From Candidatus Phytoplasma meliae (GTDB lineage Bacteria; Bacillota_I; Bacilli_A; Acholeplasmatales; Acholeplasmataceae): a DNA stretch of 64,000 nucleotides. The notes under the pieces were generated by a model that was not told the DNA's origin, did not search any database, and worked only from the letters and a program-made list of their open reading frames with translations. The position numbers were made by a program, and so were the translations under genes. The stretch covers positions 73,694-137,693 of the forward strand of contig NZ_JACAOD020000001.1 in assembly GCF_016876135.2 (NCBI RefSeq), given 5' to 3'. This document shows positions 1 through 64,000 of the stretch, one piece after another (position 1 is the stretch's first letter; each line of letters begins with the position of its first letter).

Positions 1-1
1 T

Positions 2-628
2 ACCAAAACTATTAAAGAAGAACCTAAGTATTTAGAAACTTTAGAAAAAAATTTAAATTTATTATTTGACTCCAAAGAATTTAGCCCAACAGCTCAAGGC
101 TCATATCAGCAAATAAAAAACCAAATACAAGCAATAAAAGACATTCAACAAAAAAATCAACAAGATGAAGCAACAACTAAAATTTTTACAGATAGTATAA
201 ATTTTTTTGAACAAGAAGCTCAAAAGGCTAATACAAATGAATCCAGAAATGATTTTACTAATTTAGCAAGCATGATGAAAGGCTTTAAAAAAGCGTGTGA
301 TGCCAGGGATATACTAAAAGAAAGATTAGAAACACAACGCGCATATGAAAATTCACAAAATCCATTATCATCAAACGACCTAGATTTTTTAGAGAAATAC
401 CGAACATATTTAAACGCCTATGCCACTTTAATTGATTTACATACGAACAAAATAGAACAAATAGATGAATTACGTAAACAAGCAAAATCAAATGAAGAAA
501 AAGGGTCATTACAAAAATTAAAATCAATGATAACAACAAATTTAAGTACAAAATTAATTAAATACATTAACGAAGGCAGATCCCATCCAAGTTTTCGCCA
601 GTTAACATCAATAATAAGACAGGGATAA
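2..628 (+). CDS. Coiled-coil protein, 5' end cut by window edge
   Basis: The reading frame is open from the first bases of the window, so the true start lies upstream; the last 208 residues are visible. The sequence is rich in Lys, Gln, Asn and Glu with heptad-like leucines and looks like a long helical, probably coiled-coil, protein. No catalytic motif or membrane segment is visible in this part. It ends in TAA 51 nt before the AAA ATPase gene on the same strand, with no terminator between them, so the two may be co-transcribed. Its composition resembles the coiled-coil tail of that ATPase, which suggests a structural partner, but this is inference. I do not recognise the family. An internal Met at 272 should not be taken as the start, because the upstream frame has the same composition. 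Confidence 0.7.
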   Translation, partial: TKTIKEEPKYLETLEKNLNLLFDSKEFSPTAQGSYQQIKNQIQAIKDIQQKNQQDEATTKIFTDSINFFEQEAQKANTNESRNDFTNLASMMKGFKKACDARDILKERLETQRAYENSQNPLSSNDLDFLEKYRTYLNAYATLIDLHTNKIEQIDELRKQAKSNEEKGSLQKLKSMITTNLSTKLIKYINEGRSHPSFRQLTSIIRQG

Positions 629-679
629 ATTAAAATATACAAAACAATAATCAAAAAACAAAAGAAAGGACAGTATGAC

Positions 680-3600
680 TTGTTAGAGCTAATTAAACAA
701 AAATCTTATAAAAAAGTATTAAAAATAGTATCTTTTGTAGTTTTAACTATAATAACTTTCTTATCTTTAACATTTGCCTTAATTGCTTATATACATAATG
801 TTTCTAATAACGCTAATAAATTCCCAATTGATTCTTCTCCTGACAACGAACCCCAATCAGATACTACAAATAACACTACAAACAATAAAGCTGGTTCTTT
901 ATTAAATGCATTAACCCTTCCAGAAATTAATTCAGAAGGTTTTAAAGGATTTCACGATGTTTACGGTTTAAAAGAAGTTATTCAAGAATTAACAAACGTT
1001 TGTCATCGTTTTCATCCACGTAATGCCCAAAATTATAAAAATATAAGTAGTAAAAATTTTTTAGAATACCCTAAAGGAGTTATTTTATATGGTCCTCCTG
1101 GAACCGGAAAAACTTTATTAGCAAAAGCTTTAGCAAAAGAATCACAAATGAATTTCTATACCATCACTCCTAAACATACTTTAGATGAGATTGAAGAGAT
1201 ATTTAAACAAGCTAGAAAAGGGAGCCCTTCTTTGATTTTCGCTGATGAAGCAGAAGAAATAATTAAATCAAGAGATGATTCTACCCATTTAGAAACCGGT
1301 GATGCTAAAAAAACCGATTTATTATTGGCTGAACTTGATGGAGTCAAAACAGACGAAGAAAACCCTATTTATTTTGTAGCAGCGACTAACCATTTAGCAA
1401 AAATTGATACCGCTATTATTTCACGTTTACAACAAGTATATGTTGGTTATTTTCCTCCTGAAGAAAGATTGGGTTATATTAACAAAATAATTAATGACAT
1501 CAAAAAATTTAAAATAGAAAAGTATGCCCAAGATTATGGATTGCCTAAAATCATGGAACAATTTAACGAAGCTTTAAAAAAACCTGAAGCATACGCTAAA
1601 GCTTTAAAATTAAATAAAGATTTTTGTATTCCTGCTTTAGGACGCAAAATCATTAAAGGAATCGATGATGATAATAATCCGCATGGTAATTTAGAACCAT
1701 TAAGTGATAAGTTAAAAAGAAAAGAAATCGAACAAGAATATGAACGAATACATGGACCAAATACACTTCCTAAAGATTATGATATTGAAACTTTAGAAAC
1801 TATTAAAAAATATTTTTATGATATTCAATCAGGTAGAAAATTAGAAGCATTTATAAGAGATGCAGCTACAAAAGCAGCTTACAAAGGACACCAAGAAATT
1901 CAATTAGATGATTTACAAGAAGTTTTTCGTGATTATTTTGGCGAACTAGAAGAATATAAAACAATTAACGAATCATTTATTAAACGACCTTCACAAACGT
2001 TTGCTCAAACACGAGAAGGAGTCAACCCCAATCAGCAAAACATAGATGAATATGAAATACAAAGAAATAATTGCGATCAAGAAGCTCAACAAAGACAAAG
2101 ATCATGTGACTATGTTTATGATGGGTCACAAAATTCACAAATTATACCCCAAACATATCAACAATATTTAGAATTGGTATTTAGGAACATAATTAATTAT
2201 CCAAATGAATATTCATTTAATTCAAACTCAAGTGAGGATTTGAAGATCAAAAGAGATACTCAATTAAAACGAACTCAACTTTTTAGTTACACCGAAGAAC
2301 CTGCTAACTTACAATTTATTATCGAAAATGCAAGAATTTTTTATAAAAGTTTATGTGAATTAAAAAACGGACAAACTATTTATATAAACTCATTAAAAAA
2401 TATAATAAATAATGAAATTCCAAAAGAACAAGATGAAAAGTTATCAGAGCTAATAGATAATACAATTGATGCTTTGAATGATGATTCAATTTTAAATTCA
2501 AATAGGATATCGCAAAACAGCACACAAGATAATAAGAATTACGCTAAAGAGCAATTAAAAAAGCTTTTTCAAGATCCACAATTACAACATAGCCAAAATG
2601 ACAACACAGATACAAATACAACCATAAATCCAATATTTAAGGGGGAAGACCTAAAAGCACCTAGTTTAAATAAAAAAGAATTAATCAATTATATGCTTGA
2701 AAAAAATAGCGAAAGTATACAAGATATTAAAAAAAATAATAACACCATTATTTATCTTTTAAACGAAATCGAAAGGAAATTTGGTCTTTTTGTTTTTAAA
2801 ACAAATTATTGTAGTGATGAAATCACAAACAACCTACAAGAAGACATCAAAAGGAAAGCAACAAAATTAAATACAAGCTTAAAAAATTCTTTTTCAAAAT
2901 ATCAACAAGATTATAATAGCATCAAAGAAAAGCTTGAGAGTTATTTAAATAATTTAAATAAAGAACTAGAATCTCAAAAAAAAGATATTGAAAATAGATA
3001 TAATAATAAGGGTCCTCAAATAATTTATTTACTAGATAAAAATAAATTAATAGAAGTGTTAACCAAAAATATTGATAATGTTGTAAAGAATTATATAAAA
3101 GAACCATTTGAAAAATTAAATCCATCACAAACAATCAATAATATAAGCGAAAACATTGTCACAAACATCAATGATTTAACAATGAAAGGCAATAAAGAAA
3201 AATTTCAAGAAGTTATAAAAACATATTATACAAACATTGCTAAATATAAAGCAGCTCAAAAACAAATAAGAGATTATCAAAATCATTATAACCAAACAAA
3301 AACAAAAATAACACAAGAACAGAAAAATGTGGAAACACAAATAGAACAAGTTCGTACCCTTATTATGTCTAAAGTAAAATTAATAAATGATTATTCAATG
3401 ACACAAAATTATGAAGATATTTACCATAATTACAGTTATATTTTACAAATTGAAAAATCAATTAACGAAAAAATTGAACAGGAATTGAATGAATGTAGTC
3501 GAAAATATGAAAGTGAATATGGTTCTTTAAATGACGCAATAAATAATATGGATTCTAATATAATTAATTCATTAAAAGTTGCAACGCCAAAAAAGTTAGT

Positions 3601-3928
3601 AAACACAGCAAATGATATTTTAAGCCAAACACAAAATTCATTAAATCTAGATGTGTACTTAAGGAGATTAGAACAAGAAAGAAATAATACAAAACAATCA
3701 GTAAAAAACATTCATCAAAAATTTGAAGACATTAAACAACAATACGTAAAATTAGTAAACAAATTAAAAGAGCAAACAGAATCACACGGACAAGAAGGAT
3801 ATGAAGAGAAAACAGAAAATTATAAACAATTACAAGAAAATTTTCTAACAAATATCCTGTTATCAAATAATTTCATCCTTCCATCTTATTACTGGTTTTA
3901 TAACAGCAAACCAAGGACTTTCCAATGA
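680..3928 (+). CDS. Membrane-anchored AAA+ ATPase (FtsH-like ATPase half) with long coiled-coil tail
   Basis: A 1082-residue protein. A transmembrane helix lies at about residues 15-37 and a Thr/Asn-rich linker at 45-75. An FtsH-type AAA+ module follows, with Walker A GPPGTGKT (138-145), Walker B LIFADE (185-190) and sensor-1 Asn in AATN (about 234-237). The pore-loop aromatic-X-Gly is not recognisable (FYTITPKH instead). The usual RPGRFDR arginine-finger region is reduced to a single Arg near 249. From about 430 to the end it is Gln/Asn/Lys-rich coiled coil where FtsH would carry its M41 protease. It starts at TTG (680), 9 nt after AAAGGA; an ATG at 675 in another frame stops after three codons. 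Its TGA stop overlaps the start of the M41 gene (ATGA). Phytoplasma AAA+ ATPases and HflB proteases have been linked to virulence in 'Ca. P. mali'. The basic N-terminus suggests N-in/C-out topology (inference). Confidence 0.85.
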
Positions 3929-4569
3929 TAACAAATCAAATAAATCAAAATTACGATAAAAACCAAAAATATCGCATTTGGTTTTGGTGTTTATTAATAT
4001 TTAATTTCTTTTTACTAACTATTTTATATCTTGATAATCACGCACAAATAAAACGTTATGTATTAAATTTTTTAAATATCTATGATTTAGACGATAAAGA
4101 CAGCTTATCTCAATTAGAAATTACTAGTTATCATGAAGCAGGTCACACTTTAATAATTCTTTTATATCCTGATGATTTTGAATTTTCATATGTTACAATT
4201 AATCCTTCAGGAAGAATGTTAGGTCATGCTAAATACACATATATAAACCCTAATAATTGGAAAGGCGAAGTTTTAGTTGCTTTAGGAGGAACAGCTGCTG
4301 AAAAAGAATTAGCTCAAAATAATCAAATCTCAAAAGAAATAGTAGGTAAAGGTTCGAGTTCAGACTTTAGAAAAGCCAAAAATCTTTTAAATAACCATTC
4401 CTCCAACCCTAAATCAGATTTTGATCATTATTTAAAAGAAAGCCAACAATTGCTTCATCTTAATAAAACAACTCTTAAGCAAATTGCACAACAATTACTT
4501 CTTAAAAGAACATTATCTAATAAAGATATAAAAAACATTCTTCAACAATATCCTTTACAAACAAATTAA
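3925..4569 (+). CDS. Stand-alone M41 (FtsH-type) zinc metalloprotease domain with one membrane anchor
   Basis: A 214-residue protein equivalent to the C-terminal protease part of FtsH. One transmembrane helix lies at about residues 18-37. The zinc-binding HEAGH is at 70-74 and the third-ligand region GKGSSSDFRKA has Asp about 147, so the metal site looks intact. The AAA module is absent and is encoded by the overlapping upstream gene. The ATG start lies inside the previous stop (ATGA), the classic arrangement for translational coupling, and there is no strong independent Shine-Dalgarno. Function is inferred as degradation of substrates delivered by the partner ATPase, probably at the membrane. 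It could instead work alone or with a canonical FtsH encoded elsewhere. It is followed by a strong bidirectional terminator. Confidence 0.88.
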   Translation: MITNQINQNYDKNQKYRIWFWCLLIFNFFLLTILYLDNHAQIKRYVLNFLNIYDLDDKDSLSQLEITSYHEAGHTLIILLYPDDFEFSYVTINPSGRMLGHAKYTYINPNNWKGEVLVALGGTAAEKELAQNNQISKEIVGKGSSSDFRKAKNLLNNHSSNPKSDFDHYLKESQQLLHLNKTTLKQIAQQLLLKRTLSNKDIKNILQQYPLQTN

Positions 4570-4570
4570 A

Positions 4571-4600
4571 AAAAGACTCTAGTTAAACTAGAGTCTTTTT
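4571..4600. terminator. Bidirectional Rho-independent terminator
   Basis: A near-perfect inverted repeat with arms at 4571-4584 and 4586-4599, core GACTCTAG/CTAGAGTC, flanked by A-runs on the left and T-runs on the right. It lies between the convergent M41 protease and MATE genes and can serve both. Confidence 0.85.
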
Positions 4601-4604
4601 AATA

Positions 4605-6086
4605 TTAATCTTCAACATCGATATATTCATTTTTATTTTTGCGATAAAAAGGGATAAATAGCAATAAAGTAATAATGATACAAATTAAATTACCTAAAAA
4701 AAGGCTTAAACCTACCTTATGTGGGGATGAAATGAGGTTAATTGAATCCGAACTTAAACCCCAAAGTAAAAACACACTACTTATAATTCTTATAAAATTC
4801 ATAATTAGAGGAAATTTAGTTTTTTCAAACGATGTAAAAAAACTAAATAAAATATTAGAAAAACATGTTAACCATAAACTAGCGGTTTCATAAAAAAATA
4901 ATGTTTTAAAAGTAGTTTTTGCATCACCATCAATTTCATCAAATTTTGTGCCATCCATTAATGATAAAATGTATTTGTAAAAAAAGATATGAAGCAAGGT
5001 TCCTATTAAAGCAACAATAAATATTGCAATAACGACCTTTTTGAAAGTTTCAAAAACACGTTTAAGGTTGTTTTGACCTAAATTTTGAGAAATAATGGCG
5101 TTTTGACTATCGGCAAAAGAATTAATAATATTAAAAAATATATTATTTACTGAAACCGCTAAAAGTAATTGCGTTTCTATTGTTGGTGAATATTGTTTTT
5201 TAACAATGATATTAATCACTAATCTTCCTACGCTATAAATCATAATTCCTATACAAATAGGAAATGCTAATTGAAAAAGCTTTTTTAGAAACTTTTTTTC
5301 AAAACGAATTTTTTTAACAATTATTTTTAAAGGATTGTTTTGATTTAAAAAGAGAAAGTAAAAAGCAAATAAAGTTACAGAAGTATGAGAAATAAAAGTC
5401 GCCCAAGCTAAAGCAGCAATTTTACCCTTTAATGAAAAAATATCATATTGGTAAAGAACTAAAGATAAAACAATTTTGATAGCAACATTTAATGTCGTAA
5501 TCCAAAAAATCATTTTATTATTTCCTTTAGCGCGTTCCAAACTTAAAAAAACTAAATTCATGATAATGCATGAAAGAGAGGAAAGGATAATAAGATAATA
5601 ATTGTTAGCATCTGCTTTATTTGCGGGTTCAACAGAAGAATAATCAACTAGATATTTCAAAATAGCACTTTTTAAAATAAAAGTACATAAAATAGTAATA
5701 ATAATTCCTATAAGAATTGATACTAAAAAAGTTTGGGTCAAATAAAGCCGCATTTTTTCAATATTTTTGCGTCCATAATTACGACCCACTAAAATTACTC
5801 CTGCAGTAGCAATCGAAGCGCCAAAAGGAATAAGAATGTCTTTAACTAAATGAATACGATTCATTACTGATAATAAATTAGAATCGCGAGGGTTTTCTTT
5901 ATCTCTTTGTAAAATCCAGATATCATAAGAATTAAATAAAGCTTGGAAAACTAAATAAATGATAATCGGGAAAGTGACATATAAAATGACTTTCCATAAA
6001 TTACCTTCCATTAAAAATTTTCTTTTTTTTTCTTCGTTGATTCGGAATTTTTTTTTGACCATCTGCTCCTTTTTTTTAACTATCAT
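4605..6086 (-). CDS. MATE-family multidrug/cation efflux protein
   Basis: A 493-residue polytopic protein with about 12 hydrophobic helices in two homologous halves, typical of MATE (NorM/DinF-like) cation-coupled exporters. After a basic N-terminus, EGNLWKVILYVTFPIII begins the first helix, as in other MATE proteins. It would export organic cations or other toxic compounds across the single cell membrane; the substrate cannot be read from sequence. Two possible starts each have a Shine-Dalgarno: Met1 (GGAGG, 4 nt) and Met9 at 6062 (AGGAG, 4 nt). Met1 is used here. A diverged paralogue lies at 61243-62811. Upstream on the same strand is sucrose phosphorylase, about 200 nt away and separated by a terminator. 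Confidence 0.9.
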   Translation of the reverse strand: MIVKKKEQMVKKKFRINEEKKRKFLMEGNLWKVILYVTFPIIIYLVFQALFNSYDIWILQRDKENPRDSNLLSVMNRIHLVKDILIPFGASIATAGVILVGRNYGRKNIEKMRLYLTQTFLVSILIGIIITILCTFILKSAILKYLVDYSSVEPANKADANNYYLIILSSLSCIIMNLVFLSLERAKGNNKMIFWITTLNVAIKIVLSLVLYQYDIFSLKGKIAALAWATFISHTSVTLFAFYFLFLNQNNPLKIIVKKIRFEKKFLKKLFQLAFPICIGIMIYSVGRLVINIIVKKQYSPTIETQLLLAVSVNNIFFNIINSFADSQNAIISQNLGQNNLKRVFETFKKVVIAIFIVALIGTLLHIFFYKYILSLMDGTKFDEIDGDAKTTFKTLFFYETASLWLTCFSNILFSFFTSFEKTKFPLIMNFIRIISSVFLLWGLSSDSINLISSPHKVGLSLFLGNLICIIITLLLFIPFYRKNKNEYIDVED

Positions 6087-6241
6087 AAAACCTCCAATGA
6101 ATTGTTTGTTTTGTTGATAAAAAATAGATTTTTAAAAAAATAACATTATTATTATATCAAAAATAATATATTTTAAAACGTGAAAATCAGTCATATGGCA
6201 TTACATCAACTAAAAGAGTCAAGAAAAACAGTAATAAAAAA

Positions 6242-6271
6242 AATGCCATCCCTTCAAAAAGGAATAGCATT
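6242..6271 (-). terminator. Terminator of sucrose phosphorylase gene
   Basis: Read on the minus strand, arms AATGCTATTCCTT and AAGGGATGGCATT pair with two wobbles around a short loop and are followed by a run of eight or more T. It lies 20 nt after the sucP stop. Confidence 0.75.
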
Positions 6272-6290
6272 AAGAAATAAATTCATAAGT

Positions 6291-7748
6291 TTATTCATAT
6301 AAGAAAATAGGAACACCATTGCTGAAAATGCTAAAAGTTTTCTTCAAAGCATTGGCTTCTAAAATAGCAAGATTTTGACGTTTGCGATCTTGACGAACAA
6401 TTTTAATAGTATTTGGTGTAGGAGTAGATACTTCAATCAATCCATCTAGGTCAAAAGCATCAAAATGATTACGCCATGTTAATAATTTCAATAATTGTTT
6501 AACAATAGGTCGTTTTAACTCTTGTTTAACTTCTTGACGAGAATAATAATGACGATTGATGTTACGGCCTTCTTTAGAAGATTCTAACAATTCAATATCA
6601 TTAACCCCAGCCAAAAGACCAACATAATAAACTTGAGGAATTCCAGGAGCAAAAATTTGAAAAACACGACTTAACAAATAAGAAGTGTCATCGTTTCCTA
6701 AAGCTGAATAGTAAGTAGAATTAATTTGATAAATATCTAAATTATTATAAGAACCTGAAGAATACGTTTTTTTAACATTAGCTCCAATTTGATATAATTT
6801 TTCAGAAGTATATTCAATTTCATCATCAGTTAAAACATCACGTACATCCACTACTCCGATGCCATCATGAGTATCTAATGTAGTAAATTGTTTCATCGGA
6901 GATTTTTGCATCCAATTAGATAAACGTTCGGTTTTACCAGAATATAAAGTATAAAGGACTAACATTGGTAAAGCAAAATCATAAATAAAATAGTCATGAG
7001 CGTTAATTTTTTTTAAAATAGTATGATGTTCGTGGATCTCTGGTAAAAGTTCGACTCCAAATGGTTTTACAATTTGCCTAATGCTTTCTAATAAATCCCA
7101 AATTTCTGGTTCAATAAAGAAACTGTTAGTATCTGCTTTTTTAATAGCATAAGCAAAAGCGTCTAAACGAATTAAACTAGCTCCATGTTTAATCATATCG
7201 ATTAAAGTTGTTTTGATAAATTCTTTGACAATAGGGGCATGAACATTAATATCAATTTGTTCATCACCAAAAGTATTCCAAAGATTTTCGCAAATGCCAT
7301 TGTCGAAACAAATGCGTTGAATAGGGGCTTTATTTTTGCGTTTATAAATTAAATCAACATCTTGTTTAGTAGGACGATTAGGGCCTACTTGTTGCCAAAA
7401 TTTTTCCCAACGTAGAAAAAAATCTTTATATTTAGAATTTTCATGATTTTGTTTAAAATCTTGATACATAACGGATTTAGGAGAGATATGATTAATCATA
7501 AAATCAAACATTAAATAATAATTTCGACTTAATGCCTCAATATCATTCCAATTCCCCAAAAGAGGATCCACCTTAGTATAATCAGAAGGAGCAAAACCAC
7601 GATCACCTGTAGATGGGAAAAAAGGCAATAAGTGAACCCCACCAATAGCTGCTCCAAAATCTTCTTTTAAGATCTTGCGAAGTTCATCAAGGTTCTTCCC
7701 TAAAGAATCAGCATAAGTAATTAGCATTATTTTGTTTTGAAATTTCAT
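6291..7748 (-). CDS. sucP: Sucrose phosphorylase (GH13), apparently intact
   Basis: A 485-residue GH13 subfamily 18 enzyme that converts sucrose and phosphate into glucose-1-phosphate and fructose in the cytoplasm. The start ITYADSLG matches the family. Catalytic residues are present: nucleophile Asp196 (RLDAF), acid/base Glu237 (LPEIHE) and transition-state stabiliser Asp295 (DTHDG). Length is normal and no frameshift is seen. The start ATG is preceded by AGGA about 10 nt upstream. This is one of few visible carbon-entry enzymes and would suit a phloem parasite bathed in sucrose. As I recall, the gene is truncated or broken in some other phytoplasma genomes, so an intact copy is informative. 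The 371-nt divergent spacer to lysS holds its control region, but no convincing promoter for sucP was found. Confidence 0.93.
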
Positions 7749-8119
7749 AATTTTTTGTTCCTGTGTTTGTCAAAATTTATAATTGAAAATAAGAATTTTT
7801 TAAAAAACAAAAATAACTAAAAATAAATTAATGAACATAAAAAAATAAAAAACAAAAAATTAATAACCATTTTTAATTTTAACATATTTTTAAAAAAAAA
7901 TAATAAAATGTAATCAATGATACAATTAATTATACAATAAAAAAATAATTTAACAGATGATATTTTGGAAAATAATCACATTTCGCAAAAATGGGTAATT
8001 GGGTAATAAATAAAATATAAATAAAAAACATCATTTTTTTGGTATAATTAAGATTAATGTTTTATAATAAGAATGATATTAAATAAGAATGATATTAATT
8101 ACATTAGGAGAGTATTAAA
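7749..8119. other. Divergent intergenic region sucP/lysS
   Basis: A 371-nt AT-rich spacer. On the plus strand two TATAAT hexamers (8043-8048 and 8063-8068) lie upstream of lysS; neither has a good -35. A T-box leader, which many Firmicutes aminoacyl-tRNA synthetase genes carry, is not visible: there is no TGGNACCGCG core. Confidence 0.5.
8066..8097 (+). repeat. 16-bp perfect tandem duplication in lysS leader
   Basis: The 16-nt unit AATAAGAATGATATTA occurs twice head to tail (8066-8081 and 8082-8097), between the -10 hexamers and the lysS ribosome-binding site (AGGAGAG). It lengthens the untranslated leader. No protein-binding role is known. Confidence 0.85.
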
Positions 8120-9715
8120 ATGACTAAAAAAGAAACTAAAGAAGTAACCATAATAGACACAGACACAACTAAAAAAATAACAGAGCAAGAAAAAATTAGA
8201 TATCAAAAATTACAAGAATTAAAAGAATTGAAAATTAACCCTTTTGGACAAAAATTTATTTGTACTCACACCGTTGAAGAAATTATTACCGGATTTAAAC
8301 AAATAAAACCAGAAACTTTAGCAGAAAAGCAAATCAATGTAGCTATTGCAGGAAGAATTGTTTTAAAAAGAGGACAAGGAAAAGCTGGTTTTTTACATTT
8401 ACAAGATTTTAATTTTCGTTTACAAGTCTATCTTAGATTAGATTTATTAGGAAGCCAAGCTTTTCAACTATATCAAAATTGTGATTTAGGAGATATTATA
8501 GGAATCAAAGGGTTTTTATTTAAAACCAAAACTCAAGAATTAACTATTAAAGCTTTACAATTTATACATTTAACAAAAGCTTTAAAACCCTTGCCTGATA
8601 AATTTCATGGTTTGCAAAACCGAGAAGAAATGAGAAAACAACGCTATGTTGATCTTATTGTTAATGAAAAAGCTAAAAACGTATTTGTTACTCGTAGTTT
8701 AATTATTAAAAATATTCGTATTTTTTTTGATAATGAAGGATTTTTAGAAGTAGAAACTCCTATTTTACAAACCACTTTAGGAGGGGCTTCGGCTAAACCT
8801 TTTGTTACTTCTCATAACGCCCTTAATTGTGATTTTTATTTAAGAATCGCTACTGAATTACCTTTAAAAAAATTAATAGTCGGCGGAATGAAAAAAGTTT
8901 ATGAAATTGGCCGTCTTTTCCGCAATGAAGGAATCGATGCTACTCATAATCCTGAATTTAGCACCATTGAAGCTTATTTAGCTTATGCTGATATGTCAGA
9001 TATTATGGTTTTAACTCAAAAATGTTTACAATATGTTTGCCAACAAGTTTTAAAAACTTTAGATTTTAGTTATCAACAACAAGACATTAGTTTTCGTCAT
9101 TTTCATAAAATAAGTATGACAGAGGCTATTAAAAAAGCAACTGGAATTGATTTTACCAATAATTTCACTTTACAAGAATGCCAGCAATTAGCCAAAGAAC
9201 ATCAAATCAATCTAATGTCGCATTTTAGCAAAGGTCATGTTATTGAAGCTTTTTTTGAAAAATATGTTGAAAGCACTTTAATTCAACCTACTTTTATTTA
9301 TGGCCATCCTGTTGAAATTAGCCCTTTAGCAAAAACAAACGAACAAGATCCACGTTTTACTGACCGCTTTGAACTTTTTATTATTGGTAAAGAATTTGCT
9401 AATGCTTTTAGTGAACTTAACGATCCAATAGAACAAGAAAAACGCTTTTTAAACCAATTAAAAGAAAAGGAATTAGGTAACGATGAAGCTAATGACATGG
9501 ATTATGATTTTTTAAATGCCTTAAGTTACGGTATGCCTCCAACTGGTGGTTTAGGAATGGGAATTGATCGTTTAGTTATGCTTTTAACAGATACTGCCAA
9601 TATTCGTGATGTTATTTTATTTCCTCATTTTAAAAACAAAAACAAAGAACTATCTAAAGAAATTCAAAAACGTTCTAAATGTGTGATCAACAAAACGAAT
9701 GCAAACCAAAAATAA
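8120..9715 (+). CDS. lysS: Lysyl-tRNA synthetase, class II
   Basis: A 531-residue class II enzyme that charges tRNA-Lys with lysine using ATP. An N-terminal OB-fold anticodon-binding domain (about 60-165) precedes the catalytic core. Motif 1 is near residue 206 ([18 protein letters not shown]), motif 2 near 262 ([11 protein letters not shown]) and motif 3 near 480 ([11 protein letters not shown]). The first 25 residues, rich in Thr, Glu and Lys, are an extension before the usual start, but the ATG at 8120 has a good ribosome-binding site (TAGGAGAG). It is probably co-transcribed with dnaE, 21 nt downstream. Confidence 0.96.
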
Positions 9716-9736
9716 AGATATCAAGGTAATCTTATT

Positions 9737-12610
9737 ATGTCAATTATAAGAGGTGTTTTTTATTTACAAAGTTTCTATACTTTGTTACAAAGTCTTAATT
9801 CTTTAGAAAAACTAGTGCTTCAAGCTAAAGAAAATGATTATGATTTCATCGCTTTGAGTGATGACAATAATTTATATGGCATGCTTACTTTTTTAAAATT
9901 ATGTCAAAAACATCAAATTAAACCCATTTTAGGTATTAAAATAATTTTTACATGGAACAATCAAGTTGGTGAACTTTTAGTTTATGCTAAAAATGAAACA
10001 GGAATCAAAAATTTAATTCAACTATCAACTATGGTTAAAAACACTGATAAAAACAATATCTCTTTAGTTAAAATTATCCCCTTAGGAAAAGGTTTATTCA
10101 CGATTATCACAGGACTTTGCCCTTTTTTTGAAAAACTATTTAAAACTCAAGAAAAAGAAGTTTTTAAGGAATTATTAACTCTCCTTTTAGAAATATTTGA
10201 CGATGTTTTCTTAGGAGTTTCTTTTCAAAGCCTCTTTTTAGAAATGCTTTCTGATAATATCTTAGATTTTGCTTCTCGTTTCGACTTATCTTGTCTTCCT
10301 GTTCATAAAACTAATTACATCACTCCTGAAGCTAAAAAAACTTATCAAATTTTAGCTCAAATGGAAAACAGAAAAATCGACTCTGATTTAGATCTTTCTT
10401 TTTTAACTAAAAATGATTTTGACAATAAATATCAAAATTATAATACTATATTATATTCTTGTCAAAAATTAATTAATCAAATTAATTATCAAAATTATCA
10501 ACTTCAACATTTTGCTCTCCCTTCTTATTTAGTTTCTTTGGAATCTCAAAATAACAAAACCCAAGATAAAAAAAAGGAAGATCAATCAAATCAATCAAAT
10601 CAATCAAATCAATCAAATCAATCAAATCAACCAAAAGAGGAAGAGGCAACAACCATTTTCCTTCAAAATTATTTAAAACAATTATCTTATGAAGGGTTAA
10701 AAAAGGTTATAAATCCCCAAAGCCCTCAATATCTAAAATATCAACAAAGATTAGAACAAGAATTAACTATTATTCATGAAATGAATTATCATAATTACTT
10801 TTTAATTGTGAGTGATGTTATTAAATACGCCAAAAAACAAGGTATTTTAGTAGGTCCTGGAAGAGGTTCTTCTTCTGGTTCTTTAGTTTGTTTCTGTCTT
10901 CAAATCACAGAAATTGATCCTTTAAAATATAATCTTATTTTTGAAAGATTTTTGAATCCCCAAAGAAAAACTATGCCTGATATTGACCTTGATTTTCCAG
11001 ATAATAAAAGAGATGTAGTAATTGAATATATGTGTCAAAAATACGGATTAACTCATGTCGCAAATATTATTACTTTTGGACGTTTCGTGAATAAAAAAGC
11101 TATTATTAAAGAATTAATTAAATTTAAAAAAGTTATGCCTTTTCAAATAAAACGTATTTTTTCATTTTTAGATTATCAAGCTTCCCAAAAAAATAAGGGT
11201 TTAATTCCTATCCCTGCGTCCATGGATTTTAAAATGAAAGAGTTATTGCAAATGGCTTCTCATTTAGAAGGAGTTCCGCGTTTCACAGGAACTCATCCTG
11301 CAGGACTAATTTTAAGTCAAAGTGATTTAACCAAAACCATTCCTTTACAAAAATCAAATTCCAACAACTTACAACAAACTCAATGGGAAGCTACTGATTT
11401 AGAAGCAATTGGTTTATTAAAAATAGATTTTTTAGGACTTCGTAGCCTTACTTTAATAAAAAAAATAGTAACAGCTGTTAATACAATTAACCCTAATTTT
11501 TCTCTTTTTGATATCTCTTTAAAAGATGAAAACACCTTTAAACTTTTACAACAAGGCGAAACATTAGGTATTTTTCAATTAGAATCACTCCAAGCTAAAT
11601 TATTTTTACAAAAAATGAAACCTCAAAATTTTGAAGAATTAATTGCTTTATTAGCTTTAAATCGCCCTGGTCCTATTGATTCTTTTAATTTATTTTTAAC
11701 AAATCGCAATCGCAAAAATCATCAACAACACTTTTTTCATCCTTTAATAGATGAAATTCTAAAACCAACTTACGGCATCATTTTATATCAAGAACAAATT
11801 ATGCAAATTGCAGCTAGTTTTGCCAAGTATACCCTTGCTGAAGCAGATTTATTTCGCCAAGCCATTAGTAAAAAAGAAAAAGATCTTTTATTGCAAGAAA
11901 AAGAACGTTTTTTAAATAAAAGTCAACAACAAGGACATAACTTATCATTAGCTACTAAAATTTATGATTATATTCTTAAATTTGCTAATTATGGTTTTAA
12001 CAAGAGTCACAGTGTCGCTTATTCTTTAATCAGTTATCGTATGGCTTATCTGAAAGCTAATTTTAATATTGTTTTTATGATTGTTTTATTAAATGACGCT
12101 CTTAATGACCCTTTGCAAACTCATATTTTATTGCAAGAAGTAGCAAAAACTAATGTTTCTTTAGAAAAACCAAATGTATTTATTAGTAACACCAAATATT
12201 ATTTTGATTTTAACCAAAATAAATTATTTTTACCTTTAAACATAATTAAAGGCGTTAATCGTAATTTTTGCCATGAATTAATCAAAGAACGTTCCCAAAA
12301 AGCTTTTGAATCCTTTCCTGATTTTAAAGAAAGATTATCTTTTTGTTTAAACGAAATGATTCTTACTAATTTGATTTTTAGTGGCGCACTTGACCAAATG
12401 GGCTTTAATCGTAAAACTTTATTCCATAATAAAAATTTAGAAGAAGTTAAATATTATCGTTATTTAGAACATTATGAACCTGTTTTACATCAAGAATATT
12501 CACCTCAAGAATTAATTTCCAACGAAATCAAAGTTTTTGGTTTTAATTTCACCGCTTTAAAACTAACAAAACACAAAATAAAAACATCAAGCACTTATTA
12601 TCAAAAATAA
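9737..12610 (+). CDS. dnaE: DNA polymerase III alpha subunit, DnaE type
   Basis: A 957-residue C-family replicative polymerase that extends DNA from primers. The N-terminal PHP domain covers about residues 1-200. The palm contains GPGRGSSSGS near 373 and the catalytic aspartates in PDIDLDFPD near 413-421, followed by a fingers/thumb region with LALNRPGP. It is shorter than the E. coli enzyme (1160) and appears to lack most of the C-terminal OB/tau-binding extension. There is no proofreading exonuclease domain, so this is the DnaE rather than the PolC enzyme. Residues 283-297, a Gln-Ser-Asn repeat, form an insertion between the PHP and palm domains. Pairing with lysS appears to be operonic. 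Confidence 0.95.
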   Translation: MSIIRGVFYLQSFYTLLQSLNSLEKLVLQAKENDYDFIALSDDNNLYGMLTFLKLCQKHQIKPILGIKIIFTWNNQVGELLVYAKNETGIKNLIQLSTMVKNTDKNNISLVKIIPLGKGLFTIITGLCPFFEKLFKTQEKEVFKELLTLLLEIFDDVFLGVSFQSLFLEMLSDNILDFASRFDLSCLPVHKTNYITPEAKKTYQILAQMENRKIDSDLDLSFLTKNDFDNKYQNYNTILYSCQKLINQINYQNYQLQHFALPSYLVSLESQNNKTQDKKKEDQSNQSNQSNQSNQSNQPKEEEATTIFLQNYLKQLSYEGLKKVINPQSPQYLKYQQRLEQELTIIHEMNYHNYFLIVSDVIKYAKKQGILVGPGRGSSSGSLVCFCLQITEIDPLKYNLIFERFLNPQRKTMPDIDLDFPDNKRDVVIEYMCQKYGLTHVANIITFGRFVNKKAIIKELIKFKKVMPFQIKRIFSFLDYQASQKNKGLIPIPASMDFKMKELLQMASHLEGVPRFTGTHPAGLILSQSDLTKTIPLQKSNSNNLQQTQWEATDLEAIGLLKIDFLGLRSLTLIKKIVTAVNTINPNFSLFDISLKDENTFKLLQQGETLGIFQLESLQAKLFLQKMKPQNFEELIALLALNRPGPIDSFNLFLTNRNRKNHQQHFFHPLIDEILKPTYGIILYQEQIMQIAASFAKYTLAEADLFRQAISKKEKDLLLQEKERFLNKSQQQGHNLSLATKIYDYILKFANYGFNKSHSVAYSLISYRMAYLKANFNIVFMIVLLNDALNDPLQTHILLQEVAKTNVSLEKPNVFISNTKYYFDFNQNKLFLPLNIIKGVNRNFCHELIKERSQKAFESFPDFKERLSFCLNEMILTNLIFSGALDQMGFNRKTLFHNKNLEEVKYYRYLEHYEPVLHQEYSPQELISNEIKVFGFNFTALKLTKHKIKTSSTYYQK
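10583..10627 (+). repeat. 9-bp x5 tandem repeat inside dnaE (QSN repeat)
   Basis: Five head-to-tail copies of CAATCAAAT encode five Gln-Ser-Asn triplets. The unit is a multiple of three, so copy-number change would alter linker length without a frameshift. Confidence 0.95.
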
Positions 12611-12621
12611 TTACTATGATT

Positions 12622-12630
12622 TGTTATAAT
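12622..12630 (+). promoter_or_regulatory. Possible extended -10 promoter for HAD gene
   Basis: TGTTATAAT (TGn plus perfect TATAAT at 12625-12630) lies 12 nt after the dnaE stop and about 138 nt before the next start. No -35 was identified. Confidence 0.4.
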
Positions 12631-12767
12631 TTATGTATACTAATTAAAATATGCTTATGTTACCATTGTTATTATTTCATTTTTTAATTATTATCCATAA
12701 TCAATATAATCAATTTATAAAATAATTCATATCATTAAGATATTTAAAAAGGACATATAATTTATTC

Positions 12768-13565
12768 ATGACCAAAAAAAGACTATTTTTTTTCGATATT
12801 GACCATACTCTATATTGCAACGAACAAAAAGAAATACCTTCACAAACCAAAAAACTATTGCAACAACTATCAAAAAATCCTAATAATGTTTTAGGAATTG
12901 CTACAGGACGTAGTTATTCAGGAGTTAGTGTTTTAAAGGGATTAATGCCATTATTCCAATATTTTGTAGTTCTTAATGGAGCTATGACTTTTAAAAATGA
13001 TCAAATCATCCAAACAACTCCAATATTAAAAGAAGATGTTTTAAAATTAAACCAAAAAGCTTATGACCAACAAATATCAGTAGTTAATGTTGAATTTAAA
13101 AAAACAGATATTTTAGGACAAAAAGATCCTGATTCGCAACCATTTATCAATAATGAAACCCGTCAAAACCAAGAAGAAAAGAAAAAAAGCTTTCATCTTT
13201 CAAACTTTGAAAAACCAATCTACAAAATCAATTTATTTCATGTTAATACTGCAGTAATTGTTGATTTATTAAAAGATTTCCCTCAATTGCATGCTTATTT
13301 TTGGAATAATGGAGTGGTCAGCCTCAGCGCTAAACAAGTTAATAAAGCTTATGGAATCAAACCAGTTCAAAAAAATTATCCTAACTATCAATTAATTTGT
13401 GTAGGAGATGGCTGTAATGATGTTGAAATGTTTCAATCATCTAATCTTGCTATTGTAATGAATAACACCAAATATCCTGATTTAAAAAAAATAGCTCATT
13501 TAGTGGCTCCTCACATAGAAGAAAATAAGTTATATGATTTTTTTAATACACATAATTTAATTTAA
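12768..13565 (+). CDS. Cof-type HAD-superfamily hydrolase
   Basis: A 265-residue phosphatase of the HAD IIB (Cof/YidA-like) subfamily. Motif I FFDIDHT gives nucleophile Asp10 and Asp12. Motif II is the Thr/Ser in GIATGRSYSG. Motif IV is VGDGCNDVEM near residues 211-221. The cap domain lies between about 85 and 185. Such enzymes dephosphorylate sugar phosphates, flavin or other small phosphorylated metabolites; the substrate cannot be told from sequence. AGGA is about 15 nt before the ATG, a loose spacing, but there is no better start. It stands alone between dnaE and a small membrane-protein gene 43 nt downstream. Confidence 0.9.
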   Translation: MTKKRLFFFDIDHTLYCNEQKEIPSQTKKLLQQLSKNPNNVLGIATGRSYSGVSVLKGLMPLFQYFVVLNGAMTFKNDQIIQTTPILKEDVLKLNQKAYDQQISVVNVEFKKTDILGQKDPDSQPFINNETRQNQEEKKKSFHLSNFEKPIYKINLFHVNTAVIVDLLKDFPQLHAYFWNNGVVSLSAKQVNKAYGIKPVQKNYPNYQLICVGDGCNDVEMFQSSNLAIVMNNTKYPDLKKIAHLVAPHIEENKLYDFFNTHNLI

Positions 13566-13608
13566 ATTTAAAATAATAACAATAAAAATAAGAAAGGAAT
13601 GTGAATCA

Positions 13609-13977
13609 ATGAAACAAACACCTAAAAAAGCTTTAATTAAAGAAAACAACCTTTATCCCCACAAACCTAAATTTTATCAAGCTTTATTACAAAATAAAAA
13701 TTATCACTTAGTCCTTATTGGTTTAGGGATTGCTGTTAATTTAATAACAATTGTTCTTTTTAAAGATAAGTTACGCATCTCAGGAGATCTATATACATAT
13801 AAACAATTAACTCGTCTTTATTTAACAGCCATGGTTTCAGGAATGTTTTTAGGAGGATCAATTTTAGGACTTAAAAAAGGAGCTATGGGAGTTTCTTTAG
13901 GGGTTTTTATAGGTTCTGCTTTAGGATTATGGTTATCCTTCTTGACAGAAGGCCGCATAATTGCTTGGTTAATATAA
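13609..13977 (+). CDS. Small integral membrane protein of unknown function
   Basis: A 122-residue protein with a basic N-terminus (about 1-35) and three hydrophobic helices at about 37-54, 70-88 and 93-115. The last two are Gly-rich (SGMFLGGSILGLKKG and FIGSALGLWLSFL). A good ribosome-binding site (AAAGGAA) precedes the ATG. I do not recognise the family. It lies between the HAD phosphatase and pheS on the same strand and could be in the same transcript. Confidence 0.75.
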   Translation: MKQTPKKALIKENNLYPHKPKFYQALLQNKNYHLVLIGLGIAVNLITIVLFKDKLRISGDLYTYKQLTRLYLTAMVSGMFLGGSILGLKKGAMGVSLGVFIGSALGLWLSFLTEGRIIAWLI

Positions 13978-14062
13978 TTATTTAATTTGTTTACAAACGC
14001 AATTTAACAAGAAATCCTATAAATCAAAAAACAAAATTAATAAGAAAGATCTTGCCATTGTT

Positions 14063-15085
14063 ATGAAAAATAAAATTAATCTTTTAAAAGAACAATTCGA
14101 TATTAGCTTAAATAAAGAAAAAAATAATTTAGAAAAATTATCATCCTTAGAACAAAAATTTTTAGGAAAAAAGGGGATTTTTCAACAATTAAATCAAGAT
14201 TTAAAATCAATCGATCCTTTCAAAAAGCCAATTATAGGAAAACTAATTAATTGTTTTAAACAAGAAGTGATTGCATCTTTAACCAAAACTAAGTCATTTT
14301 TAAAAAATAAAGCTCTTCAAGCACAATTGCTGACAGAAGAGATTGATATTAATTTACCAGGTTTCCCTTTTTCACAAGGATCAATCCACCCCCTTTATCA
14401 AATTATAGAACATTTAGAAGATTTATTTTTATCTTTAGGATATCAAATTAAAGACGGCAACGAAATTGAAACAGATTTTTATAATTTTGAAATGTTAAAT
14501 ATTGCAAAAGGTCATCCAGCAAGAGCTATGCAAGATTCTTTTTATCTTGACCCTGAACGTCTTTTAAGAACTCATACTTCTAATATTCAAGCAAAAGAAA
14601 TGTTAACTCACCAAGGAAAACCTTTAAAAATTATTTCTTCAGGAAAAGTTTTTCGCAAAGATAATGATGATGCCACTCACAGCCATCAATTTATGCAATT
14701 AGAAGGTTTGGTAATTGATCAAAAAATTAATTTTATAGACTTAAAACAAACATTACTAACCATTACTCAAGAATTATTTGGACCCTCACAAGAAGTTAAT
14801 TTTAGACCTTCATATTTCCCTTTTACTGAACCTAGTGTTGAAGTTGATTTAGTTATTGACAGCAAAAATAATACCAAAGAGTATTTAGAAATTTTAGGAG
14901 CAGGTTTAGTTCACCCTCAAGTTTTAATGAATGCCAACTATGATCCTCAAAAATACCAAGGATTTGCTTTTGGCCTAGGAATTGAAAGAATCGCTATGAT
15001 TAAATATCATATTGAAAATATTCGTCATTTCTACACTAACGATCTTTGTTTTTTAAAACAATTCGCAAGGAAGAAAAAAGCATGA
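14063..15085 (+). CDS. pheS: Phenylalanyl-tRNA synthetase alpha chain
   Basis: A 340-residue catalytic subunit of the alpha2-beta2 PheRS. An N-terminal coiled coil (about 1-90, tRNA binding) precedes the class II core: motif 1 region GSIHPLYQIIEHLEDLF, motif 2 region SGKVFRKDNDDATHSHQFMQ and motif 3 GFAFGLGIERIAMIKY. The ribosome-binding site before the ATG is weak. No T-box leader is visible in the 85 nt upstream. The TGA stop overlaps the pheT ATG (ATGA), which couples production of the two subunits. Confidence 0.96.
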   Translation: MKNKINLLKEQFDISLNKEKNNLEKLSSLEQKFLGKKGIFQQLNQDLKSIDPFKKPIIGKLINCFKQEVIASLTKTKSFLKNKALQAQLLTEEIDINLPGFPFSQGSIHPLYQIIEHLEDLFLSLGYQIKDGNEIETDFYNFEMLNIAKGHPARAMQDSFYLDPERLLRTHTSNIQAKEMLTHQGKPLKIISSGKVFRKDNDDATHSHQFMQLEGLVIDQKINFIDLKQTLLTITQELFGPSQEVNFRPSYFPFTEPSVEVDLVIDSKNNTKEYLEILGAGLVHPQVLMNANYDPQKYQGFAFGLGIERIAMIKYHIENIRHFYTNDLCFLKQFARKKKA

Positions 15086-17508
15086 AAATTATTGAAAATA
15101 TTTTAAAACAATATTTACCAAAAATACCTCATCATGACCAACTTTTTAACTTAACTAATAATTACATTTGTGAAGTCAAAACTTGTACTCAATTATCTGA
15201 AAATACTAATTTAATAGTTGGAAAAATCTTAAACTATCAAAAAATACCTAATTCTAAAAAATTAAACTTAGTCACAGTTGATATAGGGACTAAAATAGTT
15301 AAAATTGTTTGTGGTGCTACTAATTTAGTTAATAATCGCAAAGTTATTGTTGCTTCTGAAGGTTCTTTTTTAGAAGGAATGCAAACAACTATTAAAAATA
15401 AAAGTATTTGTGGTGTATTTTCAGAAGGAATGCTTTGTGCTTTAGATGAATTAGGGTTAGATCCTAAAATTTTAACCCCAGAAGAACAAACAGGAATTTA
15501 TCTTTTTGATGATCCTAACGATGAAATTATTCTTGGACAAAACGCTTTAATTCCTTTAGGATTAGCTGGTTTCATCTTAGAATTAGGAATTACTCCTAAT
15601 CGCGCTGATCTTTTATCTTATGTTGGTTTTGTCAAAGATTTAGAAGCAGTTGTCAAAAGTCATCCTTCCCAAGAATATCAAATAAAATCTAACAGTAAAA
15701 AAGCTTTATCCCTTCATCAAATGTTTCCCAAAAAACTTTTGCCAGAGTCGCCCCTCAAAGTAACTATTGAAAGTGATGTTTGTTATGAATATAACGCTTG
15801 TATTTTAGAAAATATTACCATCAAACCATCACCCTTATGGTTGCGCAACACTCTTTTAAAATCAGGAGTTAACCCTATTAATAATGTTGTTGATATTACT
15901 AACTTAATTTTACTTGAATATGGCATTCCTTTACATGCTTTTGATTCTAAAAACATCAAAGAAATTAAAGTAAGACAAGGTTTAAAGGACGAAGAAATAA
16001 CTACTTTTAATCAAAATACGTATCGCTTAGAAGAAAGTGATTTAGTTATTACAGATGGTCAAAATGCAATCGCTTTAGCAGGTATTATTGGCCTTTCATC
16101 AAGTGGAATCAACAATAATACCAAAAGTATTATTTTAGAAGCTGCTTATTTTATACCAGAAACTATTATCAAAACCACTCAAAAACTCAAAATTAAAACT
16201 GAAAGTTCCTTAAGATTTGAAAGAGGAATTGATCCTAATTTAATTCCTTTAGCTTTACAAAAAGCATGTTCTCTTTTAATTTCTTTAGCTGATGCTAAAA
16301 TAACTTCACAACCAGTTCAACAGAAAAAACAAGAATTAAAAGCAAAACCCATTACTCTACATCTTGATTATGTTCAACAAAAAACTGGTATTTCTTTTTC
16401 TTTATCCCAAATCAAAGAATGGTTATTAAATTTAAATTATCAAATTATATCCCAAAAAAATGATATTTTAGAAGTTGCTCCACCTTTAAGTAGATATGAT
16501 GTTAGAATTAAAGAAAATATCATTGCTGATTTAATTCGTCTTTATGGTTGCAATAAAACAACTACTGGAGTTGCTCCCCTTTTATCTTCTCAACAAAATA
16601 AAATGACTTTACAACAAAAAAACCTCCGTGCTTTGAAAAAATTATTAATTAATTTAGGTTTTTACGAAACTATTACTTATAGTTTAATTAGTCAAGAAAT
16701 GTTTAATGCTTTTCATTATCAAAAAGAACATCTTGCAATTATAAACCCATTGTCACAAGATAAAGTTATTTTAAGACAAAGTTTATTAAGTGGTTTAGCT
16801 GAAGTTTTAAGTTATCATCACAAAAGGCAAACTTTTGATAATGCGTTTTTTGAAATTGGAAAAGTTTATTACCCCCAAGAAGAAATATTAACCTTAGGTT
16901 TAGCTTTAAGTGGTGATTTCTTAAACAGTGGATGGTTAAAGCAAAACATTACTAGTTCTTTTTTTGTTTTAAAAGGGGTTGTTGAGCAAATAAGTGCTTT
17001 TCTAGGAATTAACCTTACTTATCAAAAAAGTTCTTCTAACTTAAATCTTCATCCGAATATTCAAGCTAACCTTTTATACAACAATGAAATTATTGGAATA
17101 ATTGGCAAAACTCATCCTCAATTTAATGAAAAACATCATTTAAAAGATAGTTTTCTTTGTGAATTTTTATTAACTAAACCTATTTTAACCCAAACACCAA
17201 CCACTTTATATCAACCTATCTCTAAATTTCCAGTAATTACTCGCGATTTAGCTTTTTTCATCAATCAAAAGTATTCTTTTGAGCATGTAATACAAACCAT
17301 TAATAAAAACTCTTCACTTGATTTGATTAATTGTGAACTTTTTGATGTTTATCAAGCAACTACCTCCAATCAAGATAAAATTCGTTCTTTAGGTTTAAGA
17401 CTTTCTTTTTCTAATCCTAATAAAAACTTAGATAAAACAACTATTGACCAAAAAATGCAAACTATTATTCAAACTTTAATGAAAAAATATCAAATTCAAA
17501 TTAGATAA
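15082..17508 (+). CDS. pheT: Phenylalanyl-tRNA synthetase beta chain
   Basis: An 808-residue subunit providing tRNA binding and editing for PheRS. An N-terminal EMAP-like tRNA-binding domain (about 40-150) precedes the B3/B4 editing region, B5 (about 400-470), the degenerate catalytic-like core and the C-terminal FDX-ACB anticodon-binding domain (from about 712). The frame is open further upstream to 15046, but the ATG at 15082 is chosen because it follows AAGGAAG, overlaps the pheS stop as ATGA, and gives the conserved N-terminus beginning MKIIENIL. Confidence 0.95.
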   Translation: MKIIENILKQYLPKIPHHDQLFNLTNNYICEVKTCTQLSENTNLIVGKILNYQKIPNSKKLNLVTVDIGTKIVKIVCGATNLVNNRKVIVASEGSFLEGMQTTIKNKSICGVFSEGMLCALDELGLDPKILTPEEQTGIYLFDDPNDEIILGQNALIPLGLAGFILELGITPNRADLLSYVGFVKDLEAVVKSHPSQEYQIKSNSKKALSLHQMFPKKLLPESPLKVTIESDVCYEYNACILENITIKPSPLWLRNTLLKSGVNPINNVVDITNLILLEYGIPLHAFDSKNIKEIKVRQGLKDEEITTFNQNTYRLEESDLVITDGQNAIALAGIIGLSSSGINNNTKSIILEAAYFIPETIIKTTQKLKIKTESSLRFERGIDPNLIPLALQKACSLLISLADAKITSQPVQQKKQELKAKPITLHLDYVQQKTGISFSLSQIKEWLLNLNYQIISQKNDILEVAPPLSRYDVRIKENIIADLIRLYGCNKTTTGVAPLLSSQQNKMTLQQKNLRALKKLLINLGFYETITYSLISQEMFNAFHYQKEHLAIINPLSQDKVILRQSLLSGLAEVLSYHHKRQTFDNAFFEIGKVYYPQEEILTLGLALSGDFLNSGWLKQNITSSFFVLKGVVEQISAFLGINLTYQKSSSNLNLHPNIQANLLYNNEIIGIIGKTHPQFNEKHHLKDSFLCEFLLTKPILTQTPTTLYQPISKFPVITRDLAFFINQKYSFEHVIQTINKNSSLDLINCELFDVYQATTSNQDKIRSLGLRLSFSNPNKNLDKTTIDQKMQTIIQTLMKKYQIQIR

Positions 17509-17701
17509 CAACTTTAACTATTTTTTACATCAACCATTACAAACAATATCATATTGCCTTAAAAATTTAAAAAAACAACATTAATAATTAAATATGATAC
17601 AATTAAATTGTAGCTTTAAAATTAATCTCGGCTATTATATAATTTTTTGTATAATTTTCATTTTATTTTTCTTTTAACACAAACAACGAAAGGGGAAAAA
17701 C

Positions 17702-19240
17702 ATGTTTCAAATAACCAACCTTAATAAAGGTTTTATCAGTAAAACAGGGATTCCTTCTATTGCTTTAAGCAATGTTTCTTTAAAATTACCTTCTAAAGGT
17801 TTAGTCTTTATTTTAGGAAAATCTGGCTCCGGAAAATCTACTTTACTTAATCTTTTAGGGGGTCTTGATTATTGTGATAACGGTGAAATCACAATTAACA
17901 ATACTTCTTTAAGAAATCTAAATGCCAACGATATAGATTGTTATCGCAATGGTAATGTTGGTTTTATTTTCCAAGATTTTAATTTAATTGAAGATATGAC
18001 TGTTTTTGAAAATGTTGCTTTACCTTTACAATTACAAGGAAAAGAAGTTAACCCTAATTTAATTCATCAATTATTAAAAGATGTTGAAATGAGTGGTTTT
18101 GATTATCGTAAAATCAACGAACTTTCAGGAGGACAAAAACAAAGAATCGCTATTATTAGAGCAATTGTTAAAAATCCTCAAATTATTTTAGCAGATGAAC
18201 CAACAGGGAATTTAGATTCTGAAACAGGAACTAAAATTTTTAATATTTTACAAGCTTTATCTAAAGAAAAATTAGTATGCGTTGTTAGTCATGATCATGA
18301 AAATGCTTATAATTATGGTGATCGTGTTATTGAATTTAAAGATGGAATAATAATTTCTGATTTAACCCGTGATCTTTCAAAAAAAGAAACTCCCAAAATA
18401 AAATTGGAAAAGGGAAAAGTTTTAACAGAAGAATTACTGTTGCAAATTCAACAACAAGGACAAGGTTCACATCAATTAAAAAAACAATTTACTTCTACAG
18501 ATCCTACTAAAATAAAAGATGAAGGGCAACCTCTTGTAAAGAGTCCAAGTGTTTTACCTTCTAAAATTGCTTTTAAAATGGGATCTAGTTTCTTACAAAA
18601 TAAAAAATTTTCTACTGCTTTTGTTTCTTTAGCAAGTGTTGGATTATCATTTGCTGTTTATTTACAAATTGTTGTTTTAGTTAATGCTCTTTCTTTTTAT
18701 AAACAAACACAAGCGCAAATGGCGCCAGAACTTTTTGAAGCAATCAAGAGTAAATTACCTTTGACAAATTTGCAAATTTTCTTCATAATTACAATTTTAT
18801 TTGTTCAACTATTTTTTTGGATAGTTACAGGAGGTTTTGTTAAAAAAAGTATCCAATTCAAACACAAAGATATTGGTATTTTACGCGCTTTAGGTGCCCG
18901 TGGAAAAGATGTTTTTAAAATATTTTTTAGCGAAGGCTTAATCATTGCAATTTTGGCCACTATTTGGGGAATTATCTTATTTGGAATAAAATATTTTTGG
19001 ATGTCAGAACCATTTGCTTATTATTTTTCCTTAGGTCAACAAAAAGGTTGGGAAATGACGGTATTCATGCAAAGTCTCACAAGAATCAACCTCGAATTAA
19101 AACATCAATGGATAATTGCTTGGTATTCTTTATTTTTAATGGAATTCCTTTTATGTGTACTATTAGTTTTCTTAACCACTTACCCTGCTATCAAAAAACT
19201 ATCTCGCAAAAAACCAATTGACGTTATCTTAAAAAAATAA
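17702..19240 (+). CDS. ABC transporter: ATPase fused to one FtsX-type permease domain
   Basis: A 512-residue MacB/LolD-like fusion. The N-terminal ATPase has Walker A GKSGSGKST (39-47), signature LSGGQKQR (about 141-148), Walker B ILADEP (about 162-167) and the D-loop of GNLDSETG. A charged linker (about 225-285) leads to a four-helix FtsX-type permease: helices at about 303-328, 353-377, 418-437 and 477-497. It is expected to dimerise and export a peptide or lipoprotein, or act in mechanotransmission; the substrate is unknown. There is no large extracellular MacB domain. A strong ribosome-binding site (AAAGGGG) precedes the ATG. TATAAT hexamers at 17638 and 17650 may be the promoter. A strong terminator follows, so it is likely monocistronic. 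Confidence 0.9.
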   Translation: MFQITNLNKGFISKTGIPSIALSNVSLKLPSKGLVFILGKSGSGKSTLLNLLGGLDYCDNGEITINNTSLRNLNANDIDCYRNGNVGFIFQDFNLIEDMTVFENVALPLQLQGKEVNPNLIHQLLKDVEMSGFDYRKINELSGGQKQRIAIIRAIVKNPQIILADEPTGNLDSETGTKIFNILQALSKEKLVCVVSHDHENAYNYGDRVIEFKDGIIISDLTRDLSKKETPKIKLEKGKVLTEELLLQIQQQGQGSHQLKKQFTSTDPTKIKDEGQPLVKSPSVLPSKIAFKMGSSFLQNKKFSTAFVSLASVGLSFAVYLQIVVLVNALSFYKQTQAQMAPELFEAIKSKLPLTNLQIFFIITILFVQLFFWIVTGGFVKKSIQFKHKDIGILRALGARGKDVFKIFFSEGLIIAILATIWGIILFGIKYFWMSEPFAYYFSLGQQKGWEMTVFMQSLTRINLELKHQWIIAWYSLFLMEFLLCVLLVFLTTYPAIKKLSRKKPIDVILKK

Positions 19241-19254
19241 TTTCTTAAAACAAT

Positions 19255-19285
19255 AAGACTATCTTTTGAAGATAGTCTTTTCTTT
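19255..19285 (+). terminator. Terminator of ABC transporter gene
   Basis: Arms AAGACTATCTT (19255-19265) and AAGATAGTCTT (19269-19279) form an 11-bp stem with a 3-nt loop, followed by a T-rich run. Confidence 0.9.
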
Positions 19286-19306
19286 TTTTTAAACCCATAT
19301 AACAAA

Positions 19307-19334
19307 AAAAAATCAACTTAATAGTTGATTTTTT
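19307..19334 (-). terminator. Terminator of hrcA-grpE-dnaK-dnaJ operon
   Basis: Arms AAAAAATCAACT and AGTTGATTTTTT (loop TAAT) form a 12-bp stem that touches the dnaJ stop codon; read on the minus strand it ends in a T run. Confidence 0.8.
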
Positions 19335-20365
19335 TAATGTTGCAATTGCAATAACTTATGATAAAGTTTTTTTTCTTCCAAAGTAAGTTGAATTGGTGTT
19401 TTCAAATGCACTACCACATATTGATCGCCTTTACGATGAGAAGAATTAAGATAAGATATCCCTTTATTTTTAATTCTTAATTTATTGCCAGATTGTGTTC
19501 CTGCAGGTATTTTTAAACTAATATCACCATAAATAGTAGGAATTAAAATATTAGTTCCTAAAACAGCCTCTGGTAAAGTAATAAAAATTTCTAAAATAAT
19601 ATCTTGACCTTTTCTAACAAAAGATTTATGAGGTTGAATTTTAAAAATAACATATAAATCACCTACTTGAGAACTTGAAGGAATAAAATGCCCTTTCCCA
19701 GGTATTTGCAAAGACATTCCTTCTTCAATTCCTGCAGGAATATCAAAACTAACTGTTTGTTTAACTTTTTGACGTTTTTCACCACGACAAGCATAACATT
19801 TATTTTTAATTTGCTTTCCTTGACCATGGCAATTAGGACATACTTGACGAGAACGAATATTACCTAAAAAAGTTCTTTGTTCAATAATAATTTGTCCCGA
19901 GCCACCACACCGATAACATTTAGTAATATCTTTAGAAGATGAAGCTCCTAAACCTTGACAAACTTTGCAATCAGCTTCAACTATAATTTCAATATTTTTA
20001 TGAGCTCCTAAAGCAGCATCTATAAAACTAATTGTCATTTCTACTTTTTTGTCAAAATTAGTTTTTTTAGTCTGTCTATTCCCAAAAAAATCTCCAAAAG
20101 AATTAAAAATACTTTCTTCAAAGCCACTAAAGCCTTCAAACCCTTGTTCTGAAGCAGAACCAAAACGATCATAATTAGATTTTTTATTAGCATCACTTAA
20201 AACACTATAAGCTTCTTGTACTTCTTTAAATTTAGCTTCTGCATTGGTTTCCTTAGAAATATCAGGATGATATTTTTTAGCAAGAACACGATAAGCTTTT
20301 TTAATTGCTTCAGGAGTAGCATCTTTGCTTAATCCTAAAATTTGATAATAATCTTTTTTAGTCAT
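19334..20365 (-). CDS. dnaJ: Chaperone DnaJ (Hsp40)
   Basis: A 343-residue co-chaperone that stimulates DnaK ATPase and delivers unfolded clients. The J domain (1-70) has HPD at 33-35. A short Gly/Phe region follows ([20 protein letters not shown]). The zinc region has four CxxCxG-type repeats ([32 protein letters not shown]), then the C-terminal substrate-binding domains. It is slightly shorter than E. coli DnaJ (376), mainly in the G/F linker. It is the last gene of the heat-shock operon, 66 nt after dnaK, with a small GNRA-loop hairpin between. The ribosome-binding site is GGAG. Confidence 0.96.
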
Positions 20366-20396
20366 TTTTTATATCGCTCCGCCTCATAATAAAATC

Positions 20397-20412
20397 AAGG
20401 GGTTGCCCCCTT
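20397..20412 (-). promoter_or_regulatory. GCAA-tetraloop hairpin between dnaK and dnaJ
   Basis: On the minus (mRNA) strand AAGGGG-GCAA-CCCCTT makes a 6-bp stem capped by a GNRA tetraloop, in a region otherwise almost without G or C. No long U-run follows, so it is more likely a partial attenuator or RNase barrier than a full terminator. Confidence 0.55.
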
Positions 20413-20431
20413 TTTTATTATTTTTTATAGT

Positions 20432-23024
<2,593 letters not shown>

Positions 23025-23099
23025 TTTACAACCTCTTTTCTTTAAAATTATTATTGTCTTTTGAAATCATCATTTTTCTTTTAAGTTGTTAGGGCTTGA

Positions 23100-24125
23100 T
23101 TATTGTGAATCATTTAATTTTGATAAATGAATAGCTAAATATTCTAAAAGAGGAATAACTTTAGGGTATTTCATCCAAGAAGGTCCTAAAATGGCAATTG
23201 TTCCTTTTTCCTTAGAATTAACAGTAAAAGGAATAGAAAGTATCATACAATCTTTTAAAGGAGTTAACTGCAACTCATCTGAAAATTTAAAAGATAAGCC
23301 TTCTTGAATTAACATAATTTTTAATAATTCTTTACGTTCTAAAAGACTCATAAACTTTTTAATTAATTCAAGATTACTAAATTCTGGTTTTTCAACCATT
23401 TTAGAAACTCCTGCAAAATAAAGATTTTCTGAAGCAAAACTACTAAAAGCTTCAATAAACAAAGTAATTAATTGCTCTTGAAAACTAATATATTTAGCAA
23501 TAGTTTGTTTGACAAAATCACTTTGAATAATTTTAACAGCTGCAGATAAATATTTTCCCACAAGTAAATCATTAATAATTTTGACAACATCTCTTAATTC
23601 ATAAAGACTAATTTCTTGATTTTGAGATAAAGAAATATTTTGATGTTGAACGTTTCCTTGATCAGTAATAATTAAAATTAAAGCTTGAGAGCGACTCAAA
23701 GGAATAAAATCAATTTTATTTACTTTACTGTTATTAAAAACATCGGAACCAATAGCCATAGCAGTATAACTAGTCAATTTATTAAGTAAATTCAAAGTTT
23801 CTTTAATTACTTGTCCTTTATGCAAACTTTTTTTTTTCATCACTCCATCAATTAAAGGAAATAAACGAGCCACATCTTGATCCCTAGTTAATAAATGCGT
23901 TAAGTAGTAAGTATATCCTTTAAAAGAAGGGATTCTGCCACTAGAAGTGTGAGTTTTTTTTAAAAAACCTTCCTGTTCTAATTGAACCATATCATAACGA
24001 ATGGTAGCACTTGAAAATTGAAGATAAGGGAACTGAATTAAAGCTTTTGAACCTACTGGGTGACCTTTTTGAGAATAATTTTCGACTACAGCTTTTAAAA
24101 TTAACTTTTTTCTATCTGAAAGCAT
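23100..24125 (-). CDS. hrcA: Heat-inducible transcription repressor HrcA
   Basis: A 341-residue repressor that binds CIRCE operators and is kept active by chaperones. An N-terminal winged helix (about 1-75, with SSATIRYDMVQLEQEGFL as recognition region and THTSSGRIPS after it) is followed by the GAF-like and dimerisation domains. It is the first gene of the operon hrcA-grpE-dnaK-dnaJ, as in Gram-positives. A CIRCE-like inverted repeat sits right at its promoter, so autoregulation is expected. A 75-nt gap to grpE shows no terminator. Confidence 0.94.
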   Translation of the reverse strand: MLSDRKKLILKAVVENYSQKGHPVGSKALIQFPYLQFSSATIRYDMVQLEQEGFLKKTHTSSGRIPSFKGYTYYLTHLLTRDQDVARLFPLIDGVMKKKSLHKGQVIKETLNLLNKLTSYTAMAIGSDVFNNSKVNKIDFIPLSRSQALILIITDQGNVQHQNISLSQNQEISLYELRDVVKIINDLLVGKYLSAAVKIIQSDFVKQTIAKYISFQEQLITLFIEAFSSFASENLYFAGVSKMVEKPEFSNLELIKKFMSLLERKELLKIMLIQEGLSFKFSDELQLTPLKDCMILSIPFTVNSKEKGTIAILGPSWMKYPKVIPLLEYLAIHLSKLNDSQ

Positions 24126-24138
24126 AAATTAATACCTC

Positions 24139-24164
24139 TTGGCACTCAAATTAACGATTGCCAA
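24139..24164 (-). promoter_or_regulatory. Variant CIRCE operator (HrcA site)
   Basis: Arms TTGGCACTC (24139-24147) and GATTGCCAA (24156-24164) are inverted repeats with one mismatch, close to the consensus TTAGCACTC-N9-GAGTGCTAA. The spacer here is 8 nt instead of 9. It lies just downstream of the -10 box and covers the expected transcription start. Confidence 0.8.
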
Positions 24165-24168
24165 TAAT

Positions 24169-24197
24169 ATTATATTACTTTTTAAGAATATTGTCAA
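24169..24197 (-). promoter_or_regulatory. Promoter of hrcA heat-shock operon
   Basis: On the minus strand, perfect TTGACA (24197-24192), 17-nt spacer, perfect TATAAT (24174-24169). It is the best sigma-A-type promoter seen in the window and is placed so that the CIRCE site overlaps its start point. Confidence 0.9.
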
Positions 24198-24315
24198 CAT
24201 CTTTTCAATTAAAAAAACATTAATTTAAATTTAGATTATTTCTAACTGCTTATTTCTACTAATTTTCATTTATGAATCTAATTTATGATTTTAATTAATT
24301 CTGCTAAAATATAAA

Positions 24316-24348
24316 AAAACTAACTCATTTTAGCATAAGTTAGTTTTT
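24316..24348. terminator. Bidirectional-type hairpin upstream of hrcA
   Basis: Arms AAAACTAACT (24316-24325) and AGTTAGTTTT (24338-24347) with a 12-nt loop and flanking A/T runs. It lies between the hrcA promoter and the end of the DEAD-box helicase gene. Both neighbours are on the minus strand, so it would block transcripts entering from the plus side or leaving the helicase gene... on the minus strand it lies downstream of the helicase stop only if read toward lower coordinates, so its target gene is uncertain. Confidence 0.5.
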
Positions 24349-24426
24349 AATTGATTATGTTTTGATTCTTGTTTTTCAAGACATAAAAGTATTTTTAAAA
24401 ACCTTTTAAAGTGGCTTTATCATGTC

Positions 24427-26061
24427 TTAATAATTTTTTTTATTAACAATTAAAGTTTTATTTTGAAAACGAACATTAGTTTTGTTTTTCATTTGATACC
24501 AAAAACGACTGGCAACTTCAAAAATAGTTTCATGAGTTAAATGCTTAATGTTACCAATATTTTTTCCATAAATTTGAAATTGATCTTTTAAAAGTCTAAT
24601 TAAGGTTGTTGGGTTGATGTTATCTTTTTTACCTAAATTAATTATTACTTCTATAAAATCACTTCTCTTAGAAGAACCATAGCGGGGTTCATGGAAACGA
24701 GGTTCATTAAAACTTTTCGAAGTAAAAGAGTTATTAAAACCTATTCTTGGCGCCAAAATATCCGGATAGTGTCTTTTTTTTGGTAAAATATCTTTTAATA
24801 ATCCTTGAATAATTTGTTCTGCTGAAAATTGTTTTAACAAGCCTTCTATTAAAGGATAATTTGTTTTTTCTTCATTATTTTGAGTAATCATCTCTAATAT
24901 TTGTTTTTCAAAATTTTTTAAAAGTTCTTTTTGAATGTTATCTACAGAAGGAATTTCTAAAAAATTAATTTTTTCTTTTAAATAATATTCTAATTTTTTA
25001 AGTTGACCCATTTTACGAGGACTGATTAAACTATAAGCTAATCCTTTTTTACCAGCTCGTCCAGTTCTTCCAATTCTGTGTACATAAACTTCCTCTGCAT
25101 GTGGTAAATCATAATTAATTACTATTTTAATATCAGAAATGTCCAAACCACGAGCAGCTACATCAGTAGCAATTAAAATCTTAATTTTTCCTTTACGAAA
25201 GTTATTCATGACATATTGTCTTTGATTTTGTTTTAAATCACCATGAACAGCATCTGCTAAAAAACCTTTATCTTGTAAATAAGAAGCAATTTCATCAACA
25301 TCTTTTTTAGTGTTAGCGAATAAAATAACAGAATGGTCTTTTTTTAAATCTAATAAACGTAACAATAACTTATTTTTGTCAACTTCTTTCACTAAAAAAT
25401 AAAATTGTTCAATTGCATTAACAGCAACTTTAGTTACAGGAACTTTTAAAATCTTAGTATCTTTTTGATATTTACTAGCTATTTTTTTAATAAAAGGAGG
25501 TAGAGTGGCTGAAAATAAAACTGTTTGTCTTTTTTCAGGAATTTGCTTTAAAATAGTTTCTAAAGCATCTTGGAAACCCATTTTTAACATTTCATCGGCT
25601 TCATCTAGGGTTAAAATTTTTAAACCTGATAAGTCAATTTTTCCTTTTTCTAAGTGATCAATAATGCGACCAGGAGTTGCAATAATTAAATGAGGTTTAC
25701 TTTCTAAAGCTCTAAATTGTTTAGTATAAGATTCGCCTCCAAAAATAACAGCAATTCTAATCTCATGATAAAAACGTAATAATTTTTTTAATTCTTCATA
25801 TACTTGAAGGGTTAATTCTCTGGTAGGACATAAAATTAAACTTTGAGTTTTAGCTAATTTAGGATCAATTTTTTCAATAATGGGAATCCCAAAAGCAAAA
25901 GTTTTTCCAGTACCTGTTTGTGCTTGTCCAATCACATCATGACCTTCTATAATTTCTGGAATAACTAAAGCTTGAATAGGGGTAGCATCAATAAAATTTA
26001 ATTCCTTTAAAGCTTTTTTAGTTTGTTCTAAGATAGGCAATTGTTCAAATAAAGTATTCAT
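24427..26061 (-). CDS. DEAD-box ATP-dependent RNA helicase (CshA/DeaD type)
   Basis: A 544-residue RNA helicase. The N-terminal RecA domain has the Q motif (ATPIQALVIP), motif I AQTGTGKT (47-54), DEAD in LDEADEML and SATLPP. The second domain has HRIGRTGRAGK. The C-terminal part contains a DbpA-like RNA-binding domain (about 465-535). It probably acts in mRNA decay or ribosome assembly under stress, as CshA/DeaD proteins do; RNase Y, a CshA partner in Bacillus, is encoded at 56711-58285. An extended low-homology segment (about 375-460) separates the helicase core from the C-terminal domain. Confidence 0.94.
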   Translation of the reverse strand: MNTLFEQLPILEQTKKALKELNFIDATPIQALVIPEIIEGHDVIGQAQTGTGKTFAFGIPIIEKIDPKLAKTQSLILCPTRELTLQVYEELKKLLRFYHEIRIAVIFGGESYTKQFRALESKPHLIIATPGRIIDHLEKGKIDLSGLKILTLDEADEMLKMGFQDALETILKQIPEKRQTVLFSATLPPFIKKIASKYQKDTKILKVPVTKVAVNAIEQFYFLVKEVDKNKLLLRLLDLKKDHSVILFANTKKDVDEIASYLQDKGFLADAVHGDLKQNQRQYVMNNFRKGKIKILIATDVAARGLDISDIKIVINYDLPHAEEVYVHRIGRTGRAGKKGLAYSLISPRKMGQLKKLEYYLKEKINFLEIPSVDNIQKELLKNFEKQILEMITQNNEEKTNYPLIEGLLKQFSAEQIIQGLLKDILPKKRHYPDILAPRIGFNNSFTSKSFNEPRFHEPRYGSSKRSDFIEVIINLGKKDNINPTTLIRLLKDQFQIYGKNIGNIKHLTHETIFEVASRFWYQMKNKTNVRFQNKTLIVNKKNY

Positions 26062-26742
26062 AATTTCTTCATCTCTTTCTTTTTTTTAATATTGAAAATA
26101 AAATATACAAGTAGAAATATAAAATGTTTTTGCACAAGGATTGCCAAATATTCTTAAAAATTGTTTTTAAGAAATGTGTTTCTGGATAAATTAGATTAAA
26201 GAAACTTTAGTCTTATTAATTTTTGATAATAAATAATTAAACTAAATTTAATAACCTGAAAATAAGAAAGACTAAAGACGTATTTGAAAAACTATTTGCT
26301 TAGTAATTAGTTTTTAAAATATTTTGACATTTAAAACTAAAACATTTCTATAATAAAACAAATTGAAGCAATTGAAGGAAAAGCGAAATAAGTAATAAAC
26401 GTATAAAATTAAAAGATTAATTATTTTATCGTAATTATAAAACAAAGAAAAATAAAACAATTGATGAACATATTCATTACTTCAAAATGCAAATTTTATA
26501 AAACCTTTTTTGAAAAACAAATTAGACTATTTGATAATAGTTTTTGTAATTTAAACATTTTATAAATTTTTACTGTATCTCTAATATTATACTTTTAAAT
26601 TGATTAAAAAACAACTCTTTTCAATATTTTTTTGTTTTTTTATAAATATTTGTTAAAATATCAATTCTTTTTGTGATTTTTGATTTGTTTGTTATTTGAT
26701 TAATTTTTTTAGATAAATGAGGTAAAAAGAAGCATAAAATAA
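26062..26742. other. Long AT-rich intergenic region with possible decayed coding remnants
   Basis: About 680 nt without an intact gene. Reading the plus strand around 26380-26510 gives short open stretches interrupted by stops (one reads RNYKTKKNKTIDEHIHYFKM), which look like a degraded coding sequence, but no family was recognised. No tRNA, riboswitch or IS end was seen. Confidence 0.4.
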
Positions 26743-26772
26743 AAAAGACTCAATGTTGCTTGAGTCTTTTGA
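26743..26772 (-). terminator. Terminator of repeat-protein gene
   Basis: Arms AAAAGACTCAA (26743-26753) and TTGAGTCTTTT (26760-26770) with a 6-nt loop. Read on the minus strand the hairpin is followed by a T-run; it lies 36 nt after the stop of the repeat-protein gene. Confidence 0.85.
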
Positions 26773-26805
26773 TCATATTTGTTTATATATCGAAAATAAA
26801 CTTTA

Positions 26806-29025
26806 TTATTTAAGATATTGTTGTAAATTTCCTTTATTTTTCAAATCAATAATTTTATCAACTGACAAACTTGTATTATTGCTTAATTTTTCAATTTCGC
26901 TTGGTACATATGAATATTTTCTTATAATTTGAATTCCTGCTTTTTTCAATTTGATAATCTCATCAATTGTAAATCTTAAATTATAGCCATGTATTTTTTC
27001 GATTTCGCTTGGTTCATATGAATATTCTCTTATAATTTGAATTCCTTCTTTTTTCAATTTGATAATCTCATCAATTGTAAATCTTAAATTATAGCCATGT
27101 ATTTTTTCGATTTCGCTTGGTTCATATGAATATTCTCTTATAATTTGAATTCCTGCTCTTTTCAATTTAACAATTTCATCAATTGTAAATCTTAAATTAT
27201 AGCCATGTATTTTTTCGATTTCGTTCTCATCCAAATTATAAGCATCTTGAATTTCTTTTTCTGTAAACTGGGCATCTTCTAATTGTTGATCTGTATATCC
27301 ATTATCTTTTAATTCTTTGGCTTTATATCCTGCATCTTTTAATTCTTTAAGTGTATATTTAGCATCTTTTAAATCTTGTAATGTATATTCAGCATCTTTT
27401 AATTCTTGAGCTTTATATCCTCCCTCTTTTAACCATTTGGCTATTCCTGTATATCCATATTCATATTTCTTTTTAATATCTGTAGATGTAAATCCATTAT
27501 TTTTTAATTCGTGAGCTTTATATCCTGCATCTTTTAACGCTATAACAATTTTTTCATGATATTGTTTAATATTTTGAAGTGTATACCCATTATTTAGTAA
27601 CTCTGAAATATTATATCCAGCGTTTATTATATCTTGTGGTAAAAAACGCATTTGTTTTAATTCTTGAATTGTTTTCCCATATAATCTGAAGTACTCAGGT
27701 TTCAATCCAGCGTTGTTCAATTCTTGAATTGTATATTCAGCATCTTTTAACCATTTAATAAATTGGTTTTTGTCGTATTCTACATATAAAACATTATGTT
27801 CATCTATGATGTTTTTTGCCGTATATCCAGCCTCTTTTAATTGTTTAGGCGTATATCCAATATCTTTTAACTCTTTAGCTGTATATCCAGCCTCTTTTAA
27901 TTCTTGAGCTTGGTATCCAGCCTTTTTTAACTCTTGAGCTGTAAGTCGACCTTCTCTTAATTCTTGAATTGTATAACCAGCATTTTTTAATTCTTGAATT
28001 GTATATCCAGCATCTTTTAACTCTTTAGCTTTAAATTCAGCATCTTTTAATTCTTTAAGTGTGTATCCAATATCTTTTAACTCTTTAGCTTTATATTCAG
28101 CCTCTTTTAATTGTTTAGGTGTATATCCAGCATTTTTTAATTCTTGAGCCTTATATCCAGCATCTTTTAACTCTTTAGCTTTAAATTCAGCATTTTTTAA
28201 TTCTTTAAGTGTGTATCCACCTTCTTTCAACCATTGAATATATTTGATTTTTTCCCCCCCGTATAAATGGTATCGATATGAATCTACAATATCTTTTGCT
28301 GTATATCCAGCATTTTTGAATTCTTGTGCTGTATATCCAGCATCTTTTAAATCTTGAGCTTCAAATTCAGCATTTTTTAATTCTTTAAGTGTGTATCCAC
28401 CTTCTTTCAACCATTGAATACGTTTGATTTGTTCTTCCCCGTATAAATGGTATCGATATGAATCTACAATATCTTTTGCTGTATATCCAGCATTTTTTAA
28501 TTCTTGTGCTGTATATCCAGCATCTTTTAAATCTTTAGGTGTATATTCAACATCTTTTAATTCTTGTAAAGTATATCCAGCTTGTTTTAAATCTTTAGCT
28601 TTAAATTCAGCATCTTTTAACTCTTTTGCTGTATATCCAGTATTTTTTAATTCTTTAAGTGTATATCCAGCATGTTTTAAATCTTGAGCCTTATATCCAG
28701 CTTGTTTTAAGTTTTCCAGTGTATATCCAGCATCTTTTAATTCTCGAGCTGAACAACCAGCGGTTTTTAAATCTTTAGCTGTAAATTTATTTTTACATTC
28801 TTCTATTTTGTTTTCACTAATTAATCTTTGAAATTCTAAATAATTTTCCATTTTTGTCATTTCCGTCTTTTGCAACTTTTTAAGAGATTGGTAAGAAGGT
28901 TGATTATAAACATAAAAACCCAAGCCAACTACGCCCAAAACAATAACAACTATAATTGAAATAATAATTTTTTTAGCATTTGATTTAGGTGGTTGATAAG
29001 GGTAAAAATTAGGTTGATTTTGCAT
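26806..29025 (-). CDS. Membrane-anchored decapeptide-repeat surface protein
   Basis: A 739-residue protein with a short Pro-rich N-terminus, one transmembrane helix at about 20-40 (IIISIIVVIVLGVVGLGFYVY) and no lipobox, so probably an uncleaved anchor. From about residue 83 to 600 it is built of 10-residue repeats of the type LKDAGYTAKE, occasionally broken by a variant carrying DIVDSYRYHLYG or WLKEGGYT. Near the end three copies of a 36-residue unit (EIEKIHGYNLRFTIDEI...) and a decayed fourth form a second array (about 602-723). A 180-bp tandem duplication is also present. Such arrays usually form extended helical solenoids that bind partners; with the anchor this suggests a protein facing the host (inference). 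AAGGAG lies 9 nt before the ATG. I do not recognise a named family. Confidence 0.85.
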   Translation of the reverse strand: MQNQPNFYPYQPPKSNAKKIIISIIVVIVLGVVGLGFYVYNQPSYQSLKKLQKTEMTKMENYLEFQRLISENKIEECKNKFTAKDLKTAGCSARELKDAGYTLENLKQAGYKAQDLKHAGYTLKELKNTGYTAKELKDAEFKAKDLKQAGYTLQELKDVEYTPKDLKDAGYTAQELKNAGYTAKDIVDSYRYHLYGEEQIKRIQWLKEGGYTLKELKNAEFEAQDLKDAGYTAQEFKNAGYTAKDIVDSYRYHLYGGEKIKYIQWLKEGGYTLKELKNAEFKAKELKDAGYKAQELKNAGYTPKQLKEAEYKAKELKDIGYTLKELKDAEFKAKELKDAGYTIQELKNAGYTIQELREGRLTAQELKKAGYQAQELKEAGYTAKELKDIGYTPKQLKEAGYTAKNIIDEHNVLYVEYDKNQFIKWLKDAEYTIQELNNAGLKPEYFRLYGKTIQELKQMRFLPQDIINAGYNISELLNNGYTLQNIKQYHEKIVIALKDAGYKAHELKNNGFTSTDIKKKYEYGYTGIAKWLKEGGYKAQELKDAEYTLQDLKDAKYTLKELKDAGYKAKELKDNGYTDQQLEDAQFTEKEIQDAYNLDENEIEKIHGYNLRFTIDEIVKLKRAGIQIIREYSYEPSEIEKIHGYNLRFTIDEIIKLKKEGIQIIREYSYEPSEIEKIHGYNLRFTIDEIIKLKKAGIQIIRKYSYVPSEIEKLSNNTSLSVDKIIDLKNKGNLQQYLK
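26860..27222 (-). repeat. 108-bp (36-residue) tandem repeats at 3' end of repeat-protein gene
   Basis: Three near-identical 108-bp units (about 27114-27222, 27006-27113 and 26898-27005 in order of translation) followed by a diverged fourth. Copies two and three are nearly identical in DNA, suggesting recent expansion or gene conversion. Boundaries are approximate. Confidence 0.85.
28152..28511 (-). repeat. 180-bp tandem duplication inside repeat-protein gene
   Basis: The block encoding DIVDSYRYHLYG...WLKEGGYTLKELKNAEF occurs twice at an offset of exactly 180 bp (for example GTATAAATGGTATCGATATG at 28261 and 28441), giving two near-identical 60-residue units. The copy near 28248-28260 has become a G7A6 run on the coding strand. 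Outer limits are approximate. Confidence 0.85.
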
Positions 29026-29099
29026 TTTTTAGTGCTCCTTTTTATCTTTTATTTTAATTGATTGTACTTTCTTCATTTTAATTTTATTGTACAAATTCT

Positions 29100-29127
29100 A
29101 TTGTACTCTTTTTTTTTTTTTTTGCAA
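29100..29127 (-). promoter_or_regulatory. Putative promoter with 15-nt poly(A) spacer for repeat-protein gene
   Basis: Read on the minus strand: TTGCAA (29127-29122, 4 of 6 to TTGACA), a 16-nt spacer made almost only of an A15 run (29123-29109), then TACAAT (29105-29100). The start codon lies 75 nt downstream. The layout matches phase-variable surface-lipoprotein promoters of Mycoplasma hyorhinis (vlp genes), where the length of a poly(A) run just upstream of the -10 sets expression. A second TACAAT at 29091-29086 is an alternative. Confidence 0.55.
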
Positions 29128-29389
29128 GAAAAATGCTTGTTTTTAAGATAAAAAAGGAGATATGTTATTAAAAAGCATCTCATAAAAAATAATCACACTC
29201 CATCTCAAATACTCAAATCAAAAAAACTAATGATTATGGTACAATATTATTGATTCTTTATTTATGAATAATATCAAAAAAAGTTCAAGATACTATTAAA
29301 TTTTATAATTTCATCTTTTTAAAAGATTTATTTATTCAAACAATGAATGATATTTTAACACTTATCAAATTTACAAAGGATTAAAAAAT

Positions 29390-30094
29390 ATGGACAGCTT
29401 ACAAATAATCACTTTATTTATCTTATTTTATCTTTTAGGATCTATTCCTTCAGGATTAATTATTGGTAAAATAGTACAAAAAAAGGACTTACGTTATACT
29501 GGTTCAGGCAATATTGGAGCCACTAATGCTTCTAGAATATTAGGTAAAAAATGGGGTATTTTAGTTTTTATATTTGACTTTCTGAAAGGATTTTTTCCAG
29601 CCATCATTTGTCTTAAATCAGATTGTTTTAAAAATTATCATGGCCCCAGCCCCTTTAATAATAAAGATATTACTATTTCTCTTTTAATGATTGCCCCTAT
29701 TATAGGACATATGTTTTCTCTTTTTAATCGTTTTAAGGGAGGCAAAGCAATTGCTACTTCAGTAGGTGTTATTACTGCTATTAATCCTTTAATAGGATTT
29801 TATGGAATTGCGTTATTTCTTCTTTTTTTAAAACTTTCTGGTTACGCTTCCTTATCGGCTTTAATTGCTACTATTTTAGTTAACTTATTACTTTGGCTTA
29901 GCCTTTATTTACAAATTACATCAATAACTAGTTATAATCACACAACAAACTGTATTAATGAAGTAACATTATATATTGCTATAGGAATTGTTACTTTAAT
30001 TATCATCTTAAAACATCATTCTAATATCATCCGTCTTTGGCAAGGAAAAGAAAATAAATTTTACAACAAGAATAAACCAAATAAATTAAAATAA
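29390..30094 (+). CDS. plsY: Acyl-phosphate:glycerol-3-phosphate acyltransferase PlsY
   Basis: A 234-residue integral membrane enzyme that transfers an acyl group from acyl-phosphate to glycerol-3-phosphate, the first step of phospholipid synthesis. Motif 1 [11 protein letters not shown], motif 2 [20 protein letters not shown] and motif 3 [17 protein letters not shown] are all recognisable, with five or more hydrophobic helices. It is slightly longer than usual because of an extra loop near residues 175-195. The 364-nt spacer before it has a TGGTACAAT at 29237-29245 as a possible -10, but no good -35. Confidence 0.95.
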
Positions 30095-30280
30095 ATAAAA
30101 TGACTGATTAACTATCAAAACCATCAATCATCAACTATTTATGGCAACTAACAATAAACATGTCAATATAATAAAATACAATAAATACGATAATAAACGA
30201 AATTTTAAAACAACTCCCATTTCTTTATCATAAATATCATATTAAAGAATAATAAAAGAATAATTAAAAGGTAACATTTA

Positions 30281-32311
30281 ATGCCACATTTAAATAACAT
30301 TGAGCAAAAGATTAAATTTTTAATCAAACAAATCAATCAAGCAAATTATCAATATTATAATTTAAGTAACCCCGAAATTAACGATCAACAATATGATGCT
30401 TTATTAAAGCAATTAATCACATTGGAACAAAAATATCCGCAATATCAATTTCCTTATAGCCCGACATTAAAAATAGGCGGCTTTATCGAAAAAAAATTTA
30501 AAACAGTAAAACATCTCACCCCCATGATGTCTTTAGCTAATGCTTTTAATTTAGAAGAATTACAAAATTTTTATAATCGTATTTGTAAAATCAAGCCTAC
30601 TTTTACTTTATTAACTGAATTAAAAATTGATGGCGTAGCTGTTAGTTTAAAGTATGAAAAAGGAATTTTAACACAAGCATTAACAAGGGGTAACGGTATT
30701 TTAGGAGAAGATATCACAAGAAATATCCAAACCATTAAAACTGTTCCTTTAAAACTAAACCAAGCAATTGATTTAGAAGTTAGAGGAGAAGTATATTTAT
30801 CTTATCAAGCTTTTGAAAAATTAAACGAACAACGTAAGAAAGAAACAAAACCTCTTTTTGTAAACCCTCGTAATGCAGCTTCAGGAACTTTAAGACAACT
30901 AAATTCCACTATTGTGGCTCAAAGAAATTTATCAATTTTTATTTATAACATCACAAACCCTTATTTAATCAAAAAGACTCAAAAAGAAGCTTTAGAATTT
31001 TTAATTTCTTTAGGGTTTACAGTCAATCCTCATTATCATTTAGCTTCTTCATTTCAAGAATTAATCGCTAACATTAAAAATTATCAATCTTTAAAAGAAA
31101 AGCTTCCATATGATGCCGATGGCATTGTCATTAAAATTAACGAACTTGAACTTCATTCTTTAATTGGAGCAACTTCTAAAGTTCCTAAATGGGCGATTGC
31201 TTATAAATTTGAAACTAAAAGTAGCCAAAGTATTGTTCAAAATATTATTTTTCAATTAGGACGAACTGGTGTCATTACTCCTGTTTGCGAAATTATGCCA
31301 GTTATGGTTGATGGTAGTTTAATTTCTAAAGTTGTTTTACATAATTATGATTATATTTGTAAAAAAGATATTCGTATTGGCGATCATATTAAAATTCACA
31401 AAGCAGGATCTGTTATTCCTGAAATATTAGAAGTTATCAAAAGCAAACGCAACAAGCAACCAAAAACCCTCATGATTTCACAATGTCCTTATTGTTTAAC
31501 TAATTTAATCAAAAAAGAAGGAGAAGTCGATTATTTTTGTCTTAATGACAATTGTTATCAACAAAAAATTCAAAAATTAATTCATTATGTGTCAAAAAAT
31601 GCCATGGATATTGATGTTTTAGGAGAACAAACCATTATTACTTTGTTTAATCAAAATTTAATCAAACAGCCATCAGATTTATATTTATTACATAATCACG
31701 TCAACATTATCAAAACAATTCCTGGATTTGGCGAAAAAAAAATTAACAAAATTTTAAAAGGGGTAGAAGCAAGCAAAAACAAATCTTTAGAAAACGCCTT
31801 ATTTGCTTTAGGAATTAAACACATTGGTATTAAAATAGCACAAGTTTTAGCAAATAACTTCAAAACCATAAATAAGATCATCACAGCTTCTTTTACCACT
31901 TTAACCAATATCGAAGAAATAGGTGATAAAATTGCCGAAAGCCTACAACAATATTTTAGTAACCCTAATCATTTAGAAGAAATTACCAAAATGCAAAATT
32001 TAGGAGTTGCTTTTAAAAGCAACAACACCCAAAAACAATTTGAACATAATTTATTTACTCATAAAAAAATTGTTTTCACAGGAACTCTTGAACAATATAA
32101 TCGTTTTGAAATTACTAAAACATTAAAAAATATGGGAGCCATTATTGTTAATTCTCTTTCTTCTCAAACTGATTATCTAATAGTTGGTAACAATGCTGGT
32201 TCTAAATTAACCAAAGCAAAACAATTAAAAATAGCTATTATAGAAGAAAACCAACTTCAAACTTTATTAAAAGAAAATCAAATCACAAAAAACAATAACA
32301 AACTCAAATAA
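30281..32311 (+). CDS. ligA: NAD-dependent DNA ligase
   Basis: A 676-residue ligase that seals nicks using NAD+. The adenylation domain has the nucleotide-binding lysine in [10 protein letters not shown] (about Lys115) and [12 protein letters not shown]. An OB fold, a four-Cys zinc finger (CPYC...CLNDNC), helix-hairpin-helix repeats and a C-terminal BRCT domain (about 595-670) follow. All domains are present and length is normal. It starts at ATG with AAAGG 11 nt upstream. The 186-nt AT-rich gap from plsY shows no terminator. Confidence 0.97.
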
Positions 32312-32332
32312 TAAATCACAAAAGAGGCACTT

Positions 32333-33295
32333 ATGTCTTTTACTATCGATATCAAAGAAGAAATAACTTTTCAACAATTTTCTTCTTTCGAAAATTTTTT
32401 TGAATTAACTGCTTTATTGCATTTTGGTTGTGAAGTAGAAAAAAACCATGAAAAAACCATTTTATGGTTTAAAACCAAAAACCTCAAAATTGCAAGAAGA
32501 TTTTTAATCTTAATTAAAGCTTTTTATCCTAATACCAATTCTTTTTTAATGACTAGCAAAGAGTACAATCTACCTCATTTAAAAAGTATTCATATAGGAA
32601 TTGAAAAAGAAATTGCTATTATTTTAAAAAAACATAATTTATTATTCCAAAACCAAAATACAATCTTTACTCAATTAAAAACTAATTCAAAAGCCAAACA
32701 AGCTTATTTAAGAGGAAGTTTTTTTTGTATCGGCCATGTCAACGATCCTCAAAAAAATAGTTCTCATTTAGAATTTTTTCATAAAGATATTATCAAAATT
32801 CAATTAATCCAAAAAATAATGCTTTCTTTAAATTTTAACGCTAAAATAATTCAACATAAAAAAGGTTTTTTGGTTTATTTAAAAGAATCTCAAATGATTA
32901 TTGATTTTTTAAGATTAATTGGGGCTTTGGAAATGGTCTTTCAATATGAAAAAATCATCATTAACAAAGAATTTCAACAAAATATTAAATCAACTATTAA
33001 TTTTGAAATTTCAAACGAACAAAAAATTATCAATACCTCCAACAAACAATTAAAACAAATTAATTTAGTCGAAAAGCAAATCAAAACAATTCCTAAAAAT
33101 GAAAAAATACTTCAAATTATCCAATTAAGAAAAAAATATCCTGATTTAAGTCTGAAAGAATTAACCCAAAAATATAACCAAAGATATAATCCTAAAATAA
33201 CCAAATCAGGATTAAATTATTATTTTCAAAAAATTAAAGAAATAAGTGCCCACTTAAAACCAAATCCCACAAACACAAATGAACAAAACGAATGA
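32333..33295 (+). CDS. whiA: WhiA-family sporulation/division regulator homologue
   Basis: A 320-residue protein with the WhiA layout: an N-terminal degenerate LAGLIDADG homing-endonuclease-like fold (about 90-200, with AYLRGSFFCIGHVNDP) and a C-terminal DNA-binding helix-turn-helix (about 265-312, with LRKKYPDLSLKELTQKYN). WhiA is a DNA-binding protein in Firmicutes linked to cell division and chromosome segregation; in wall-less bacteria its targets are unknown. It starts at ATG after AGAGGCAC, 22 nt after ligA. Its TGA stop overlaps an upstream ATG of the acpS frame. Confidence 0.9.
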   Translation: MSFTIDIKEEITFQQFSSFENFFELTALLHFGCEVEKNHEKTILWFKTKNLKIARRFLILIKAFYPNTNSFLMTSKEYNLPHLKSIHIGIEKEIAIILKKHNLLFQNQNTIFTQLKTNSKAKQAYLRGSFFCIGHVNDPQKNSSHLEFFHKDIIKIQLIQKIMLSLNFNAKIIQHKKGFLVYLKESQMIIDFLRLIGALEMVFQYEKIIINKEFQQNIKSTINFEISNEQKIINTSNKQLKQINLVEKQIKTIPKNEKILQIIQLRKKYPDLSLKELTQKYNQRYNPKITKSGLNYYFQKIKEISAHLKPNPTNTNEQNE

Positions 33296-33336
33296 AAACA
33301 AAAAATATCCAAAAAAACACACATTGGAAAGAAAAT

Positions 33337-33729
33337 ATGCAAATGAACGTCCCCAACATTGGTATTGATTTAGTAGAAATCAACAAAATTAAAAAAATAG
33401 GAATACAAATTTTAGCTCCTAGAATCTTATCTTTATCAGAAAATCAAATTTATCTTACTTTTAAAAATAGTCAACGTCAATTAGATTTTTTAGCAGGAAG
33501 ATGGGCAGCCAAAGAAGCCCTTTTTAAAGCTTTTAAAACGACAAAAAATCTGAATTTCGTCAACCCTCATTATCGTGAATGGTCTATTCTCACCGATCAA
33601 AACGGCGCTCCCTATCTAGCCAACCCTAACCCCAAACACCAAGTCTTACTTTCCATCACTCATACTTCCAACTATGCTTTAGCTTTAGCGATGGTCTACG
33701 AAAATCTTTTATCAAAGGAACAAACCTAA
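33337..33729 (+). CDS. acpS: Holo-[acyl-carrier-protein] synthase
   Basis: A 130-residue phosphopantetheinyl transferase that activates acyl carrier protein with CoA. GIDLVEINKIKK carries the Mg-binding Asp and AGRWAAKEALFKAF the second signature. The frame is open from 33292 (an ATGA overlap with whiA), but Met at 33337 is preferred because GGAAAG lies 7 nt before it and the conserved domain begins eight residues later. Phytoplasmas lack most fatty-acid synthesis, so a kept AcpS suggests that ACP is still needed, perhaps for PlsX/PlsY lipid assembly (inference). Confidence 0.9.
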   Translation: MQMNVPNIGIDLVEINKIKKIGIQILAPRILSLSENQIYLTFKNSQRQLDFLAGRWAAKEALFKAFKTTKNLNFVNPHYREWSILTDQNGAPYLANPNPKHQVLLSITHTSNYALALAMVYENLLSKEQT

Positions 33730-33844
33730 AAGTAAAAAATATTAAATTGTTTCTTAAAGTTATCTCTTTTTATTGTATAATTAGATGTGTGTAGAAAAAA
33801 ATCTTGAAATAAAAGAAATTTAAAAGGAGTTTTATAACAAAATT

Positions 33845-35206
33845 ATGAAAGTTATAATCATTGGTTGTACTCATGCAGGAACTGCTGCTGCCAAAACTAT
33901 GAAAAAAAACAACCCTCAAACCGACATTTTAGTTTACGAAAGAAATGATAATATTTCCTTTCTTTCTTGTGGAATCGCTTTATATGTGGGCGGCGTGGTC
34001 AAAGATAGTCGTGGGCTTTTTTATTCTAACCCTGATGAATTAGTAAATATGGGAATAACGACCAAATTAAAACATGAAGTCTTAAAAGTAGATTTTAATA
34101 AAAAAGAAGTAATAGTTAAAAACTTAACTACTAATGAAGAATTTACAGATACTTACGATAAATTAGTCATTGCTGCTGGTTCTTGGCCTGTTATTCCGCC
34201 AATTGAAGGAATTAAAAGCAAAAATGTTTTATTATCTAAAAATTTTGACAATGCCAAAGATATTATTGCATATAGCAAAAAGGTTAACAAAATAACTGTT
34301 GTAGGTGCTGGTTATATTGGAATCGAATTAGCAGAAGCTTTTGCTTTGCGCAACAAAGAAGTTATTTTAATCGATGGCGAACCTCGTATTATGTCTAAAT
34401 ACTTAGATAAAGAATTTACTGATTTAGCACAACAAGAATTAACTAAACACGGAGTAAAATTGGCTTTAGGCCAAAGAATAGCTGGTTTTACCACCAAAGA
34501 TGATTTAGTCACACGTGTTAAAACAGATAAAGATTCTTTTGAAACTGAAATGGTAATTATGTGCATTAGTTTTAAACCAAATACTCATTTATTTGCTCAA
34601 GACTTAAAAACATCTCCTAATGGAGCTTTAGTAGTTAACGAATATATGCAAACTTCTAATCCAGATGTTTATGCTTGTGGTGACTGTGTTAATGTTTATT
34701 ATAACCCTAACAGCGAAGTTAAATATATGCCTTTAGCTACTAACGCTATTAGAATGGGGACACTTGTTGGTTTAAACATTGAAAAACAACAAGTTAAATA
34801 TTTAGGAACTCAAGGAACCAGTGGCATTAAAATTATTGATTTAAATATTTCTTCCACTGGGCTAACAGAAACAGTTGCTAAAGATCTAGGTAAAAACTAT
34901 GAAACCGTTACTATCAAAGACGCTAATAGACCTGAATTTATGCCAGATTATGACACTGTTACTTTGAAATTAGTTTTTGATAAAGGTTCTCATAAAATTT
35001 TAGGTGGCCAAATTGTTTCTCGCCTTGATTTAACAGAAAAAATAAACACTTTAAGTGTTTGTATTCAAAACAATATGACCATCGAACAATTAGCTTTTGT
35101 TGATTTCTTTTTCCAACCTCATTTCAACAAACCTTGGAGTTTGTTAAACTTAGCAGGCCTTAAAGCTTTAGATAAAAGTCAATCAAAAAATTTATTAACT
35201 AATTAA
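33845..35206 (+). CDS. nox: NADH oxidase (water-forming, Nox) / CoA-disulfide-reductase family
   Basis: A 453-residue FAD flavoprotein that oxidises NADH and reduces O2, regenerating NAD+ for glycolysis and removing oxygen. The FAD-binding start has His10 (GCTHAG), and the redox-active Cys42 in SFLSCGIALYVGG matches water-forming NADH oxidases. An NAD-binding GAGYIGIELAEAF is near residues 155-167, the second FAD motif YACGDC near 277-282, and a C-terminal dimerisation domain follows. AAAAGGAG precedes the ATG. A -10 TATAAT (33776-33781) lies about 65 nt upstream. A strong terminator follows. Confidence 0.94.
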   Translation: MKVIIIGCTHAGTAAAKTMKKNNPQTDILVYERNDNISFLSCGIALYVGGVVKDSRGLFYSNPDELVNMGITTKLKHEVLKVDFNKKEVIVKNLTTNEEFTDTYDKLVIAAGSWPVIPPIEGIKSKNVLLSKNFDNAKDIIAYSKKVNKITVVGAGYIGIELAEAFALRNKEVILIDGEPRIMSKYLDKEFTDLAQQELTKHGVKLALGQRIAGFTTKDDLVTRVKTDKDSFETEMVIMCISFKPNTHLFAQDLKTSPNGALVVNEYMQTSNPDVYACGDCVNVYYNPNSEVKYMPLATNAIRMGTLVGLNIEKQQVKYLGTQGTSGIKIIDLNISSTGLTETVAKDLGKNYETVTIKDANRPEFMPDYDTVTLKLVFDKGSHKILGGQIVSRLDLTEKINTLSVCIQNNMTIEQLAFVDFFFQPHFNKPWSLLNLAGLKALDKSQSKNLLTN

Positions 35207-35232
35207 TGCTTCAACTTATTTTCATTTAATAT

Positions 35233-35275
35233 AAACATTGTTTGTTGTTATCGCAGACACAAACAATGTTTTTTA
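35233..35275 (+). terminator. Terminator of nox
   Basis: Perfect 13-bp stem, arms AAACATTGTTTGT (35233-35245) and ACAAACAATGTTT (35259-35271), 13-nt loop, followed by T-rich sequence. Confidence 0.9.
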
Positions 35276-35334
35276 TTAAAACAAACTAACAAAAAAACAA
35301 TTCAACTCATTTATATTTCAAGGAGGAAAACTAG

Positions 35335-35946
35335 ATGAACTTTACTTTACCAAAACTTCATTTTCAATACAACGATCTAGAACCATTTTTTGATCAAAAA
35401 ACTATGGAAATTCACCATACCAAACACCATCAAACCTATATTAATAATCTTAATGAAGCATTAACAAAATATCCTAAAATTGATTTAACTTTAGAACAAA
35501 TGCTTACCAATTTAACTTTAATTCCTGAAGATATCCGCCAAAAAGTCCGCAATAACGGTGGTGGTCACTTTAATCATACTTTTTTTTGGAAAATTTTAAA
35601 ATTAAATCATGGAGCGGGTCCACAAAGAAAATTAAAAGAAATGATTACAACGACTTTTGGTTCTATCGAATCTTTCAAAAACTCTTTTAGTGCGACCGCT
35701 AAAACTATTTTTGGTAGCGGTTGGGCTTGGCTAATCTTAGATCCACAAGGACGTTTAACAATTGCTCAAACCACTAATCAAGATGTAGTTTTAAACCAAG
35801 GAACTCCTCTTTTAGGGTTAGATGTTTGGGAACACGCTTATTATTTAAGTTATCAAAACAGAAGAATTGATTATATTGAAGCTTTTTTTAATGTTTTAAA
35901 TTGGCAACAAATTGAAACTAATTTACTTCAAGCCTCTCAAAAATAA
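35335..35946 (+). CDS. sodA: Superoxide dismutase, Mn type
   Basis: A 203-residue dismutase converting superoxide to H2O2 and O2. Metal ligands are in MEIHHTKHHQTY (His27), GGGHFNHTFFW, and LDVWEHAYY. The GlyGly in the second motif and Gln in TTNQDVVLNQGTP favour manganese over iron. A strong Shine-Dalgarno AAGGAGG precedes the ATG. It would protect against host oxidative bursts and against superoxide made near Nox. nusB follows after only 5 nt. Confidence 0.95.
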   Translation: MNFTLPKLHFQYNDLEPFFDQKTMEIHHTKHHQTYINNLNEALTKYPKIDLTLEQMLTNLTLIPEDIRQKVRNNGGGHFNHTFFWKILKLNHGAGPQRKLKEMITTTFGSIESFKNSFSATAKTIFGSGWAWLILDPQGRLTIAQTTNQDVVLNQGTPLLGLDVWEHAYYLSYQNRRIDYIEAFFNVLNWQQIETNLLQASQK

Positions 35947-35951
35947 TCACC

Positions 35952-36356
35952 ATGAATAATCAAAAGAAAAAAGAATCGAGATTATTACGCATTGAAATAA
36001 TTAAATTATTATATCAATATGATTTTTATGAAAATAATTTACCTTTTTTGTCTCAAGAATCTGAAATAGTCAGTAATGTATTTCATAAAATTATTGCTAA
36101 ATTAAAATTGATTGATAACATCATTATTAAAAATTTATATAATTACAAAATAAATCGTTTAAACAAAGTTGATAAGGCCATCATTCGTTTAGCTACTTTT
36201 GAATTATTAGAAAAAGATGTTCCTTATGCAATCGTTATTGATGAAGCTGTTGAATTAACCAAGAAATTTTGTAATTTAAACGACGAAAAACAGCATAAAT
36301 TTAATAATAAATTATTAGATAAAATTAATAAAGAGTTACAAATTACATCCAATTAA
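35952..36356 (+). CDS. nusB: Transcription antitermination factor NusB
   Basis: A 134-residue all-helical RNA-binding protein that works with NusE/S10 in rRNA antitermination. The C-terminal half is characteristic: VDKAIIRLATFELLEKDVPY followed by VIDEAVELTKKF. The N-terminal half begins RLLRIEIIKLLYQYDF. It starts at ATG 5 nt after the sodA stop, an unusual partner, and its own ribosome-binding site is weak, so translation is probably coupled to sodA. Confidence 0.9.
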   Translation: MNNQKKKESRLLRIEIIKLLYQYDFYENNLPFLSQESEIVSNVFHKIIAKLKLIDNIIIKNLYNYKINRLNKVDKAIIRLATFELLEKDVPYAIVIDEAVELTKKFCNLNDEKQHKFNNKLLDKINKELQITSN

Positions 36357-36383
36357 TTAACTATTTTTCATCGTTTTACTAAA

Positions 36384-36411
36384 AAAAGAGACTTTAAGCA
36401 GTCTCTTTTTG
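36384..36411. terminator. Terminator after nusB
   Basis: Arms AAAAGAGACT (36384-36393) and AGTCTCTTTT (36400-36409), loop TTAAGC, flanked by A-run and T-run; it can serve nusB and, in reverse, the convergent 114-residue gene. Confidence 0.88.
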
Positions 36412-36581
36412 AATATAGATAGATCAATAATTAATAAATTTAGGATAAATATTTACTAATAGTTTAATATACTAAATGTAATTAGAGTGTTTTTTTGTTT
36501 AAATTATGAAAAAAAGTACACTTTTAAACTTTTTTTAGTAAAATTAATAAGAAAATGTCAATTTTGATTCTACTTTATTTT

Positions 36582-36926
36582 TTAAATTAATTTAAACTCT
36601 TTGAACTTATGTTGCAGTTGTGTTAATTCTGCAATAAAACCATTAAGTTCTTTTTCTAATGAATCATGATGATAAATAAGTTCATTAATAAATTTATTTT
36701 TAGTAAAAAAATTTTTTTTAGTAAAATCTAATTCATCATTCCTTTGAGAAATTGAATTAATTTTGAATTCAGCTTGTTGTTTTAAAACAGAGTTATCAAG
36801 ACCAATCATAGATAATTGAATATCTTTTATTTGTGAATTTATAATCATTCTTTTGTTAACTAAATTTTTTAATTTCTTTTTATCGTTTAACCCTAATACA
36901 TTGCCAACGCTATTCCAAAAACCCAT
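36582..36926 (-). CDS. Small coiled-coil protein, unknown
   Basis: A 114-residue protein starting MGFWNSVGNVLGL, then a Lys/Asn/Gln-rich region predicted to be helical coiled coil (about 15-110). No membrane helix and no Cys. The start has a strong GGGGG Shine-Dalgarno 7-8 nt before the ATG, which supports it as real. A perfect 13-bp hairpin lies in the upstream leader. I do not recognise the family; it looks lineage-specific. Confidence 0.7.
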   Translation of the reverse strand: MGFWNSVGNVLGLNDKKKLKNLVNKRMIINSQIKDIQLSMIGLDNSVLKQQAEFKINSISQRNDELDFTKKNFFTKNKFINELIYHHDSLEKELNGFIAELTQLQHKFKEFKLI

Positions 36927-36963
36927 TTTATAAACCCCCTTTTGATTATTTTTATCTAAAAAT

Positions 36964-36993
36964 ATTCAATAAATATTTTCATATTTATTGAAT
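36964..36993 (-). promoter_or_regulatory. Perfect 13-bp inverted repeat in leader of small coiled-coil gene
   Basis: Arms ATTCAATAAATAT (36964-36976) and ATATTTATTGAAT (36981-36993) with a 4-nt loop, 37 nt upstream of the start codon at 36926. It is AT-only apart from one C/G pair per arm, so it may be an mRNA 5' hairpin or a repressor site. It lacks a T-run in the minus direction, which argues against a terminator. Confidence 0.6.
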
Positions 36994-37153
36994 TAATCTT
37001 CACCAGCAATTGTTAAAACGCCAAACTATTACCAGTAGGTTTAACACCAAAAATAAATTGATGTTTTTAAATCGTGGACAAGTTGTTGAAATAATATGCC
37101 TAATAACTTATTAAATATGGTGAATAGTATAAAAACTTAATCTTAAAAACAAA

Positions 37154-37909
37154 TTATTTTTTAGAACGAATTGACGCTGATGAACGCAACTTATTCTTTG
37201 ATAAACGTGATTTTTTTTCCTGCTGCAATGAAAACCATTTATTTTTAATTAAAGTTAATACATAAGCCAAGGCGTAAACTAACACCGATAAAACTAAAAC
37301 CATTAATAAAAGATAAGGATATCCTTGGTGAGGATGAATGCGAAAAATACCTGGTTTACGAGGATCAATAAAATCATAAGGATAAGAAGCGCTATGATTT
37401 AATAAACCCTTAATTAAAAAGAATGTAAAATAAGATAAAGGGTGAATTAAACACATATATACTTGAGATACAGAAATAGCTTTCAGATTGTTCCCAAAGT
37501 AAAATAATGTGTATAAAATAGGAATAACAGTGTGTTTATAGTGAATTGTTGTTTGATTCATATTACAAGTAAATTTTGTAATTTCTTGACTGTCAAGAAT
37601 AATATGGTTAACAAGGAAAGTGAACAAAATGCTGATCAAAGCAATAAAAGATAAATAGATAAAGTATTTTTTATTTCTTAAAGGAGTGAAAAATAATATC
37701 ATCACAACCAAAACTAAAATATTACTTTCAGATGTAAAAAGATAAATTAAACTACGTAATTCTTGTTTTTTAGAGCATATATCATATATATGATATCCAA
37801 AAACTATCATAGTGATAAGTGTTAAAACCAAAGCAAATATTATTTTTAAAAAACTATCAGATGAATGTTTTAAAAATATTTTCCTAAATGAGGAAGATTT
37901 ATAATTCAT
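37154..37909 (-). CDS. Pr6Pr-family membrane protein
   Basis: A 251-residue protein with six hydrophobic helices (about 21-43, 62-80, 82-104, 125-140, 150-172, 196-220) and the motif YPYDFIDP at 176-183, typical of the Pr6Pr / FAR-17a-AIG1-like family. His126 between helices is another conserved position. Function of bacterial members is not established. A basic C-terminal tail (about 225-251) lies on the cytoplasmic side. It starts at ATG; the ribosome-binding site is a weak AGAAAG. The 227-nt gap to the next minus-strand gene contains no clear terminator. Confidence 0.8.
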   Translation of the reverse strand: MNYKSSSFRKIFLKHSSDSFLKIIFALVLTLITMIVFGYHIYDICSKKQELRSLIYLFTSESNILVLVVMILFFTPLRNKKYFIYLSFIALISILFTFLVNHIILDSQEITKFTCNMNQTTIHYKHTVIPILYTLFYFGNNLKAISVSQVYMCLIHPLSYFTFFLIKGLLNHSASYPYDFIDPRKPGIFRIHPHQGYPYLLLMVLVLSVLVYALAYVLTLIKNKWFSLQQEKKSRLSKNKLRSSASIRSKK

Positions 37910-38203
37910 AAATATTAAACTTCTTTCTATTAGATTTTATTTACCTTTATCAATGAACATTCATTTTGATAACTTTTTTGCATTTAATCTAAATACAAAA
38001 CTTATTCAACTTACTGATTAATTAAAACATTAAACAAACACCAAACACTAATTAATAATATAACATAAAATCATATTTTGTATTAAATAAAATAATTTTT
38101 TGCATAAATACATCATCCCGTTGATCTAATTTACTCAAATTCCCAACTTTTAAAAATATATTTTCAAGAGAATTCTATCTAAAAAAAGAAGAGATCAAGA
38201 AAC
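37910..38203. other. Divergent spacer between Pr6Pr gene and rpsT
   Basis: About 290 nt of AT-rich DNA upstream of the rpsT promoter. No gene, RNA or repeat was recognised. Confidence 0.5.
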
Positions 38204-38232
38204 TTGTTTTTTGATATAATTTTTGATATAAT
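38204..38232 (+). promoter_or_regulatory. Promoter of rpsT
   Basis: TTGTTT (38204-38209), 17-nt spacer, TATAAT (38227-38232). A second TATAAT at 38215-38220 arises from a 12-bp tandem repeat of TTTTTGATATAA. The start codon is 75 nt downstream. Confidence 0.6.
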
Positions 38233-38306
38233 TTTTATTAGAGTTATTAATGTTTATTAATAATTAATTATCATAAAAAATATAGTAATGGGAGAATAAA
38301 AAAATA

Positions 38307-38567
38307 ATGGCTAATATCAAACAACAAATAAAACGCAATAAAACCAATGAAAAGCGTCGTCTAAGAAACCTTTCTTTTTCATCATCTGTCAAAACAGTTA
38401 TCAAACAAGTTAAAGGTGCAGTGGCTGGCGCTGACAAAACTAAAGCTTTATCTTTGTTAAGTTATGCTTACAAAAAATTAGATAAAGGTGTAGCTAAAAG
38501 AGTTTATCATGCAAATTATGCCGCTAGAAATAAATCAATTTTGCAAAAACTAGTTAATACTGTTTAA
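38307..38567 (+). CDS. rpsT: 30S ribosomal protein S20
   Basis: An 86-residue, strongly basic helical protein of the small ribosomal subunit. MANIKQQIKRNKTNEKRRLRN at the start and the Ala/Lys-rich helices (KGVAKRVYHANYAARNKS) are typical S20. Length is normal. GGGAGA precedes the ATG. A small membrane-protein gene follows 65 nt later on the same strand. Confidence 0.95.
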   Translation: MANIKQQIKRNKTNEKRRLRNLSFSSSVKTVIKQVKGAVAGADKTKALSLLSYAYKKLDKGVAKRVYHANYAARNKSILQKLVNTV

Positions 38568-38632
38568 ATTTTAAATCGTAAATTAAAAATCACAATTTTA
38601 ATAAAAACCAATTGAAGGGGAAATAAAAAATA

Positions 38633-38887
38633 ATGGCGAATAATAAAAACAACAAGACTGACAATAAGACTAATAAAAATAAAATTAACTCAAATAAAAA
38701 AGTTATCAAAAATAATATAACTGTTCCTAAAAAAAATGTTAAAACTACTGTTAAAATACCACTAAACGTTAATGCAAAGCCAAAAAATAAAAAATTAATA
38801 ATTATACTTGCATCAATAGTTATTATTGTTATAGTTATCTTGTTATTTATTTTCAAAGATAAAATACTATCACTATTTTCAAGATAG
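38633..38887 (+). CDS. Tail-anchored-like small membrane protein, unknown
   Basis: An 84-residue protein: a very basic Asn/Lys-rich N-terminal two-thirds (about 1-53) and one hydrophobic helix at about 55-75 (LIIILASIVIIVIVILLFIF) near the C-terminus, ending in KDKILSLFSR. The Shine-Dalgarno AAGGGG precedes the ATG. The N-terminal composition (Lys and Asn repeats) suggests a disordered nucleic-acid- or ribosome-contacting segment, by inference only. It shares a transcript with rpsT by spacing. No family recognised. Confidence 0.7.
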   Translation: MANNKNNKTDNKTNKNKINSNKKVIKNNITVPKKNVKTTVKIPLNVNAKPKNKKLIIILASIVIIVIVILLFIFKDKILSLFSR

Positions 38888-39364
38888 TAATTCAATAATT
38901 ATCTGTTAACAATCAAAAAGAAAAATTATGAAAAATAAAAGATGGATTTTTTTATCCAAATATCTTAATTTATAATTAGTAAAATTGGCAAAAATTGATA
39001 ATAATCATCATTTTTTAATATCTTGGTTAGTTCATAAATTAAAATGTAAATATTAAATATCAAGTAGAAAAAAGCACTCAATAACAAAAAAACATAAAAC
39101 CATAAATAAAAATAAAAAACCTAAAAATTGACTTTTTTAGAAAAACCTAAAAGAAATAATAAAAAAGTTATTTTGTTTTATAAATAAAACAACTAATTAA
39201 CCTATGTTACTATGTTACAGTTGAAAAAGTTGCAAAAATATAAATTACTAATATTTTTTATAATTGCTTTTGATAACTAACTAAAAAAACATATTTACTT
39301 TTTATTTTTTCAAAAGTCAATCAAAACACAAAAAAGAAATTTTTTCAAATAAAAGAGACATTAT
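38888..39364. other. Intergenic region upstream of serS
   Basis: A 477-nt AT-rich spacer. A TATAAT at 39259-39264 could be the serS -10, but no -35 is at proper distance. No T-box leader core was found. The direct repeat TATGTTAC occurs twice near 39204-39218. No coding remnant was recognised. Confidence 0.5.
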
Positions 39365-40642
39365 ATGTTAGATTTAAATTTTACTGTTGCAAATTTGCCA
39401 TCAATTATCAAAAAGTTACAAAAAAGAAACCAAAACTTTGATTATTTGAAAAAATTACCTTTTTTATCATCTCAAAGGAAATCTTTGCTTTTGCAAATTC
39501 AACAGTTAAGAAGTCAAAAAAATCAATTAGCTAAAACTGTTGCTCAAAAAGCTAAAGAAAATCACAAAGAATTATCACTTTTTTTAGCAAAAAATAATTT
39601 TTTACGCGATAACTTGCAAAAATTAGAAAATCAATTAAAACTTATAGAAGCAGAAATTTTTGATATTTTAAGCAATACTCCCAATATCCCACATGATTCT
39701 TTACCGATAGGAAAAGACGATACAACTAATCAAGAATTATATCGCCAAGGAGTAATTCGTCATTTTGATTTTGACATTAAAGATCATGTTGCTTTAGCTG
39801 AAAAATTAGATATTTTTGATTTCCAAAGAGCCACTAAAATAACAGGTAGTCGTTTTGTTGTTTGCAAAGGGTTAGGAGCTCGTTTAGAACGTTCTCTTAT
39901 TCAATTTATGATGGATGTACACAGTCAAAAAGGATATCAAGAAATTATTCCACCTTATATTGTTAATGAAAAGTCAATGTTTTCAACAGGACAATTGCCA
40001 AAATTCAAAGATGAAGTCTATCAAATATTACATCATAAACATGATTTGTATTTGAATCCAACAGCCGAAGTCCCAACTATTAATTTACATCGTGATGAAA
40101 TTTTTAAAACTTCATCCTTACCACTGAAATATGTATCTTATACAACTGCTTTTCGCCAAGAAGCTGGTTCTGCTGGAAAAGATACTCGTGGTATTTTTCG
40201 ACAACATCAATTTAATAAAGTTGAACTAATTCAATTTTCTCATCCTCAAAATTCCTATCTTTGTTTAGAACAAATGTTAAAAGATGCTGAATCAATTTTG
40301 CAATTACTTCGCCTTCCTTATCGAGTAGTTTTATTATCTACAGGTGATCTCGGTTTTAGTATGGCTAAAACTTATGATTTAGAAGTTTTTTTACCAAGTT
40401 CTAATTGTTATCGTGAAATTGGCTCAATTAGTAATTCCGAAGACTTTCAAGCCCGTCGTGCTAATATTAAATTACACAATGAAGAAATTAATAAAAAGGA
40501 GTATCTTCATATTTTAAATGGATCTGGTTTAGCTATTGGACGAACAATAATTGCTATTTTAGAAAATTACCAAAATAAAAATGGCACTATTCGAGTTCCT
40601 CAAGTTTTAATTCCTTATTTAAAAACTGATATCATTAAATAA
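39365..40642 (+). CDS. serS: Seryl-tRNA synthetase
   Basis: A 425-residue class II synthetase that charges tRNA-Ser and tRNA-Sec-like serine acceptors. The N-terminal long coiled coil (about 30-100) contacts the tRNA variable arm. The core carries TAEVPTINLHRDE, motif 2 FRQEAGSAGKDTRGIFRQHQF and motif 3 NGSGLAIGRTIIAILEN followed by VPQVLIPYL. Length is normal. The ATG at 39365 is preceded by AGAGACA, a weak ribosome-binding site. Confidence 0.96.
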   Translation: MLDLNFTVANLPSIIKKLQKRNQNFDYLKKLPFLSSQRKSLLLQIQQLRSQKNQLAKTVAQKAKENHKELSLFLAKNNFLRDNLQKLENQLKLIEAEIFDILSNTPNIPHDSLPIGKDDTTNQELYRQGVIRHFDFDIKDHVALAEKLDIFDFQRATKITGSRFVVCKGLGARLERSLIQFMMDVHSQKGYQEIIPPYIVNEKSMFSTGQLPKFKDEVYQILHHKHDLYLNPTAEVPTINLHRDEIFKTSSLPLKYVSYTTAFRQEAGSAGKDTRGIFRQHQFNKVELIQFSHPQNSYLCLEQMLKDAESILQLLRLPYRVVLLSTGDLGFSMAKTYDLEVFLPSSNCYREIGSISNSEDFQARRANIKLHNEEINKKEYLHILNGSGLAIGRTIIAILENYQNKNGTIRVPQVLIPYLKTDIIK

Positions 40643-40703
40643 TTTTGATTATTTCAATAATTGTATATCATATTATTAAATCAAATAACAAGGATTATCC
40701 AAT

Positions 40704-41033
40704 ATGGAAATTAAAAATATTTATTTATCTCCTCGAAAAGAACAAACTTTCAATCAACAAATTGCTTGTTATATTAAAAAGCATATCCATCCATCATTTT
40801 GGGGTATTGTTTCACGTTATCCTTGTTATAATTCCGAAACTATCGCCACTTACCCCTGTCTTTTATGTCGCATCAAAGACTCTCCTTTAGGATTATTAGG
40901 AGTTTACTTTGACAACGGACAAAGAGATCCTTCATTTAAAGGTGAAATTAAATATAATTTATCAGATTTAAAAAAAATGTCTAATGGTGCTCAAAACATG
41001 TATATTTTTTGGAAATCTAATTCTCAAACATAA
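40704..41033 (+). CDS. Small protein of unknown function with Cys residues
   Basis: A 109-residue soluble protein. Cysteines at 22, 41, 52 and 55, the last two in YPCLLC, could form a metal site, but the spacing matches no motif I know. It reads as a compact mixed alpha/beta protein, not low complexity, with several Trp and Pro residues. AAGGA lies about 8 nt before the ATG. It lies 61 nt after serS on the same strand. I do not recognise the family. Confidence 0.7.
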   Translation: MEIKNIYLSPRKEQTFNQQIACYIKKHIHPSFWGIVSRYPCYNSETIATYPCLLCRIKDSPLGLLGVYFDNGQRDPSFKGEIKYNLSDLKKMSNGAQNMYIFWKSNSQT

Positions 41034-41137
41034 TTCTTTATCTTATTTTAAATTTTAATTATATTTCCCATCATCCAATAAGTTTAACAATTATAAAATT
41101 TTTTAATACTCAATGGAAATGAGGCATAAATCTTTTT

Positions 41138-42118
41138 ATGACCAATAACACAATAACAAATTATGTACAAAAATTAACACCTAAGGATCAATATCAAGCT
41201 ATTTTATATTATCACTATACTAAACTTCAAGATATTGTTTCTTTTCATAAACAACATTTTCAATATTGTCAAAAATTAGGTCTTTTAGGACGAATTATCC
41301 TTTCTGAAGAAGGGATTAATGGAACTTTATCAGGAATCGTTAAAAACATTCAAACCTACATGAATGATTTAAAAAAGGACTCCCGATTTAGTGATATTGT
41401 TTTTAAGATATCCTCAATTAACGCTCATATTTTTCCTCGACTTTCTGTTAAAGTTAAAAAAGAATTAGTAAATCTTAATTTAAAAGAAGATATAAATATT
41501 TTAAAAAATAGAGGAAAATACCTCAAACCTCAAGCATTTTATCAAGCAATGCAAGAAGAAAATGTTCTTATTTTAGACGCTAGAAATTATTATGAATATG
41601 ATTTAGGTCATTTTCGTAACGCTTATAATCCTAAAATTAAAAATTTTCGCGATTTACCAACTTGGGTTGAACAAAATACCAAATTACTTCAAAACAAAAA
41701 AATTTTGACCTATTGCACTGGTGGTGTACGTTGTGAAAAATTTTCATCTTTCCTTGAAAAAAAAGGTTTTAACGAAGTATATCAACTAGAAGGTGGAATT
41801 ATTTCTTACAGCCAAAACCCTCAAACTCAAGGTGCTTTATGGAATGGACAAATGTATGTCTTTGATCAAAGAATCGCCCTCCCTGTTAATCAAAAAGAAC
41901 ATATTATCGTAGGCAAAGATTATTTTGATCAAACTCCTTGTGAACGTTATATTAACTGTTCTAACCCTCAATGTAATAAACAAATTTTATGTCATGAATC
42001 AAATGAACATAAATATTTAGGAGCTTGTTGTCAAAAATGTCGTTTACATCCTAAAAATAGATATCTTTTAAAACAACAAAATCAATCATTATCAAAAAAT
42101 AAAATGTCTATTTCTTAA
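41138..42118 (+). CDS. trhO: tRNA uridine(34) hydroxylase TrhO (rhodanese family)
   Basis: A 326-residue rhodanese-related protein of the YceA/TrhO family, which with molecular oxygen hydroxylates uridine 34 of certain tRNAs. The N-terminal acylphosphatase-like part has GRIILSEEGINGTLSG. The rhodanese domain has the active-site loop CTGGVRCEKF with catalytic Cys at about 193. The C-terminal Cys-rich zinc-like region (CSNPQCNKQILC...CCQKC) is typical of this family. It starts at ATG with GAGGC about 12 nt upstream. Confidence 0.9.
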   Translation: MTNNTITNYVQKLTPKDQYQAILYYHYTKLQDIVSFHKQHFQYCQKLGLLGRIILSEEGINGTLSGIVKNIQTYMNDLKKDSRFSDIVFKISSINAHIFPRLSVKVKKELVNLNLKEDINILKNRGKYLKPQAFYQAMQEENVLILDARNYYEYDLGHFRNAYNPKIKNFRDLPTWVEQNTKLLQNKKILTYCTGGVRCEKFSSFLEKKGFNEVYQLEGGIISYSQNPQTQGALWNGQMYVFDQRIALPVNQKEHIIVGKDYFDQTPCERYINCSNPQCNKQILCHESNEHKYLGACCQKCRLHPKNRYLLKQQNQSLSKNKMSIS

Positions 42119-42124
42119 TAGATA

Positions 42125-42133
42125 TGTTATAAT
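42125..42133 (+). promoter_or_regulatory. Extended -10 promoter of rplU operon
   Basis: TGTTATAAT (TGn plus perfect TATAAT at 42128-42133) lies 142 nt before the rplU start. It would produce a leader of about 135 nt. No clear -35. Confidence 0.5.
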
Positions 42134-42275
42134 ATTATTTGATTGTTATTTATTTTTTAACTTTGATTCTTGTAATATATCATTGAAATATCATTAAATA
42201 ATAAAATTATTTTACAACAATCATCAACTATTATTTTAATTATTGGGAAATCAAAATTTTTAAGGAGGTATTTAC

Positions 42276-42593
42276 ATGTTTGCAATTATAAAAACTGGTG
42301 GCAAACAATTTCGTGTTTACGAAGGACAAGAAATTTTTGTTGAAAAATTAACAGTACAACCTCAACAAAATTATGAATTTCAAGAAGTTTTGGCTATCGG
42401 CAATAAAGAAGGTAAAGATATAATCTTAGGTCGCCCTTATATTGCTAATGCTAAAGTTCAAGCCGAAGTTATTAAAAACGATCGCGCCAAAAAAATTATT
42501 GTTTTTAAATATAAAAAAAGAAAAAAATATCGCTCTAAACAAGGCCACAGACAGGCTTACACTAAACTTTTAATTACTAAAATAGTTGTTTAA
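42276..42593 (+). CDS. rplU: 50S ribosomal protein L21
   Basis: A 105-residue large-subunit protein. It begins [20 protein letters not shown] and has the basic C-terminal [21 protein letters not shown], all typical of L21. A strong Shine-Dalgarno AAGGAGG (42262-42268) lies 7 nt before the ATG. First gene of rplU-prp-rpmA-obg, the standard Firmicutes arrangement. Confidence 0.97.
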
Positions 42594-42597
42594 AGTT

Positions 42598-42945
42598 ATG
42601 ATTCATTATTCTTTTCGCAAAAAAGATAATCATCAAATCATTGCTGTTGAAATTTTAGGACATGCTAACTACGCTCCTAAGGGTTTGGATATTGTATGTG
42701 CTTCCGTTTCAACTGCTATCATTGTTACTCTTAATTCTTTAGAAATTTTAGGTTATCAAAAGGACATTTCTTATGTCTTGCAAGAAAATTTTTTTCATTT
42801 AGATGTTCTTTCGTTTCACAACAAAAACCTTTTACTTTTATTGGATAATTTAGAATATACTTTAGATAATTTAAACACTCAATATCAAAAACATTTCCAA
42901 AAATATCTTAACAGTTCCATTTCCCACAAGAAAAAGGAGATTTAA
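42598..42945 (+). CDS. prp: Ribosomal-processing cysteine protease Prp
   Basis: A 115-residue cysteine protease that trims the N-terminal extension from ribosomal protein L27. The catalytic His lies in GHANYAPKG and the Cys in DIVCAS. The ATG at 42598 is chosen over a TTG at 42586, because the family begins with a short MI-strand; the TTG would overlap the rplU end. The gene sits between rplU and rpmA, as in Bacillus and Staphylococcus (ysxB). The rpmA product next door carries the expected cleavage motif. Confidence 0.92.
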   Translation: MIHYSFRKKDNHQIIAVEILGHANYAPKGLDIVCASVSTAIIVTLNSLEILGYQKDISYVLQENFFHLDVLSFHNKNLLLLLDNLEYTLDNLNTQYQKHFQKYLNSSISHKKKEI

Positions 42946-42949
42946 TTAA

Positions 42950-43231
42950 ATGTTATTACAATTACAAATTCAACTTTTCGCTTCTAAAAAAGGAGCAGGT
43001 TCCACTAGAAATGGACGCGATTCCCATTCGAAAAGACTAGGTGCTAAACTTTCTGATGGACAATATGCCAAAGCAGGTTCAATCATTTATCGTCAAAGAG
43101 GAACCAAAATTCACCCTGGTTTCAATGTTGGCATCGGTGGAGATGATACTTTATTTGCTAAAATTAGTGGCATCATTAAATACGAAAAAAAAAGCGGTAA
43201 CCGTAAAAAAGTTTCTGTTTACATTCAATAA
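42950..43231 (+). CDS. rpmA: 50S ribosomal protein L27 with Prp-cleaved N-terminal extension
   Basis: A 93-residue large-subunit protein near the peptidyl-transferase centre. The mature N-terminus should begin [14 protein letters not shown] after removal of a short leader [11 protein letters not shown]; the LQLFA-like sequence before SKK matches the Prp cleavage site known in Firmicutes. The [17 protein letters not shown] and [17 protein letters not shown] regions are characteristic. AAAGGAG precedes the ATG. Four nt separate it from prp. Confidence 0.96.
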
Positions 43232-43269
43232 TTTTTTCTAAATTTATTTTACGAAAGAAGGTATTGAAT

Positions 43270-44523
43270 TTGAATTTCGTTGATGAAGCTTTTAATGAAG
43301 TTTTTGGTGGTAATGGTGGTAATGGCATCGTCGCTTTCAGAAGAGAAAAATATGTAGCTTTTGGAGGCCCTGCTGGTGGTAATGGTGGTAATGGAGGCTC
43401 TGTCATCTTTATCGGAGATCAAGGAGAAACCACTTTATTAAAATTAAAATATCAAAAACATCTAAAAGCTGCTAATGGTGTTAATGGGAAAAACAAAAGT
43501 CAAAATGGCGCCAATGCTCCTGATCTTTATATTAAAGTTCCTTTGGGAACCGTTTTTTATACCCTTGATAATTGTTTTTTAGGAGAAATTTTACATCACC
43601 AAGAAACTTTAGTTGTTGCTAAAGGAGGCAAAGGCGGACGCGGAAATAAATCTTTAGCCACTTTCAAAAATAAAGCTCCTGGTTACGCTGAAAAAGGCGA
43701 TTTAGGACAACACTTGAAAATCAAAATAAAGCTTAAAGTTTTAGCTGATATTGGGTTAATAGGTTTTCCAAGTGTTGGTAAATCGTCTTTAATTTCTTTT
43801 ATTTCCAAAGCTCAACCCAAGATAGCATCTTATCCTTTCACCACCCTTTACCCTAATTTAGGAGTAGTTGAAGTAAATGGTTTTAGTTTTATTGTTGCCG
43901 ACTTACCGGGTTTGATCACAAATGCTCACTTAGGTCAAGGAATGGGTATACAATTTTTAAAACATATTGAAAGATGTCGTATATTAATTCATATTTTAAG
44001 CATGGAAAGTTCTGATCCTTATCAGGATTTTAAAAACTTAAACCAAGAACTAAAACATTATAGTCCTCAACTTTTACTCAAAAAACAAATTATTGTAGCT
44101 AATAAAATGGATTTAACCAATGCTCAAGATAAATTTCATCATTTACAAAAAAAACTCCCTGATCATTTAGTTATCCCTCTTTCTTTAGTTTCTTTTCAAA
44201 ATTTAGAAAAATTAAAATATGAAATGAGTTCTTTGCTTCAAAAAACACCTTTTGAAACTAAACCTAATAATCATTTTAAAACTTACACCCTCCCTCCTTC
44301 TCTTAATGATTTTGTTATCACAAAAGAAAGTGAAAAACTTTTTACCATTTCAGGGAAACAAATAGAAATATTTTTTCATCGTACAGACTTTAACAACGAT
44401 GAAGCCGTAAAAAGATTTAATCATTTATTAAAAAAAATGGGAGTTGAAGAAATTTTGAAAAAAAAAGGGGCTCAACCAGGAGATCAAGTCAAAATTTGTA
44501 ATTATTTTTTTGATTTCTTTTAA
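43270..44523 (+). CDS. obg: GTPase Obg
   Basis: A 417-residue ribosome-assembly GTPase. The Gly-rich Obg fold (about 1-155, with GGNGGNGIVAFRREKY and PAGGNGGNGGSVIF) is followed by the G domain with P-loop GFPSVGKSS, DLPGLI and NKMD, then a C-terminal OCT domain (about 345-415). The start is TTG. Two in-frame TTG codons are possible (43264 and 43270); 43270 is preferred because AGAAGG lies 8 nt before it and it gives the short MNFVDEA start. It ends the rplU operon; a terminator follows. Confidence 0.95.
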   Translation: MNFVDEAFNEVFGGNGGNGIVAFRREKYVAFGGPAGGNGGNGGSVIFIGDQGETTLLKLKYQKHLKAANGVNGKNKSQNGANAPDLYIKVPLGTVFYTLDNCFLGEILHHQETLVVAKGGKGGRGNKSLATFKNKAPGYAEKGDLGQHLKIKIKLKVLADIGLIGFPSVGKSSLISFISKAQPKIASYPFTTLYPNLGVVEVNGFSFIVADLPGLITNAHLGQGMGIQFLKHIERCRILIHILSMESSDPYQDFKNLNQELKHYSPQLLLKKQIIVANKMDLTNAQDKFHHLQKKLPDHLVIPLSLVSFQNLEKLKYEMSSLLQKTPFETKPNNHFKTYTLPPSLNDFVITKESEKLFTISGKQIEIFFHRTDFNNDEAVKRFNHLLKKMGVEEILKKKGAQPGDQVKICNYFFDFF

Positions 44524-44557
44524 TTAATGCTATTTTTTAATAATAAAAATTAAATCA

Positions 44558-44588
44558 AGACTCTAAGCATTAATTAGAGTCTATTTTT
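44558..44588 (+). terminator. Terminator of rplU-prp-rpmA-obg operon
   Basis: Arms AGACTCTAA (44558-44566) and TTAGAGTCT (44574-44582), 7-nt loop, followed by ATTTTTG. Confidence 0.85.
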
Positions 44589-44773
44589 GTATTTATTAAA
44601 CTATAATGTTAAAAAAATCACTTACTTGCCAAAAATCAAAAAATAAATATAATACATAACAAGGGCACATAACGCAACACTAAAATAATATAATTAAATA
44701 CTTTTTTAATAACTACTTATTGATTTTTACTATTTTTCGTTTTATTTTTAAAAACAAAAGAGAACATAGGTAT

Positions 44774-45382
44774 ATGAAAAAATCATTAAAAGAAAAATTA
44801 TTAAAATTAATTACTGCATTAATCTTACCATTATTGCAAATTTATTTGATATCTTATTTTAAAATACAACATAATGAACGCATGTATATGTATAAAGAAT
44901 TAGAAGCAAGAATTACAACAACCAAAAAAACTATTGAAGAACAAGAAAATAATCTTTTAAAATTAATTAAACATCATAACCCCTTATTACCAAAAGATAA
45001 AAATGATCTACAACATATATGCTATATGTACGAACAATGCACAAAAAAAAGAGAAAATTTGAAACAAGAAAGAGAGGAATTAGATAAAACCGATCAAAAA
45101 GTTTTAAATAGTCGTAATAAATATTTTTTAGTAACTATCATTGTTCCTTTTATGGTTATTTTTTGTAATTTTTGGATTAATAAATTTAACAATACTTTAG
45201 CTAAAAAAAAAATTTTAGTTATTGTAATGGCTTTAATAATCATTGGATCTATTATCCTTATAGAATTTACCGAAATTAAACGATTGTTGTCTCATCATCC
45301 ACAAGAAAACATAGACATAGGGGATAGCAATGTGGAATTAAAAGAACAAATTGACACCATACAAACAAAATTAAAGCAATAA
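44774..45382 (+). CDS. Membrane protein with central coiled coil, unknown
   Basis: A 202-residue protein with an N-terminal hydrophobic helix (about 10-30), a Glu/Lys-rich coiled coil (about 35-105), two further helices (about 115-135 and 147-165) and a charged C-terminal tail. The frame is open upstream from a TTG at 44720, but the ATG at 44774 is chosen because it follows an AUAGG-like site and gives a basic start MKKSLKEK before the first helix. No family recognised. It is alone between the obg terminator and ribF. Confidence 0.7.
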   Translation: MKKSLKEKLLKLITALILPLLQIYLISYFKIQHNERMYMYKELEARITTTKKTIEEQENNLLKLIKHHNPLLPKDKNDLQHICYMYEQCTKKRENLKQEREELDKTDQKVLNSRNKYFLVTIIVPFMVIFCNFWINKFNNTLAKKKILVIVMALIIIGSIILIEFTEIKRLLSHHPQENIDIGDSNVELKEQIDTIQTKLKQ

Positions 45383-45449
45383 AGAACCATCTTTGATTTT
45401 TATTTAATATCATTAAAACCCTATCGATATACAACATTACAACATTGAT

Positions 45450-46358
45450 TTATCCCTTATATAATAAATTTTTAGTCATAAAAATATCTTTTTTAATTTG
45501 ATCTATTAATTCACTAACATAAGTAAATTGTTTTTCTTTTCTTAAAAAAGCTATAAACTCTATATCTATAATTTGATCATATAATTCTTTTGAAACATCA
45601 TGTATAAAAACTTCTAAAATATTGTATTGGTCTTTTTCAAAAGTAGGACGTTTACCAAGATTAGCTGTTCCTAAATACCTTTCCCCTCCTAAAATCACAA
45701 AAACCGCATAAACCCCTTCATGAGGCAATAAATAATCAAAACAATATAAATTAACAGTGGGGAACCCTAAAATACGACCTCTTTGTTTTCCAGAAATAAC
45801 TTTACCCTTAACCAAATAAGGTCTCCCCAAATAAAAATTAGCTTGATCAACCCTCCCTTTATTTAAAAGATTTTTAATATAAGTAGTAGATAATTTATAT
45901 TGATGATCATTTATTTTAAAATAATCATCAATCAAGCAAACTTCAAATTCTTTTATTAAATCTCGATAACTTCCTTTTCTTTGATAACCAAAACGGGCTT
46001 CTTTAGTAATAACAATTCTTCGAACATTGTTTTGTTTTAAAACTTTAATAAAATTATCTTTAGTTAAAGTTGCTAAAGTTCGATTCCAATTCCATAAAAA
46101 AAGATAATTAATTCCCAAAAGACGATAAAAATCTATTTTTTGTGCCAAAGAAGTTAAAAATAATTCTTTTTTTTGCTGAAAAAAAGACTTTGAATTAGGG
46201 ATGAAATTAATTAAAGCACTTTTGGTATCCACAAAAGAAATTATTTTATTTAAAATTTGTTGATGGCCTAAATGAAGTCCATCAAAATCACCAAAAGCTA
46301 AAGTTAAAGGTTCGCACCCTTTTAAACTAGAAAATAATGAAAAATCAATAATTTTCAT
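45450..46358 (-). CDS. ribF: Bifunctional riboflavin kinase / FAD synthetase
   Basis: A 302-residue enzyme that phosphorylates riboflavin to FMN and adenylates FMN to FAD. The N-terminal nucleotidyl transferase has GDFDGLHLGHQQIL (about 22-35). The C-terminal kinase has LVKGKVISGKQRGRILGFPT and the RPTF motif in GKRPTF. No riboflavin-synthesis genes are in the window, so the vitamin is probably imported. It would feed FAD to the NADH oxidase (inference). Divergent from uvrC with a 208-nt gap. Confidence 0.94.
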   Translation of the reverse strand: MKIIDFSLFSSLKGCEPLTLAFGDFDGLHLGHQQILNKIISFVDTKSALINFIPNSKSFFQQKKELFLTSLAQKIDFYRLLGINYLFLWNWNRTLATLTKDNFIKVLKQNNVRRIVITKEARFGYQRKGSYRDLIKEFEVCLIDDYFKINDHQYKLSTTYIKNLLNKGRVDQANFYLGRPYLVKGKVISGKQRGRILGFPTVNLYCFDYLLPHEGVYAVFVILGGERYLGTANLGKRPTFEKDQYNILEVFIHDVSKELYDQIIDIEFIAFLRKEKQFTYVSELIDQIKKDIFMTKNLLYKG

Positions 46359-46480
46359 ATTATGGTTATATTTTCTAAAAATTTAACATTTATTCTTTGT
46401 ATATTCAAGTTTTATACCCCTTTGTAATTATTGCATTTTTATTGTTTTTAAAAAGATAAATTCTTACATTGTAAATCATT

Positions 46481-46509
46481 TTCAAAAATAATTTCAATTT
46501 TGATATAAT
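46481..46509 (+). promoter_or_regulatory. Probable promoter of uvrC
   Basis: TTCAAA (46481-46486), 17-nt spacer, TATAAT (46504-46509), 58 nt before the start codon. Confidence 0.5.
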
Positions 46510-46566
46510 AATAGTAAAGTTTATTTATAAAATAATTTATTAAAAAATGGAGATGGTTTTTAAGAA

Positions 46567-48360
46567 ATGTCGTTTCTTTTAGAAAAAATTAAAAATTTAC
46601 CTTCTCATTCTGGTTGTTATCTTTTTAAAAATAAAAATAATACTATTATTTACATCGGCAAAGCTAAAAACTTAAAAAAACGAGTGCGAAGTTATTTCAC
46701 CAAAAGACATAACAAAAAAACCACTTTACTTATTCAAGAAACTAAAGATTTTTTATATATTATTACCAATAACGAACAAGAAGCTCTAATTTTAGAATCT
46801 AATTTAATCAAAAAACATACTCCTAAATATAATTTCAAACTTTTAGATGATAAAAATTATCCCTATATTGAAATTACTAAGGAAAAACACCCTGAATTAA
46901 AAATTACACATTTTAAAAAAATCCCTCAAGGAAAAATCCTTTTTGGACCTTATCCTAATCTTAAAAGCGTCAAAACTACCTTAAATTTGTTACATCTTTT
47001 GTATCCTTTAAGAAGGTGTTCAGTTAATTCCAAAAAACCTTGTCTTTATTTTCATATCAACCAATGTTTAGGGTCTTGCACAGGGGAAACAATTGATTAT
47101 CAACCCAACATTAATGCTATTATTAATTTTTTAAAAGGGGATACCAAAAATATTTTAAATAAATTAAATAAATTAATGCACAAAGCTAGCGAAAAAACGC
47201 TTTATGAGAAAGCCAAAGAATATCAAGATACTATTGCACACATTCAAACCACCACTAAAAAACAAATTATCAACAACCAAAAAATAATAAATTGTGATGT
47301 TTTAGCATATGCGTTCAATCAAGATCAAATTGCTATTCAAATTTTAAAAATACAACAAGGAGATATTGTAGATTCTTATCATAGTGTTTTTTCTTATATC
47401 GGTTATCCTCAAGAAAATATTAACACTTATCTTCATTTTTATTATCAAAACAAACTTAAGCCTGAATTGATTATTACAGGAATAAACGATTTTACAAATA
47501 AAGATCTAATACAAAATAAAGAAACACAAGAATCCATTTATTCCCCCCCCAAATTATTAGCAAATATATTAAAAACTAAAATTGTAATTGCACAAAGAGG
47601 AAATAAAAAAAAATTATATTTATTAGCTTTAAAAAATGCTCAAAATGATTTGGAACAGAATAACTTTGTTTATCAAATAAAAAACGAAAAGCAACAACAA
47701 GCTTTAAATGAATTATCACTTATTTTTAATAAAGATATCCAAAGAATTGATGTTTTTGATAATTCACAATTGTTTGGTCAAGCTTTTGTTTCAGGGAGGA
47801 TTGTTTTTTCTAATTTTCATTTTGAAAAAAAACTTTATCGTACTTTTCATATTCAAAATAATCTCCCTAATGAATATAACGTTTTTGAAGAAATTTTAAC
47901 TAGATGTTATGGGAAAAAGGAAAAAAGGGATAACGAAAAACCTGATTTAATTTTAGTTGATGGCGGATTTCTACAATTAAAAAAAAGTTTCGAAACTTTA
48001 AACCAACTTGATATCAAAATTCCCTTAGGAAGTTTGCAAAAAAACAAAAAACATCAATTAGAAAATCTTATAACAATGCATAATAAAATTGGTTTGTCGC
48101 AAAATCCACCATTATTTCAATTTTTACAGAAATTAAGTAAAGAAGTACATCGTTTTACTATTAAGTTCCATCATAAAACCAAACATAAACTCGACTATTG
48201 TACAAATTTATCAAAAATCCCAGGAATTGGTTTAAAGCGCCAAAAAATAATATTAAATCATTTTTCAAGTTTAGATGATATCAAACAAGCTTCTTGGGAA
48301 GAATTTCAAAAATTAGGAATTGCTAAAAAAATATTTCACGCTATTAAAAAACATTTATAA
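46567..48360 (+). CDS. uvrC: Excinuclease ABC subunit C
   Basis: A 597-residue endonuclease that makes both incisions in nucleotide-excision repair. The N-terminal GIY-YIG nuclease (about 10-95) has SGCYLFK and TIIYIGKAKNLKKRV. A UVR motif lies near 205, the RNase-H-like second nuclease has FDNSQLFGQAFVSG near 397, and the C-terminal helix-hairpin-helix includes LSKIPGIGLKRQ. Length matches UvrC. ATG has GGAGATGG upstream. uvrB follows after 61 nt. Confidence 0.96.
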   Translation: MSFLLEKIKNLPSHSGCYLFKNKNNTIIYIGKAKNLKKRVRSYFTKRHNKKTTLLIQETKDFLYIITNNEQEALILESNLIKKHTPKYNFKLLDDKNYPYIEITKEKHPELKITHFKKIPQGKILFGPYPNLKSVKTTLNLLHLLYPLRRCSVNSKKPCLYFHINQCLGSCTGETIDYQPNINAIINFLKGDTKNILNKLNKLMHKASEKTLYEKAKEYQDTIAHIQTTTKKQIINNQKIINCDVLAYAFNQDQIAIQILKIQQGDIVDSYHSVFSYIGYPQENINTYLHFYYQNKLKPELIITGINDFTNKDLIQNKETQESIYSPPKLLANILKTKIVIAQRGNKKKLYLLALKNAQNDLEQNNFVYQIKNEKQQQALNELSLIFNKDIQRIDVFDNSQLFGQAFVSGRIVFSNFHFEKKLYRTFHIQNNLPNEYNVFEEILTRCYGKKEKRDNEKPDLILVDGGFLQLKKSFETLNQLDIKIPLGSLQKNKKHQLENLITMHNKIGLSQNPPLFQFLQKLSKEVHRFTIKFHHKTKHKLDYCTNLSKIPGIGLKRQKIILNHFSSLDDIKQASWEEFQKLGIAKKIFHAIKKHL

Positions 48361-48421
48361 ATAAATTTTAATATTCAAATAAACGGCAGCAAAATAAAAA
48401 AACAAGAAGGGGGTTATGCGC

Positions 48422-50386
48422 ATGAATACTTTCAAATTGAAAACTACTTTCAAACCTAGTGGAGATCAACCATCAGCTATTCAAAAATTAATGCAAGGTT
48501 TTAATCAAGGTTTCCAAGAACAAATCCTTTTAGGGGCAACCGGAACAGGAAAAACTTTTACTATTGCCAACATTATTCAACATTTACAACAAAAAACTTT
48601 AGTAATTGCTCATAATAAAACTTTAGCAGGACAACTTTACAACGAATTAAAAGAAATGTTTCCTCACAATCAAGTAGAATACTTCATTTCTTATTATGAT
48701 TATTATCAACCCGAAGCATACATGGCTTCAAGCGATACTTACATTGAAAAAGATTCTCAAATTAATGATAAAATTGATCAATTGCGTCATAATGCTGTTA
48801 CTTCTTTGTTAAGTCGAGATGATGTTATTGTAGTTGCTTCAGTTTCATGTATTTATGGAATAGGAGATTTAAAAGATTATCAAAAAGCAACTCTATTACT
48901 AAAAATAGGAGATATATACGAAAGAAAAGCATTCTTGCGAAAATTAATAGAAATGAAATTCCAAAGAAATGAAATTAATTTTCATAGAGGAACTTTTAGA
49001 ATAAGGGGAGATATTGTTGAAATTATTCCATCATCTAACAAAGAAATTGGGATTCGTGTTATTTTTTTTGGCGAAGAAATAGAAAATATTCAACAATTTA
49101 CACTTTTAAATGGGAAAACAATTAACAACCTTAAAACTTTTAACATCTTTCCTGCAAGTCTTTATGCAGTTAACAACGAAAAAATAAAAGAAAGCATCAA
49201 AAGAATTCGCCAAGAATTAAAAGAACAAATAACACATTTTGAAAAAGAAAATAATCTTTTAGCAGCTCAAAAAATTAAAACGCGCACTTTAAAAGATTTA
49301 GAATTATTGCAAGAAATAGGATATTGCAATGGAGTTGAAAATTATTCAAGACATTTAGCATTGAAAGCAAAGGGAGAACCGCCATCTACTTTAATAGATT
49401 TCTTTGGCAAAGATTTTTTAACTATTGTAGACGAATCACATGTTACTATTCCTCAAATTAAAGGGATGTATTTTGGGGATTTTGCTCGTAAATCTAATTT
49501 AGTCAATTACGGTTTTAGACTTCCTAGTGCCTTAGATAACAGACCTTTAAAATTTAAAGAGTTTGAAAATAAAATAGATAAAATGATCTATCTTTCAGCA
49601 ACTCCAGGAGATTATGAATTGGCTAAAAAAATACCTATTATAGAACAAATTATTCGCCCTACTTTCATTCTTGATCCAGAAATCGAAGTAAAAAACACTA
49701 ACAACCAAATGGATGATCTTTATTTTGAAATAAAAGCGCGAATTAAAAAAAAACAAAGAGTTTTAATCACCACTTTAACAATTAATATGAGTGAAAATTT
49801 AACCACTTATCTTCAAGAATTAGGAATTAAAATAACTTATTTACATAGCGAAATCAAATCATTACAAAGACTTAAAATTTTAACAGACTTAAGAAAGGGT
49901 AAATATGATTGTTTAATAGGGGTTAACCTTTTAAGAGAAGGATTGGATTTACCTGAAGTTGCTTTAATAGTTATTTTAGACGCCGATAAGCAAGGTTTTT
50001 TAAGAAATGCAAGAAGTCTCATCCAAACAATAGGGAGAGCTGCACGAAATATCGATGGAAAAGTTATTATGTATGCTGATAAAATTACTAATTCTATGCA
50101 AATTGCTATCCAAGAAACAACAAGAAGAAGAAGAATACAACAAACTTATAATCAAAAGCATCAATTAACTCCAATCGCTGTTAAAAAAAACATTATAGAA
50201 AACGTTGATTTAACAGCAAAAAATGTTTCTTTAGAAAAACAAAAAATAGAAAAAAATGTTACAAATGTCAAAGAGGAAATCAAGAAATTAAAAAAATTAA
50301 TGCAACAAGCAGCTAAAAACCTTGATTTTGATCAAGCGATTTCTTTAAGAGAGTTGGTTTTAAAATTAGAAAAAATAAATCAATAG
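48422..50386 (+). CDS. uvrB: Excinuclease ABC subunit B
   Basis: A 654-residue damage-verifying helicase that loads UvrC. It has Walker A GATGTGKT (about 40-47), the beta-hairpin region YYDYYQPEAY, DESHVT, and the C-terminal UVR motif (about 617-652) that contacts UvrC. The ATG at 48422 is preferred over one two codons upstream (48416) because AAGGGGG lies 8 nt before it, but only 2 nt before the other. Next to uvrC; uvrA is not in this window. Confidence 0.96.
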   Translation: MNTFKLKTTFKPSGDQPSAIQKLMQGFNQGFQEQILLGATGTGKTFTIANIIQHLQQKTLVIAHNKTLAGQLYNELKEMFPHNQVEYFISYYDYYQPEAYMASSDTYIEKDSQINDKIDQLRHNAVTSLLSRDDVIVVASVSCIYGIGDLKDYQKATLLLKIGDIYERKAFLRKLIEMKFQRNEINFHRGTFRIRGDIVEIIPSSNKEIGIRVIFFGEEIENIQQFTLLNGKTINNLKTFNIFPASLYAVNNEKIKESIKRIRQELKEQITHFEKENNLLAAQKIKTRTLKDLELLQEIGYCNGVENYSRHLALKAKGEPPSTLIDFFGKDFLTIVDESHVTIPQIKGMYFGDFARKSNLVNYGFRLPSALDNRPLKFKEFENKIDKMIYLSATPGDYELAKKIPIIEQIIRPTFILDPEIEVKNTNNQMDDLYFEIKARIKKKQRVLITTLTINMSENLTTYLQELGIKITYLHSEIKSLQRLKILTDLRKGKYDCLIGVNLLREGLDLPEVALIVILDADKQGFLRNARSLIQTIGRAARNIDGKVIMYADKITNSMQIAIQETTRRRRIQQTYNQKHQLTPIAVKKNIIENVDLTAKNVSLEKQKIEKNVTNVKEEIKKLKKLMQQAAKNLDFDQAISLRELVLKLEKINQ

Positions 50387-50415
50387 GTTCTGGTAAATAT
50401 CAACAATAAAAAAAT

Positions 50416-50458
50416 AAAATAATTATCAAAACGCTACCAAACATAAGATAATTATTTT
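50416..50458. terminator. Bidirectional terminator between uvrB and topA
   Basis: Arms AAAATAATTATC (50416-50427) and GATAATTATTTT (50447-50458), 19-nt loop, A-rich left and T-rich right flank; it touches the topA stop codon. Confidence 0.75.
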
Positions 50459-52410
50459 TTTATTTTAGCAGTATTTTTGCATTCAGGGAAACGACTACAT
50501 CCCAAAAAATCACCATAACGTCCTTTTTTAATCCATAAAGGGGATTGACATAAATTACATTTTTGATCAGTTTCAATAGATTTTGGTTTTTCTATTTTTG
50601 CATTTTCCAATTTAAGTTTTACTTTGTCTTTCAAAGGAAAAGCATATTTGCATTCAGGGAAGCGACTACATCCCAAAAAATCACCATAACGTCCTTTTTT
50701 AATCCATAAAGGGGATTGACATAAATTACATTTTTGATCAGTTTCAATAGGTTTTGGTTTTGTTATTTTTTGATCAGCTATTCGATAAAGATTGTCAAAT
50801 TTTTGGTAAAATTGTTGCAATAATTGTTTATTATCGACTTTTCCAGAAGAAATTTGTTCTAATTCTTCTTCCATTTGAGCTGTATATTTAATATCAATTA
50901 TTTGTTGAAAAAATAAGTTTAAATTTTTCATAGTTAAAATACCTTGCTCAGTTGGTTGAAAACGTTTTTCTACTAAGTCAACATAAAGTCTTTTTTTGAG
51001 AGTGAAAATAATTTGTGAATAAGTAGAAGGACGTCCTATATTAAGTTTTTCTAAAGTTTTAATTAAAGTAGCTTCTGAAAAACGAGCCGGAGGAGTGGTA
51101 AATTTGCGTACATCTTGAATTTCTTCAGGAAAATAATTGTCATTCAAATTAAAAACTGGAATCACTTTATCTTTCGTGTTATCTGGACAAACTTTTTGAT
51201 AACCATCAAATATTTGAATCATTCCTTCTGTTAAAAAACAATAGTTATCGACATTAAAAAAAACTTGATTTTTTTGAAAAATAGCTGGTTTCATTAAACT
51301 TGATAAGGATCTTTTGTAAATAAGATCATAAAGTTTATATTCATATTTATCCAAATAAAGCTTTAAACTTTCGGGAGTTTTTTGTAAATCAGTAGGCCTG
51401 ATTGCTTCATGAGCATCCTGGGATTGGTTTTTTTTATTTTCTTGATAGACCCCTAAATATTCCAAACCATAATCGTTTTTAATTAATTTTTGAGCATTTT
51501 TAACAAATAACTTAGAAAATCTTGTGGAATCAGTTCTCATATAAGTAATCAAACCTATTGATTCTCCGCAAATATTAATCCCTTCATAAAGCTTTTGTGC
51601 AACCCTCATAGTTTGGTTAGATGTCATATTAAGGGTATTAATAGCTTCTTGTTGCAAAGTAGAAGTAATTAAAGGTTTTTTAGGGTTTTTAAATATTTCT
51701 TTTTGTTGTATTTTTTTAACTATAAAAGGTTTTTCTTTGATGTTTTCCATAATTTGCAAAGCTTCTAAAGCTTTAATCTTTTCATTTTTAGGACTTTGAT
51801 ATTCGGCTTGAAATCCTTTAAAAAAAGCAGTAATAAGATGGTATTCTTCGGGAATAAAAGATTGTATTTTCTCTTCTAAATCGACAATTAATTTCAAAGC
51901 TACTGATTGAACTCTTCCTGCTGATTGAGATTTTAGTTTTCTTACCAAACGTGATAATTTAAAACCAATAATGCGGTCTAGCATTCTTCTTGTTTCTTGA
52001 GAAAACACCAAAAATTCATCAATAATTCTAGGATTTTGACAAGCTTTTAAGACCACTTCTTTGGTAATTTCTCGAAAAATAATTCTATTTTTGCTTTTTG
52101 AATCCAAATTTAAAACTTGCGATAAATGCCAAGCAATTGCTTCACCTTCGCGATCAGGATCTGTCGCCAAAAAAACTTCTTTATTTTTAGTTTCGCGAAT
52201 TAAAGTCTCAACTATGGATTTTTTCTCTTTAATAATTTCATATTTAGGAACAAAACCGTTTTTAATATCAATACCAAGTCTATCTTTCCCTGATAAAGAT
52301 AAATCTCTAATATGCCCTTTAGAAGATAAAATTTCCACTTTATTATCAAAAAAGCGGCTTAAAGTTTTAATTTTAGCAGGTGATTCTACTATAATAACTT
52401 TTAGTTTCAT
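50452..52410 (-). CDS. topA: DNA topoisomerase I, with duplicated C-terminal zinc finger
   Basis: A 652-residue type IA topoisomerase that relaxes negative supercoils. The TOPRIM domain has VESPAKIKTL and DPDREGEAIAW. The catalytic Tyr is about 290 in GLITYMRTDSTR. The C-terminus holds two four-Cys zinc fingers of the CxxC...C...C type (CNLCQSPLWIKKGRYGDFLGC...). They are almost identical to each other in protein and DNA, a recent tandem duplication. Last gene of the long minus-strand run, 28 nt after rbgA, with a bidirectional terminator at its end. Confidence 0.95.
   Translation of the reverse strand: MKLKVIIVESPAKIKTLSRFFDNKVEILSSKGHIRDLSLSGKDRLGIDIKNGFVPKYEIIKEKKSIVETLIRETKNKEVFLATDPDREGEAIAWHLSQVLNLDSKSKNRIIFREITKEVVLKACQNPRIIDEFLVFSQETRRMLDRIIGFKLSRLVRKLKSQSAGRVQSVALKLIVDLEEKIQSFIPEEYHLITAFFKGFQAEYQSPKNEKIKALEALQIMENIKEKPFIVKKIQQKEIFKNPKKPLITSTLQQEAINTLNMTSNQTMRVAQKLYEGINICGESIGLITYMRTDSTRFSKLFVKNAQKLIKNDYGLEYLGVYQENKKNQSQDAHEAIRPTDLQKTPESLKLYLDKYEYKLYDLIYKRSLSSLMKPAIFQKNQVFFNVDNYCFLTEGMIQIFDGYQKVCPDNTKDKVIPVFNLNDNYFPEEIQDVRKFTTPPARFSEATLIKTLEKLNIGRPSTYSQIIFTLKKRLYVDLVEKRFQPTEQGILTMKNLNLFFQQIIDIKYTAQMEEELEQISSGKVDNKQLLQQFYQKFDNLYRIADQKITKPKPIETDQKCNLCQSPLWIKKGRYGDFLGCSRFPECKYAFPLKDKVKLKLENAKIEKPKSIETDQKCNLCQSPLWIKKGRYGDFLGCSRFPECKNTAKIKK
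50479..50761 (-). repeat. Near-identical duplicated zinc-finger segment in topA
   Basis: Segments 50479-50590 and 50650-50761 (offset 171 bp = 57 codons) differ at about two positions in 112 nt. Each encodes one zinc finger of topA. Confidence 0.93.
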
Positions 52411-52438
52411 ATTCTTTAGTCCCTTATATTTTTTGAAA

Positions 52439-53368
52439 TTAAATCATTTTCGTTAATTGGTTTTGATTTTTAAAAAAATGATCTAATAAGGGTAAAATAT
52501 CTAAATCAAAATTAATTTTACCCAAACGACCTTCCCTTATTTCTTGCAAAATAACTTGGTATACTTTCTTTTCATCAATTTTTTGATTACAAATATAAAA
52601 ATTTCTTTTTTTTCCGATCAGATCAATTAAATTATCATTTTGAATGTCATTTTGATCCAACATCGATAAATCAAATCTTTTGATTAAATTATTCAAATAA
52701 TGTTTTTTTAAATAATTTAAGGCGCATTCTCCTAATGTTTCTAAAGGCAAAACTGAATCTTTAAAAGAACCTGATAAAGCCAAAGATAAACTAATGGTTT
52801 TATCATAAAAACGATGATATAAAACCCCTGGAGTGTCTAAAAATTGAATATTGGGGTGTAAAGTTTTAATCCATTGAGTTTTTTTGGTGGTTCCTGCTGC
52901 ATTAGCAGTCTTTAAAACTTTTTTACCAACAAAACCATTAATTAAAGTTGATTTCCCCACATTAGGCATCCCAACTATCATCATTTTGATATTTGGTTTG
53001 TTTGCAAAAACACTTTTTTTTAATTTAAAACAGGGATTTGGAGTTTGGATTATTTTAAGAGCTTGTTTATATATGGCAAAATTTTTATTTTTTTTAATAG
53101 CGTCTATTTTTAAAACCGATATTTTATTTTGGAAATAATAATCCAAAAAAGGTTGAATTTTTTGAGAATCAGTTAAAGAAAATTTATTTAACAAAAATAA
53201 AAAAGGTTTTTGATAAGTTTTTATTAAAGATAAAAGTTTAAAATTAATACTAGAAAAAGGGGTTCTGGCATCTAACATCAATAAAACTATATCAACTAAA
53301 GATAAATTTTGTTGGATTTGATCAAAAGTTTTTTTCATATGACCAGGGAACCAATTAAACGTTTTCAT
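52439..53368 (-). CDS. rbgA: Ribosome biogenesis GTPase RbgA (YlqF)
   Basis: A 309-residue GTPase for late assembly of the 50S subunit. The G motifs are circularly permuted, as in YlqF: G4 FLLNKFSL comes first (about 58-65), then G1 GMPNVGKSTL (about 132-141), then G3 LDTPGVL. It starts MKTFNWFPGHMKKTF, the family N-terminus. AAGGA lies 8 nt before ATG. The C-terminal helical domain contacts 23S rRNA. Confidence 0.94.
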   Translation of the reverse strand: MKTFNWFPGHMKKTFDQIQQNLSLVDIVLLMLDARTPFSSINFKLLSLIKTYQKPFLFLLNKFSLTDSQKIQPFLDYYFQNKISVLKIDAIKKNKNFAIYKQALKIIQTPNPCFKLKKSVFANKPNIKMMIVGMPNVGKSTLINGFVGKKVLKTANAAGTTKKTQWIKTLHPNIQFLDTPGVLYHRFYDKTISLSLALSGSFKDSVLPLETLGECALNYLKKHYLNNLIKRFDLSMLDQNDIQNDNLIDLIGKKRNFYICNQKIDEKKVYQVILQEIREGRLGKINFDLDILPLLDHFFKNQNQLTKMI

Positions 53369-53416
53369 TTGATTAATCCTTCTTTTTTTAAAATCCCATA
53401 ATTTTGAATTTATCTT

Positions 53417-54175
53417 TTATTTTTTGCCATTATTTGTGTTTGTCATTGATTCTAAAACTTCTTGTAATTCTTTTTCAATATCGCCTTCATTATTAAAAAT
53501 CTTTTTGCTATAAATTTTATAAAACTCTTCTCCTGTGATGCCAATTAAAGATATTCCTATTTTAATAAAAATTAATTCTAAAGGTTTATCAAAAATAACT
53601 TTTTTAATCCAATGAAAGGGATTGATAAAGTTTTTAATGTTATTAAAAGTATTTGTAATTTTTTTAACTTTTTGTACTTTTTGTAAAATATTTTTATTAA
53701 CAATAGTTTCTCTAATGACAAATATTCTTTTTAAAGTCATTTTACGAAATAAAATTAAAATTTTATTTTGAAAGATGCTATCAATTCTTTGATTAATGTA
53801 AAGCATCAAAACTAAACTTTCATCAATGGTTAATTCTAAATAAGGATATTGAGAATTGGGATAAAATTGTTTAACGATTTCTAAAATTAATTCTTTAACA
53901 GACATCAACAATAAATTTCCGAAATTATCTTTATCTTGTTTCATTTTGGTTTTAAAAAAATGTTTTTTGTTTTCAATTAACTGTATTATAACTTTTTCAT
54001 CGACGTCGGACTTTTCCGGTTTGCTGTGAGCAAAATTTTGTCGAACTTTGCGTAAAGAAAGATAACAATAAAAAACGCCAAAAAAAATAAATCCACTCAC
54101 AAAACCAAAAAAATAACTTAAAAAGAAGGTAAATTGTCTACTTATATCAATAAAAGATTTCCAAAATGATGACAC
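53417..54175 (-). CDS. Conserved-type membrane protein of unknown function
   Basis: A 252-residue protein that starts with GTG (54175). One or two N-terminal hydrophobic helices (about 12-42, FFLSYFFGFVSGFIFFGVFYCYL) are followed by a large charged helical domain with a hydrophobic patch about 205-220 (IFIKIGISLIGITGEEFYKIYSKK). I do not recognise the family. It lies inside a housekeeping run between efp and rbgA, so it may be a core rather than accessory gene. The stop is 48 nt before rbgA. Confidence 0.75.
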   Translation of the reverse strand: MSSFWKSFIDISRQFTFFLSYFFGFVSGFIFFGVFYCYLSLRKVRQNFAHSKPEKSDVDEKVIIQLIENKKHFFKTKMKQDKDNFGNLLLMSVKELILEIVKQFYPNSQYPYLELTIDESLVLMLYINQRIDSIFQNKILILFRKMTLKRIFVIRETIVNKNILQKVQKVKKITNTFNNIKNFINPFHWIKKVIFDKPLELIFIKIGISLIGITGEEFYKIYSKKIFNNEGDIEKELQEVLESMTNTNNGKK

Positions 54176-54349
54176 AATATTCCATTTCCTTTGTTTTCTT
54201 TTTAACTTTTATAAAGCAAATTTTCATTTACATAATTTAAAAACATAAATCAATAAAAAGGGCGTTACTCTAAAAATAAAGGTTTATAATAAATATTATA
54301 ATCATATAATCAAATTATGTGCATATAATAATTAAAAAAACAAAAAAAA

Positions 54350-54919
54350 TTATTTACCATTATCTCTTGATAAATAAAGTCCTGTTTCAGTGTTAACAAT
54401 AATATTTTCTCCTATATTAATAAAAAGAGGGACTTTAACCATTAATCCTGTTTCCAAAGTTGCATCTTTTAATGAATTAGTTTTAGTATCTCCTTTAACG
54501 CCAGGTTCTGTATAAGTCACTTTTAAAGAAATTTTATTAGGAAGACTGATTCCTAAAATTTCGTTATTTTCGCAAAAAATAATTTCTACAAATAAACCTT
54601 CATAAAGATATTGGAGGTATTTTTGTACTTGTTCTTTATCGATTTCTAATTGTTCATAATTTTGAGTATCAATAAAAACATATTTTTCTTCAAAAGCATA
54701 AAGAAACTGCATTTTAACTTTATTGATTAAAACGGGTTCTAATTTAATTCCCGCATTAAACGTATAATCAATTACACTTCCAGTTCTTAAATTTCTTAAT
54801 TTAGTTCGCACAAAAGCGGCGCCTTTACCGGGTTTAACATGTAAAAAATCCAATATTTGATAAATTTGATTATTAGATTTAATTGTTTGACCTGTTTTAA
54901 AATCATTTGTATTAATCAT
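54350..54919 (-). CDS. efp: Elongation factor P
   Basis: A 189-residue tRNA-shaped factor that rescues ribosomes stalled at polyproline. Three beta-barrel domains; the modification loop is KPGKGAAFVR near residues 31-40. The modified Lys is probably about 34. Length normal. GGAGG lies 10 nt before the ATG. Follows miaA by 28 nt on the same strand. Confidence 0.96.
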   Translation of the reverse strand: MINTNDFKTGQTIKSNNQIYQILDFLHVKPGKGAAFVRTKLRNLRTGSVIDYTFNAGIKLEPVLINKVKMQFLYAFEEKYVFIDTQNYEQLEIDKEQVQKYLQYLYEGLFVEIIFCENNEILGISLPNKISLKVTYTEPGVKGDTKTNSLKDATLETGLMVKVPLFINIGENIIVNTETGLYLSRDNGK

Positions 54920-54947
54920 ATTTAGTGAACCTCCGAATTAATATAGA

Positions 54948-55817
54948 TTAAGTTTTTGTTATAAAATTACTAATCATCTGAGAAGCTACTTGTTCTAAAC
55001 AAGGGGATAAAGTATCTAAAATAACAGGTTTCATTTGGTTTTGAAACCAATTTTTTTGCCTTTTAGCGTATTGCATGGTTTTTTGAATAATTAATCGTTT
55101 AGCTTCATCTAAACTAGATTCCCCTTCTAAAAAACATTTAATTTCACGATAACCAATAATATTAAAATTAGCTTTAGGAAATTTAGTTAAAAGAAATTTT
55201 ACTTCTTCTATAAAACCATTTTTTAACATATTTTCTAACCTCAAAATAACCCTGTTTTTTAAAACTGGGCGATCAATATTGAGATACAAAATCAAAAGAG
55301 AGTATAAAGGATAATTTTTTTTAGTTTTTTGAGATCTTAAATTGCCTGAAAGAATATCATAATAAGCACTAATAATGCGTAAAGGATTTTTCACATCTAA
55401 AACTAATTGAGGATCTTTTTTTTTAACAATTCTAAGCATATTTTCCAAATCACCATTAGTAAATTTTTGTTTTATTAATGGTTTGCAAGTTAACTCATAA
55501 TCAAAAAGAGCTGATTTAAGATATAAGCCACTACCGCCAACAAATAATGGTGAATCGATGGTAGAGATTTTTTGACGAGCGTCTCTTTGAAAATGATAAA
55601 TACTATAATTGTTTTCGGGTGAGAGAAAATCTAAAAGATGGTGTTGAATGCCATCCATTTCTTCTTTTTTAATTTTAGCAGTTCCGATATTATAATATTG
55701 GTACATTTGAGTAGAATCACAATTGATAATTTCAAAATTAAATCGTTTAGCTAATTTAATAGAAAGATCTGTTTTTCCTGAAGCAGTAGGGCCTGCGATA
55801 GCAACTATTTTTTTCAT
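54948..55817 (-). CDS. miaA: tRNA dimethylallyltransferase
   Basis: A 289-residue enzyme that adds a dimethylallyl group to A37 of tRNAs reading UNN codons. P-loop GPTASGKT (8-15), DSTQMYQ, and the GGSGLYLK region are clear. AAGGAAATTTTT precedes ATG. The same modified base, when free, is a cytokinin, so phytoplasma MiaA is of interest for plant effects (inference). Between ymdB and efp. Confidence 0.95.
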   Translation of the reverse strand: MKKIVAIAGPTASGKTDLSIKLAKRFNFEIINCDSTQMYQYYNIGTAKIKKEEMDGIQHHLLDFLSPENNYSIYHFQRDARQKISTIDSPLFVGGSGLYLKSALFDYELTCKPLIKQKFTNGDLENMLRIVKKKDPQLVLDVKNPLRIISAYYDILSGNLRSQKTKKNYPLYSLLILYLNIDRPVLKNRVILRLENMLKNGFIEEVKFLLTKFPKANFNIIGYREIKCFLEGESSLDEAKRLIIQKTMQYAKRQKNWFQNQMKPVILDTLSPCLEQVASQMISNFITKT

Positions 55818-55924
55818 AAAAATTTCCTTGTAACAATAGATAACTTGTGTTTTGTTAAATATTTTATTTTTATAATATGTTTTTTACAAGTCATATATAA
55901 AAACAATATTTACTGATTATTCTC

Positions 55925-56689
55925 CTATTCTTCTGATAAATTAATTTTTTCAATTTTTTTTTCTGGATACAAAGTGACAACTACTCCATTTAATTGCCTT
56001 TTTCCTTGTTCATTAGGTCTAAATAATACTTTATTTCCTAAAAAAGATTGAATGATGGGTTCTTTTTTTTTACCTATAACACCATCTTTGGCACCTGTCA
56101 TTCCTACATCCGAAATATAAAGAGTTTTACGAGGGAAAAGTCGTTCATCATTAGTTTGTACGTGAGTATGAGTACCTACAATGGCGTTAATGCGACCATC
56201 AAAATAATGAGTAAGAGCTATTTTTTCACTAGTAGCTTCTGCGTGAAAATCTAAAAAAGAAAAATCATATTTAGATTTATTTTGTTCTAAAACATTTTCA
56301 ATTGTTTTGAAAGGGCAATAAAGTTTTGAATTAATAAAAACACGCCCTAAAGCATTCATAACTAAAATTTTTTTATCCACGCAATCAACAATTTTATAAC
56401 CTTGACCTGTTTGTTGAATGTCGTTAACAGGTCTTATTACATTAGATTTATCAATGAAATTTTTAATTTGTTTATTTTTCCAAACGTGATTTCCCATGGT
56501 AATTAAATTAACGCCTAATTTTTGTAATTTTTGATAAATTTTATAACTTAAACCAGCTCCATTATCAGCATTTTCAGCATTTACGATAATGAAATTAGGT
56601 TGATAAGTTTTTTTTAAAAAATCGACTTTTTCTGCAAAATAATCAACTCCAAGTTTGCCGTAAATATCTCCAATAAACATTATTTTCAT
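55925..56689 (-). CDS. ymdB: YmdB-family metallophosphoesterase
   Basis: A 254-residue calcineurin-like phosphodiesterase of the TIGR00282/YmdB family. Metal-binding motifs: FIGDIYGKLG (4-13), NAENADNG, GNHVWKN and HAEATSEK, with GTHTHVQT near the end. In Bacillus, YmdB hydrolyses 2',3'-cAMP-type nucleotides and works with RNase Y. Here it is 21 nt downstream of rny, the same neighbourhood. AGGAG precedes the ATG. Confidence 0.94.
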   Translation of the reverse strand: MKIMFIGDIYGKLGVDYFAEKVDFLKKTYQPNFIIVNAENADNGAGLSYKIYQKLQKLGVNLITMGNHVWKNKQIKNFIDKSNVIRPVNDIQQTGQGYKIVDCVDKKILVMNALGRVFINSKLYCPFKTIENVLEQNKSKYDFSFLDFHAEATSEKIALTHYFDGRINAIVGTHTHVQTNDERLFPRKTLYISDVGMTGAKDGVIGKKKEPIIQSFLGNKVLFRPNEQGKRQLNGVVVTLYPEKKIEKINLSEE

Positions 56690-56710
56690 AATAAAATCTC
56701 CTGTAATTAG

Positions 56711-58285
56711 TCATAATTTAGCTATTTCAATAGCTCTTATTTCTCTGATAACAGTAACTTTAATAACGCCGTTATAATTAACGTCTTGTTCTATTTTTTC
56801 TTTAATGGTGCGCGCAGTATGGAAAATAAAATCATCAGCTACTTTTTCGGGTTTAACAATGACTCTGATTTCGCGTCCAGCTTGCATAGCATAAGATTGA
56901 GCGACTCCTTTGATAGAATTGGCTATGTTTTCTAATTGAGTTAATCTTTTAATATAATTTTCTATAGATTCTTTACGAGCTCCAGGTCTTGCAGAACTTA
57001 GAGTATCTGCGATAGCAACTAAAACAGCAATAATAGTTTGAGGAGGTTGATCTTCATGGTGAGAAGCTATAGCATCAATAACTTCAAGTTTTTCTTGATA
57101 TTTATTGGCCAAAGAAACTCCAATTTCAACATGACTACCTTCTGTTTCATGATCTAAAGCTTTCCCTATGTCATGAAACAAACCAGCTCGTCTGGACAAA
57201 ATTTCATTTTCTCCAATTTCTGAAGCAAGTTTTCCTGCTAAAAAGGCCACTTCCAAAGAATGTTTTAATACATTCTGGCCATAACTAACACGGAAATGAA
57301 GCTTTCCTAAAATTTGAATCAAATCAGGGTGCACTTCGCCTATTTTAGTAATAAAAACAGCTTCTTCACCCATTTCTTTGATAAAATTATCAACTTCTAA
57401 AATCGATTGTTCTAATGCTTTTTCAATTCTAGAAGGGTGAATTCGGCCATCAGAAATCAAAAATTCTAAAGTTTTTTTAGCAATTTCCCTTCTAACTGGA
57501 TCAAAACTACTTAAAACTACTGTAGTAGGTGAATCATCTATAATTAAATCTACCCCGGTTAAATCTTCTAAAGTTTTAATATTTCGTCCTTGGCGACCAA
57601 TAATGCGCCCTTTCATATCTTCGTTGAGAATATCAACGACACTAATGTTTTTTTCTCCTGTAATATCACTAGCATATTTTTGCATTGCTAAAACTAAAAG
57701 CATTTTAGCTTTTTTTGACACTTCTAATTTGGCTTTTTCTTGTTCCTTTTTTATATATGCAATAATTTCGTTAGCAGAATTGTTCCTAACTTCATTCATG
57801 ATGATATCATAAGCTTCTTCGCGATTTAAAAAAGCGATTTGTTCTAGTTTTATTTTTTGATTTTGTAAAATAATTTCTTGTTCTTTAATCTGTGTTTCTA
57901 GTTTTTTTTGATCATTAATAATAGCTTGCTGTTTAGCGTCTAAATATTGTTCTCTTTTGTTTAAATTTTCAGTTCTATTATTAAATAACTCTTCACGACG
58001 ATTATTCTTTTTTTCTAAATTAATTATTATTTTAGTTCTTTCATGCAAATCATGTTCTATTTTCTTTTGCAAAGAAAATATTTCCATTTTAGCATTTTGA
58101 ATCAATTCTTTTTCATATTGATGCAAATTATCCAATTTATCTTTAACTTGTTGTTCAAATTTTTGCTGCTCTTGATATATTTTTTTTCGATTAAAAAAAG
58201 AATAAAATAAATAACCTATTAGAACACCTAAAGAAAAAACAACAAAATAAAATAACAATTCGGGGAAACAACTTAAGGGGTTCAT
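56711..58285 (-). CDS. rny: Ribonuclease Y
   Basis: A 524-residue membrane-anchored endoribonuclease that starts mRNA decay in Gram-positives. An N-terminal transmembrane helix (about 8-28) leads to a long coiled coil (about 35-190), a KH domain (RIIGRQGRNIKTLEDLTG, near 230), and an HD domain with the FHDIGKALDHE motif near 370-380. Length is typical. AAGGAAG lies 15 nt before the ATG, a long spacing. It is the first gene of a long minus-strand run through ymdB-miaA-efp-rbgA-topA. Confidence 0.96.
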   Translation of the reverse strand: MNPLSCFPELLFYFVVFSLGVLIGYLFYSFFNRKKIYQEQQKFEQQVKDKLDNLHQYEKELIQNAKMEIFSLQKKIEHDLHERTKIIINLEKKNNRREELFNNRTENLNKREQYLDAKQQAIINDQKKLETQIKEQEIILQNQKIKLEQIAFLNREEAYDIIMNEVRNNSANEIIAYIKKEQEKAKLEVSKKAKMLLVLAMQKYASDITGEKNISVVDILNEDMKGRIIGRQGRNIKTLEDLTGVDLIIDDSPTTVVLSSFDPVRREIAKKTLEFLISDGRIHPSRIEKALEQSILEVDNFIKEMGEEAVFITKIGEVHPDLIQILGKLHFRVSYGQNVLKHSLEVAFLAGKLASEIGENEILSRRAGLFHDIGKALDHETEGSHVEIGVSLANKYQEKLEVIDAIASHHEDQPPQTIIAVLVAIADTLSSARPGARKESIENYIKRLTQLENIANSIKGVAQSYAMQAGREIRVIVKPEKVADDFIFHTARTIKEKIEQDVNYNGVIKVTVIREIRAIEIAKL

Positions 58286-58589
58286 GTTATATTAATAACT
58301 TCCTTCTTTTTTTATAAATTGATTATAAATCAAAAAATCACAAACACAAAAATGTATATAAAATAGTTGTTTTATATAATTTAGGAAAAACGAGGGATAA
58401 TGCAAAATATTTTTAATAATTAATGTAACGGATTTTAAAAGCTTTTTTTATTTTTTCAATCCCTCAAACGATGAAAAAACAAAAAAAGATATTGATCTTA
58501 ATTGCATTCAATATAAAATAATTTTCTTTTTATTTGTTTATTTATTAAAATAAATATTTAATATTATTTATTTTAAAATAAAAAAATTG
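58286..58589. other. AT-rich spacer upstream of rny
   Basis: About 300 nt. It includes the palindrome TAAAATAAAT (58546-58555) / ATTTATTTTA (58566-58575). The minus-strand rny promoter must lie here, but no clear -35/-10 pair was found. Confidence 0.45.
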
Positions 58590-58618
58590 AAAAGCTAATC
58601 TTAGATAGATTAGCTTTT
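58590..58618 (-). terminator. Terminator of 107-residue gene
   Basis: Arms AAAAGCTAATC (58590-58600) and GATTAGCTTTT (58608-58618), 7-nt loop; on the minus strand it is followed by T-rich sequence. Confidence 0.85.
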
Positions 58619-58674
58619 ATAAAAACACAATATTGATATAATTTATTAAAAATTTAAACCCAATAAATTAAAAT

Positions 58675-58998
58675 TTAAATTTTTTTCTTTTTAATAGCAG
58701 AAATAATTTTATTAGGAATATTTTCGATTGTCTTAGTTACTGCCTTAGATTCCAATGTTTTATCTACCAATTTCATTAATGCATTTGTAGCTTTATCTTT
58801 GATAATATTCATTTGCGAATTTGAACCAGAAAGAGTTTCTGGAATTTCAGAAGAAACGCTTTCAGAAGAGGTTTCTTCTGTAATACTTTCGTTGTTAGAA
58901 GCATCTTGATAATAAAAAAATAAAAAACAACAAACTAGAAAAAAAATAGATACAATCGAAACACTAATGATGAGGTAATTATTATATTTTGATTTCAA
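58675..58998 (-). CDS. Small signal-anchored/secreted-type protein, unknown
   Basis: A 107-residue protein with a basic tip (MKSKYNN) and one hydrophobic helix at about 8-30 (LIISVSIVSIFFLVCCFLFFYY), then a Ser/Glu-rich segment (38-57) and a Lys-rich helical end. It starts with TTG; a weak upstream AAAGG is 18 nt away, so the start is uncertain. The layout fits either an uncleaved anchor or a phytoplasma-type Sec signal peptide. No named effector was recognised. Confidence 0.6.
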   Translation of the reverse strand: MKSKYNNYLIISVSIVSIFFLVCCFLFFYYQDASNNESITEETSSESVSSEIPETLSGSNSQMNIIKDKATNALMKLVDKTLESKAVTKTIENIPNKIISAIKKKKI

Positions 58999-59371
58999 CG
59001 GAAAACTTAAATAACATCCTTTAATTTTTTAAGTTAAAAATAAGATTAGCTTAAATATAGTCAAATTAGATACATCTATAAATTATTTTTAAAAATTAAC
59101 TTCAAATGTAACGATAAGGACATATATAATAAACAAATAGTAGATAGCAAGATGTTAAAAACATCAAGTATCCACATATATTATATAACAAGTAAAAACA
59201 ATATTTGCAAAATAATTACAACAAAAAAATGATATTATACCATATAGTATCAAAAAACGAAAATATCATTTATTTTATAATTTTATAATAATTACAATAA
59301 CTTAAAAATTATTAATTTTATCGTGATAAAGTAAAAGAAATAAGGAGGGGATATTTGCAAAATTTTAAAAA
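58999..59371. other. Spacer between rmuC and small membrane gene
   Basis: About 370 nt, AT-rich. It holds an orphan strong Shine-Dalgarno AAGGAGGGG on the plus strand (59342-59350) followed by a 17-codon frame from TTG 59355 that ends in TGA inside rmuC's antisense. No other gene or RNA seen. Confidence 0.5.
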
Positions 59372-60445
59372 TCAATTATGTTTTTGTGTTGGTTCCAATA
59401 ATTGCTGATCATTTTCTTTTTTGCGTAATTCTAATAATTTTTGATAACGTTTTTCTAAAGTTTTTTCTTTTATCTGTATGTCATCAAGAACTTTTAATAC
59501 TTTTTCTAAAGCTGTTTTAAAATCATTGATAAATGCTTTATCAAAATTTTTCATCGCTTGTAAAACGTTGTTAATGCAATCAAATTTTTCTTCATTATCT
59601 TGAACACTTTCAAAGATCTGAAAATAATAATCTACAGAATTTAAAATAGCTAATAAAATAGAAGGGCTAGTTACAATAACATTTCGTCTAAAGGCATATG
59701 ATATAATTTCTTCATCTAAATTAATTTGTGAAAAAATACTTTCAGAAGGGACAAACATGATAGCATAAGGGGCATGATCTTCTTTACTAACATATTTTTC
59801 AGTTTCTTTAATCCTTGCTTTAACGTGATCATAAAAACGCTTTTTCAAAACAGTTTGATTTTCAGCGTTATTCATGTATGCTAAAAAATCTGTAGTAGGG
59901 AATTTAGAGTCAATAGGAATTTGTACAAATTTACCATGACCTTTGCACATAACATCTACCCTTAATCGTTGACCATGAATATTAGTTTTTTTCATTAAAA
60001 ATTGTTTTTCAAAAATCAATTTATCTTTCATTTGAACAATGTTTTCCAAAATACGAGTTAATAAAAATTCACCAGCTTGACCTATTTTATCATTTTGACA
60101 CAATAATTTATGAATATTTTGAACTTCTTGAAAACCAGTAACATTTTGTTCTCTTAAAACTTTTAATGAATTTTCCAGATTATTAATCAAATGTTGTCTA
60201 GTATCTTTAATTTCTTTTGTTAAACTATCTTGACTTTGATGAGTTAAATTATTTATTTTAAGATCTAATCTATCAATGACTCTTGATTCTGATTCTAAAA
60301 AATATTGTTTCAAAATATCTTGAATATTTATTTCGGGTTTTTGTATTTTTACAAAAAACTTACAACAAATAATCCCTATACAAACAATAGCGATAATTAA
60401 TAAAATTAATAAAAAAGGTATTAACCATTCAACATGAAATCCCAT
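59372..60445 (-). CDS. rmuC: RmuC-family DNA recombination protein
   Basis: A 357-residue protein of the RmuC family (predicted nuclease fold that limits inversions between repeats in E. coli). An N-terminal transmembrane helix (about 8-32) and a coiled coil (about 40-110) precede the RmuC domain (about 115-330), with GQAGEFLLTRILENI, VQIPIDSKFPTTDF and YAIMFVPSE. It is shorter than E. coli RmuC (475), as in other Mollicutes-type versions. It lies downstream of tRNA-Arg. The start has AAGGAAATG upstream. Confidence 0.88.
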   Translation of the reverse strand: MGFHVEWLIPFLLILLIIAIVCIGIICCKFFVKIQKPEINIQDILKQYFLESESRVIDRLDLKINNLTHQSQDSLTKEIKDTRQHLINNLENSLKVLREQNVTGFQEVQNIHKLLCQNDKIGQAGEFLLTRILENIVQMKDKLIFEKQFLMKKTNIHGQRLRVDVMCKGHGKFVQIPIDSKFPTTDFLAYMNNAENQTVLKKRFYDHVKARIKETEKYVSKEDHAPYAIMFVPSESIFSQINLDEEIISYAFRRNVIVTSPSILLAILNSVDYYFQIFESVQDNEEKFDCINNVLQAMKNFDKAFINDFKTALEKVLKVLDDIQIKEKTLEKRYQKLLELRKKENDQQLLEPTQKHN

Positions 60446-60566
60446 TAAATTTTACATTTCCTTATTTTTGATTAAACATTTTGAAAATGTTGAAATAATA
60501 TTGAAATTAAAATAAAAATATAATATATAAAAAAAATTAAAATAAAGTAGTAAATAAAAAAATATA

Positions 60567-60643
<77 letters not shown>

Positions 60644-60803
60644 AATTAACACAAATTTATAACAATAAGTATTATAACATAAAAAAAATTAAAAAAAATC
60701 AAAATCTGGGATGTTCCGTTTTTTGGACATTTTTTGTATTTTTAAATTGTTCTTCTGAAGAGAGCGATAAAAAAACATACAATTAATTTTAAACTTAAAA
60801 AAT

Positions 60804-60833
60804 AAGCTAGACTGCTAAAAAACAGTTTGGCTT
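60804..60833. terminator. Hairpin, possible bidirectional terminator
   Basis: Arms AAGCTAGACTG (60804-60814) and CAGTTTGGCTT (60823-60833) pair over 11 positions with two wobbles. T-rich sequence follows in both directions. It lies between the tRNA and the DUF2963 remnant. Confidence 0.55.
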
Positions 60834-60888
60834 CTTTTGTTTTTAAAGTCAAATTGAAAAAAAAATAGAAACGAGAAATAAAAAAATT

Positions 60889-61133
60889 ATGAAAATGCAA
60901 AAATTTAAACCCCAAAAACAAATTATTTTGCCCCTAAATCACGTTTACAAAATATATTCGAATGGAGGGAAAATGCACACCATCGAATACGACCTATCAA
61001 CAGACAAAAGAACCAAAAAAACTTATTACACCTAAAAAAAGGAAGCATGCACTATATCAACGAATATGACAGCTTTTCTGAACAACATTTAAAAACTACA
61101 AAATATAATTTTGAACAATACAGCGATAACTGA
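60889..61133 (+). pseudogene. DUF2963-type fragment, frameshifted
   Basis: A short coding remnant. From ATG 60889 the frame ends in TAA at 61033, but after a shift at an A7 run the sequence continues (KGSMHYINEYD...) to TGA at 61131-61133. The two parts join as one repeat-type sequence with the pattern IEYDLSTDKRTKKTYY / HYINEYD, like DUF2963 repeats of phytoplasma mobile-unit proteins. It has no clear ribosome-binding site and is far shorter than intact members. It most likely marks former mobile-unit DNA. Confidence 0.6.
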
Positions 61134-61242
61134 AATACGTTATATTTTTTTTGGTTTTTAAAGAAAACATTTAAAGGAAAAAAATAACACTTAAATTGTT
61201 TATCAAAAGTAATGAAATTACTAGATTATGTGTATTTATATT

Positions 61243-62811
61243 TTATACATTCTTTTTGTAGGCGCTTTTGTCAAGTATGTCGTTTGTTTCATTTTTTTTA
61301 ATTTTGGCAATAGAACGACAACAAAAGAATAGCATAAATAAAAACATAATTAAATTAGAAAAAAAATTAGCTGTACTATAAACATAATATTCATTAGCGG
61401 TTGCTGGCTGAAAGACAAAGGCTCTTAATAAATAAAGAAAGGGGATTCTAAACAAAAAGACACGTCCGAAACTAAGAAATAAATCATATTTAGGTTGTTT
61501 AGTAGCAATTAAAAAAATAGATAAAATTTCTAATTGAGTAGTAATTAAACCAGTTGTCAACAAAGCCCCCATTAAAAATTCTGAGAAACCTTCAGGTGGA
61601 GTAGTAGCTTTTGTGGTTTTTCCTAAATTTTTGAAAAATAAATAAATATATTCTCCTAAACCTAAACCATAATATTTTGTTGGTGCGCAAATTAAGTATG
61701 TTATCATAAAAATTAACAAAACAGAAATACAAGAAATTACTAAAGTTTTAATAGCTCTTTTAATATTTTTATTTCCTAAATTAGCAGATACAATCATTAA
61801 TTGTCCTTCTTTAAGGGCAAAAGATATTTGAGCAAATAAACCAACAACTCCATCAGCAACTCCTATTTTGCCAAGAGTTCCAACTCCTAAACCCTTAAAA
61901 CCACAAAAAGGATTGTCAGAATCGCTTTCTATCATCCATAAAGTTAATAATCTACCAAATTCATAAAGCATTTTCCCTAACATTAAAGGAATGGCAAATT
62001 TAAGAATAGTTTTAGTAATTTGTTGATTGGCTAAAAAACTCTTACAAGAAAAATCTTTGATTTTCAAACAAAAAGGATTGTTTTTATTAAAAAGAGTTCC
62101 AAAAGCAACTAAAGTGATAGAAGCATGAGCTAAGACAGAAGCTATTTCTAAACCTAAAGCATTTTGTTGTTTCATAACATAAAAAATAAAAAAACTTAAA
62201 CCGATTTTCAAAGCCATCATAACACAATTTAAAATTAATATTTTTTTAATTTTTCTTAAAATTCTTTCAGTTCCTAAAAAGAAAACGTTAATAGCTAATA
62301 AAATAACTCCTAACATTTTTAATCTAAAAGCGAAAATACATTTTTTTTGATCATCAAGGGATAAACTGCCATTTAAGACATATTTACTTAATCCCATAAT
62401 ATTATTACAAAAAGGTTCGGCGCAAATAACCATGATAAAAGCAACTACAAAACTTACTAAAATTAATAAAACAAATACTGAAGATACTATTTGACGTGCT
62501 TTAGGGGTATATACATTTTTATTGCGTCCCACTTCTCTTGTTACTAAAGTAACTCCTGTAATTCCTAAACAAATTCCAATAGAATCAATAATAACTTGGA
62601 TCGATTTAGAAAATTGAATAAAACTACCAATAGCTTTTGGATTAACACTTCCGACAGCAAATAAAGTATCAACATTGGCAAAAAGAGATTTAAAAACATT
62701 AAAAACAATAATAGGTAAGGAAATAATCCATAAAGATTTAATCAGATTTCCTTCTAAAACTAATTTATTTAATTTTTCTTTTTTGCCAAGAAGTTCTTGT
62801 TCTTGCTTCAT
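61243..62811 (-). CDS. MATE-family efflux protein (second copy)
   Basis: A 522-residue polytopic protein with about 12 helices. It begins, after a charged tip, with LEGNLIKSLWIISLPIIVFN, parallel to the MATE at 4605-6086, and is a distant paralogue. Substrate unknown; function is cation-coupled export. A loop at about 385-410 (LGKTTKATTPPEGFSEF) is longer than in the other copy. AAGGA lies 8 nt before ATG. A weak hairpin at 61208-61222 may be the terminator. Genes on either side are accessory-type. Confidence 0.9.
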   Translation of the reverse strand: MKQEQELLGKKEKLNKLVLEGNLIKSLWIISLPIIVFNVFKSLFANVDTLFAVGSVNPKAIGSFIQFSKSIQVIIDSIGICLGITGVTLVTREVGRNKNVYTPKARQIVSSVFVLLILVSFVVAFIMVICAEPFCNNIMGLSKYVLNGSLSLDDQKKCIFAFRLKMLGVILLAINVFFLGTERILRKIKKILILNCVMMALKIGLSFFIFYVMKQQNALGLEIASVLAHASITLVAFGTLFNKNNPFCLKIKDFSCKSFLANQQITKTILKFAIPLMLGKMLYEFGRLLTLWMIESDSDNPFCGFKGLGVGTLGKIGVADGVVGLFAQISFALKEGQLMIVSANLGNKNIKRAIKTLVISCISVLLIFMITYLICAPTKYYGLGLGEYIYLFFKNLGKTTKATTPPEGFSEFLMGALLTTGLITTQLEILSIFLIATKQPKYDLFLSFGRVFLFRIPFLYLLRAFVFQPATANEYYVYSTANFFSNLIMFLFMLFFCCRSIAKIKKNETNDILDKSAYKKNV

Positions 62812-63168
62812 TTAATTATTCCTTCCAAGTGTGATGATAGTTTTAAAAAAATATTAAAATTAAAATGATTCTTCTTCTTTAAAGTAAATTAAGTAAAATG
62901 AGAATTATGAATTATACATGGATATCAGATATTGCGTTAATAGTTTATTAATATAAGTTTATATGATAATTGTGTTTATATAGTAAATCATTAAACATAA
63001 CAACATGAAAATAAAAAAAGTAAGTATTTTTAATTTATTGGTTGATTTTTGAAATTAAAATTATTTCATAATTTATACTTGGATATTTGCAAATATATCA
63101 TATTTAAATATAACATATAACCTAATAAATGTCAATCTTAATTGCTTTTATTCCTTTGTTTTTGTTAT
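62812..63168. other. AT-rich spacer between MATE gene and mobile-unit-type promoter
   Basis: About 360 nt. A loose direct repeat, AATTATACATGGATAT (near 62914) and AATTTATACTTGGATAT (near 63070), lies in it. No gene or RNA seen. Confidence 0.4.
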
Positions 63169-63208
63169 TAAACCATTGAATAAATACTAATTTTGAGCAT
63201 AAAACTTG
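63169..63208 (+). repeat. 40-nt conserved upstream block, copy 1
   Basis: Positions 63169-63208 match 63961-64000 at 39 of 40 positions. The block ends at the -35 of the promoter that drives the 137-residue gene. Confidence 0.95.
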
Positions 63209-63233
63209 TTTTGGGTTTTTTTTGAGTTATAAT
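63206..63233 (+). promoter_or_regulatory. Promoter of 137-residue gene
   Basis: TTGTTT (63206-63211), 16-nt spacer with a T-run, TATAAT (63228-63233). The expected transcript starts near 63240, immediately before a hairpin (ATGGTTAT 63242-63249 pairing with ATAACCAT 63287-63294, extended by CCTTT/AAAGG), so the mRNA would begin with a 5' stem-loop. Confidence 0.65.
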
Positions 63234-63334
63234 AATAAAAGATGGTTATTTTAATCCTTTCTTTAAATTCAAAAAAATAAAAAAGGATAACCATAAACAA
63301 TTAAAACAATTTATTTTCGAAAGGAGAAAATAAA

Positions 63335-63748
63335 ATGACATTTAATATATTTAGCATAACTATATTTAGCATAATTTTAAAAATTGTATTTATTGTTGTT
63401 CCAATTGTTTTGTTAATCAAAAGTTTATTTGGTAAAAAAAATATTGAAACTAAAAGATTTTTAATTGAAGATAAAATTTCCTCAATACACGTGTTGTTTG
63501 TTGATTGTTCAGATAATAAATTAAAAGAAAAAATGTCTATTAGAATTAATTTTATTAAAAAAAGAATCAATGATTTTGAAAAAAATAAAATGTATTTTGG
63601 TGATATTTGGACAGTTGTTTTTATAGGAATGTTTACCAATCGTCAATATAACTTAATTAATGGAGAACTCGACAAACACCTTTTTGAATTAAATCAAATT
63701 GAAGCTTTATTAAATCAAAGAATTAAACAAAAAATAGAACGCACTTAG
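63335..63748 (+). CDS. Small N-terminally anchored membrane protein, unknown
   Basis: A 137-residue protein. A hydrophobic helix at about 5-30 (FSITIFSIILKIVFIVVPIVLLI) leads to a charged helical domain with a second weak hydrophobic patch (about 88-98). The Shine-Dalgarno is GAAAGGAG, 10 nt before the ATG. It is driven by a conserved promoter and 5' hairpin. It is likely mobile-unit or accessory; no family was recognised. Several hairpins follow the stop. Confidence 0.75.
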   Translation: MTFNIFSITIFSIILKIVFIVVPIVLLIKSLFGKKNIETKRFLIEDKISSIHVLFVDCSDNKLKEKMSIRINFIKKRINDFEKNKMYFGDIWTVVFIGMFTNRQYNLINGELDKHLFELNQIEALLNQRIKQKIERT

Positions 63749-63837
63749 ACCAAAAACATTAGGATTCAACTAAATTTTTAATAAAACCATCATTTTTGGT
63801 AGTTTTTTATGCCAAAAACCAACAATTTAATCATTTC

Positions 63838-63866
63838 AAAGACTAACAATTAAGTTAGTTTTTTTC
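63838..63866 (+). terminator. Terminator-like hairpin after 137-residue gene
   Basis: Arms ACTAAC (63842-63847) and GTTAGT (63854-63859), followed by a run of T. Confidence 0.6.
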
Positions 63867-63917
63867 TATATTCAAATTCCACGCTTTACCAACACAAAAA
63901 GTAACAAATATCAAACC

Positions 63918-63957
63918 AAAGAACTATTCCCTAAAAGATTAGTTCTTTATTTTTTTA
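63918..63957 (+). terminator. Second terminator-like hairpin
   Basis: Arms AAAGAACTA (63918-63926) and TAGTTCTTT (63940-63948), 13-nt loop, followed by ATTTTTTTAC. It lies just before copy 2 of the conserved block. Confidence 0.8.
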
Positions 63958-63960
63958 CTC

Positions 63961-64000
63961 TAAACTATTGAATAAATACTAATTTTGAGCATAAAACTTG
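63961..64000 (+). repeat. 40-nt conserved upstream block, copy 2 (cut by window edge)
   Basis: The window ends inside this copy. By comparison with copy 1, a promoter and a gene should follow right of the window. Confidence 0.9.

Follow-up and report, generated by a model that had tools for sequence, protein, structure and literature searches.

The window, i.e. the whole 64,000-nt stretch of Candidatus Phytoplasma meliae DNA that was analysed, carries on its minus strand a repeat protein gene preceded by a homopolymeric tract of 15 adenines (Table 1). Between positions 29127 and 29100 the minus strand reads TTGC-A15-GAG-TACAAT, and 74 nt separate the -10-like box from the ATG at 29025. A preliminary description of this DNA had placed a T15 run between a -35-like TTGCAA with a 4/6 match and a -10-like TACAAT, upstream of a membrane-anchored repeat gene, and this arrangement was confirmed. 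Position 29086, at which the feature of that description started, is the edge of a second TACAAT box. As in slippage-controlled promoters, the homopolymer lies inside the putative core promoter of a gene whose product is presumably displayed at the surface.

Table 1. Features of the repeat protein locus and of its putative promoter
Feature	Position	Strand	Remarks
739-aa protein with a single transmembrane (TM) segment and PF25296 decapeptide repeats, likely surface-displayed	26806..29025	-	localisation predicted
Hairpin with a T-rich tail behind it, probably terminating the repeat gene	26743..26770	-	
In-frame tandem DNA repeats	26887..28787	-	108 bp x3.1 (96% matches), 180 bp x2.6 (91%), 30-bp units
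2.5-kb segment with gene and promoter	26687..29205		45 nt instead, between helicase gene and plsY, in G001
A15 tract (T15 on the plus strand), most of the -35/-10 spacer	29109..29123	-	read from the sequence
-35-like TTGCAA, 4/6 consensus	29122..29127	-	last two A are tract bases
GAG linker from tract to -10	29106..29108	-	also at G001 C1:125493 and G003 C1:716111
-10-like TACAAT, 5/6	29100..29105	-	spacer to TTGCAA 16 nt
Second TACAAT, without TTG at usable distance	29086..29091	-	read directly
Third TACAAT, without TTG at usable distance	29061-29066	-	read directly
Shine-Dalgarno-like AAGGAG	29035..29040	-	read directly

The hydrophobic TM window of the predicted protein starts at residue 20, i.e. 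in its N-terminal part, and is followed by the PF25296 repeats (E 6e-156). The TM anchor suggests that the protein is located at the surface, and the in-frame 108- and 180-bp repeats could allow variation of its size. The decapeptide repeats resemble Legionella DotG/IcmE, and matching stretches were present in 17 of 29 phytoplasma genomes. Identity with a DotG/IcmE protein of type IVB secretion was rejected, as the score of 428.6 bits lies below the curated whole-protein cut-off of 750; the stretch that matched best, residues 267-408, falls inside the repeats. The translated N-terminus is a TM anchor without a cysteine, so that the lipobox cysteine of the Vlp family of lipoproteins is lacking, and no protein named vlp was seen among the best 120 of 805 homologues listed.

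The closest N-terminal relative within the genus was found in genome G023 (40% over residues 3-51, E 9e-6). It sits behind TTGC-A15-CG-TATAAT, and a proline- and tyrosine-rich head is common to both proteins. The frame of this relative (L025, minus strand 1780-1300) has no standard start codon; it therefore failed the ORF filter applied to the upstream regions of the relatives, which eight of the 20 loci entered passed, and was read separately. The assumption that all N-terminal relatives bear a tract was rejected, a run of at least 12 having been detected upstream in only one of the eight judged loci (G028).

T15 is the sole A/T run longer than 10 in the window, the next longest being two runs of 10. 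With Markov models of the first, third and fifth order, trained on the window and simulated 60 times each, the expected number of runs of at least 15 per 64 kb was 0.55, 0.55 and 0.22; for runs of at least 12 they predicted 5.4, 4.95 and 2.6, and one was observed in the window. Run length by itself was consequently dropped as proof, the simulations having made a 15-mer unremarkable. Because such a run alone is not improbable in DNA of this kind, the case for the site rests on its position and its recurrence; as judged by sequence comparison, the site rises above chance because its layout returns in other phytoplasmas. The expectation of 0.2-0.55 runs of at least 15 per window is also what would be seen if tracts, without mismatch repair, drifted to about 15 nt wherever they are tolerated, some of them lying without function in promoters of poorly constrained surface genes, an explanation that we consider conceivable but unlikely.

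Other readings of the run were likewise examined. T15 as a terminator on the plus strand was rejected, the scan showing no hairpin ahead of it, and no RNA element was indicated within 26600-29400, where no Rfam match at E <= 0.1 was obtained. A simple promoter scan of 26650-29450 yielded 12 matches against a shuffle mean of 18.2 and was given no weight either way, since the count lies below that mean. A relaxed scan picked up an interrupted A-rich TTG-spacer-TAAAAT site with a spacer of 16 nt at window position 58459 (minus strand).

In the recurring layout TTG is followed by some 15 A or T, then by a short linker and TANAAT; this layout was searched for in 29 genomes of the genus to which the closest relative of the window, G001, belongs. 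The T form, TTG-T11-N0-9-TANAAT, gave 55 matches in 12 of the 29 genomes, compared with 10 matches in three genomes for the backward control, and was absent from 17 of the 29. Outside the genus it occurred in one of 131 genomes of the order, whose base composition was unmatched. The A form, TTGC-A10-N0-10-TANAAT, was found 12 times in four of the 29 genomes (G005, G010, G023 and G024), its control not at all. When the sequences of G029 (750,803 bases) and G005 (800,000 of 879,959 bases) were searched, the layout outnumbered its mirrored pattern by 15 to 4 and by 7 to 0, respectively. This excess of the ordered layout over the mirrored one, in both genomes as well as among the 29 (55 vs 10), argues against a mere neutral drift of tract length. 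In genome G003 (C1:716111) an A13-GAG-TAAAAT with the linker of the window, lacking TTG, was seen before a short TM protein. At locus L040 of genome G004, a small ORF whose product begins with a hydrophobic stretch is preceded by A26 and then TATACAAT.

A total of 68 tract promoters was tabulated, matches with identical context having been merged and those less than 250 nt from the end of a locus, without an ORF, having been skipped. In coding sense 52 of the tracts were T and 16 were A, and 66 promoters had linkers of 1-5 nt. The spacers measured 15 nt in 28 promoters, 16 nt in 16, 14 nt in 10 and 17 nt in seven, with seven others. That 61 of the 68 have spacers of 14-17 nt also speaks against functionless drift, within a range that is bounded by the search pattern itself. 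Ordinary intergenic promoters, defined as TTG(ACA, one mismatch)-N-TATAAT, showed spacer peaks at 16 (12 cases) and 17 (eight cases) in G029 and at 17 (17 cases), followed by 21 (nine cases), in G005, with at most four in the control of either genome. The spacer of 16 nt in the window hence agrees with the peak at 16-17 of ordinary promoters in these two genomes and with the 15-16 nt of the tract promoters.

The tight distribution of tract length, with 59 of the 68 tracts measuring 14-16 nt, and the recurrence of the layout between species would also be expected of a static design, in which the stiff A/T tract is a fixed spacer or structural element, e.g. one sensitive to supercoiling, and does not act as a switch. 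Against it stand the use of both A and T tracts and two interrupted tracts of like length in the sister genome. Because A and T both serve and the sister tracts are interrupted, tract purity seems to be unneeded for the promoter frame. A fixed element of this kind is improbable in our judgement, the more so as copies with identical flanks have tracts of unequal length (see below).

The genes behind the tract promoters were not a random sample. Genes with an upstream gap of at least 60 nt were considered, and those with a first TM segment by residue 45 and at most two such segments were classed as N-terminal TM genes, which made up 135 of 425 genes in G029 and 113 of 481 in G005. The layout preceded 11 of the 135 N-terminal TM genes but one of 290 others in G029 (Fisher p 2e-5), and six of the 113 but none of 368 others in G005 (Fisher p 1.5e-4), p-values that are optimistic because paralogues are not independent. 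Taken together, the layout stood ahead of 17 N-terminal TM genes and one other in these genomes. Some matches had no assigned gene (15 matches for 12 genes in G029, seven matches for six genes in G005). Functionless tracts would not be expected to favour N-terminal TM genes in this way. Runs of at least 12 outside the layout showed a weaker TM bias in G029 (7/124 vs 4/289, p 0.02), which is in favour of neutral drift, and none in G005 (1/107 vs 1/368, p 0.4).

Among all fetched loci, the window included, a TM segment started by residue 45 in 41 of 59 downstream ORFs, the TM rule being slightly looser here than in the comparison of G029 and G005. This pool, which has no matched control, was drawn from loci selected by pattern, from the window and from two genomes taken almost complete; nine of the 68 promoters were excluded from it, having no downstream ORF of at least 35 aa within 300 nt. 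The class lies mostly ahead of genes with one N-terminal membrane anchor; how these promoters are laid out, that they recur and which genes they favour are direct observations. In genome G010 two different membrane proteins (L242 and L254) are preceded by promoter and leader sequences that agree to 97% over 240 nt, so that this promoter appears to behave as if it were a cassette.

By its plsY gene the closest genome is that of strawberry phyllody phytoplasma (L001/G001), with 90% identity, the next one reaching 68%. G001 is colinear with the window, 26000-26686 and 29206-29700 matching at 94%. As it lacks the repeat gene, there is no orthologous tract for comparison, and the locus is known from one sequence only. 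A likeness of the promoter was found elsewhere in this genome: at C1:125493, TTGC-A6-C-A8-GAG-TACAAT precedes a short TM ORF, with 15 nt from TTGC to the linker as in the window. In a second one, TTGC-A7-C-A6-TAG-TATAAT, this distance is 14 nt, and no clear gene was seen after it. Neither the T-form nor the TTGC-A-form pattern matched in G001. Since the G001 copies hold interrupted tracts of like length, the promoter frame is conserved, in contrast to the purity of the tract. Functionless drift would not predict that one of the sister promoters has the length seen in the window. With TTGC, 15 nt, GAG and TACAAT recurring in the sister genome, and with tract-spacer promoters recurring in the genus before TM-anchored proteins, the promoter reading of the preliminary description gained support.

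Tract purity differed between the sister genomes at other positions too. Four orthologous sites are occupied in G001 by pure runs of 11, 14, 15 and 15, to which A-stretches that are shorter or interrupted correspond in the window; these sites were selected for long runs in G001, so that some shortening in the window is expected. One T10 was identical in both. To judge from these alignments, long pure tracts still seem to come and go between sister genomes, a difference in purity that neutral drift would readily produce. The A15 at L001:14548-14562 of the sister corresponds to an interrupted A-stretch at window positions 35961-35973.

Nearly all of the 25 A runs of at least 11 in G001 lie outside TTG-tract-TANAAT promoters. 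The notion that every long A-tract is a promoter spacer was accordingly rejected, and the predominance of non-spacer tracts in this genome is a further point on the side of neutral drift. One A11 of G001 directly precedes TATAAT without TTG, and one further tract case is also without TTG. Tracts of A14-15 were seen in the leaders of genes on C1, C12 and C23 of G001 which, from their translated N-termini, we take to be rplC-, alaS-, glyS- and uvrB-like.

Variation in tract length could be observed at other phytoplasma loci. Promoter copies with identical flanks (50 nt before and 60 nt after the tract) differed in the tract only, as T16/T15 in G010 and as T15/T14 in G019, and in G005 a pair of similar promoters before related proteins had T7 and T15. 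None of the 29 phytoplasma genomes, some of which are drafts, yielded the mismatch repair domain MutS_I (PF01624), which 11 of 14 control genomes did contain. The sequence comparisons lend good support to the promoter layout and to the instability of tracts at other loci.

The lengths of A/T runs were bimodal in G029, G005 and G001, with a decay to 11, next to none at 12-13 and a mode at 15. The counts, from length 11 up to length 16, were 8, 0, 1, 3, 36 and 9 in G029, 2, 1, 0, 7, 16 and 0 in G005, and 5, 0, 0, 7, 13 and 0 in G001; 11 of the 23 runs of 14-15 in G005 come from the copies of a single repeated gene. In this gene (L201-L240) an in-frame A tract measures 14 in three copies and 15 in eight, and the copies vary in frame length, some being long-framed. 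The bimodal lengths would be accounted for by an equilibrium of slippage near 15, with a sequencing bias as the rival explanation. The genome-wide presence of long tracts with a sharp mode at 14-16 and few at 12-13 also fits neutral drift.

Errors of sequencing or assembly at the homopolymer, the real tract being shorter, longer or mixed, are very improbable as an explanation. Trouble with homopolymers in gap closing is mentioned in passages of reports on phytoplasma genomes (PMC3633829, PMC6761752), but the mode at 14-16 is common to three separate assemblies, and a mixed tract would itself favour a switch.

On balance, the site is probably a slippage-prone promoter spacer that modulates a surface gene in a vlp-like manner and belongs to a class that is present in some members of the genus. 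Its weaker points are the 4/6 match of the -35, the 17 genomes without the T form, the many long runs outside such promoters and the lack of pattern matches in G001, and the seven of eight judged relatives that have no run of 12 or more. The promoter would be of the sigma-70 type, with a -35/-10 spacer made up almost wholly of a slippery A15. During replication, slipped-strand mispairing, for the repair of which no MutS was found, might add or remove bases, and one or two of them would shift the spacer around the optimum of 16-17 nt and turn transcription up or down. Expression of the surface repeat protein might then change heritably, reversibly and at random. The preliminary description had proposed such a slippage switch, and it is supported in part: tract instability at other phytoplasma loci agrees with it. 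On/off switching here, the effect on transcription, its reversible nature and changes of tract length at the window's own locus are inferred.

More tentatively, and with somewhat more doubt than trust, a wider system may be envisaged. Phytoplasmas, having lost MutS, might run a genome-dispersed contingency system that acts on promoters only, in which tracts settle at 14-16 nt, i.e. near the sigma-70 spacer, so that TTG-tract-TATAAT would hover at the boundary between on and off without a recombinase. A cassette placed before unrelated membrane-anchored proteins, such as the pair in G010, might thereby give combinatorial surface variation for life in plant and insect.

Homopolymers in promoters are known from other bacteria. 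In porA of Neisseria meningitidis a poly-G spacer between -35 and -10 sets transcription by its length. The phytoplasma tract resembles it as a homopolymer in the core promoter spacer, but consists of A or T instead of G and occurs in a set of promoters across the genus instead of at one gene. Wei, Davis, Suo and Zhao reportedly gave, in 2015 (IJSEM 65:2748), a general survey of simple sequence repeats in phytoplasma genomes with their possible functional roles. For the vlp genes of Mycoplasma hyorhinis it is described that insertions and deletions in the promoter poly(A) switch surface genes on and off, while coding repeats vary the size of the products (PMC10502178). Both cases concern a wall-less bacterium in which surface-gene promoters contain an A homopolymer. 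Unlike the Vlp lipoproteins, the phytoplasma proteins have N-terminal membrane anchors, their genes are scattered and T tracts are used as well; moreover, the tract fills the gap between TTG and -10. The likeness to vlp is apt, by analogy, as one of mechanism, and membership in the vlp family is not claimed.

The vlhA surface gene family of Mycoplasma gallisepticum is described as controlled by the number of GAA repeats upstream of the gene (PMC6258824). It differs from the phytoplasma tract in that the trinucleotide repeat lies upstream of the core promoter and a set repeat number is needed for expression. In maize bushy stunt phytoplasma, variation in an exported lipoprotein was called phase-variable by Orlovskis et al. 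(PMC5379588); as presented there it is a coding frameshift polymorphism among isolates and thus differs from a promoter tract, and a separate 2-bp insertion lies 83 bp upstream of a membrane-protein gene (PMC5379588). No description of homopolymer-spacer promoters in phytoplasmas was found in the open-access literature searched, subscription papers being mostly outside its scope.

Homopolymer-spacer promoters are familiar from single genes or clusters, and the present findings would extend them to a genome-scattered set in part of a genus. Little is understood of the surface changes that phytoplasmas, with their tiny genomes and few regulators, undergo between the phloem of plants and their insect vectors. 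Should the tracts act as switches of surface genes, a principal level of regulation in these organisms would be random variation; this variation would be measurable from sequencing reads and would bear on diagnostics based on surface proteins and on vector specificity.
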